A stretch of DNA of 38,851 nt, taken from assembly GCA_023539495.1 (NCBI GenBank), contig JAKCEV010000003.1, positions 1 through 38,851 of the forward strand. The letters are read 5' to 3'. Numbering within the stretch: the first letter of the stretch is position 1; each line of letters opens with the position of its first letter. The notes below the pieces were generated by a model. The model searched no databases, was not told where the DNA came from, and saw only the letters and a program-made list of their open reading frames with translations. This DNA is from Candidatus Wolframiiraptor allenii. GTDB lineage: Archaea; Thermoproteota; Nitrososphaeria_A; Caldarchaeales; Wolframiiraptoraceae. The position numbers were made by a program, and so were the translations under genes. Below are positions 1 to 38,851 of this stretch, piece after piece.

Positions 1-76
1 GACCCGGCCAAGGGCTAAACCTCCTAGGGAGGAGGGATGTAGCCCAAACCTCCCCACCCAAGTAGGGGAGGGGGGT
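1..76 (-). repeat. Copy A of a structured repeat (two hairpins), TnpB right-end/omega-RNA-like
   Basis: Reverse complement CCCCCCTCCCCTACTTGGGTGGGGAGGTTTGGGCTACATCCCTCCTCCCTAGGAGGTTTAGCCCTTGGCCGGGTC; shares the 22-mer TGGGGAGGTTTGGGCTACATCC with copy B and GGCCGGGTC with copy C. Confidence 0.6.
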
Positions 77-298
77 CATAAAGATGCAAGAAGGATGACT
101 CCTCCACATCTTTCTCTGCCCATTAGCTAGCTCAGCAATAACTTCCTCTAACCTCCTTTGACCCTCAGTTAATCTCATTATGGCATCTCTGACCTCAGCC
201 TGTCCGCGCCTAAGATCCTCCAAGCTTATGAGGCTGGCGACTGCATACCTGAACTCCTTATCCTCTTTTAAGGGTCTTAGAATCCTCGAATTTTTAGG
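1..298 (-). pseudogene. Fragment of a DUF3782 / coiled-coil PD-(D/E)XK-associated protein, running into a repeat at the window edge
   Basis: Open minus-strand frame from 298 down to 1 with no good start; reads ...RILRPLKEDKEFRYAVASLISLEDLRRGQAEVRDAIMRLTEGQRRLEEVIAELANGQRKMW..., resembling the 'EFRYAVAGLLGL' plus coiled coil of archaeal DUF3782 proteins. Confidence 0.45.
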
Positions 299-417
299 TT
301 AAGTCTAGAACTTGTTCCTATTTTGAAAAGTACATCCAGCTTATAAAGAATCTCCACCATTGCTTCAAGGATGCTTGACGTGTTAAGCCATTTAAAGATA
401 ATGATCTTGTGATGTGT

Positions 418-1365
418 TTAGATTTCCGGGACTATGCCGGGTATTCTGGGGAATGGTTGAACTTCTGCGACGTGCCGTGCTCCGACAATGTATGCTATGA
501 AACGCTCTATCCCTAAGCCAGCTCCAGCTGATGGTTTTAGGAGGCCCTCCTTGGCAAGGTCTAGCAGGATCTTGTAGTTCGACTTGTCTAGGCCATCTCG
601 TTCAAGCTTCTTTGCGAGCTTCTCGTACTCGTATTCCCGCTCGGCTCCTGAGATCACTTCACCATATCCCTCGGGGAGTATTAGGTCGTAGTTCCTCCAC
701 TCGCCGGTCTCCGGGTCCTCATAGTCATAGAATTCCCTTGGGATTCCTGTTACCCAGATCGGGTCTTCGAATATTCTTGAGACTTCATCCTGCCATGATG
801 CGCCATATTTCTCCTCAAGCTCGCTCCTCTTATAGACCTTGAATGGCGTTTGTGGGATCTTCAGTTCCCTCCCCAAAACCTCAAGCTCGCGGGAAAGATG
901 TTTTCTCACATACTTTATCGACTCTGTTATGAGCTCCTCATATATCCCGAAGATGTCCTGCATCTTCGCGTATGCCACCTCGACCTCGAATTGCGTGAAC
1001 TCATAGAGGTGTCTTCCAGTCGCTGCTCTATCCCTCCTCTCTATTCTAATGTTTGGTGAGAGGATGAATATCTTCTCCGGGCCGAGGGAGACAAGGACCC
1101 GCTTATGGACTATCATGCTCTGCATCGCTGAGACTTTCTCACCATATATTTCGACCTCAACCTTTTTTTCTATACTGAATTCCGGATCGGGCCAGAGCGG
1201 GTCTGTGGACTTAGAGAGGATGACTGGAAGTATCCAGTAGAAGCCCTTCTCAAGAAGGCGCTCTACCATGACCCTGAGTACCTCCGTCTGGATCCTAAGA
1301 ATTGCTATCTTCCGGCCGCTCATCGGTTTCCTCAAGTCAAGTCCCTCGAGCATTAGCCCCCTCAT
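418..1365 (-). CDS. Archaeal asparagine synthetase / AsnRS-like class II synthetase core without anticodon-binding domain
   Basis: Class II aaRS-like sequence (RDRAATGRHLYEFTQFEVE; GAGLGIERFIAYIVGARHVAEVQPFPRIPG), about 315 aa. Confidence 0.8.
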   Translation of the reverse strand: MRGLMLEGLDLRKPMSGRKIAILRIQTEVLRVMVERLLEKGFYWILPVILSKSTDPLWPDPEFSIEKKVEVEIYGEKVSAMQSMIVHKRVLVSLGPEKIFILSPNIRIERRDRAATGRHLYEFTQFEVEVAYAKMQDIFGIYEELITESIKYVRKHLSRELEVLGRELKIPQTPFKVYKRSELEEKYGASWQDEVSRIFEDPIWVTGIPREFYDYEDPETGEWRNYDLILPEGYGEVISGAEREYEYEKLAKKLERDGLDKSNYKILLDLAKEGLLKPSAGAGLGIERFIAYIVGARHVAEVQPFPRIPGIVPEI

Positions 1366-1526
1366 CCAACGCCTCGTGATCGAGTTTAGAGTATTATATT
1401 TGTCTTTTTAACGGGCATATCCGTCAATTGGATGAAGAACGCGGGCTTATTTATCATTTTTCCCGACAAACTGCCGGCATGACAAATGATGCGAGAGCGT
1501 TATAAGTTCAAGAATCATGATTATAC

Positions 1527-2807
1527 TTGCTGATGAGGGAACGGTTGAGGGGGTTCTCAAAACTGACGAGCATTGAAGATGCTCAGGAGATGCTGAGAAA
1601 CAAAGTTACGTATAGGATAATAGATGTTGAGGAGGTTGAGCTAGGCGCGGCCACTGGCAGGATTTGTGGAGAGGATATCAGGGCGCCTATGGACTCTCCA
1701 GCATATGATAGGAGCGCTGTTGACGGCTATGCTGTTGTGGCCGAGGATACTTTCGGCGCCTCTCCCACGAACCCCGTGGAGCTTAAACTTGTCTGCAGGA
1801 TTGAACTAGGCGCGGCCCCATCATGTCTTCCGGAGATTAGGAGAGGTGAGGCTGCCGAAGTACCGACCGGCGGCCCGATACCGAGGGGCGCGAACGCCGT
1901 CGTCCCCTTTGAGCATGCCAAGAGGATTAATGGCCGCTTAGAGGTATATGAACAGGTACGACCTCTTCAAAACATCTCTAGAAGGGGTGAGGATTATCGA
2001 AGTGGCGAAATCGTATTGAGGAGGGGCTGGCTTATCAAGCCTTGGCATGTCGCAGCCCTAGCATCACTCGGCTTCAGGAGCTTGAGGGTTATTAGAAGGC
2101 CGCGCGTCGCCATCCTCTCATCTGGCGGGGAGCTTGTCGAGCCGGGTGAGAGGCTAGCTCCGGGCAGGGTGTATAACTGCACTAAGCCCATGATATGGGC
2201 CATGCTCACATTCTATGGCGCCGAGCCAATAGACCTGGGCACGGTCCCAGACGATGTTGACCTCATCTACGAGAGAATTTCTGAGGGGCTGAAGGTCTCT
2301 GATGCCGTGATAGTTACTGGCGGCACAAGTGTTGGGGAGCGTGATCTGGTCCCGGAAGCAATCTCGAGGATCGGCGAGATCGCGGTTCATGGGCTCGCGA
2401 TAAGGCCTGGCAAGCCTATGGGATTCGCGACGGCCTCCGGTAAGCCGGTATTCATGCTCTCAGGATTTCCCGTAGCGGCGCTAATAGGTTTCCAGGAGCT
2501 GGTCATCCCGGCCTTGGAGCACATGCTCGGGTGCAAGTTTGATCCACCTCCAAGAGTAAGTGGAAGGCTTACTAGGAAGGTGGCATCACCGCCAGGGATC
2601 AGAACATATGTCAGGGTTAGAGTTTTCAGGAGCGCTGATGGGGAAGTCTTGATTGAGCCACTGAGGGTCACAGGCTCCGGCATACTCTCAACCCTCACTC
2701 GTGGGAATGGCCTACTAATCATTCCGGAGGAACTTGAAGGCCTTGATGAGGGCTCCAAGGTCGAGGTCATCCTCCTCTCACCAATCTTCGAGGGTGATGA
2801 GGCTTGA
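1527..2807 (+). CDS. moeA: Molybdopterin molybdenumtransferase MoeA
   Basis: MDSPAYDRSAVDGYAV, GGPIPRGANAVV, VTGGTSVGERD, RPGKPMGFA and SGFPVAAL motifs. Confidence 0.9.
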   Translation: MLMRERLRGFSKLTSIEDAQEMLRNKVTYRIIDVEEVELGAATGRICGEDIRAPMDSPAYDRSAVDGYAVVAEDTFGASPTNPVELKLVCRIELGAAPSCLPEIRRGEAAEVPTGGPIPRGANAVVPFEHAKRINGRLEVYEQVRPLQNISRRGEDYRSGEIVLRRGWLIKPWHVAALASLGFRSLRVIRRPRVAILSSGGELVEPGERLAPGRVYNCTKPMIWAMLTFYGAEPIDLGTVPDDVDLIYERISEGLKVSDAVIVTGGTSVGERDLVPEAISRIGEIAVHGLAIRPGKPMGFATASGKPVFMLSGFPVAALIGFQELVIPALEHMLGCKFDPPPRVSGRLTRKVASPPGIRTYVRVRVFRSADGEVLIEPLRVTGSGILSTLTRGNGLLIIPEELEGLDEGSKVEVILLSPIFEGDEA

Positions 2808-4735
2808 GAAAGATATTCCACGAGCTCCCAACACTCCGCGAGGCTCTCGAACGCGTTCTTGAGAAGGTCTCTCCTCCCGGAGTTGAGGAGGTGGCACTAG
2901 ATGATGCTCTCGGCAGGGTATTGGCATCCGATGTGTATGCGATGGTTGATTCCCCGCCATTCGATAGATCGCTTGTGGATGGTTATGCTGTTAGGGCCGA
3001 GGACACTTATCAAGCGGATGAGGAGAACCCCGTTGAGCTTAAGCTCGTCGGCAAGATCGATGTGGGCGAGAGACCGCGTGTGATAATACATGAGGGCGAG
3101 TGTGCCGAGATCTCAACAGGTGCTCCGATACCGCGAGGTGCAAACGCCATTGTTATGGTCGAGTATACGAGCCAGTCGGGGGATAAGGTAAAGGTCCTCA
3201 GGGCTGTTAGGCCCGGCGAGAATATAGCGCAGGTGGGCTCGGACATCTCCGCGGGAGATCTCGTGCTGAGGAGGGGAAGAATGCTGACGGCTAGGGAGAT
3301 CGCGGTGCTCGCCGCTCTCGGATACTCCAAGGTCATGGTGTATAAAAGACCTAGGATTGCGGTTTTTTCGATCGGGAGGGAGCTCGTTAAGCCGGGGCAG
3401 CCGCTGGAGCTCGGGAAGATATATGACGTCAACGGCTATTCGATTTTCAGCCTCCTAGCAGAGCTCGGCCTCGCCGCAGCATTCAAAGGGATACTGCCCG
3501 ATGATGAGGAGGTGATTCTCAGGAGCCTCAGGGAGGCGTTAGAGGAGAATGACATAGTGATAACATCGGGCGGTACATCAGCCGGCCTCGGAGACTTAAC
3601 CTATAGGGCTTTTGAGAAGCTCGGAAGAGTAATTGTTCACGGGGTTAGGGTTAGACCTGGGAAGCCAACAATAATCGCGATCACGCCTGGTGGCAGGCTC
3701 TTAATCGGGCTACCCGGCTTCCCGCTCTCCGCCATGATGATCTTCATTTCCCTAGTTAAGCCGATACTATTGAGGCTCATGGGCGTTGACGTGGAGGAGC
3801 CTGATACCATTCGAGCTGAGGCGGCATTCAGGCTGAACCTCGGCGGGAGAACCCACCTAATACCCGTGCATCTCGTCGAGACCTCTAAGGGGCTTAGGGC
3901 TTACCCGATGCTGGGGGACTCTGGCTCAACCTCAGCGCTACTTGACGCTGATGGATTCATAGAGGTGCCCGGCGAGAAGCAGTATCTCGATGAGGGCGAG
4001 GTCGTGGAGGTTAAGCTCTTCAGGAGATATAGGCCTCCGAGTACCGTGATTATAGGAAGCCATTGCCCCGCCCTCGACCTGCTGATAGATGTGGCCGGCT
4101 TGAGGAATATCAAGATGATAAGTGTTGGCTCCCTTGGAGGATGGTATGCGCTGAAGAGGGGCGAGGCCGATATTGCTGGAACACACCTCCTCGATGAAGA
4201 GACCATGAACTACAACATCCATATGCCTAGAAGGCTTGGGCTCGAGGACGAGGTCGAGATCTACGGTGGCTATATTAGGGAGATAGGGTTCATAACTGCC
4301 CCAGGCAACCCGAAGAATATCAGGGGCTTCGAGGACCTGCTAAGACCCGATGTCGTCTTCGTCAACAGGGTTCCTGGATCCGGGATAAGGACCTTCACAG
4401 ATCTCCAGCTCAGGAGGCTTGGAGTAATGGATCCGGAGAGAAGGATAAGGGGTTACACGTACCAAGTGAAAACACATACGGCGGTCGCAGCCGCCGTCGC
4501 CCAGGGAAGAGCTGATGTAGGGATCGCGGTTGGATATGTAGCCAAGATCTATGGCCTCGAATTCATACACCTTATGGATGAGAGATTTGACCTCGCCGTT
4601 CGCAAGGATAGGATATACAAGAGATCCGTTGAAGTGATTCTCGAGACATTGGGGAGCAGAAGCTTCGCCGAGAGATTGAGCAAGCTACCACATTACAGGA
4701 TTACGGATGAAATTGGACGTAGGATCTACCCATGA
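2804..4735 (+). CDS. moeA: MoeA with C-terminal periplasmic-binding-protein-like (LysR-substrate/PBP) domain
   Basis: MoeA motifs (VDSPPFDRSLVDGYAV, GGTSAGLGD, RPGKPT) followed by a PBP-like domain (IIGSHCPALDLLIDVA...VNRVPGSGIRTFTDLQLRRLG...HTAVAAAVAQGRADVGIAV). Confidence 0.9.
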   Translation: MRKIFHELPTLREALERVLEKVSPPGVEEVALDDALGRVLASDVYAMVDSPPFDRSLVDGYAVRAEDTYQADEENPVELKLVGKIDVGERPRVIIHEGECAEISTGAPIPRGANAIVMVEYTSQSGDKVKVLRAVRPGENIAQVGSDISAGDLVLRRGRMLTAREIAVLAALGYSKVMVYKRPRIAVFSIGRELVKPGQPLELGKIYDVNGYSIFSLLAELGLAAAFKGILPDDEEVILRSLREALEENDIVITSGGTSAGLGDLTYRAFEKLGRVIVHGVRVRPGKPTIIAITPGGRLLIGLPGFPLSAMMIFISLVKPILLRLMGVDVEEPDTIRAEAAFRLNLGGRTHLIPVHLVETSKGLRAYPMLGDSGSTSALLDADGFIEVPGEKQYLDEGEVVEVKLFRRYRPPSTVIIGSHCPALDLLIDVAGLRNIKMISVGSLGGWYALKRGEADIAGTHLLDEETMNYNIHMPRRLGLEDEVEIYGGYIREIGFITAPGNPKNIRGFEDLLRPDVVFVNRVPGSGIRTFTDLQLRRLGVMDPERRIRGYTYQVKTHTAVAAAVAQGRADVGIAVGYVAKIYGLEFIHLMDERFDLAVRKDRIYKRSVEVILETLGSRSFAERLSKLPHYRITDEIGRRIYP

Positions 4736-4777
4736 GAAAGAAGGGAAGGAGGAAGAAGGGCCTTGTGAAGGGCGAGA

Positions 4778-4838
4778 CCTTCTCCCTGCTTAGTGTGGGG
4801 AGGTTTGGGCTACATCCTCTCTTTCTGAGAGTTCAGCC
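4778..4838 (+). repeat. Copy B of the structured repeat, TnpB right-end/omega-RNA-like
   Basis: CCTTCTCCCTGCTTAGTGTGGGGAGGTTTGGGCTACATCCTCTCTTTCTGAGAGTTCAGCC; same two-hairpin layout as copies A and C. Confidence 0.6.
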
Positions 4839-4886
4839 GCATGCATTTGAATAACCCTCTCCTTTCATTCTCCACTTTCGGGGAGG

Positions 4887-4907
4887 CCCCCAAGAAATAA
4901 GGGCAGG
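4887..4907 (+). repeat. 21-mer dispersed repeat CCCCAAGAAATAAGGGCAGGC
   Basis: Identical to 37493-37513 (+) and 37117-37137 (-). Confidence 0.85.
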
Positions 4908-4935
4908 CTCTTAATAATGTCCAGGCGCTGTAAGC

Positions 4936-5154
4936 ATGAGGGCTACGGTAGGCTGGCTCAGGAGTAACCGCGATGCTTATTTCGAGACCCATGAAGTTGA
5001 GGATAAGGAGTTTTTGGAGAATGCCGGAAGAGTTTCGAATGAAGACCCCATCCATGATCCCGACAGGGATACAACATACTACGTGAGGGAGAAAGGTAGG
5101 CCTGTATGCAGGGTTGAGCCAAGCTACACCATAATCGTTAACGATGAGAGGTGA
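4936..5154 (+). CDS. Small hypothetical protein (72 aa) directly after the 21-mer repeat
   Basis: Uninterrupted ORF MRATVGWLRSNRDAYFETHEVEDKEF...; no recognised family. Confidence 0.35.
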   Translation: MRATVGWLRSNRDAYFETHEVEDKEFLENAGRVSNEDPIHDPDRDTTYYVREKGRPVCRVEPSYTIIVNDER

Positions 5155-5369
5155 TAAAATGTGCATGGCGATTATTAGGAGAGTTGGAGGCTTGACATAC
5201 ATAATAGAAGCCGGAGACCGAATACTGTATTTGTTATTTTGTTGTATCGTTCATGATCCAAGGGGACAGGCCTACTTCATAGTAACGGGGTAATTGTAAC
5301 ATCTTTTTTGAAGAACTACTTGATCATATAAAGATTATAAGCATGTAAACTATGTAATTTCCGTGAAAA

Positions 5370-5603
5370 ATGGCTCGTAGGAAAGTTGGAAGGAGGAGGG
5401 GTAGGAGAGGTAAGAGGGCAAGAGCGAGGAAGCCCGCTAAGAAGAGGACGAGAAGGGTCAGAAGAGTTAGGAGAAGGGCTAGGAAGCCTAAGGAGAAGGT
5501 GGAGGTAACTCCACCCCCGGAAGAGGCCCCTGCACCACAAGAAGCGCCTAAAAAGGAAACAGCGCAACCACCAGAACAATCACCCACCGAACAAACCGAA
5601 TAA
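5370..5603 (+). CDS. Small Arg/Lys-rich protein with proline/glutamate-rich C-terminal tail; possible nucleic-acid-binding protein
   Basis: MARRKVGRRRGRRGKRARARKPAKKRTRRVRRVRRRARKPKEK... then PPPEEAPAPQEAP...; AT-rich promoter-like upstream sequence. Confidence 0.6.
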   Translation: MARRKVGRRRGRRGKRARARKPAKKRTRRVRRVRRRARKPKEKVEVTPPPEEAPAPQEAPKKETAQPPEQSPTEQTE

Positions 5604-5711
5604 CATTTCCCCGATCTCTCCTTTTCTTATTTTTTATACTCATTCATTTCTGCGTGGGAGGGCTTGAATGTTGGAGCATAAGGTTTATAACATAGTTATT
5701 TCATTCCCTTA

Positions 5712-5903
5712 GTGAGGTCGATAGAATTGGTTAAAGACATAGTTTGCGGAATGGAGGTCGGCAAGGACACGCCGTATAAGATGGAGTACAAGGGCAAGAC
5801 ATACTACTTCTGCTGCGGATACTGCTTGGAGGAGTTTCGCAAGAATCCTGAGAAGTATCTATCATCCAAATCCGGGGACGATCTATACTCGTGTGGATGC
5901 TGA
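5712..5903 (+). CDS. YHS-domain protein (putative metal binding)
   Basis: DIVCGMEV...[32 protein letters not shown] start. Confidence 0.85.
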
Positions 5904-5912
5904 AACTTCAGA

Positions 5913-6509
5913 TTAGCCAGCGTGGATAAACATCCCCCCATTTTTCTCTATTCGCATGATTTTAGCTATCTCGTTGAGGCTCTTTCTAGGAGGGCGCTTT
6001 TCCTCTCTTTCTCTTTGGGGCGGCGGGAGATCCTTTATTAATCTCTCCGAGTGTCTGCCCACGATTATGAGGGCTATCAAGTTAATGTCTTCCGGCAGGT
6101 TGAGCTCCTCCTTGACCACCTCCGGATTATATCCAGCTATTACGTGAGCCACGAGCCCGAGCTCTGTAGCTCTCAGAATCATGAAACCCACAGATATCCC
6201 GGTATCGAACAAGTAGTATTCCCTATCGCAGATGATGCAGTCGTATTCACGCTTTGAATAGACAGCTATTATAAGGGACGAGTTCTTGGCCCAGCTATTT
6301 CCCGGCGAGAGCGCATTATAGATTCGCTCAAGCTTCTCTCTGCTCCTAACGAAGACGAACCTCCATGGCTGATTATTATAACAAGAGGGCGCAAGCGAGG
6401 CATGATAAGCCAAGTCTTCAATCAAGTCGTCGGATACCTCAATCGGCTCAATAGCCCTATAAGATCTCCTTATCTCAATTGCCTCGTGAACAATCATTTC
6501 TCGAGTCAA
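5913..6509 (-). CDS. Nitroreductase family protein
   Basis: AIEIRRSYRAIEP, LAPSCYNNQPWRFVFV, AELGLVAHVIAGYNP. Confidence 0.85.
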   Translation of the reverse strand: MTREMIVHEAIEIRRSYRAIEPIEVSDDLIEDLAYHASLAPSCYNNQPWRFVFVRSREKLERIYNALSPGNSWAKNSSLIIAVYSKREYDCIICDREYYLFDTGISVGFMILRATELGLVAHVIAGYNPEVVKEELNLPEDINLIALIIVGRHSERLIKDLPPPQREREEKRPPRKSLNEIAKIMRIEKNGGMFIHAG

Positions 6510-6621
6510 GATCAGCTACTACCTCTCTTATAGCGATTTATGCGTGACTGTCTCTAGGGTTTCTTAGTGCGAGAAACATTTATTAGGGGCTGTTTGCCAC
6601 TATACGCTGAGGTGTTGACGC

Positions 6622-7944
6622 GTGTCAACAAATGTATCCCCAGATAAGATTGAGGCTGTCAAGATAATCCTTAAGGCACTACACGCCGGGGAGAGCATTG
6701 ATAGACTGAAAAAGGAGTTCGGCGATGTCTTGTCCCAGATATCACCCTTTGAGATCCCCTTGATCGAGCAGCAGCTTGTCATGGAGGGTATTAAGATAGA
6801 GGATATATTGAGGCTATGTGATCTTCACGTTGAGCTATTCAGGGAATATCTTATTGCTAGGGAGCTTGAGGGCGTTCCAAAGGGCCACCCCCTCGACCTA
6901 CTCATGAGGGAGAACGAGTGGATATTGAAGCAGGCTAATGCCTTGGGCCTATATGCCTCAAAGGTGCTGAGGGCTGAGAATGATGATGAGGCTAAGAGGG
7001 CTCTTACCGACCTTAAACAGGCCGCGCTCGAGCTGGCGAAGATTAGGCTACATTACCGCAAGATCCAGATGCTCTTGTTCCCATATCTTGAGAGAAGGGG
7101 AATAGTGGCTGTTCCGAGAGTAATGTGGGGGAGAGAGGATCAGGTCAGGGTCAAGCTTCGAGGGCTCCTAGATGCTATCCAGAAGGTTGAGACCGAGTTT
7201 GACAGATCGCGGGCAAATGAGCTGGCTAACCGCGCTCTAGAGATTGCACGAGAAGCATCCGAGCTTGTTTTCAGGGAGAATAAGATCCTCTTCCCGGCGG
7301 TCTGGGCCTTGTTCACCGAGGGCGAGTGGGCCGCAATAGCGGATATAGCGGATGACCTAGGCTACCTAGTTGAGGTTAGGGAAAAGTGGAGCACAAGTGC
7401 CGAACCTATCCTACCATATCAGCTGAAGGCTGAGATAACGCCGGAGCAGGTTCAGAGGCTCCCGCAGGAGTTCAGATCCATGGCGCTTTCACGTGGCATT
7501 CAGCCGGACATGTATGAAATTCGCTCCAAGAGTGATCTGGATTTGGGGACCGGATTCCTGAGCCTTGAGGAGATAAAGGCTCTCTTCAGATCCCTCCCGC
7601 TAGAGATCACCTATGCTAACATTGATGATCGCGTCAGGTTCTTCACGGAGAGTATCTTCCATCAGAGGTTTGTTAGGACTAAAACGATACTCGGCAGGAG
7701 GCTTGAATACTGTCATCCGCCAAGGCTTGAGCCCGCCGTCAGGAAGGTTGTTGACGATATAAAGATGGGGGAGGCCGATTACAGGGAGTTCTGGACCAGA
7801 ATAGGCGACAGGGTAGTTAGGGTCCTGATAGTTGGCGTGAGAAATGAAGAGAACGAGCTTCTCGGGACAGTCGAGATAGTAGAGGACTTCACGGACATAA
7901 TAAACAACCCGGAGGAGGTTAAAAAGAAGATCCTGGTGTTATAG
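6622..7944 (+). CDS. DUF438 / hemerythrin-HHE / PAS domain protein
   Basis: N-terminal DUF438-like (KKEFGDVLSQISPFEIPLIEQQLVMEGI), HHE-like middle with HPLDLLMRENEWI, C-terminal PAS-like (FFTESIFHQRFVRTKTILGRRLEYCHP). Confidence 0.8.
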   Translation: MSTNVSPDKIEAVKIILKALHAGESIDRLKKEFGDVLSQISPFEIPLIEQQLVMEGIKIEDILRLCDLHVELFREYLIARELEGVPKGHPLDLLMRENEWILKQANALGLYASKVLRAENDDEAKRALTDLKQAALELAKIRLHYRKIQMLLFPYLERRGIVAVPRVMWGREDQVRVKLRGLLDAIQKVETEFDRSRANELANRALEIAREASELVFRENKILFPAVWALFTEGEWAAIADIADDLGYLVEVREKWSTSAEPILPYQLKAEITPEQVQRLPQEFRSMALSRGIQPDMYEIRSKSDLDLGTGFLSLEEIKALFRSLPLEITYANIDDRVRFFTESIFHQRFVRTKTILGRRLEYCHPPRLEPAVRKVVDDIKMGEADYREFWTRIGDRVVRVLIVGVRNEENELLGTVEIVEDFTDIINNPEEVKKKILVL

Positions 7945-7946
7945 AC

Positions 7947-8339
7947 ATGAAGGACGTGTTCGAGCTAGCCACGAGATATATCGTGCCCTCTATCAGGCGA
8001 CACCTAGCAAGAGAGCTTGTCATGAGGGGGATGGTGAGAGCAGATGCCGCTAGGATTCTTGGACTATCACGATCGGCAATCACGAGATACATAAAGTCAG
8101 AGAGGGGCGCTGGTATAAGGCTTACAAAATTCAGCGATGTTACATATATGATCGAAGAGCTAGCTACTAAGATAATGGCAAGCGAGCTTGACGAGAACCA
8201 GATTCAGGAGAGGATAGCGGAGATAACGGCCTACATCTTATCCAAGAAATATTTCTGCTCATATCATAAGAGGCTTGACCCAAGCATAGACATTATGCGC
8301 TGCAACCTATGCCCCACAATATTTATTAGTATTACATAA
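7947..8339 (+). CDS. HTH transcriptional regulator with C-terminal Cys-containing segment
   Basis: HTH: MRGMVRADAARILGLSRSAITRYIKSERGAG; C-terminal FCSYHKRLDPSIDIMRCNLC; 2-nt gap from upstream gene. Confidence 0.75.
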   Translation: MKDVFELATRYIVPSIRRHLARELVMRGMVRADAARILGLSRSAITRYIKSERGAGIRLTKFSDVTYMIEELATKIMASELDENQIQERIAEITAYILSKKYFCSYHKRLDPSIDIMRCNLCPTIFISIT

Positions 8340-8354
8340 CACAATCATATCGGT

Positions 8355-9803
8355 GTGAGCCGCATGGAGCGCTTCTTCATGTTTATTGATGGGGAATGGG
8401 TTGGAGCTAATGATGGGGGTTATCTCAAGGTTGTGAATCCGGCAACAGAAGATGTTTTCGCGGAAGTTCCCTCAGGCGGCCCAGCGGACGTAGATCACGC
8501 AGTTAAGGCCGCTTATAGGGCATTTAGGGAATGGTCTGAAAGCTCTTTAGATGATCGCAGAAGCCTGCTACGCAAGGCTGCGGATATAGTTGAGAAGCGT
8601 GCTGAAGATATAGCAAGATATCTGACCATGGAGCAGGGAAAACCCATAAAACAAGCATTAAATGAGGTCTTAAATGCTGCATACGCCCTAAGATATTTCG
8701 GCGAGGAGATTTTCAGGGTTTATGGCCATGTCATCCCACTGCCAGATAAAGGACATGATAGTATAGTCGTATGGCAGCCAGTTGGCGTGGTGGCGTCTAT
8801 AACGCCTTGGAATTATCCAGTCCAGCTATTATCCTGGAAGATTGGGGCAGCATTGGCCGCCGGATGCACAATCGTCGCAAAGCCGCCATCATACACGCCC
8901 ATATCGCCCATAAAGTTCATGGAATGTTTTGCCGAGGCCGGAGCCCCAAGAGGTGTGGTAAACCTAGTCACAGGATCTGGCAGGGATGTGGGTGAAGCCC
9001 TCGTATTACACCCACTTGTTAGAAAGGTGACTTTCACCGGCTCAACTGAGGTTGGTAGAAGAATAATGGCGCTCGCATCACAGGGCTTGAAGAGGCTGAC
9101 TCTAGAGCTAGGTAATCAGACCCCGATGATAGTATTCGCGGATGCGGACTTAGATTTAGCCGTTAAGGGGGCTGTTAGGAGATCATTCAGGAATATGGGT
9201 CAGATATGTAACTCCATTAACAGAATATACGTGCAGAAAAGCATATACACGGATTTCATTGAGAAGTTTGTGGAGGAAACTAAAAGGCTCAAAATAGGGG
9301 ATCCATTTGATCCGGGCACAGATCTAGGCCCAATGTCCAATAAAGAGGTCCTGAATAAGGTTATAGAACATGTTAATGATGCAGTTAGCAAGGGCGCCAA
9401 AGTACTCTGTGGAGGGAAAAGGCCGGAGGGTGAGTTATTTCTTAAGGGTTACTGGTATGAGCCAACAATATTAATTGATGTAAATCATGAGATGAGGGTC
9501 ATGAAAGAGGAGACATTTGGACCTGTGGTAGGCGTGATGCCATTTGAGTCAATTGAGCAGGCGATAGAGTGGGCCAACCAGACAGAATATGGTTTAGTGG
9601 CATACGTGTATACTAAGAGTCTTAAGCTTGCGCATGATGTCGCTCGCAGGCTTGAGTTTGGGAGCGTTGGAGTTAACAATGTTGATGTCACTTCGGTCGA
9701 AGCCCCGTACCCGGCTTGGAAGCAGAGCGGGTTGGGCCACGATCTTGGGAGAAGTGGCTTAATGCAATATCTTGAACCAAAACACATAAAGATACGCTAT
9801 TGA
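8355..9803 (+). CDS. Aldehyde dehydrogenase (NAD(P)+), succinate-semialdehyde-dehydrogenase-like
   Basis: ITPWNYPVQLLSWKIGAALAAGCTIVAKP, FTGSTEVGRRI, LELGNQTP, GQICNSINRIYV catalytic Cys, EETFGPV. Confidence 0.9.
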   Translation: MSRMERFFMFIDGEWVGANDGGYLKVVNPATEDVFAEVPSGGPADVDHAVKAAYRAFREWSESSLDDRRSLLRKAADIVEKRAEDIARYLTMEQGKPIKQALNEVLNAAYALRYFGEEIFRVYGHVIPLPDKGHDSIVVWQPVGVVASITPWNYPVQLLSWKIGAALAAGCTIVAKPPSYTPISPIKFMECFAEAGAPRGVVNLVTGSGRDVGEALVLHPLVRKVTFTGSTEVGRRIMALASQGLKRLTLELGNQTPMIVFADADLDLAVKGAVRRSFRNMGQICNSINRIYVQKSIYTDFIEKFVEETKRLKIGDPFDPGTDLGPMSNKEVLNKVIEHVNDAVSKGAKVLCGGKRPEGELFLKGYWYEPTILIDVNHEMRVMKEETFGPVVGVMPFESIEQAIEWANQTEYGLVAYVYTKSLKLAHDVARRLEFGSVGVNNVDVTSVEAPYPAWKQSGLGHDLGRSGLMQYLEPKHIKIRY

Positions 9804-9855
9804 GTCATAAGCTTATGAGCTAGCTTTTAATCCAGCCCATTTCATTTTTATCGCG

Positions 9856-10818
9856 ATGAGAGAGGACTTCCGGGCTGGAAAGTTGTTAGAGCAGTTTTCT
9901 AATGAAGTTAGTAAGCTTGTTGAGAATGCATGGGATAGTGTTGCTAGCGTAATAGTTGCTGGTATAAGGATGGATGCCTTCTTAAGGCTAGTTCCGGTTA
10001 GGGGTGTTGGATCCGCTTTTGTGATTTCGGATAATGGATATCTTGTAACCAATAATCACGTAGTCTCTGATGCCAGTTCTATAGAGGTTCTGATGGGTGG
10101 GAGAAGACTTGGGGGTGTTGTTATAACACGATCTCCTTCACGTGATGTGGCGCTTTTGAGAGTTATGGAAGGTGGACTTAAGCCCCTGAAGCTTGGCGAT
10201 TCGGATAGTATTAAGGTTGGTGAACTTGTTCTCGCGATTGGCAGTCCTCTAGGCCTTCCTGGGCCGAATGTTAGCCTTGGCGTTGTGAGCGCTGTTGGCA
10301 GGACTATCGAGGGTGAGGGCTTCATCTTGGAGGACTTAATCCAAACGGATGCCGCTATAAATCCAGGCAATAGTGGCGGCCCGCTCCTAAATATGAGAGG
10401 AGAGGTTATAGGCATGACCACGGCCATGATACCATACGCTCAAGGGATAGGCTTCGCAATACCGATAAACACGATAAAAAGATTCATCGACATGGTCTCG
10501 AGATATGGAAGAGCTCTGAGACCATGGATCGGAGTAATAACCATGCCTTTGGGGGAGCATATCGCTAGATATCTCTCATTGGGGACGTCCGAGGGCCTTC
10601 TTGTTGTAAAAGTTCTTAGGGGGAGCCCAGCACATCTTCACGGGATTAGGGAAGGGGATATAATAATCGAGGCGGAGGGACATTTAGTCCACAAAGTGGG
10701 TGATCTCAGGAAAATCTTAGAGGAATCTATTGATAAAGGAGTGGTCAGGCTCAGGATAATGCGGGATTACAAGGATTTTAGCTTAGAAGTACCGATAGCT
10801 GTGGAAGAGGAGGGGTAG
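9856..10818 (+). CDS. HtrA/DegP-like trypsin-family serine protease with PDZ domain
   Basis: Triad motifs TNNHVV, SRDVALL, INPGNSGGPLLN; C-terminal PDZ (GLLVVKVLRGSPAHLHGIREGDIIIEAEG). Confidence 0.9.
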   Translation: MREDFRAGKLLEQFSNEVSKLVENAWDSVASVIVAGIRMDAFLRLVPVRGVGSAFVISDNGYLVTNNHVVSDASSIEVLMGGRRLGGVVITRSPSRDVALLRVMEGGLKPLKLGDSDSIKVGELVLAIGSPLGLPGPNVSLGVVSAVGRTIEGEGFILEDLIQTDAAINPGNSGGPLLNMRGEVIGMTTAMIPYAQGIGFAIPINTIKRFIDMVSRYGRALRPWIGVITMPLGEHIARYLSLGTSEGLLVVKVLRGSPAHLHGIREGDIIIEAEGHLVHKVGDLRKILEESIDKGVVRLRIMRDYKDFSLEVPIAVEEEG

Positions 10819-10841
10819 CCCTCCAGCATTGCTTATTTCCC

Positions 10842-11783
10842 CTATCTAAGCCCCTTAACCATTTCCACGTATCTTATTGCCTCTAGAGCTGCTATACATC
10901 CGAATCCGGCGGATGTTATGGCTTGTCTATACCTCTTATCCATTACCTCGCCAGCGGCGAAGACCCCCTCTACGCTTGTTTTGACGAGATCTCTCGTGAT
11001 TATGTAGCCCTCTTCATCCATCTCGAGCCAGCCTCGGAAGATCTCGGTCTCGGGCTTATGTCCTATCGCTATGAAAACCGCTTCACAGTCCACCCTGCTC
11101 AGCTCATCATTAACTAGGTTTCTCACAAGCACTCCCTCAACCTTATCCTCGCCGATGATATCTTCGACGACACTGTTCCAGAGTATCCTTATCTTAGGCT
11201 CGGAAAATATCCTATCCTGCATGATCTTCGAGGCCCTGAGCCTATCTCTCCTATGTATCAGTGTTACCCTCTCCGCTATCCTTGCGCAAAAGAGGGCGTA
11301 TTCGGCGGCGCTATCACCACCTCCCACCACCACGAGGTTCCTGGCCCCTCTGTATAGCGGTGCATCACATGTTGCGCAGGTCGAGACGCCTCTACCCATG
11401 AGCCTCTGCTCGGACTCTAATCCAAGCATCTTAGGGCCAGCCCCAGTCGCTATTATGACGGATAGCGCAGAGTATTCCTCGTTGCCAGTAAAGACTTTGA
11501 GTGGGCGAGATGAGAAGTCCACGCGCGTGGCGTTCTTGTAGATTATCTCGGCGCCAAATTTCTCAGCTTGCCTTATCATCTCCATCATCAGGTCTGGCCC
11601 CCTAATGCCATCTGAGAACCCTGGGTAGTTCTCGACGAGCGTGGTCTTCATGAGCTGGCCACCGGGGGTCACGCCTCCCATCATCAGAGTCCTTAGGCCG
11701 GCCCTGGAGGTATAAATCGCAGCAGTGCAGCCAGCGGGTCCAGATCCAATAATTATCACATCATACTCCCGCTGGGAACTCAT
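10842..11783 (-). CDS. trxB: Thioredoxin reductase
   Basis: IIIGSGPAGCTAAIYTSRAGL, CATCDAP redox motif, VVVGGGDSAAEYA, GVFAAGEV. Confidence 0.93.
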   Translation of the reverse strand: MSSQREYDVIIIGSGPAGCTAAIYTSRAGLRTLMMGGVTPGGQLMKTTLVENYPGFSDGIRGPDLMMEMIRQAEKFGAEIIYKNATRVDFSSRPLKVFTGNEEYSALSVIIATGAGPKMLGLESEQRLMGRGVSTCATCDAPLYRGARNLVVVGGGDSAAEYALFCARIAERVTLIHRRDRLRASKIMQDRIFSEPKIRILWNSVVEDIIGEDKVEGVLVRNLVNDELSRVDCEAVFIAIGHKPETEIFRGWLEMDEEGYIITRDLVKTSVEGVFAAGEVMDKRYRQAITSAGFGCIAALEAIRYVEMVKGLR

Positions 11784-11867
11784 ATGCGAATTTTATCACA
11801 GCAGGTTGATATAAGATTTAAACTATGACCTTAGAAGTTGTTGATAAATCTGTTAAGCTTCCAATAT

Positions 11868-12995
11868 TCACAATGCTATGTTCAGAATGTATCCGATTAC
11901 CACTATTTGGGGGACCGTTAGTAATGGCAGCCATAGGGCAGCCTTCTTCCCTATATTTGACCAGATTAGCCCGATCTCCGTGTAGTCCGTGGCCACACCA
12001 GCCATCAGGAACGCTAGCGCGTTCCCAAATGCGCCGGTCTGTTTGTATATCTCCAGCGCGACCGGGGAAGATCCCTCAGAGCAGACCTCTATGACTGTCG
12101 CGAAGACCAATGTAACCAGTAGGCCAGATAAAGTTGGGCCCATATAATTCATGAATATCTCCGTGGGGACATATGCGCGTATAGCCGCCGCGATGAGCAT
12201 GCCGATAACAATCCACCAGAGGATCATCTTCGTCAGCTCCCAAGAGCTCCCAAGGACGCCCATTAGATCTCTGGCCAGCTTCCTAGCCCCGAAGCTATAT
12301 GCGTGCCATCTGGCCTTAACATCCTCTAGGAATGGGGGATCATTCTCAGGAACAGTGACATGAGCATTACGCTCCACCAAGCCAACCTTATCCAGTACTT
12401 GGTAAATTAACCCAGTTACTATGGCGATGGCCACCGCGGTAACTATGAATATCAGGCCCTTGACGCTGAAGAAGCCGAGTAACAGTATTGTGATCGGCAG
12501 GTTTGCCCATGGCGAGGCTAATAGGAAGGATATAACGGCCGGAGTTGATGCGCCCTTCCTATAAAGCTCCATGGATATTGCTAGGATGCCATGGGAACAG
12601 GCTGAGGCCAGGAACCCCAATCCAACAGAATAGAATATACTCCTCTTCTTATGCTGGGCGAGAATCCTCCAGATGTACTCAGATGGGACGAATCGGTCGA
12701 TCAGGCCCCCTATAATCAGCCCGATAGTCATTGGGAGCCAAATTATCCCAATGTACTCGTAGAATGCCGAGAATAGGCCGCCTAAAACTGTTATGCCGAA
12801 ATAATCCAAGATGATATGAGCAGCATAGAGAATGATCAGGCCGAGCGTTATCAGGAAGAGCCTTTCCCTATACCACTTCCTAGGCCTAGGAGCGCAAACA
12901 TGACAGCCCCCGTCCGCACCATTATGCCCATGCTGGGCGCCGCATCCACAGCTCAAGACGAAAACTACGCCCAAAATTATAACGCTGTGATCCAC
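11868..12995 (-). CDS. Predicted permease, DUF318/ArsP-like (COG0701), with Cys/His-rich N-terminus
   Basis: Multiple TM segments; LLASPWANLPITILLLGFFSVKG and EVCSEGSSPVALEIYKQTGAFGNALAFLMAGVATDYTEIG; N-term CGCGAQHGHNGADGGCHVC. Confidence 0.8.
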   Translation of the reverse strand: MDHSVIILGVVFVLSCGCGAQHGHNGADGGCHVCAPRPRKWYRERLFLITLGLIILYAAHIILDYFGITVLGGLFSAFYEYIGIIWLPMTIGLIIGGLIDRFVPSEYIWRILAQHKKRSIFYSVGLGFLASACSHGILAISMELYRKGASTPAVISFLLASPWANLPITILLLGFFSVKGLIFIVTAVAIAIVTGLIYQVLDKVGLVERNAHVTVPENDPPFLEDVKARWHAYSFGARKLARDLMGVLGSSWELTKMILWWIVIGMLIAAAIRAYVPTEIFMNYMGPTLSGLLVTLVFATVIEVCSEGSSPVALEIYKQTGAFGNALAFLMAGVATDYTEIGLIWSNIGKKAALWLPLLTVPQIVVIGYILNIAL

Positions 12996-13065
12996 GTAAT
13001 AAGCTTTTAGCCCCCATCTCTAGCGAGCTTGGGAATGTTTAAATTATAACGTTGTTATCTTACGA

Positions 13066-13815
13066 ATGATGTTCAACCTGAGTGGTAAGGTCGCGATAGT
13101 GACGGGGGCTGGCCAGGGGATAGGTAAGGAGATAGCCCTACAGCTGGCTGCCAGTGGCGCTAAAGTTGCTCTGATAGATATCACGGACAGGATATTCGAT
13201 GTTTTGAAGGAGATTAAGGGGCGGGGAGGAGATGGCTTGGCCATCAAATGTGATGTATCGAGCTGGGATGATGTTCATAGGGTGGTGGGCCAAGTGCTGG
13301 AGAGGCTCGGTAGAATAGATATCCTCGTCAATAATGCGGGCATTTATCCATTCAGGCCTTTCGTGGAAATGAGTGAACAGGACTGGGATAAGGTTCTAGA
13401 CATAAATCTCAAGGGAGTCTTTAATTTCACACGAGCTGTTCTGCCCAAGATGATTGAGCAAAGAAGTGGTAAAATAATAAATATAGCTTCAATAGCAGGC
13501 TCTGTAGTTGGCTTTACTAACCTCGTTCACTACTCGGCGAGTAAAGCTGGAATAATCGGATTTACAAGATCATTAGCCCTTGAAGTGGCTCAGTATAACA
13601 TAAATGTGAACGCTATATCACCAGGCCCTATTGAGACACCAGGTACGAAGGTCTTAAACAAAGAACTTTATGATCAAATAAGGCGCGCAATACCATTGGG
13701 TAGGTGGGGAAGGCCAGAGGATGTCGCAAACCTAGTGCTTTTCTTGGCAAGCGATAAGTCAAACTTCATAACAGGCCAGAATATAATCATTGATGGAGGT
13801 TACACGCTACCATAA
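13066..13815 (+). CDS. Short-chain dehydrogenase/reductase (FabG-like)
   Basis: VTGAGQGIGKEIALQLAASG, NNAG, YSASKAG, FITGQNIIIDGG. Confidence 0.9.
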   Translation: MMFNLSGKVAIVTGAGQGIGKEIALQLAASGAKVALIDITDRIFDVLKEIKGRGGDGLAIKCDVSSWDDVHRVVGQVLERLGRIDILVNNAGIYPFRPFVEMSEQDWDKVLDINLKGVFNFTRAVLPKMIEQRSGKIINIASIAGSVVGFTNLVHYSASKAGIIGFTRSLALEVAQYNINVNAISPGPIETPGTKVLNKELYDQIRRAIPLGRWGRPEDVANLVLFLASDKSNFITGQNIIIDGGYTLP

Positions 13816-13942
13816 AGCTAATCCCTCGTCCTTCCTTCCCCCATATTTTTATGCGAAAAATAAAAATTTTAGATGTAGTAGAGGGCGTGGATAAATCTAG
13901 CCAGCTTTCTAACTTCTTGCGCCTCTTGGACTTAGGCCTGGG

Positions 13943-16799
<2,857 letters not shown>

Positions 16800-16801
16800 G
16801 C

Positions 16802-17110
16802 CTAATCTGCTGCTGGAGATTCCTCGCAGGCCACCTCATCTGATGGGATTATCGCTATCACCTTATCTCCCGCATGTTGACGCAGCTCGTCAAGAGAATA
16901 AATTGGCTGCCGACAGTCGGCACAATAAAGGAATCCCCTCTCAAGCAGCAGCTTGGCAAGGGCTTCAAAATCCCTCTCAACATATCTTGAGCATGCCTCC
17001 TTAGGCATCGAGATTACGGTATTATCCTCCACACACACCATTATCGATGGGTAGATCGGGTGGGGGGAATACTTGAAGCATTTCAAACAGCGGATCTCTT
17101 CACGGGTCAT
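16802..17110 (-). CDS. Small Cys-rich hypothetical protein upstream of the OFOR genes
   Basis: CLKC...CADC pairs; 2-nt gap to the OFOR alpha gene, same strand. Confidence 0.55.
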   Translation of the reverse strand: MTREEIRCLKCFKYSPHPIYPSIMVCVEDNTVISMPKEACSRYVERDFEALAKLLLERGFLYCADCRQPIYSLDELRQHAGDKVIAIIPSDEVACEESPAAD

Positions 17111-17211
17111 GTCAGTGTAATTGAATGTGGAGTTTAAAAATCTTACGACGTGCCGTTATTTAGAATCCTTTATATAACGGCATTATTATAAACAATCTTG
17201 TGTGAGAATAC

Positions 17212-17769
17212 ATGTCCATAAGGCTCATGACTAGGGATGCGCTTTTAAGCGCCTTCGCTGGCGAGTCCATGGCTCATATGAGGTATCTCATATTCGCGGA
17301 TGTCGCTGAGAGGGAGAAGTTCTCGAATGTCGCGAGGCTCTTTAAGGCGGTGGCATATGCCGAGTTCGTCCACGCGAGGAATCACTACAACAATTTGAGG
17401 GATTATAGGGAGGATTTCAAGGTGGCGGCGGGGACTCCGGCGGGCCCGGGTAACACCTCGAAGAACTTGGAGCTCGGCATAATGGGGGAGGAGTATGAGG
17501 TTAATGAGATGTATCCCGTTTACATGGAGATAGCGAAGTTCCAAGGCATAAAGGGCGCTGAGCAGAGCTTCCGCTACGCCTATGAGGCCGAAAAGATCCA
17601 CGCCCAGCTATACAGGGAGGCCAAGAGCTACGTGGATCAGGGAAAGGACTGGCCGTTGAAGGGCAAGGTCTGGATATGCCCAGTCTGCGGACACACCTAC
17701 GTGGGCGATGAGCCTCCGGAGAAGTGTCCAATCTGCGGTGTTCCAAGGGACAGGTACGTCGGCTTCTAA
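17212..17769 (+). CDS. Rubrerythrin
   Basis: Ferritin-like domain (FAGESMAHMRYLIFADVAERE, FVHARNHYNNL) and C-terminal rubredoxin-like WICPVCGHTYVGDEPPEKCPICGVPRDRY. Confidence 0.95.
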   Translation: MSIRLMTRDALLSAFAGESMAHMRYLIFADVAEREKFSNVARLFKAVAYAEFVHARNHYNNLRDYREDFKVAAGTPAGPGNTSKNLELGIMGEEYEVNEMYPVYMEIAKFQGIKGAEQSFRYAYEAEKIHAQLYREAKSYVDQGKDWPLKGKVWICPVCGHTYVGDEPPEKCPICGVPRDRYVGF

Positions 17770-17774
17770 GGCCG

Positions 17775-19304
17775 CTAATCCGCCAAATACCTCCACACAC
17801 CTTTTTCCCTGTAATTGTAAATTATCGTCTTGTACGCGGTTACATATTCGATGGAATATCCCACGCCCTCTCTACCTATCCCAGAGTCCTTTCTACCACC
17901 GAATGGATAATAGCCCACACCATGCCTAGGCATATCGTTGATGTATATCGCGCCGAATTCGAGGAATCTCGCAAGCCTTCTCACCTGATCTATGTCATGG
18001 CCGAAGATCGCGGCATCGAGGCCATAAGATCTCCCATTAGCCAGCTCTATCGCCTCGTCAAGATTACTGAAGCTCGTTATCAATGCTACAGGTGCGAAAA
18101 CCTCTTCCTTATACAGCCTTAGGCTTCTTAGGACATTCTTATCCAACATCTCGATCAATGTCGGCTCGACATATGTTTCCCCCAGCCTCCTCCCACCATA
18201 CAATATCCTACCACCAGCCTTAACCGCCTCCTCAACACTACTCATCATCTCATCTGCCGATTCAGGACTTATCAGCGGCCCCATGCTGGTTTTCTCATCT
18301 CGCGGATCTCCAACAACAACCCTTGATAGCTGTGAAACAAGCCTATCCCTGAACTCCCGGTAAGCCTCCTCCGCGACGAGGACAAGCTTTATAGCATCAC
18401 ATCTCTGGCCTGCATAGCTGTAAATCCCAGCTGCAACCCTCTCAGCGGCGAAGTCAAGATCCGCATCCGGTAGGATTATGGCTGGGTCACCACCTCCCAG
18501 CTCCATTATGAACTGCTTGATGCCCGCGGCCTGGATTACCTTTCTTCCAGTCCCACTACTCCCCGTGAAGCTTATTGCCTGAATCCTCCAATCCGATACA
18601 AGCCTATTAGATTCTTTACCCGGGATTGTTAGGACCGAGAAAGCTTCCTTTGGAAAGCCGGCCTCCTCAACAAGCTTCGCGAATAACAGTATCGGGATCG
18701 GGTCCGCTGATGGCGGCTTAATCACAACCGCGTTACCAGCGACCACACTATAGGTGAACTTGGAGACCGCGTCGAAAAGCGGATAATTGAAGGGGATTAT
18801 CGCAAGAACCACCCCAAGGGGCTCGCGCCTAACCACGGCCTCCGTCTCCAGCGTTGTTGGATCCCAGTCCCCTGGCATATATTCCCCATAGATCTTCCTC
18901 GCGTCCAGATCAGCCCTTCTCAGCCGATCTATGCTAGCGTTAACCTCGCCCATGGCCTGGCCACGAGTCTTCCCAGAATTTATTATCAGGGATTCTACAA
19001 GATCATCCCTATACTCCTCCATGAGGCTTGCTAGCCTTTCGAGTATCTCAAGCCTCCTCCAGCCAGGGGTATCCCTAATCCTCCACCTTCCAATCGAGTA
19101 AGCCACGTCGAGCGCGTGGTCTATATCCTCCCAGCCCAGCCTCGGCACCTTACCAATAACGCTCAGGTCTATTGGGCTCTTAACCTCGATCATCTCATCC
19201 TTCCAAATCCACTTCCCAGCAATAAATGCCGCAAACTCATATACGTCATCAGACTCATGATATATTCCGGAGAAAACAGGGCTTCTTAACCTGAGGGCAT
19301 TCAT
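17775..19304 (-). CDS. gapN: Non-phosphorylating glyceraldehyde-3-phosphate dehydrogenase-like ALDH
   Basis: FNYPLFDAVSKFTYSVVAGNAVVIKPPSADP, FTGSSGTGRKVI, MELGGGDPAIILPDADLD, YAGQRCDAIKLVLV; close to crenarchaeal GAPN. Confidence 0.8.
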   Translation of the reverse strand: MNALRLRSPVFSGIYHESDDVYEFAAFIAGKWIWKDEMIEVKSPIDLSVIGKVPRLGWEDIDHALDVAYSIGRWRIRDTPGWRRLEILERLASLMEEYRDDLVESLIINSGKTRGQAMGEVNASIDRLRRADLDARKIYGEYMPGDWDPTTLETEAVVRREPLGVVLAIIPFNYPLFDAVSKFTYSVVAGNAVVIKPPSADPIPILLFAKLVEEAGFPKEAFSVLTIPGKESNRLVSDWRIQAISFTGSSGTGRKVIQAAGIKQFIMELGGGDPAIILPDADLDFAAERVAAGIYSYAGQRCDAIKLVLVAEEAYREFRDRLVSQLSRVVVGDPRDEKTSMGPLISPESADEMMSSVEEAVKAGGRILYGGRRLGETYVEPTLIEMLDKNVLRSLRLYKEEVFAPVALITSFSNLDEAIELANGRSYGLDAAIFGHDIDQVRRLARFLEFGAIYINDMPRHGVGYYPFGGRKDSGIGREGVGYSIEYVTAYKTIIYNYREKGVWRYLAD

Positions 19305-19372
19305 TACATTTCAAGGGTTTATAACATATTTATAAGAATTTCGGCAAAATAACATTAAAGTAACTCCGCAAG

Positions 19373-19846
19373 ATGGTTTATGCGAGGGTTATGTCTTCGG
19401 GGAATGTGAGACGCGTACTTTTCGTATGTGTTGAGAATAGTTTTAGGAGCCAAATTGCCGAGGCTTACTTCAATAAGTATGCTCCAGAAGGTTGGGTTGC
19501 GGTTAGCGCTGGTGTGAAACCCTCTAAGACCGTCCACCCAAACGCGGTCAAGTTAATGCTCGAGGAGGGAATAGATATAAGTGGCAAGAGGCCGAGGATT
19601 CTTGATAAGGAGATTCAGAAGCAGGCTGATCTTGTCATAATAGTCTGTAGCGGATCCCAATGCCCCGTAATATATGCTAAGAAAGTCTTAGAATGGAATA
19701 TACCGGACCCGGCGGATCTGCCGCTAGAGGAGGCTAGAAGGATCAGGAATGAGATAAAAAGAAGAGTGCTTGAGCTCATTGATAACATAAAACACGGTAG
19801 AGTGGAAGTGGATAAGCGCTTCATAATAAGGGATGACAGTATCTAG
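19373..19846 (+). CDS. Low-molecular-weight protein tyrosine phosphatase / arsenate reductase family
   Basis: VLFVCVENSFRSQIAEAYFN (C-x5-R), VHPNAVKLMLEEGIDISGKRP, WNIPDPADL. Confidence 0.88.
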   Translation: MVYARVMSSGNVRRVLFVCVENSFRSQIAEAYFNKYAPEGWVAVSAGVKPSKTVHPNAVKLMLEEGIDISGKRPRILDKEIQKQADLVIIVCSGSQCPVIYAKKVLEWNIPDPADLPLEEARRIRNEIKRRVLELIDNIKHGRVEVDKRFIIRDDSI

Positions 19847-19867
19847 GAATCGTGGGGTGGCTTCGGG

Positions 19868-20662
19868 ATGGATCTAGGGCTTCAGGGCAGGGTTGCAATA
19901 GTCACGGGCTCTAGTAGCGGGATAGGTAAGGCTATAGCGATTGCGCTGGCTCGGGAGGGCTGCAAGCTCGTAATATGCTCTAGGAGCTGGGATAGGATCT
20001 CTGGGGCCGCGGAGGAGATTAGAGCTGAGACGGGTAATTCGGAGGTTCTCCCCGTTAAGGCTGATCTGAGAGCTAGGGAGCAGGTCACCCACATGGTTAA
20101 TATGGCGCTTGAGAGATTTGGCAGGATAGATATACTGGTGAATAATACCGGCGGTCCCCCATCATCTATGTTCGAGGAAACGTCTGATGAAATGTGGGTT
20201 GATGCTGTGAGCCAGCTGCTAATGAGTACCATATACTCCTGCCGCCTCGTGATACCTCATATGAAGAAGAGGAGGTGGGGTAGGATCATAAACATGGCAT
20301 CCTTCGTCGCCAAACAGCCGATGCGCGGGATGATTCTCTCAAACACGCTGAGGGCAGGCATATTGGCATTGACGAAGACCCTTGCTCTGGAGCTCGCGGA
20401 ATACGGGATACTCGTTAACGCGGTGTGCCCCGGCTGGACACTAACAAGGCGAGTTGAGGAGCTGGTAAGGGTGGAGGCCAATAGAACAGGGAAGCCCATA
20501 GAAGAGATATTGAGGGGATGGGCTGCCGAGATACCGCTGAAGAGATTTGCGAAACCCGAGGAAATAGCGGATGTTGTGGCTTTCTTAGCATCTGAGAGGG
20601 CCAGTTACATCACCGGCGCGGTCATACAGGTGGATGGAGGTCTCATAAGATCGCTAATATAA
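19868..20662 (+). CDS. Short-chain dehydrogenase/reductase
   Basis: VTGSSSGIGKAIAIALAREGC, NNTGGP, VCPGWTLT, SYITGAVIQVDGG. Confidence 0.88.
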   Translation: MDLGLQGRVAIVTGSSSGIGKAIAIALAREGCKLVICSRSWDRISGAAEEIRAETGNSEVLPVKADLRAREQVTHMVNMALERFGRIDILVNNTGGPPSSMFEETSDEMWVDAVSQLLMSTIYSCRLVIPHMKKRRWGRIINMASFVAKQPMRGMILSNTLRAGILALTKTLALELAEYGILVNAVCPGWTLTRRVEELVRVEANRTGKPIEEILRGWAAEIPLKRFAKPEEIADVVAFLASERASYITGAVIQVDGGLIRSLI

Positions 20663-20693
20663 GTGATTCTGAAGGGGGTTCACATTCAAGAAG

Positions 20694-20882
20694 TTATTTT
20701 TCTAAATCCTCGAGATCCACGTTTACAGCATGTCTCGTGATCTGTAGGGAGCAGGCATTATGCTTTGAGCAGAAATCCTCACACTTCTCAGCCCAAATCC
20801 TCTCCTCATAGGCTAACCCACAAGCCTCACAAAAGTAGAGGATTCTGCCGCCAATTCTTCTCTCAGCCACCAAAGTCACCAC
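20694..20882 (-). CDS. Small zinc-finger-like protein
   Basis: YFCEACGLAYEERIWAEKCEDFCSKHNACS. Confidence 0.6.
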   Translation of the reverse strand: MVTLVAERRIGGRILYFCEACGLAYEERIWAEKCEDFCSKHNACSLQITRHAVNVDLEDLEK

Positions 20883-20974
20883 CCATAAAAAGTTGGAAGC
20901 AGGCTCTTTGAAAACCTTTATCCGGCGAAATATATATAACGCTGTGAAGAATAACTATGTGATGTGAAGTAGGG

Positions 20975-21589
20975 ATGTCATCGGAGAAGTTTTATGTCCT
21001 GCCGCAGCTACCATATGGCTACGGTGATCTCGCCCCCTACATGTCCGAAGAGCAGCTCAGAATACATCACACGATCCACCACCAGGCATACGTGAATGGC
21101 GCGAACGCGATATTGAAGAGGCTCGAGGAGGCCCGAAAGGGGAACCTCGACATAGATGTGAAGGCCGTCTTGAAGGAGCTTTCCTTCAACATAGGGGGAC
21201 ATGTCCTCCACTCAATGTTCTGGAGAAACCTCGCACCTCCGGGGAAGGGTGGGGGAAAGCCAGGCGGAAGGCTTGCAGACACCATAGAGAAAGAGTTCGG
21301 GAGTTTTGAGAGGTTCAGGAAGGAGTTCACGCAAGCTGCTGTTAGCGTGGAGGGATCCGGCTGGGCGGCCCTAGCATTCTGCAGGATCCTAGGAAGGCCA
21401 TTGATAATGCAGATAGAGAAACATAACCTCAACATCTATCCCGCGTTCCCGATAATAATGGTCCTTGATGTCTTTGAACACGCCTACTATATAGACTACA
21501 AGAACAAGAGGGCGGATTTCGTGGAAGCATTCTGGAACATAGTCGACTGGGACGAGGTTAACAAGAGGCTTGAGGCGCTACTAGGATAG
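20975..21589 (+). CDS. sod: Fe/Mn superoxide dismutase
   Basis: [68 protein letters not shown]. Confidence 0.97.
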
Positions 21590-21623
21590 CAAACCACCCT
21601 CCAATCCCACGCCATCCACCTTT

Positions 21624-22178
21624 TTATTTACGCGCGGGGCGAAAATTTGGGTAGCTTTCATGCGAGTCTTCATGCATTAGCTCTTTGTATGGAATATTGA
21701 CGTTGAACTGGATCTCGGATATATGGCATGTCCTTCCATGGAGTATTATGATGTGGCGTGTGGTCTTTGGGGGTAGGAGCTCCCCCCTCAAGCCGGCATT
21801 CAAGACAAGATCCTTTGAGAGCGGTTCTCCCCTACTCCAGCTTAGGACTGCGATTTTGGGGGAGCGGTAATTCACTAGGAGGCATGGAATTCTCCTGCAG
21901 CCCAGTCTTTTTAGGGCCTCAACCCTATGGTGTCCATCTATTATTATCAAGGTCTTGCTATCAACAACTATTGGCTTCCTGAGAAGACCGCACCTCTTAA
22001 TATCCTCGGCGAGCTCCTTGACAAGGTCCGGATCAACATTTTCATGAGGTCTCAGGAGGCTAATAGGCAGTATCGCAATCCGGGATGAAAGCTCCCGGAG
22101 GGCATCCCTAAGACTATCATCATCTACATATTCCTCAGCAGGTCCGAATAACATCATGCTTATCCCTATTACATGCAT
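21624..22178 (-). CDS. serK: ParB/sulfiredoxin-fold protein, likely ADP-dependent L-serine kinase (SerK-like)
   Basis: SLLRPHENVDPDLVKELAEDIKRCGLLRKPIVVDSKTLIIIDGHHRVEALKRLGCRRIPCLLV and PPKTTRHIIILHG; resembles SerK/SbnI ParB-like kinases. Confidence 0.75.
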   Translation of the reverse strand: MHVIGISMMLFGPAEEYVDDDSLRDALRELSSRIAILPISLLRPHENVDPDLVKELAEDIKRCGLLRKPIVVDSKTLIIIDGHHRVEALKRLGCRRIPCLLVNYRSPKIAVLSWSRGEPLSKDLVLNAGLRGELLPPKTTRHIIILHGRTCHISEIQFNVNIPYKELMHEDSHESYPNFRPARK

Positions 22179-22241
22179 AACAACGTAATTTAAATTTTCC
22201 CTGGAAACCTTATAACCACATCGTCCCTAGCCATCTCGAGG

Positions 22242-23582
22242 TTGAGGGTGGTGGCAAGCTCGAATAACGTTAAGATCGTAGATCTGGCCTCCCTACGAAG
22301 GGTTTTCGAGGTCGACCTGGCCCTAGTCATGGAGGCTTATAGCCGTGTCATGAGAAGTCAGCGCCTCGATAAACCCCTGGTAGTCGAGAGGAATACAGGG
22401 ATAGTTATTGGAGGGGTTGAGGTTCTCGAGGCACTAGACCTCCTATCGGCCTCCAAGGCTCCAGCGCTGCTTATTGGCCAAGATCAAGTCATGATTAAAC
22501 GGCTCTCAGGGGAGATCCTTAAGGTAGATGATCTGCTCGAGGAGTTCCGGCTTGGGCGGAACAGACTTCCCCTCCGCAACTTCGAGATCAAATACCTGAT
22601 CGATATTCCATCAATAGATGTGCCATTGGATCATCTATACGGGGGTGTAAGGATTGATAGGCGCGTGCTCAGGGTTTATGATGATACGCTGTCTCTGCTT
22701 GTGGAGAATTGGCCAACACCTCTTGTAAGGCTAAAATCATTTTCATCGGATTATAGGAGGGTTTACGCGAAGCTCGAATCCTTCAACCCATTCAGTAATA
22801 GCGTGAAGGATAGGATCGGCTGGGCAATGATAATGGATGCGCTAAGCCGCGGCGCCCTTGGAGATCTACTATACGAAGCTACATCCACGAATACCGGGAT
22901 AGCGCTGGCCTCAATAGGGAATGCTCTGGGGAGGAGGGTTAAGCTCTTCATTCCCAAGACGGTCCAGAGGGTTAGTGATGTATTCCTCAAGACATTGGGC
23001 GCCGAGGTAGTTAGGGTTCCGGTCAGCCTGACTGTGGAGGCGATCGCCGAGGTGGAGGCATCCGCAAGAAGGGATGGCGCAACCCATTTGAACCAGTTCG
23101 AGAATGACGCAAATTTCAAGGTACATCTTAAGTATACCGCTAGGGAGCTCGATCAACAGCTCAGGTCGATAGGTGTTGAGCCTGACTGCATCATCGGCGG
23201 TCTCGGGACATCCGGGCATATGAGCGCCATCTCATTCTATTTCAAGAGCAAGTATGGCGACAGCGTCAGGATCGTGGGCGTCCAACCGGCCCAAGGCCAT
23301 GTGATTCCCGGAATAAGAAGGGTCGAATCCGGGATGAAATGGATACACATGGTCAAGTTCGACGAGATAATTGACGTGACATCTGACGAAGCGATCGAGG
23401 GAGTGATTGAAGTCGCGCGGAGGGAGGGTCTCCTCATAGGGCTAAGCTCCGGGGCGGTCTTCAAGGCATTCAGAAAGCTCTCCCCAGAAAGAGGCAACAT
23501 AGTCTTAATATTCCCGGACAATGGTTACAAGTATGCGGAACAATTAGAGGAATATTTCAGGAAGCGCGAACAAACAAAATAG
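22242..23582 (+). CDS. Cysteine synthase / O-phosphoserine sulfhydrylase-like PLP enzyme with degenerate SerK/ParB-like N-terminal domain
   Basis: KLESFNPFSNSVKDRIGWAMI PLP-Lys region, TSTNTGIALA, GGLGTSGHM, GLSSGAV; N-term ~65 aa aligns ungapped with the neighbouring SerK. Confidence 0.85.
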   Translation: MRVVASSNNVKIVDLASLRRVFEVDLALVMEAYSRVMRSQRLDKPLVVERNTGIVIGGVEVLEALDLLSASKAPALLIGQDQVMIKRLSGEILKVDDLLEEFRLGRNRLPLRNFEIKYLIDIPSIDVPLDHLYGGVRIDRRVLRVYDDTLSLLVENWPTPLVRLKSFSSDYRRVYAKLESFNPFSNSVKDRIGWAMIMDALSRGALGDLLYEATSTNTGIALASIGNALGRRVKLFIPKTVQRVSDVFLKTLGAEVVRVPVSLTVEAIAEVEASARRDGATHLNQFENDANFKVHLKYTARELDQQLRSIGVEPDCIIGGLGTSGHMSAISFYFKSKYGDSVRIVGVQPAQGHVIPGIRRVESGMKWIHMVKFDEIIDVTSDEAIEGVIEVARREGLLIGLSSGAVFKAFRKLSPERGNIVLIFPDNGYKYAEQLEEYFRKREQTK

Positions 23583-23599
23583 ATAGCTTTGAGCCCGGT

Positions 23600-24334
23600 T
23601 CACACTTGTAATGATATTTTTTCAAGCTCTTTCATGATGCTAACCCCTGAGCTCGTCCCTATTCTATCCGCACCTGCTTTCACGAGTTCAATCACCTGCT
23701 TGGCGGTTCTAATGCCGCCGGAAGCCTTAATTCTCACGCGAGGTGATAAGACGCTTCTAAGGAGTCTTACATCCTCAACCTTTGCCCCGGCGGGGCCGAA
23801 GCCTGTCGAAGTCTTAACGAAATCTGCTCCAGCCTCCTCCACGATCTTGGCCGCCTTAACCTTCTCTTCATCATTCAGGTAACATGTCTCAATTATCACT
23901 TTAAGCACTTTTTCTCCAACGGCCTCCTTAACCTCTCTTATCTCCCGCAGGACATAATCATACTTCCCAGACTTGAACATTGAGATATTCATCACCATGT
24001 CAATTTCATCAGCCCCAGCCTCAACGTACTTTCTAGCCTCAAAGACTTTAACCTCGCTAAGTGTTGCTCCAAGTGGGAACCCTACAGCCACGCACACCCT
24101 TACATTAGAACCCCTTAGTAAGTCCTTTGCAAGGGGAATGTATATTGGATTAATGCAGACGGTCGCGAAGCCATATCTTCTAGCTTCTTCACACAGCCTC
24201 TTAATATCATCCTCGATAGCATTGGGCTTCAATAGCGTATGCTCTATTATTCTTGCAATAGCTCGGACATCGAGAGACGTGCGCTCAAGCCCCTCAATCT
24301 CACCCATTCTTAATGGTATGGCTTCCATTGACAT
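23600..24334 (-). CDS. deoC: Deoxyribose-phosphate aldolase
   Basis: IIEHTLLKPNA, ATVCINPIYI, VAVGFPLGA, EIDMVMN, KVIIETCYL, FVKTSTGFGPAGA, IKASGGIRT. Confidence 0.96.
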   Translation of the reverse strand: MSMEAIPLRMGEIEGLERTSLDVRAIARIIEHTLLKPNAIEDDIKRLCEEARRYGFATVCINPIYIPLAKDLLRGSNVRVCVAVGFPLGATLSEVKVFEARKYVEAGADEIDMVMNISMFKSGKYDYVLREIREVKEAVGEKVLKVIIETCYLNDEEKVKAAKIVEEAGADFVKTSTGFGPAGAKVEDVRLLRSVLSPRVRIKASGGIRTAKQVIELVKAGADRIGTSSGVSIMKELEKISLQV

Positions 24335-24539
24335 TGGTCAACACCTCCAACACTCTCATAAAACTTGGTTCTAATAAACATGCTGAATAGAGAGCAATTG
24401 TAAGGTTTATAACAAGGTTATTCCTAAAAATATTTTAGTTATCTTCCCTCAATCTTCTATAAGGAAAAAGCGGCTGGAAGGTTTATGCTTTATTGCGGGC
24501 GCGTCCATGAGATAAGATGGGTTGTTAAGGAGGTTTATA

Positions 24540-24647
24540 CGCCGGGGGTGGGATTTGAACCCACGCGCCCCGGAAGGGGCATCGGCTCTCTGGGTTGCTG
24601 AGTAAATGTCTCCAGGCCGACCCACTACCAGGCTATGGGACCCCGGC
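24540..24647 (-). tRNA. tRNA-Ser(GGA) with a 22-nt intron at + coordinates 24588-24609
   Basis: Acceptor GCCGGGG/CCCCGGC with G73; T arm GTGGG TTCAAAT CCCAC; long variable arm GCCCCTTCCGGGGC; anticodon loop CTGGAGA after removing ACATTTACTCAGCAACCCAGAG; exon CTGG pairs intron CCAG with two AGA bulges (cut AG^A). Confidence 0.9.
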
Positions 24648-24692
24648 GTCCGCGGGAGACTAGCTTATGCCTCTATTTTGAATTTACTGGGG

Positions 24693-25583
24693 TTAGTAGA
24701 CCTTCACGCCGTTTGCCGGGTTTTTACACTCCTTCTCGAACTCCTCCATCAGCTTGAGGGTTATTTTCCCGGCTTTGCCGTCGCCTATGATCCTCCCCGC
24801 GATCTTCGTCACTGGCAGGATCTCGGCACCCGTTCCCGTCACGAAGACCTCATCTGCCGTAATTAGCTCGAATGGCGTGATCTCCCTCTCCTCGACCTGG
24901 TATCCGAGCTTCCGAGCGAGCCTCATAACAAATGCCCTAGTTATTCCGGGGAGGATGCCGGTTGTCGGGGGCGGAGTCGCTATAACCCCATCCCTAACCA
25001 TGAATATGTTCGTTGAAGTCGTCTCGGCGACGAAGCCCCTATCATCAAGCATGACCGCATCATCCGCCCCAGCATTTATCGCCTCAAGCTTCGCGAGTAT
25101 GCTATTCAAGTAGTTCAGGGATTTTACCTGATGCGTTGTCGCATCAACCCTATCCCTTCTAACAGACGATATTATGAGCGAGATCCCCCTTATCTTGGCC
25201 TCCCTACTATAAAGGGTTAGAGCCGGCTCCGTGATTATTATGACATTGGGCTTCCCGCACTTCCTCGGGTCTAGGCCGAGGTCACCAACCCCTCGCGTGA
25301 CAACGAGCCTGATATAGGCATCCCGCAGCCCATTCCTCCTAAGGGTCTCGACAACCGCGCCGATCATCTCATCCTTTGTCAACGGTATCTCGAGCATTAT
25401 CGCCTTCGCTGAGTCATAGAGCCTGTCAATATGCTCCCTCAACATGAAGACTACGCCATCATACTCCCTAATGCCCTCGAAGACGCCATCACCATAAAGG
25501 AAGCCATGATCATAGACGGAGATCGCGGCCCTGCTCTTGGGATAATACTCGCCATTGATGTAGACGAGGAGCTCCCCACTCAT
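24693..25583 (-). CDS. ilvE: Branched-chain amino acid aminotransferase (class IV)
   Basis: VYDHGFLYGDGVFEGIREYDG, IRLVVTRGVGDLGLDPRKC, VKSLNYLNSILAKLEA, ETTSTNIFMV, TGTGAEILPV. Confidence 0.93.
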   Translation of the reverse strand: MSGELLVYINGEYYPKSRAAISVYDHGFLYGDGVFEGIREYDGVVFMLREHIDRLYDSAKAIMLEIPLTKDEMIGAVVETLRRNGLRDAYIRLVVTRGVGDLGLDPRKCGKPNVIIITEPALTLYSREAKIRGISLIISSVRRDRVDATTHQVKSLNYLNSILAKLEAINAGADDAVMLDDRGFVAETTSTNIFMVRDGVIATPPPTTGILPGITRAFVMRLARKLGYQVEEREITPFELITADEVFVTGTGAEILPVTKIAGRIIGDGKAGKITLKLMEEFEKECKNPANGVKVY

Positions 25584-25660
25584 GGCTCCTTCCAGCTTAG
25601 AATCTCTAGATAAAAGTTCCGGCGGGAGTAAAAGGAGCTTCAGCTAAGTAATTATAGCTG

Positions 25661-26134
25661 GTGAAACCTTCATGTGCCGGGATCCTAATGGTGGAGGAGC
25701 GTTATGCGCTTGATCCCGTAGACCTCAAAATAATCGAGCTCTTGAAGAAAGATGGTAGGATGCCTTTCGTAGAGCTGGGGAAGAGGGTTGGATTGTCGGA
25801 GGCAGCTGTCAGGAGGAGAGTTAAGATACTCCAAGAGCGAGGGATAATCAAGAGGTTTACTGTGGATGTTGATGAAGGCTTCCAAGTGAGCGCTGTGATT
25901 TTTCTCCAATTCGAGTCGAGCAGCTTTCCAGGCGAGATTGTTGAGAAGATAGCTAGGGTGCCAGGAATCAGGGCGATCTACGAACTTACTGGGAGATTTG
26001 ACGCTATGGTGATAATCTCAGCCTCTAGGATCTCAGAGCTCAACGAGAGGATAGACAAGATAAGGGCGATAGAAGGGGTAAAGAGTACCGAAACCGCGGT
26101 CGTCCTGAGGGTCCTGACCCCCTCACTACCTTAA
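25661..26134 (+). CDS. Lrp/AsnC family transcriptional regulator (ATG at 25688 more likely start)
   Basis: LDPVDLKIIELLKKDGRMPFVELGKRVGLSEAAVRRRVKILQERGIIKRF plus RAM-type C-terminus. Confidence 0.9.
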   Translation: MKPSCAGILMVEERYALDPVDLKIIELLKKDGRMPFVELGKRVGLSEAAVRRRVKILQERGIIKRFTVDVDEGFQVSAVIFLQFESSSFPGEIVEKIARVPGIRAIYELTGRFDAMVIISASRISELNERIDKIRAIEGVKSTETAVVLRVLTPSLP

Positions 26135-26189
26135 GGTAGGGGGTTTGAGCCACATCCTCCCTTTTTGGGAGTTGGCCCGGGGCCGGGTC
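26118..26189 (+). repeat. Copy C of the structured repeat, TnpB right-end/omega-RNA-like, overlapping the 3' end of the Lrp gene
   Basis: CCCCCTCACTACCTTAAGGTAGGGGGTTTGAGCCACATCCTCCCTTTTTGGGAGTTGGCCCGGGGCCGGGTC; same two-hairpin layout. Confidence 0.6.
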
Positions 26190-26351
26190 TCCGGCCCATT
26201 ACCCCACCCCTCTCGGGGCTTGGGGTTATCGGCGCTATCAAGGTACTATTCAGCGTCATTAGATATTATATGTCGCAATGAGATCGGCTTTGAAGACCTT
26301 GTCCATCCTCGTACGCCTGAATAGCCCTCTGATGTGGGATTAGGGATATTA

Positions 26352-27525
26352 ATGCCTTCAATGAGATATCCTCCCGAAGACAGACTAATGGTAATCTACG
26401 AAGAGCGCTGGGATCTCGGCAAGCTGGTCACGTTCGTCCCTAACAAGAAGACCCCGATCTATAACTGGTTTTTTCTTTAAGGAGGGTTTTTCTCGCGAGT
26501 TTGTCCACATGATGCTCCGGGAGTTTGAGGTGGGCCCGGGCTCAATGGTCTTAGATCCATTTCTCGGATCAGGCACGACCCTCCTAGCATGTAAGGAGCT
26601 GGGCATAGATGGTGTGGGTGTGGATGTGGCCCCGCTCGCCGTCTTTGTGAGCAGGGTCAAGATAGCGGATTATGATCTCGAGAAGCTGAGGGAGACCGCG
26701 AAATGGCTTTTAAGTCAACCATTTAAGAGACCGAACATCTCATGCGTCAGCGGATTTGTCAGGCAATTCTTCCTAAAGCCGTCGCTCGAGGATATAATCT
26801 TCTTCAGAGAGAGGATTCGGGAGATTGAAGATCCTGTTGTCAGGAACTTCTTCACGCTGGCGCTAATGAATGCCGCTATGAAGGTCTCGCTAGCATACAA
26901 AGATGGCGCCGTCCTGAAGGTGATAAGGGATAAGCCCGTCCCACCGTTTAGGAAATTCTTCAAGAGGCTTATCAGGAGGATGATAAGGGATTTGACGAAG
27001 CTGAGCTTCAAGCCATGCAGGCTCGAGGTATATTTGGGTGATGCTAGGAGAATGAGCTTCCTCGAGGATGAGATGTTCGACACGATAATAACCTCACCAC
27101 CCTACCTCAATAAAATCGAATACACCAAGGTGTATAGGATCGAGTATGAGCTCTTCTTCGGCGATGTGAAGATCGACCCTGTCAGGTCCTATCTTGGGTT
27201 GAACCCAAAGAATATCGTGGATCAGTTCCCCGAGCTGAATCTGCCAGAAGTCGCGAAGGCATACTTCCATGATATGAGGCTTTGCTTGGAGGAAATGTTC
27301 AGGGTCCTTAAGCCTGGTGGAAGGGTTGCCCTCGTCGTCGCCGGGGGAGTTTTTCCCGATAGGGTTGTCGAGTCCGATAAGCTGATACTCGAGCTCGCCG
27401 AGAGGGTTGGATTCGAGCCAGAGAGGCTTATCGCCGTGAATAAGAGGGTTGCAACAACTAGGAGGGTGATAAAGATCGGAGAGGCAAGAGAGAGCATACT
27501 CATCTTTTCGAAGCCGAGAGCCTAG
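26352..27525 (+). pseudogene. DNA methyltransferase (N4-C/N6-A type) with an apparent 1-nt frameshift near 26475
   Basis: N-terminal MPSMRYPPEDRLMVIYEERWDLGKLVTFVPNKKTPIYNWFF, then +1 frame FKEGFSREFVHMMLREF...LDPFLGSGTTLLACKELGIDGVGVDVAPL...TIITSPPYLNKIEY. Confidence 0.8.
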
Positions 27526-27576
27526 GAGACATGCCATAAACAATTAAATTACCTGCCTATTTCTAGGGGAGGCAAC

Positions 27577-28451
27577 ATGCGGATCGTGAGCTACGACTTT
27601 GAGGATGAGCGGGATTATGGCTGGCTTATCCAGGGGAATAGCGTGATACCGAGAGACTTCCTCGAGAGCGCTCTCGGCATGAGCCTTCCAAAAGATGTTA
27701 GAGGCCTCTTGCCAGATAGGGAGCTCGTGGAGCTCATCGAGTCTGTTTTAGGAAAGATTCCCGTGGAATCTATATCGCTTGAGGAGCTTCATCTTGGGCC
27801 GCCGATACCGAATCCGGGGAAGATGATCTGCCTCGGCCTGAATTATCTCGACCATGCGCTTGAGGCTGAAATGGAGCCACCAGAGGGCATGCCGATATTC
27901 ATGAAGCCGGCCACAGCGCTCACAGGCCCATTCGACCCCATCATAAAGCCAAGACATGTCGAGAAGCTGGACTATGAGATAGAGCTAGCCATCGTGATAG
28001 GCAGCCGATGCAGGGATATAGAGCCAAAGGAGGCCTATGAATACATCTTCGGCTACATGATCCTAAACGATGTATCCGCCAGGGATATACAGTTCATGGA
28101 TGGGCAGTGGACTCGTGGGAAGATCATGGACACCTTTGCGCCGACGGGGCCGTGCCTAGTTTCTAAGGAGGAAGTTGGAAACCCCCATAACCTCAGGATG
28201 CTCACTACCGTGAATGGTGAGGTGAGGCAGAGCTCATCAACATCCAAGATGATCAGGAAGATCCGGAGATAGTCTCGATACTGAGCCAGGGGATGACCCT
28301 CGAGCCCGGGGACATAATAGCTACGGGGACTCCGGCGGGCGTCGGGATATTCCAAAAGCCGGAGCCAAAGCTCCTACAGCCCGGAGACATAGTCGAGATG
28401 TGGATCGAAAACATCGGGACTATGAGGAATCACGTGATCACGGTCGAGTAG
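27577..28451 (+). pseudogene. Fumarylacetoacetate hydrolase family protein with an apparent 1-nt deletion near 28263
   Basis: MICLGLNYLDHALEAEM..., DYEIELAIVIGSRCRDI, NDVSARDIQ...VNGEVRQSSSTSKMIRKI, then other frame ...[29 protein letters not shown]...ENIGTMRNHVITVE. Confidence 0.88.
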
Positions 28452-28527
28452 AGCTCCGACTGCTCCACGTGGCCTAGTGGAGGAAAAACTATAAGCTCGG
28501 CAAGTCGAGTTTCCCGGCGATCATGGG

Positions 28528-29679
28528 ATGAGCTCTAAAAGATTTGATGTGGTGGTTGTTGGTGGTGGTCCTGCAGGCGTTGCCGCCGCAAAGGCTTCTG
28601 CTAAAACAGGAGCCAAGACGCTCCTGCTTGAGAAGAACCCGGCTATAATGGCCATCAAGCCGTGCGGGCAGGCGGTTAGCGCGCATACATTCGAGACGGC
28701 TGGCGTTAACCCGACGCCACCCATGATACTGAATAGGGTGAGTGCGAGGGTGTATGCGCCGAATGGGGCGAGTGTGAAGATCCCGGAGACCGGATACCTA
28801 ATAAACAAGACCCTGCTTCTTCAAGAAATTGCGGTCCAAGCGGCGGAGCATGGCGCTGAGATTCACGTTAATGAGCCATTCATAAAGTTCATGAGAAGAG
28901 ATGATGGGTTAATCGTGAGGACTCCCAAAGCGGAGTATGAGTGCTCAGTCCTCATTGGCGCTGATGGGTACAATTCTAGAGTGGCAAGGATCCTCGGCGT
29001 TAATGAGAAGTCCGAGCCAATTCCAACACTCCAGTATCTGATGGCCGGCTCGAGACTTGAGAACGTGGATGAGATCAGGATCTATGTGGGCAACGAGATC
29101 GCGCCAAAGGGTTATGCATGGCTCTTCCCCTTCAGTGAGAAGCTAGCTGAGGTTGGGCTAGGTGTTAGGGGCGCGCCCCTCAAACCCTACATGGACAGGG
29201 TTCTCAAGATTCTTAGGAAGGAGCTTGGCTCAGCCCAAGTGATAGATAATCGCGGCGCCCCGGTGCCGGTGGGCGGCGTGATAAGTAAGTACATCTTCGA
29301 CCGCGTAATCCTGATAGGTGATGCTGCGGGCATGGTTATACCCATGACCGGCGGTGGGATACATTCCTCGATAGCGGCGGGGATAGCAGCGGGAGAGGTG
29401 GCTGGAGAAGCATCACAAGAAGGGGATGTGTCGGAAGAGAGGCTCAGGGCGTTTGACGAGAAGTATAAGCCCTGGCTCGAGAGGATAAGGAGGAGCCTCA
29501 AGGTGCTTAGGCTCTTCGAGAGGCTCACTGATGAAGATCTAAACGAGCTAGCCGAGATGCTTAGCGACGAGGATATAGTGGATCTTGCAAACGGACTCAA
29601 TGTCGGGAGAGTCGCTAGGAAGCTCTTAAGCCACCCAAGGCTGGCGATGAAGCTGGCGAGGCAGCTCCTCAGCGTCTAG
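28528..29679 (+). CDS. Geranylgeranyl reductase family FAD-dependent oxidoreductase
   Basis: DVVVVGGGPAGVAAAKASAKTGAKTLLLEK, CGQAVSAHTF, VLIGADGYNSRVAR, LIGDAAGMVIPMTGGGIHSSIAAG. Confidence 0.88.
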   Translation: MSSKRFDVVVVGGGPAGVAAAKASAKTGAKTLLLEKNPAIMAIKPCGQAVSAHTFETAGVNPTPPMILNRVSARVYAPNGASVKIPETGYLINKTLLLQEIAVQAAEHGAEIHVNEPFIKFMRRDDGLIVRTPKAEYECSVLIGADGYNSRVARILGVNEKSEPIPTLQYLMAGSRLENVDEIRIYVGNEIAPKGYAWLFPFSEKLAEVGLGVRGAPLKPYMDRVLKILRKELGSAQVIDNRGAPVPVGGVISKYIFDRVILIGDAAGMVIPMTGGGIHSSIAAGIAAGEVAGEASQEGDVSEERLRAFDEKYKPWLERIRRSLKVLRLFERLTDEDLNELAEMLSDEDIVDLANGLNVGRVARKLLSHPRLAMKLARQLLSV

Positions 29680-30776
29680 AATCGCGAGCCCAGAATAGAT
29701 GATATTTGAAAATCCATGTCGCCCTTCCGCGAGAGGTAAGAGTTGCCTATCTTGGATGTTGCGATGGCGATTAAGATTTCGAGAAGGGGTGAATTCATTC
29801 TACCGATGAGCCTCCGGAGGTATGCCATTCTCCGAAGCTCTTTAATTAACTTCCTAGCCTCTGCTAGCGGTCTCTCAGGTGAGCCACCCTTAAGGCTCGC
29901 GGCTATGGCCGAGGCTATCCTCGCGGCGATCAGCCCTCCCATGATGACACCTCCGCCTGTCGTTGCCTTCACATGGCCTGCGGCATCTCCAACCGGAACA
30001 AGTCTCGATGGAAACAATATTGTGCTGTCAAGGGGGCTGCCCGTATAGATTACATGAGATGAGGAGTTGAGGCATAGTACATCCGGAAACTCCTCGCCTA
30101 AGAACCTTATCAGCAGCTTCTTCAAGTCGGGAGATCTGGACGCCACGCCAAGCTTCCCCAAGCTCTCATCAATTGGTATCAGATATGCGAAGAGGTCGGG
30201 TAGATAATCCTTCAAGTAAATGTAGACGAACCTCTTATCGAGGCCATGATTCTCCACGATAAGCTGGATTATCGGGATCCATTTTCTCGGTTCAGTCCCG
30301 GCTCCAATAAATCTCCTCAGCAGGGCTGCTCCAGCTCCCTCAGCATCTATTACCCACAATGATTGACGTATACTATCGCTGGCCGTTATCCGGAATTCTC
30401 CTCCATCTCTCTTGACCGCCTTGACCCTGACCCCGCACACTATTTCTGCTCCAGCATGCTCCGCCTGCTTCGCAGCCTCCTTGTCGAAGATGCTTCTGCT
30501 AACGACAGCCGCGACAGGTCTGCCCGCATCGAGAATCCTCCACCTCCCATTAGAGGTCTTTATTACAGCCCCTCTAATAACGTTCTGAAGATATTTTCCA
30601 CTCACCGAAAATCCAAGCCTCTTGAGCCCTGAGAGGCTTAGAAGGCCGGCGCATCTCTCCGGCTCACCGATCTCCATATGCTCCTCAAAGACTATTACGC
30701 TAGCACCAGCTCTAGCAGCCTCACGCGCTGCGATTAAGCCCGCCGGCCCTCCCCCGATCACAGCTAACTCAATCAT
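29676..30776 (-). CDS. Second geranylgeranyl reductase-like FAD-dependent protein, convergent with the first
   Basis: LAVIGGGPAGLIAAREAARAGASVIVFEEH, CAGLLSLSGLKRLG, LVPVGDAAGHVKATTGGGVIMGG. Confidence 0.85.
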   Translation of the reverse strand: MIELAVIGGGPAGLIAAREAARAGASVIVFEEHMEIGEPERCAGLLSLSGLKRLGFSVSGKYLQNVIRGAVIKTSNGRWRILDAGRPVAAVVSRSIFDKEAAKQAEHAGAEIVCGVRVKAVKRDGGEFRITASDSIRQSLWVIDAEGAGAALLRRFIGAGTEPRKWIPIIQLIVENHGLDKRFVYIYLKDYLPDLFAYLIPIDESLGKLGVASRSPDLKKLLIRFLGEEFPDVLCLNSSSHVIYTGSPLDSTILFPSRLVPVGDAAGHVKATTGGGVIMGGLIAARIASAIAASLKGGSPERPLAEARKLIKELRRMAYLRRLIGRMNSPLLEILIAIATSKIGNSYLSRKGDMDFQISSILGSRF

Positions 30777-30845
30777 CTTCCAGAATCACTTCGTCAGGAT
30801 ACAATAAAATACTAGGCTTATCTAGGGTTTAACGATCACCACGAG

Positions 30846-31139
30846 GTGAGTGTGAGGGCTTTGAAGATGGCTCGCGCCCACGTGACTATAACTGGAAAGG
30901 TTCAGGGGGTTTTTTATAGGGTTAGTGCGAAGAAGATGGCAGATAAGCTTGGCGTGAAGGGTTGGATTAGGAATCTCCCGGACGGAAGAGTTGAGGCGGT
31001 CTTCGAGGGCGAGGAGGACGCGGTGAAGCGCATGATCTCATGGTGCTGGGTTGGGCCGCCGGGAGCAAAGGTGATTAGCATAGACGTGGAATGGGAGGAG
31101 TATCTCGGCGAATACAAGGATTTCCGGATACTTTACTAG
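30846..31139 (+). CDS. Acylphosphatase
   Basis: ARAHVTITGKVQGVFYRVSAKKMADKLGVKGWIRNLPDGRVEAVFEGEEDAV. Confidence 0.96.
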   Translation: MSVRALKMARAHVTITGKVQGVFYRVSAKKMADKLGVKGWIRNLPDGRVEAVFEGEEDAVKRMISWCWVGPPGAKVISIDVEWEEYLGEYKDFRILY

Positions 31140-31188
31140 CTGAATCCATGAGCTATAATAGTTATAAGATGGTGCTGGGAAGGGATAG

Positions 31189-33378
<2,190 letters not shown>

Positions 33379-33380
33379 GC

Positions 33381-34151
33381 TTAGGTCGCTGGAAGCCTAG
33401 ACTCCCTCAATACCTCGATGAACCTAGAAGCATCATCAGCCATGTAAACGTTATTGAAGAGAACATACACCTTCCTCCCCTCTTTCAAGTATTTCTCGAC
33501 AAGCTCGGCCAGCCTCCTCAGATCAGAGTCCGTGTACTTGTACCTATAGTTGTATTCCTTGCCACCTATGCCATGGAGCCTGAAATATACTAGCTGATGC
33601 GATGACTGGGGCTGGCACCTGAATGGGTCCACGATATGTACGAGATCAAGCTTGTCGCATAGCTTGCCGACGGCTTGGAGGTTATCCCTCCATGTCCCCC
33701 TAGGCTCCCAGCCTAGAATCACGCCATCCCTCTTTATCGCTGAGAAAAATGCCTCAACATTTCCCACATTCTCCTCGCTGTATCCAAAGGATGCCGGCGT
33801 TTGGAGGACGCAGACTTCCGCCCTCATTGCCCTACAAACCTCGAGGGTTTCTTCCCAAGCCTCGAAATTCTCCTCAGTAGGTCTTAAGAAACCATATTTA
33901 TCCTGCTTTGACTTGGGTATCTTGAGGCCGCTCCTCTTCCAGGTTGGGCTACTCGGCGGGTGAGTAATAGCCTGCCAGCCTTTCATACAGAATTTGAAGT
34001 TCTCCGGAGCATTCTCAGCCCACTTCGCAACAGTCTCCGGCTTGGGAAGCTTGTAAAATGTCTCCTGAATCTCGATTATTGAGAATCGGCCATAATAAGC
34101 GCCTTTGCCGCCCCTGACGCACCATCCGCAGCAGCCAACCCTAACCTCCAT
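33381..34151 (-). CDS. DUF72 family protein
   Basis: FSIIEIQETFYKLPKPETVAKWAENAPENFKFCMKGWQAITH... LGWEPRGTW... VYVLFNNVYMADDASRF. Confidence 0.88.
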   Translation of the reverse strand: MEVRVGCCGWCVRGGKGAYYGRFSIIEIQETFYKLPKPETVAKWAENAPENFKFCMKGWQAITHPPSSPTWKRSGLKIPKSKQDKYGFLRPTEENFEAWEETLEVCRAMRAEVCVLQTPASFGYSEENVGNVEAFFSAIKRDGVILGWEPRGTWRDNLQAVGKLCDKLDLVHIVDPFRCQPQSSHQLVYFRLHGIGGKEYNYRYKYTDSDLRRLAELVEKYLKEGRKVYVLFNNVYMADDASRFIEVLRESRLPAT

Positions 34152-34255
34152 GGCAAATAATGCTACGCGATTCCAGACAAATTTTTCCGCCGGAGGCTAG
34201 GAAGGATAATACTTAAAGCTAGCGCTCTATAAAATTACCCATTGGGTGCTCATTT

Positions 34256-35710
34256 ATGCCGCAGGTGCCGCTTGAGAGGATTGACGAGGTGGTTTGGAAA
34301 ATTCCAAAGCATAGACCGGATATGCGCGTCCCGGTCCTAGTCTTCGCCTCAGAGGATCTTCTGGAGAAGATGATGCAGGATAGGACGCTTATCCAAGCGG
34401 CTAATGTCGCGACCCTGCCAGGGATATTGAAGCATGCCGTGGTTCTGCCGGATGCCCATGAAGGGTATGGGTTTCCCATTGGTGGGGTTGGCGCTACGGA
34501 CTATGAAGAAGGTGTGATATCGCCGGGAGGGGTTGGCTATGACATAAACTGCGGCGTTAGGCTCATGGTTACGAATCTAGACGAAAAGGATGTTAGGCCG
34601 AGGATACAGGAGCTAATCAATACGATTTTTAGAAATGTTCCATCAGGCCTCGGCTCTAGGAGGAAGGACTTCCAAGTTACTCGGAATGAGCTTGATAGAA
34701 TAGCTGTTGAGGGCGCTAGATACGTGATCGAGAGGTTTGGGCTCGGGTGGCCTGAGGACCTGAAGCATATCGAGGAGGAGGGCTGCTTGGAGGGGGCTGA
34801 TCCAAGCTATGTGAGCGCGGCTGCGAAGGAGCGGGGACTACCACAGATAGGCACATTAGGAAGTGGAAACCACTTCCTCGAGGTCCAGGTCGTTGACAAG
34901 ATATTTGATGAGAGGGCGGCCAAGAAGATGGGCATAACTCATGAGGGGCAGGTGACGGTCCTCGTTCACACCGGCAGCAGGGGATACGGCCATCAGATCT
35001 GCAGCGATTATCTAAGGGTCATGGAGAGGGCAGCGCACAAATATGGGATAAGGCTCCCGGATAGAGAGCTGGCATGCGCCCCGGCGAAGAGCAAGGAGGC
35101 CGAGAGCTATCTAAAGGCATTCGCCTGCGCCGTAAACTTCGCGTTCGCGAATAGGCAGGCGATAAGCCACTGGGTTAGGCAGAGCTTCGCCGAGGTCTTT
35201 AAGCAGCCCGCAGAGACCCTCGGCCTTGAGTTAGTCTATGATGTCGCCCACAACATCGTCAAGCTAGAGGAGCATGCAGTGGATGGTGTCAAGAGAAAGG
35301 TCTGGGTTCATAGGAAGGGCGCGACGAGGAGCTTCCCAGCCGGTCATCCACTAGTCCCGGAGGACTATAGGGATATTGGGCAGCCTGTCCTCTTGCCGGG
35401 ATCCATGGGGACCGCGAGCTGGGTTCTACTCGGGAACCCGAGGGCAATGGAAATGACCTTCGGCAGCACGGCTCATGGCGCTGGCAGGACCGCGAGCAGA
35501 GCCGAGGCAAAGAGGAGGCTCACGGCAACACAGGTCATACAGGACCTTAACAGGAGGGGGATATACATTAGGAGTGATAGCATGGAAACCGTTGTCGAGG
35601 AGGCTGACCAGGCCTATAAGAACGTCGACATAGTTGCTGAGGTTAGTCATAAGGCGGGCATAGGAACTAAGGTCGCGAGGCTCATACCGATAGGTGTTGT
35701 AAAAGGCTAA
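34256..35710 (+). CDS. rtcB: RNA-splicing ligase RtcB
   Basis: VVLPDAHEGYGFPIGGVGATDYEEGVISPGGVGYDINCGVRL, GTLGSGNHFLEVQ, HTGSRGYGHQIC, PGSMGTASWVLLGN, STAHGAGR. Confidence 0.97.
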   Translation: MPQVPLERIDEVVWKIPKHRPDMRVPVLVFASEDLLEKMMQDRTLIQAANVATLPGILKHAVVLPDAHEGYGFPIGGVGATDYEEGVISPGGVGYDINCGVRLMVTNLDEKDVRPRIQELINTIFRNVPSGLGSRRKDFQVTRNELDRIAVEGARYVIERFGLGWPEDLKHIEEEGCLEGADPSYVSAAAKERGLPQIGTLGSGNHFLEVQVVDKIFDERAAKKMGITHEGQVTVLVHTGSRGYGHQICSDYLRVMERAAHKYGIRLPDRELACAPAKSKEAESYLKAFACAVNFAFANRQAISHWVRQSFAEVFKQPAETLGLELVYDVAHNIVKLEEHAVDGVKRKVWVHRKGATRSFPAGHPLVPEDYRDIGQPVLLPGSMGTASWVLLGNPRAMEMTFGSTAHGAGRTASRAEAKRRLTATQVIQDLNRRGIYIRSDSMETVVEEADQAYKNVDIVAEVSHKAGIGTKVARLIPIGVVKG

Positions 35711-35712
35711 AG

Positions 35713-35955
35713 GTGCATATGTTCGAGAAAGATGTTCTCGGCCCAATAATGCTCCTCGGGATAATGCTAATAATCATGGGGATAGTTCTATTAATCCTGC
35801 CGCTTATAGTAAGGGCTGGGATAAGGCTTGAGGAAATTCATCCATTGATACTCTTCGGAAGGAGGCTTGATGGAGTCTACATCGGGACGTCGCCAATATT
35901 AATCATGATCATGGTCGTAATATATATCGTCCTCCTTTTGTTGAGGCGCAGCTAG
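35713..35955 (+). CDS. Small membrane protein, DUF131-like
   Basis: Two hydrophobic TM segments with a short loop, adjacent to rtcB. Confidence 0.6.
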   Translation: MHMFEKDVLGPIMLLGIMLIIMGIVLLILPLIVRAGIRLEEIHPLILFGRRLDGVYIGTSPILIMIMVVIYIVLLLLRRS

Positions 35956-36656
35956 ATAAGCCTTTCAACCCTTGAAAGGTAGTCTAGGACTTGGGAGTCG
36001 CTTAGCTGGGTAAAGTCGCGGTAAAATTGGCCTATCGCGAAGAATGGGCTCGGCGTCTCTACGCATCGCACATCATCGGCCTCTCTCGATAGCTTTGGGA
36101 GTGTCTCTGGCGGGGCTACGGGAACGGCTATGACGAGTCTCCTCGGCTCAAGCTTCCTGAGAAATTTCGCAGTCGCTATCATTGTCGCGCCGGTAGCCAC
36201 GCCATCATCCACGAGGATCACAGTATATCCATCGAGCCTTGGAAGGGGCTTGCCACCCCGATAGACCTCGATCCTCCTCCTCACCTCAAGAAGCTCCCTC
36301 TCACCCTCCTCCCTTATCCAGTCCATGCCAACACCCACGAGCCTCGCAACTTCCTCATCCACGTATATTGTTCCATCCTCGGCGATCGCGCCCACAGCAA
36401 GCTCCGGGTCCATCGGCGCCCCAATCTTCCTCGGCACAGTAACCTCCAGTGGCGCGCCGAGCCTAATAGCCAAGACATATCCAACCTCAACCCCACCCCT
36501 CGGGATAGCTATGATGGCAAGCCTCTCGCCGCGATAATCGGATAAGAGCTCAGCCAACCTCTCACCAGCATCAAGCCTATCCCTGAAGATCATCCTCAGC
36601 ATCAGAGAGTTCGTGGTCTGCTTATCAAGTTTGCTCGACATGAGTATCAGCTTCAC
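35952..36656 (-). CDS. Phosphoribosyltransferase family protein
   Basis: IPRGGVEVGYVLAIRLGAPLEVTVPRKIGAP, VILVDDGVATGATMIA PRPP-binding motif. Confidence 0.9.
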   Translation of the reverse strand: MKLILMSSKLDKQTTNSLMLRMIFRDRLDAGERLAELLSDYRGERLAIIAIPRGGVEVGYVLAIRLGAPLEVTVPRKIGAPMDPELAVGAIAEDGTIYVDEEVARLVGVGMDWIREEGERELLEVRRRIEVYRGGKPLPRLDGYTVILVDDGVATGATMIATAKFLRKLEPRRLVIAVPVAPPETLPKLSREADDVRCVETPSPFFAIGQFYRDFTQLSDSQVLDYLSRVERLI

Positions 36657-36756
36657 CTATCCAGTATGATGCGCCCCTTACCATCTCTGAGGATTGTTTC
36701 CAGCCCTCCGCCGTGATTATATAGAAGATCCCCCAGCTCAGTCTCCTCAATAAACC

Positions 36757-36794
36757 AGGCTCGCCCTTATTCCTCGAGGAATGAGGGCGAGCCT
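36757..36794. repeat. 38-bp near-perfect palindrome
   Basis: AGGCTCGCCCTTATTCCTC|GAGGAATGAGGGCGAGCCT; 19-nt arms with one mismatch (G.U in RNA). Confidence 0.85.
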
Positions 36795-36859
36795 AAAAGT
36801 GAGGAAAAATAAAAAGTGGGAGTTATGCGGGGGCTAATAATCCCATATCCCGTCCTCCT

Positions 36860-37083
36860 CTATGGGCCGGCCTCTACGTCATCGAAGAATAATATCTCCC
36901 CGCATTTTGGACACGCGAAATAACACTCTATGACATGGTCAGTCCTTATGTTATGGAATCATCCGGCTAATACTCCCTAATGTTCACCGCCTTCTCACAG
37001 TAACATAGATGCTCTATCGTGGCCCCGCACTTCGGGCATCTCCGGCCACCCACCCTCATAGACTCGTTCCCCGCATTAGCCAT
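36860..37083 (-). pseudogene. Degraded small zinc-ribbon protein
   Basis: MANAGNESMRVGGRRCPKCGATIEHLCYCEKAVNIREY* then, in another frame, HNIRTDHVIECYFACPKCGEILFFDDVEAGP*. Confidence 0.5.
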
Positions 37084-37100
37084 ATCCCTCGCCCCCACGC

Positions 37101-37138
37101 TACCATTCTAATACACGCCTGCCCTTATTTCTTGGGGA
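37101..37138 (-). repeat. Left arm of 38-bp inverted repeat (contains the 21-mer)
   Basis: TACCATTCTAATACACGCCTGCCCTTATTTCTTGGGGA; reverse complement of 37492-37529 with one mismatch. Confidence 0.9.
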
Positions 37139-37192
37139 GCCCTCTGAGAATGGGAAATAAAAATATGGGGTGTTATGATATTGGCTTCGGCT

Positions 37193-37498
37193 CTATGGTA
37201 TGCTCATCTCGGCGGCCTTCAGCTTGAATAGCATGGCATCCCACATCTCCTCCCAGACCTCCCCGAGATATTCGATCAATTGATTCCAGCTCATCACTCT
37301 GACCATGTCGCATCTTGTCACGCGCCTGTCGCCCTCGCCTACGCCCCTAACGACAAAATATTTAACATCGTCCCCGTCCCTGAACGGTATTATAAAGATC
37401 TGCTCCGAGTTCTTCTCATCGCCATGGAATCCCATTTTTAGCCGGCTTCCCGGCATCCCGACATCATAATAATCTTCCATTTTCAGGCAGGTCCCCAA
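37193..37498 (-). CDS. Hypothetical protein (101 aa) enclosed by the 38-bp inverted repeat; start may be internal (Met at 37480)
   Basis: Uninterrupted ORF; MEDYYDVGMPGSRLKMGFHGDEKNSEQIFIIPFRDGDDVKYFVVRG... Confidence 0.5.
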   Translation of the reverse strand: MGTCLKMEDYYDVGMPGSRLKMGFHGDEKNSEQIFIIPFRDGDDVKYFVVRGVGEGDRRVTRCDMVRVMSWNQLIEYLGEVWEEMWDAMLFKLKAAEMSIP

Positions 37499-37529
37499 GA
37501 AATAAGGGCAGGCATGTATTAGAATGGTA
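37492..37529 (+). repeat. Right arm of 38-bp inverted repeat (contains the 21-mer)
   Basis: TCCCCAAGAAATAAGGGCAGGCATGTATTAGAATGGTA. Confidence 0.9.
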
Positions 37530-37796
37530 TTGTGGAGGCATGGCTGGCTACGTGGATGCCTTCAAGGAGGCCGGCCCCTTAAGGAGTTTATTGGGGTCTT
37601 GGATTACGTGGACTCGGCACCTGCCATTGTTGAGAGATATAGGCCACCGCCGGTCATCGCTAGGACGCTCGTATATGATGACCTCAAAATGCTCGACGAC
37701 TTCGCCAGAGAGTACCGCGGGTATGTTGGCAAGGCGATGGACTACGTCTGCGAGGAGCTACGAAGCCTACTCTACGAAATCCTCGGAGGTGAGTGA
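37524..37796 (+). CDS. Small hypothetical protein overlapping the start of tnpB; true N-terminus unclear
   Basis: ...PLKEFIGVLDYVDSAPAIVERYRPPPVIARTLVYDDLKMLDDFAREYRGYVGKAMDYVCEELRSLLYEILGGE; stop overlaps tnpB GTG start (GTGA). Confidence 0.5.
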   Translation: MVLWRHGWLRGCLQGGRPLKEFIGVLDYVDSAPAIVERYRPPPVIARTLVYDDLKMLDDFAREYRGYVGKAMDYVCEELRSLLYEILGGE

Positions 37797-38851
37797 AGGT
37801 GAAGAGGAATTGTACTGTGGAGCTGGTGGTTGATGAGGAGACCAAGAAGAGGCTGAGACAGTTATGCGATCTTTCATCGAAGCTATGGAACGAGGTCAAT
37901 TACGCCAGGCTGAGGATGTGGCTGGAGAAGAGGCATATTGACTTTGATGGGACATATAGGGAGTTTTATGAGAAGTATAAGCCATTGATAGGCGCCGTCA
38001 CGACGCAGACGGTCCTGCTGAGGAATGGTAAGGCGTGGAAGAGCTTCTTCAGGCTGTTGGAGCTGAGGAGGGAGGGGAGGCTGCCGCCGTCTATAACAAG
38101 GGTCAGTCCGCCGGGATATAAGAAGAAGAGGAAGCCTAGGGTGCTGTGGACCATTATTAGAAAAGACCAGTACGAGATGGATGGCGACAGGATCGTCATA
38201 AAGTGGCTTGGCGCAATCGGCTGGATAGAGACGAAGTATAAGGGCCCAGTATATTTGAAGGGCGAGCGGGGAGAGCTCATGATACGCTATGACGCCGATA
38301 GAAAGAGGTGGTATGCCAACATAGCCTTCTCCAAGGTCTCCGAGAAGATGGTAAGGAGCGAGTGGAGGAGGGTGCCGCTGCGGCCGAAAGGCAACTTGAC
38401 CGCTGGCGTGGACATCGGAGTCAATAACATGTTAGCGGTATATGTTGAGGATGGGTCAACGAAGCTCGTCAATGGCAAGCCGCTGAAGGCGATATCGTAT
38501 TATTGGAGGAAGAAGATCGCCGAATACCAGTCCACGCTAAACGGGCATGGCCTAGAGACTTCCAAGAGGCTTAGGAGGATGTACGCAAAATGGAGGAGGC
38601 AGGTAAGAAGCTACATAAACGCCAAGGTGAGGGAGGCCGTAGAGTGGCTCTATGAAGTCGGCGTCTCCACGATTAAAGTTGGCTATCCGAGTATATCGCG
38701 CAGAGGAACGGCAACTTCGATAACGTCCACGTCTGGACGTATAAATATCTACTGAAGCGGATAGCGGAGATTGCCGAAGAACATGGAATCAGCGTCATCT
38801 ACGTTGATGAGAGAGGCACCTCGTCGAGGTGTCCATGGCATGGAGATGAAT
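37793..38851 (+). pseudogene. tnpB: TnpB (IS200/IS605 or IS607 family RuvC nuclease), frameshifted near 38690 and truncated by the window end
   Basis: RuvC I AGVDIGVNN; ...VGYP then +1 frame EYIAQRNGNFDNVHVWTYKYLLKRIAEIAEEHGISVIYVDERGTSSRCPWHGDE (RuvC II Glu and first zinc-ribbon Cys). Confidence 0.88.

Follow-up and report, generated by a model that had tools for sequence, protein, structure and literature searches.

Repeats on an archaeal contig as probable right ends and omega-RNA scaffolds of tnpB-only IS200/IS605-type elements

The window analysed here, a stretch of 38,851 nucleotides that makes up one whole contig (C13) of a draft metagenome assembly (1.316 Mb, 95 contigs), carries three copies, A, B and C, of a short repeat which is very probably the right end of IS200/IS605-type, tnpB-only ('IS1341-like') elements, with the scaffold of a TnpB omega RNA (reRNA) on the strand opposite to the one first described. 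An omega RNA of an IS605-type element is of a kind already known, of which this is a new member, and its abundance in the present genome is unusually high. The preliminary description of this DNA had placed copies at these three positions, which a sequence check and covariance-model matches bear out, and it was correct in likening them to the right ends of IS200/IS605 elements and to omega RNA.

The core 16-mer GGTTTGRGCYACATCC occurs at 57 places in the genome with at most two mismatches, as against one place for the reversed control, and the repeat is therefore far above chance. A covariance model built from 32 aligned copies, with the window copies excluded, gave 57 matches in the 1.3-Mb genome, and all three window copies (C, A and B) were recovered by this model trained without them. 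Scanning the genome and its relatives revealed strong covariation as well as a motif that adjoins tnpB, the two sequence-based points on which the earlier reading had been made to depend. Contigs of this draft assembly are frequently broken at the omega-RNA repeats.

Strand of the RNA and its association with tnpB

Copies oriented as GGATGTAGCCCAAACC share their 5' part and their 3' end, ..GGAGGTC, and are followed by copy-specific, unrelated sequence; the similarity ends sharply after GGTC, and the flanks are unique in about 50 copies. A profile search of the genome for the TnpB domain (PF07282) gave 32 matches. Wherever a TNB domain adjoins a model match in the genome, both have the same sense (20 of 20 pairs, none antisense), and the spacing from the domain to the scaffold match is exactly 7 nt in about half of these pairs. 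Open TnpB frames continue into the scaffold, the first hairpins of which encode the TnpB C-terminus (..PVTPEPRRGVGGNGRRPGQGLNLQKE). At about 20 loci of other archaea, with named archaeal records, the RNA is likewise in sense with tnpB wherever that gene is detectable and never antisense, and nearly all of these genes terminate at the RNA or within it.

Because the TNB domain and the model match are always in sense, the strand chosen in the preliminary description is the complement of the RNA. On the tnpB-sense strand, G-U pairs outnumber A-C mismatches by 43 to 12 within the genome and by 72 to 35 across genomes; as these counts would swap on the complementary strand, they provide an independent sign for the same choice. 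Both observations rule out the earlier strand as that of the RNA, which is plus for copy A and minus for copies B and C, and what had been said earlier on 5'/3' polarity, on the RNA end and on the guide side was consequently wrong too. It had also been stated that each of the three copies follows a coding or pseudo-coding frame of its own strand, which is true of the strand then chosen, but the guide side is then antisense to that gene. The case offers a lesson for annotation, namely that a right end is easily misread on the wrong strand.

Scaffold structure and covariation

The omega-RNA scaffold spans about 123 nt and overlaps with its 5' part the last codons of tnpB, its start lying within the last ~110 nt of that gene. 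Four helical units were found in the alignment of 32 copies (window copies excluded):

Helix 1: CCCC/GGGG hairpin
Helix 2: GGCCGG-AGAC-CCGGCC hairpin
Helix 3: two-layer hairpin, GGGCT..CCTCC/GGAGG..AGCCC
Helix 4: terminal hairpin, CCTCCCC/GGGGAGG, followed by the scaffold end GGAGGTC

A full copy folded as RNA has z = -6.0, and a hairpin whose structure is conserved with covariation lies no more than ~10 nt from the 3' end of the scaffold. In an alignment of 46 sequences from the present and other genomes, 95.4% of the cells are paired, 20 of 26 pairs show changes on both sides (reached by none of 500 shuffles) and 120 cells are double-changed against a shuffled mean of 28; fitting this alignment to the structure biases the result in favour of that structure, but the slid-structure controls nonetheless fall far below it. 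The compensatory stem changes noted earlier from three copies are thus real, and much stronger in the larger alignment. The two-hairpin fold proposed at that time was incomplete: both hairpins exist, but there are four helices, intact copies having further CCCC..GGGG and GGCCGGAGACCCGGCC hairpins upstream. The segment 'GGCCGGGTC', which had been taken for the RNA 3' end, is part of an upstream hairpin; the scaffold end is that on the opposite side (..GGTC), after which comes the variable guide.

A longer terminal hairpin (..CCCTCRCC..GGCGGGGAGGAGGTC) was observed at loci L012, L093, L096, L099 and L101 and at many loci of other genomes, and the short terminal hairpin of most copies in this genome looks derived.

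The window copies and the full element

Guide lengths in the lists below were set by analogy with guides of 16-20 nt. Copy A is represented by two features:

1 to 77, plus strand: 3' part of the omega-RNA scaffold and right end (model positions 49-123; RNA fold z = -3.75)
78 to 97, plus strand: presumed guide, unique sequence after ..GGTC, the sole place in the genome within 3 mismatches

The model match (1-76, 79.6 bits) is cut at its 5' end, in keeping with a right end of which the contig edge has left the 3' part; the 5' hairpins and tnpB would lie past the contig start.

Copy C comprises a full-length scaffold and what appears to be the remainder of its gene:

26116 to 26235, minus strand: full-length omega-RNA scaffold with four helices (94.3 bits, E 5e-23; RNA fold z = -2.06)
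26236 to 26372, minus strand: decayed 3' stub of tnpB (RGLFRR..DKVFKADLIA), 5' truncated (tblastn, residues 358-380, 61% identity; left limit approximate)
26096 to 26115, minus strand: presumed guide, which runs antisense to the 3'-terminal codons of the Lrp-like gene at 25661-26134; sister species align up to 26113

Three sister species have an empty site at copy C: similarity stops at 26113 and resumes beyond the element, and this break lies within 3 nt of the border between scaffold and guide (RNA end 26116). The empty site has AGCTTAT ahead of the guide sequence. As for the Lrp-like gene (plus strand), the inserted element supplies its last codons (..LTPSLP), and the sister species end differently.

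Copy B is best described as an internally deleted mini-element, in which the left end is joined to the last two scaffold helices:

4776 to 4913, minus strand: mini-element of 138 bp without tnpB, in which the left and right ends are fused (left-end hairpin GCCCTTATTTCTTGGGG; model match)
4888 to 4913, minus strand: left end TAAGAGCCTGCCCTTATTTCTTGGGG, with the hairpin in common with full elements
4914 to 4918, minus strand: ATTAT directly before the left end, a candidate transposon-adjacent motif from the sequence (cf. CTTAT in the empty site for copy C)
4776 to 4838, minus strand: last two omega-RNA helices (two-layer GGCT..AGCC and terminal hairpin) with the end GGTC, from the fold and the model match
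4756 to 4775, minus strand: presumed guide, running antisense to sequence immediately 3' of a moeA-like gene; unique within 3 mismatches

Its model match covers 4776-4906 (57.2 bits, E 2e-13), the first two scaffold helices being missing, and with two of four helices gone it may be unable to serve as a guide RNA. The junction recurs, in front of another flank, in a second copy at the end of contig C19 (locus L072; 94.5% identity over 91 bp), and the mini-element has therefore multiplied as a unit. No empty site for copy B was demonstrable in the sister species, the flank being too diverged. Copy B resembles MITE-like non-autonomous derivatives of insertion sequences in having both ends, being gene-free and being copied as a unit; unlike these, it keeps the last two omega-RNA helices.

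The organisation of a full element is illustrated near the other contig end by a tnpB of the same family:

37793 to 38755, plus strand: tnpB (OrfB_IS605, E 1.3e-27; guided_TnpB NF040570, E 1.8e-24, below the curated cut-off)
37121 to 37136, plus strand: left-end hairpin of this element, a 16-mer identical to that of copy B
37193 to 37498, minus strand: 101-aa ORF divergent from tnpB, recurring in many element copies and matching no Pfam or NCBIfam family

The frame of this tnpB breaks just ahead of the contig end, a TNB-domain match carrying on at 38743-38844, and its omega RNA would lie past the window. Full elements show the order left-end hairpin GCCCTTATTTCTTGGGG, divergent 101-aa ORF, 92-aa sense ORF, tnpB and omega RNA, with the left-end hairpin about 1.9 kb ahead of the core motif and subterminal hairpins at both left and right ends. 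The 101-aa ORF is flanked by the left-end hairpin on one side and by the same hairpin in inverted orientation on the other (also at L088, L031, L035, L061, L053 and others). The 92-aa ORF lies directly upstream of tnpB (L086:1403-1681, minus strand, also L042, L031, L059 and L061), has no family match, and recurs in many elements, among them some whose tnpB lacks the present omega RNA. Another short ORF, starting MR(I/A)(V/T)V..W, points away from the left end in three copies (window 4936-5154, plus strand; L094 at ~1162-1362; L087) and could belong to longer elements or else be a host gene that is repeated.

Intact partner TnpB proteins keep the Asp of RuvC-I and of RuvC-III, while the RuvC-II Glu is replaced by Gly-Tyr/His, and hence the canonical D-E-D triad is not found; a conserved Glu is located just before TSS, and activity, as far as the sequence indicates, would rest on this alternative residue. 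They resemble the 'RuvC-II rearranged' clades, which have been described without inactivity being presumed (PMC10278001). The genome, which is an estimated 96% complete and gave positive results for the controls, yielded no Y1 transposase TnpA (PF01797), and neither did it yield a serine recombinase (PF00239), the mark of an IS607-type element; their lack could be an assembly gap. Since PF01797 is missing from the genome and tnpB-only members are known (PMC10640517), the element was filed as a tnpB-only member. The missing RuvC-II Glu, together with the lack of a Y1 TnpA or serine recombinase to account for movement, counts against the right-end and omega-RNA explanation. Further, the TnpB matches that rank highest by Pfam score in the present genome (G000; C73:19859, C62:4888, C16:18581, C3:8390, C3:4025 and C59:14276) have no adjoining copy of the present omega RNA, and for this reason another omega-RNA type probably exists in the genome.

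By the established model, transcription would run from tnpB through the scaffold, past GGAGGTC and into the flank, of which the first ~16-20 nt would constitute the guide. TnpB would then cut its own mRNA, freeing scaffold and guide, and the guide would match the element's own empty donor site. Cleavage by TnpB at sites that have lost the element could thereby favour its retention.

Alternative explanations, known systems and distribution

Amongst 51 distinct copies of the core motif, 15 lie too near a contig end for assessment, tnpB or its remnants accompany 23, and 13 have no detectable tnpB nearby, that is 13 of the 36 with enough upstream sequence. The preliminary description had spoken of orphan guide-RNA scaffolds, and locally this is apt for copy B, which lacks tnpB, and copy C, which has a stub only, neither copy having an intact tnpB of its own, as it is for the 13 copies just mentioned, but not on the strand then proposed. 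That such copies are tnpB-independent guide-RNA genes on that strand, or a domesticated 3'-UTR RNA family, is hardly credible. A gene does end on that strand at all three window copies, about a third of the assessable copies lack a nearby tnpB, and a set of 15 mostly tnpB-less sequences (A and C included) still retains 94.4% of the pairs; but every tnpB-linked copy is in sense on the other strand, to which the G-U/A-C asymmetry points as well, the unique flanks and the empty site of copy C in sister species mark the copies as ends of mobile elements, and gene orientation on the guide side is just 24 versus 19 over 43 copies. Neither the guide of A nor that of B has another genomic match within 3 mismatches, and that of C has none within 2 and one at 3, so that the targeting of other genomic sites, as a regulator would need, was rejected. 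Selection on DNA only, with end hairpins recognised in single-stranded form by a transposase and no role for RNA, is very unlikely as well. IS200/IS605 ends do carry subterminal hairpins bound by TnpA (PMC10278001), and the left end here likewise has a hairpin; against this, G-U pairs exceed A-C mismatches on one strand alone, the four helices reach ~110 nt into the tnpB coding region, and the position and the 3' hairpin fit known omega RNAs. The hairpins likely have a dual role in DNA and RNA.

Within the right-end and omega-RNA explanation, we lean towards tnpB-less copies such as B and C being dead, decaying relics without function. The 94.4% of pairs kept in the mostly tnpB-less set, versus 98.7% in 20 tnpB-linked sequences, fits mild decay, and copy B is short of two helices while copy C is accompanied by a tnpB stub only; nevertheless some tnpB-less copies nearly match the best linked ones (140.8 versus 144.8 bits for the best of each), and two copies of the B-type mini-element share one junction but differ in their flanks. 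A rather unlikely suggestion is that the few intact TnpBs of the cell are loaded in trans by dozens of dispersed tnpB-less right ends, every one of which brings a guide of its own; in that case a protein not yet recognised, perhaps one of the element's small ORFs, could be what moves the elements in place of a recognisable Y1 or serine transposase. If trans action were true, non-autonomous mini-elements would be retained by a nuclease they do not encode and would amount to a scattered guide array. With 57 matches, and about a third of the assessable core-motif copies tnpB-less, the genome offers a direct test bed for trans use of omega RNA.

Insertion mainly antisense at gene 3' ends was also considered; the orientation counts, based on the longest open frame, are unconvincing, and the bias looks stronger among long frames by a cut that was chosen post hoc.

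In ISDra2, the reRNA consists of the tnpB 3' end and the right end, with its last ~16 nt from the flank (PMC8612924), and TnpB processes its own mRNA to release the scaffold and ~16-20 nt of flank (PMC8612924, PMC10278001); among orthologues the scaffold's 3' end coincides with the right end, and the guide boundary is recognised by an abrupt drop in conservation (PMC10278001). The present RNA is alike in its origin from the tnpB 3' end and right end, its flank guide, its 3' hairpin near the guide and its boundary by loss of conservation, a likeness of architecture; it differs from ISDra2 in the rearranged RuvC-II, where ISDra2 has the canonical triad, and in a genome without tnpA. The solo tnpB elements of Sulfolobus islandicus (PMC10640517) share by description a tnpB without tnpA, right-end inverted repeats and a non-conserved 3' flank; their TTTAT ahead of the left end agrees with ATTAT and CTTAT here, although two sites do not make a consensus, and unlike them the present elements have extra small ORFs. 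Haloarchaeal sotRNAs (Rfam RF02656 and RF02657, named in PMC12558985) are likewise sense RNAs overlapping the 3' end of an archaeal tnpB, however no Rfam family matched in the window at gathering thresholds, and a full scaffold copy gave a chance match alone (mir-1249, E 1.2).

The omega RNA described by the covariance model is distributed over many families of one archaeal phylum, and its TnpB clade has a rearranged RuvC-II. In a sample of the phylum, the RNA was found in 29 of 398 genomes, with from one to at least 8 copies listed in each; the congeners gave one model match, in one of seven, and there are few in the family. Relatives of the TnpB protein are mainly from Desulfurococcales, with one from Wolframiiraptor gerlachensis; the locus of that W. 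gerlachensis record is also present in a congener (G003), which indirectly makes this genus, or one close to it, the probable origin of the window. The patchy distribution of the RNA suggests horizontal arrival followed by a local burst.

Follow-up and report, generated by a model that had tools for sequence, protein, structure and literature searches.

Organisation of the locus and its two genes

The analysed window, a stretch of 38,851 nucleotides from a heat-loving archaeon, harbours two divergent genes predicted to participate in cysteine synthesis. The first encodes a compact SerK-like free serine kinase of 184 aa (21624..22178, minus strand; NCBIfam SerK E 1.1e-16; PDB SerK 5x0b E 6.5e-11). 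The second encodes a CysO-type O-phosphoserine sulfhydrylase (OPSS) of 446 aa with a pseudo-SerK domain at its N-terminus (22242..23582, plus strand), for which the full-length AF2 model reached a pLDDT of 87.8 and a pTM of 0.87. According to the ORF coordinates, a divergent intergenic region of 63 bp (22179..22241) lies between them. Both ORFs are those named in the original prediction. The OPSS ORF starts with TTG; an alternative GTG start 2-3 codons further in is also possible. The genus of the window was identified as Candidatus Wolframiiraptor via locus L062, which is 87% identical, and the serK and OPSS genes are divergent in this genus.

The compact SerK possesses the motifs of the kinase active site. 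These include H45-E46 (22041..22046, minus strand), invariant in the alignment of 27/27 SerKs, and the DGHHR motif at residues 81-85 (21924..21938, minus strand), invariant in 27/27 free SerKs. The PPKTTRH motif at residues 136-142 (21753..21773, minus strand) aligns to SPKTTRH of Thermococcus SerK, and its H142 is invariant. E46 corresponds to the catalytic Glu30 of Thermococcus SerK, which is mutated in PDB entries 5x0j, 5x0k, 5x0e and 5x0g according to the structure titles. The closest PDB sequence matches are Thermococcus and Pyrococcus SerK (E 6.5e-11) and SbnI. This is in agreement with the prediction of a SerK-like kinase beside a cysteine synthase.

However, the compact protein lacks, in its middle, about 100 residues that separate the motif parts in Thermococcus SerK (TK0378; PDB 5x0b; full length about 242 aa), and it scores 60.8 bits against the curated cut-off of 380 of NCBIfam SerK NF053625. 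With this score and length, its sequence identifies it as a compact SerK-like kinase rather than an NF053625 equivalog. Thermococcus SerK is ADP-dependent, and the original prediction named it as a precedent. The use of ADP cannot be assumed for the compact neighbour because of the missing residues.

Matches of the compact SerK type are widespread in the phylum (184/300 genomes at 1e-5), with longer paralogues included among the weaker matches. Many of these archaea also have another family of SerK/ParB-like paralogues, which are longer at about 220-305 aa (whole-genome matches, frames of about 260-310 aa). In passages of the 2016 SerK paper, many archaea are regarded as having no clear SerK homologues (PMC5120207), and the compact SerK is a serine kinase candidate for many of them.

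The PLP-dependent core of the sulfhydrylase comprises residues 145-446 (22674..23579, plus strand; Pfam PALP E 3.5e-51), with Aeropyrum pernix CysO (1wkv, 3vsc, 6l0p) as its top PDB match (1wkv, E 1.1e-63). It is a fold-type II core with a PLP lysine, K189 (22806..22808, plus strand), aligned to the PLP Lys127 of Aeropyrum OPSS, for which K127A appears in a structure title. R359 (23316..23318, plus strand) aligns to Arg297 of the same enzyme, and both residues are invariant in 26 relatives. The full-length model of the window protein aligns with Aeropyrum CysO over 442-445 columns. According to the passages on this residue in PMC5120207, Arg297 recognises O-phosphoserine.

The genome encodes three PALP proteins, among which the OPSS search matched the 22242-23582 product. 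The search of the genome for serine acetyltransferase gave no good CysE match (best 34.7 bits, cut-off 210.65). A 3-phosphoglycerate dehydrogenase-like protein was found in the genome, with a score under its cut-off. Arg359, the linkage to SerK and the lack of a good CysE match point to O-phosphoserine, not O-acetylserine, as the likely substrate of the window OPSS. The proposed route to cysteine through O-phosphoserine is probable, with the K127 and R297 equivalents both in place.

The N-terminal domain of the sulfhydrylase

Residues 8-135 of the OPSS (22263..22646, plus strand) very probably represent the whole SerK fold. In the ungapped alignment of 65 residues between SerK and the OPSS N-terminus, for which about 24 identities had been estimated by eye, exactly 24 were counted. 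The Smith-Waterman score of this pair was 98, and 2000 shuffles gave a mean of 30.7 (sd 5.5) and a maximum of 59. Single-sequence searches failed: Pfam ParB_N was not reported for any of 14 fused domains, and phmmer of the N-domain against the PDB recovered no SerK relationship. Therefore, profile comparison was needed. With hhalign, the profile of the 14 fused domains matched that of 27 SerKs over 129 columns with a probability of 99.5% and an E-value of 2.9e-22, and reversed and column-shuffled profile controls remained below 1%. The match covers the whole compact SerK: it begins at the first strand, includes the C-terminal PPKTTRH region and ends with the last PxVxxPLxxL segment. It is longer than the similarity first described.

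The fold prediction agrees with the profile match. The nine best PDB matches retrieved with Foldseek for the AlphaFold model of OPSS residues 1-147 (pLDDT 83.2, pTM 0.75) are all SerK or SbnI, with E-values from 6.7e-7 to 1e-4 and query TM values of 0.62-0.73; sulfiredoxin and ParB rank after them. Neither of the outcomes that the original prediction had named as refuting it, a different fold of the N-terminus or a profile similarity at background level, occurred. Chance similarity, or a generic ParB-like match without a special tie to SerK, would fit the missing ParB_N reports and the E-value of no better than 0.09 with which the fused-domain sequence profile finds SbnI in the PDB, but we give it practically no credence, since the shuffle scores, the clean hhalign controls around the E 2.9e-22 match and the ranking of SerK and SbnI above all other ParB-fold structures rule it out.

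The fused domain has the fold of Thermococcus SerK without its active site. As described in the original prediction, the alignment places V21-F22 (22302..22307, plus strand) where SerK has the catalytic His-Glu, and G57-G-V-E-V61 (22410..22424, plus strand) where SerK has DGHHR. Six sites (H45, E46, H84, R85, Y104 and H142 in SerK numbering) are kept in 27/27 free SerKs and in 8/8 active halves of the triple fusions described below, and in 0/24 fused domains. The catalytic residues of a serine kinase are absent from residues 8-135, and the fused domain is almost surely without kinase activity, as had been supposed.

Between close relatives, dN/dS is 0.13-0.22 for the fused domain, 0.06 for the PLP core and 0.09-0.11 for SerK. 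These ratios indicate that the pseudo-SerK domain is maintained under purifying selection. Conservation specific to the fused domain, and not shared with SerK, falls mainly on Y33, L67, S69 and F114, which are mostly hydrophobic; no conserved polar docking patch was evident among these positions.

Distribution of the domain and fusion with an intact SerK

The full-length fused domains all fall into a single clade (100/100), which is separate from all SerKs and spans Wolframiiraptor, Bathyarchaeota-labelled MAGs and Culexarchaeum. That the domain was recently copied from the serK next to it is ruled out, since the fused domains are one clade and the window SerK groups with free SerKs. In the tree of the PLP core, the enzymes bearing an N-domain are grouped (SH-aLRT 98), with the long-domain clade within this group (97). 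Most domain-less enzymes fall outside it, and the two found inside, L126 and L132, have ORFs which may be incomplete. This tree is a quick, long-branched one, in which the exact order of domain losses is unsure. Judged by its phylogeny, the pseudo-SerK domain of archaeal OPSS is ancient and arose once, and it is no peculiarity of the window locus.

The length of the domain is graded, from about 140 to about 90 and about 70 residues, until it is absent, as in the outer set of archaeal OPSS. In many lineages the domain has been shortened to about 60-100 residues, including some with serK next to the OPSS gene, and such short versions are common. The profile of 48 short domains matched SerK with an hhalign probability of 98.4% (E 7e-15); taken by themselves, the four short domains with the strongest erosion reached only 61%. 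The N-domain of the Aeropyrum pair (2 sequences) matched the short class at 95.7% and SerK directly at 5.5%, so that the membership of the Aeropyrum domain, like that of the most eroded ones, rests on intermediates. In Aeropyrum CysO the N-domain has about 83 residues, without the later half of the kinase, unlike the domain of the window protein. From its match to the short class, and that of the short class to SerK, the N-domain of the crystallised Aeropyrum OPSS is best read as an eroded SerK, which would explain where the N-terminal domain of this archaeal enzyme, so far unaccounted for, came from. In 2005, Oda reportedly assigned this domain to a new alpha/beta fold and did not derive it from SerK.

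Eight archaeal MAG loci (L072-L077, L080 and L082, with L078 left out) encode an intact compact SerK, then a pseudo-SerK and then the PLP core in one ORF of 572-589 aa. The active halves of these triple fusions retain HE, DG-x-HR and PPKT-S/T-x-H. In six triple-fusion genomes tested, the fused SerK was the best SerK match in 6/6 and the sole match in one. An assembly artefact is unlikely because several MAGs share the arrangement. Such a protein is a predicted single-chain serine-to-cysteine enzyme, with which the coupling of the two steps is testable with one gene.

The otherwise invariant DGHHR reads DGEHR in seven triple fusions and DGVHR in one, from which it would follow that the triple-fusion kinases are altered or can do without the first His. 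Two related loci look like triple fusions in decay: the active SerK half of L078 has apparently been deleted in frame except for its two ends, and L081 still has this half in degenerate form.

The linkage of SerK and sulfhydrylase, for which a synteny survey had been proposed, is found beyond the window. Besides the eight triple fusions, a serK ORF flanks 26/73 OPSS loci without fusion, usually just upstream and in the same direction. The loci are relatives of one another and should not be taken as independent cases. No separate SerK was detected at E 1e-5 in 2/15 long-form genomes (G140 and G016, both 93% complete). In the class of G016 no triple fusions were found; the long form was seen there, together with separate SerKs in two genomes.

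Another fusion was observed in a Bathyarchaeota MAG, in which a MoaD/SAMP1-like ubiquitin-fold domain precedes the pseudo-SerK and OPSS (L125:1991-3607, plus strand). It scores 63.2 bits for moaD_arch (cut-off 49.5) and 61.4 for SAMP1 (cut-off 60), and could be a built-in sulfur carrier. In L083/L015 just an IFIPAVSGGSQ tail is left of such a domain.

We consider the triple fusions new here. A literature search retrieved no paper linking OPSS to a SerK/ParB domain; its coverage of subscription journals was incomplete and earlier notice is possible. The passages on SerK in Makino et al. 2016 describe the kinase and its link to cysteine, and these passages mention neither a fusion nor the homology of the N-domain (PMC5120207). 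Kaljevic et al. 2025 describe, in passages on ParB-CTPase fold fusions, a similar situation, in which ParB-fold domains, SerK included, are fused to other domains, in archaea to CBS, ASCH, MT-A70 and others, and the word 'pyridoxal' is absent from the text (PMC12704722). The triple fusions score 22-25 bits on Pfam ParB_N, under the cut-off of 26.3, and a Pfam-based survey could therefore miss them.

Possible roles of the pseudo-SerK domain

Judging from the families to which the two proteins belong, the compact SerK would phosphorylate free serine to O-phosphoserine, and the CysO-type PLP enzyme would exchange the phosphate for sulfide to give cysteine. The pseudo-SerK would act as a non-catalytic partner of the active SerK, in trans at the window but in cis where all three parts are fused. 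By this pairing, the two enzymes would remain joined and O-phosphoserine would be handed on efficiently. Docking, substrate channelling or allostery, the roles suggested in the original prediction, are likewise hypothetical. The pairing of the dead domain with an active SerK is suggested by their paralogy, by the linkage of the genes and by the order SerK, pseudo-SerK, OPSS in the fused proteins, and on these grounds we give the coupling of OPSS to SerK through the domain a little less than an even chance. For the explanation as a whole, a two-step route from serine to cysteine with the pseudo-SerK as coupling module, the chances appear evenly balanced. A metabolic kinase has here very probably become a non-catalytic part of the enzyme that follows it in the pathway. 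Coupling through the domain is not universal, since the domain is shortened even beside serK and absent in the outer archaeal OPSS. The two long-form genomes in which no separate SerK was detected and the lack of an evident conserved polar docking patch also count against coupling.

Related arrangements are found in other systems. In bacteria and plants, the cysteine synthase complex of serine acetyltransferase and O-acetylserine sulfhydrylase couples the activating enzyme to the sulfhydrylase. A physical coupling of serine activation to the sulfhydrylase at the window would be an analogue, with an unrelated activating enzyme and a different intermediate. A more far-reaching and rather unlikely proposal is that SerK and pseudo-SerK pair as a heterodimer, in trans at the window and within one chain in the triple fusions. 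The resulting archaeal cysteine synthase complex would pass O-phosphoserine directly from kinase to sulfhydrylase, and the N-domain of every archaeal OPSS that has one, including Aeropyrum CysO, would be its remnant. In the synthesis of staphyloferrin B, SbnI, a SerK-fold kinase making O-phosphoserine, is paired with SbnA, a CysK-fold PLP enzyme. SbnI was among the top fold matches of the N-domain and SbnA is a fold match of the OPSS. However, SbnI and SbnA are separate proteins with a different product, and we know of no fused pseudokinase in this system.

The main rival to a coupling module is a purely structural part of the OPSS, serving core packing or dimer or heat stability, which derives from an old capture of SerK, has lost catalysis and is slowly eroding. 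The graded erosion of the domain would be expected in this case, as would the mainly hydrophobic character of its conserved positions, a dN/dS above that of the core and the presence of a mere remnant in the Aeropyrum OPSS, a solved enzyme. Nonetheless, the full SerK length is retained across the Wolframiiraptor, Bathyarchaeota-labelled MAG and Culexarchaeum clade, and serK remains linked to the OPSS gene and is fused to it in eight loci. We regard a structural role as a tentative alternative, plausible but on the improbable side.

A ligand-binding regulator, which has lost phosphotransfer and controls the OPSS by sensing a nucleotide, serine or cysteine, appears improbable. Pseudo-enzymes often keep binding, which counts for this reading together with the purifying selection on the domain. 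The ParB fold also binds several NTPs (PMC12704722). However, in 24/24 domains hydrophobic or variable residues stand in place of those of the SerK active site, which makes a ligand sensor less likely, and no conserved new polar pocket was found among the positions of the fused domain. Of these readings, a coupling module is the most likely.

Elsewhere in the window, two MoeA-like genes (1527-2807 and 2804-4735) overlap by 4 bp, and the second possesses a long C-terminal extension, as judged by eye from the translations. This pair is of interest because Wolframiiraptor gerlachensis has been reported as tungsten-dependent (PMC9246946). The ORF at 37793-38755 resembles, by eye, a TnpB-type transposon protein.
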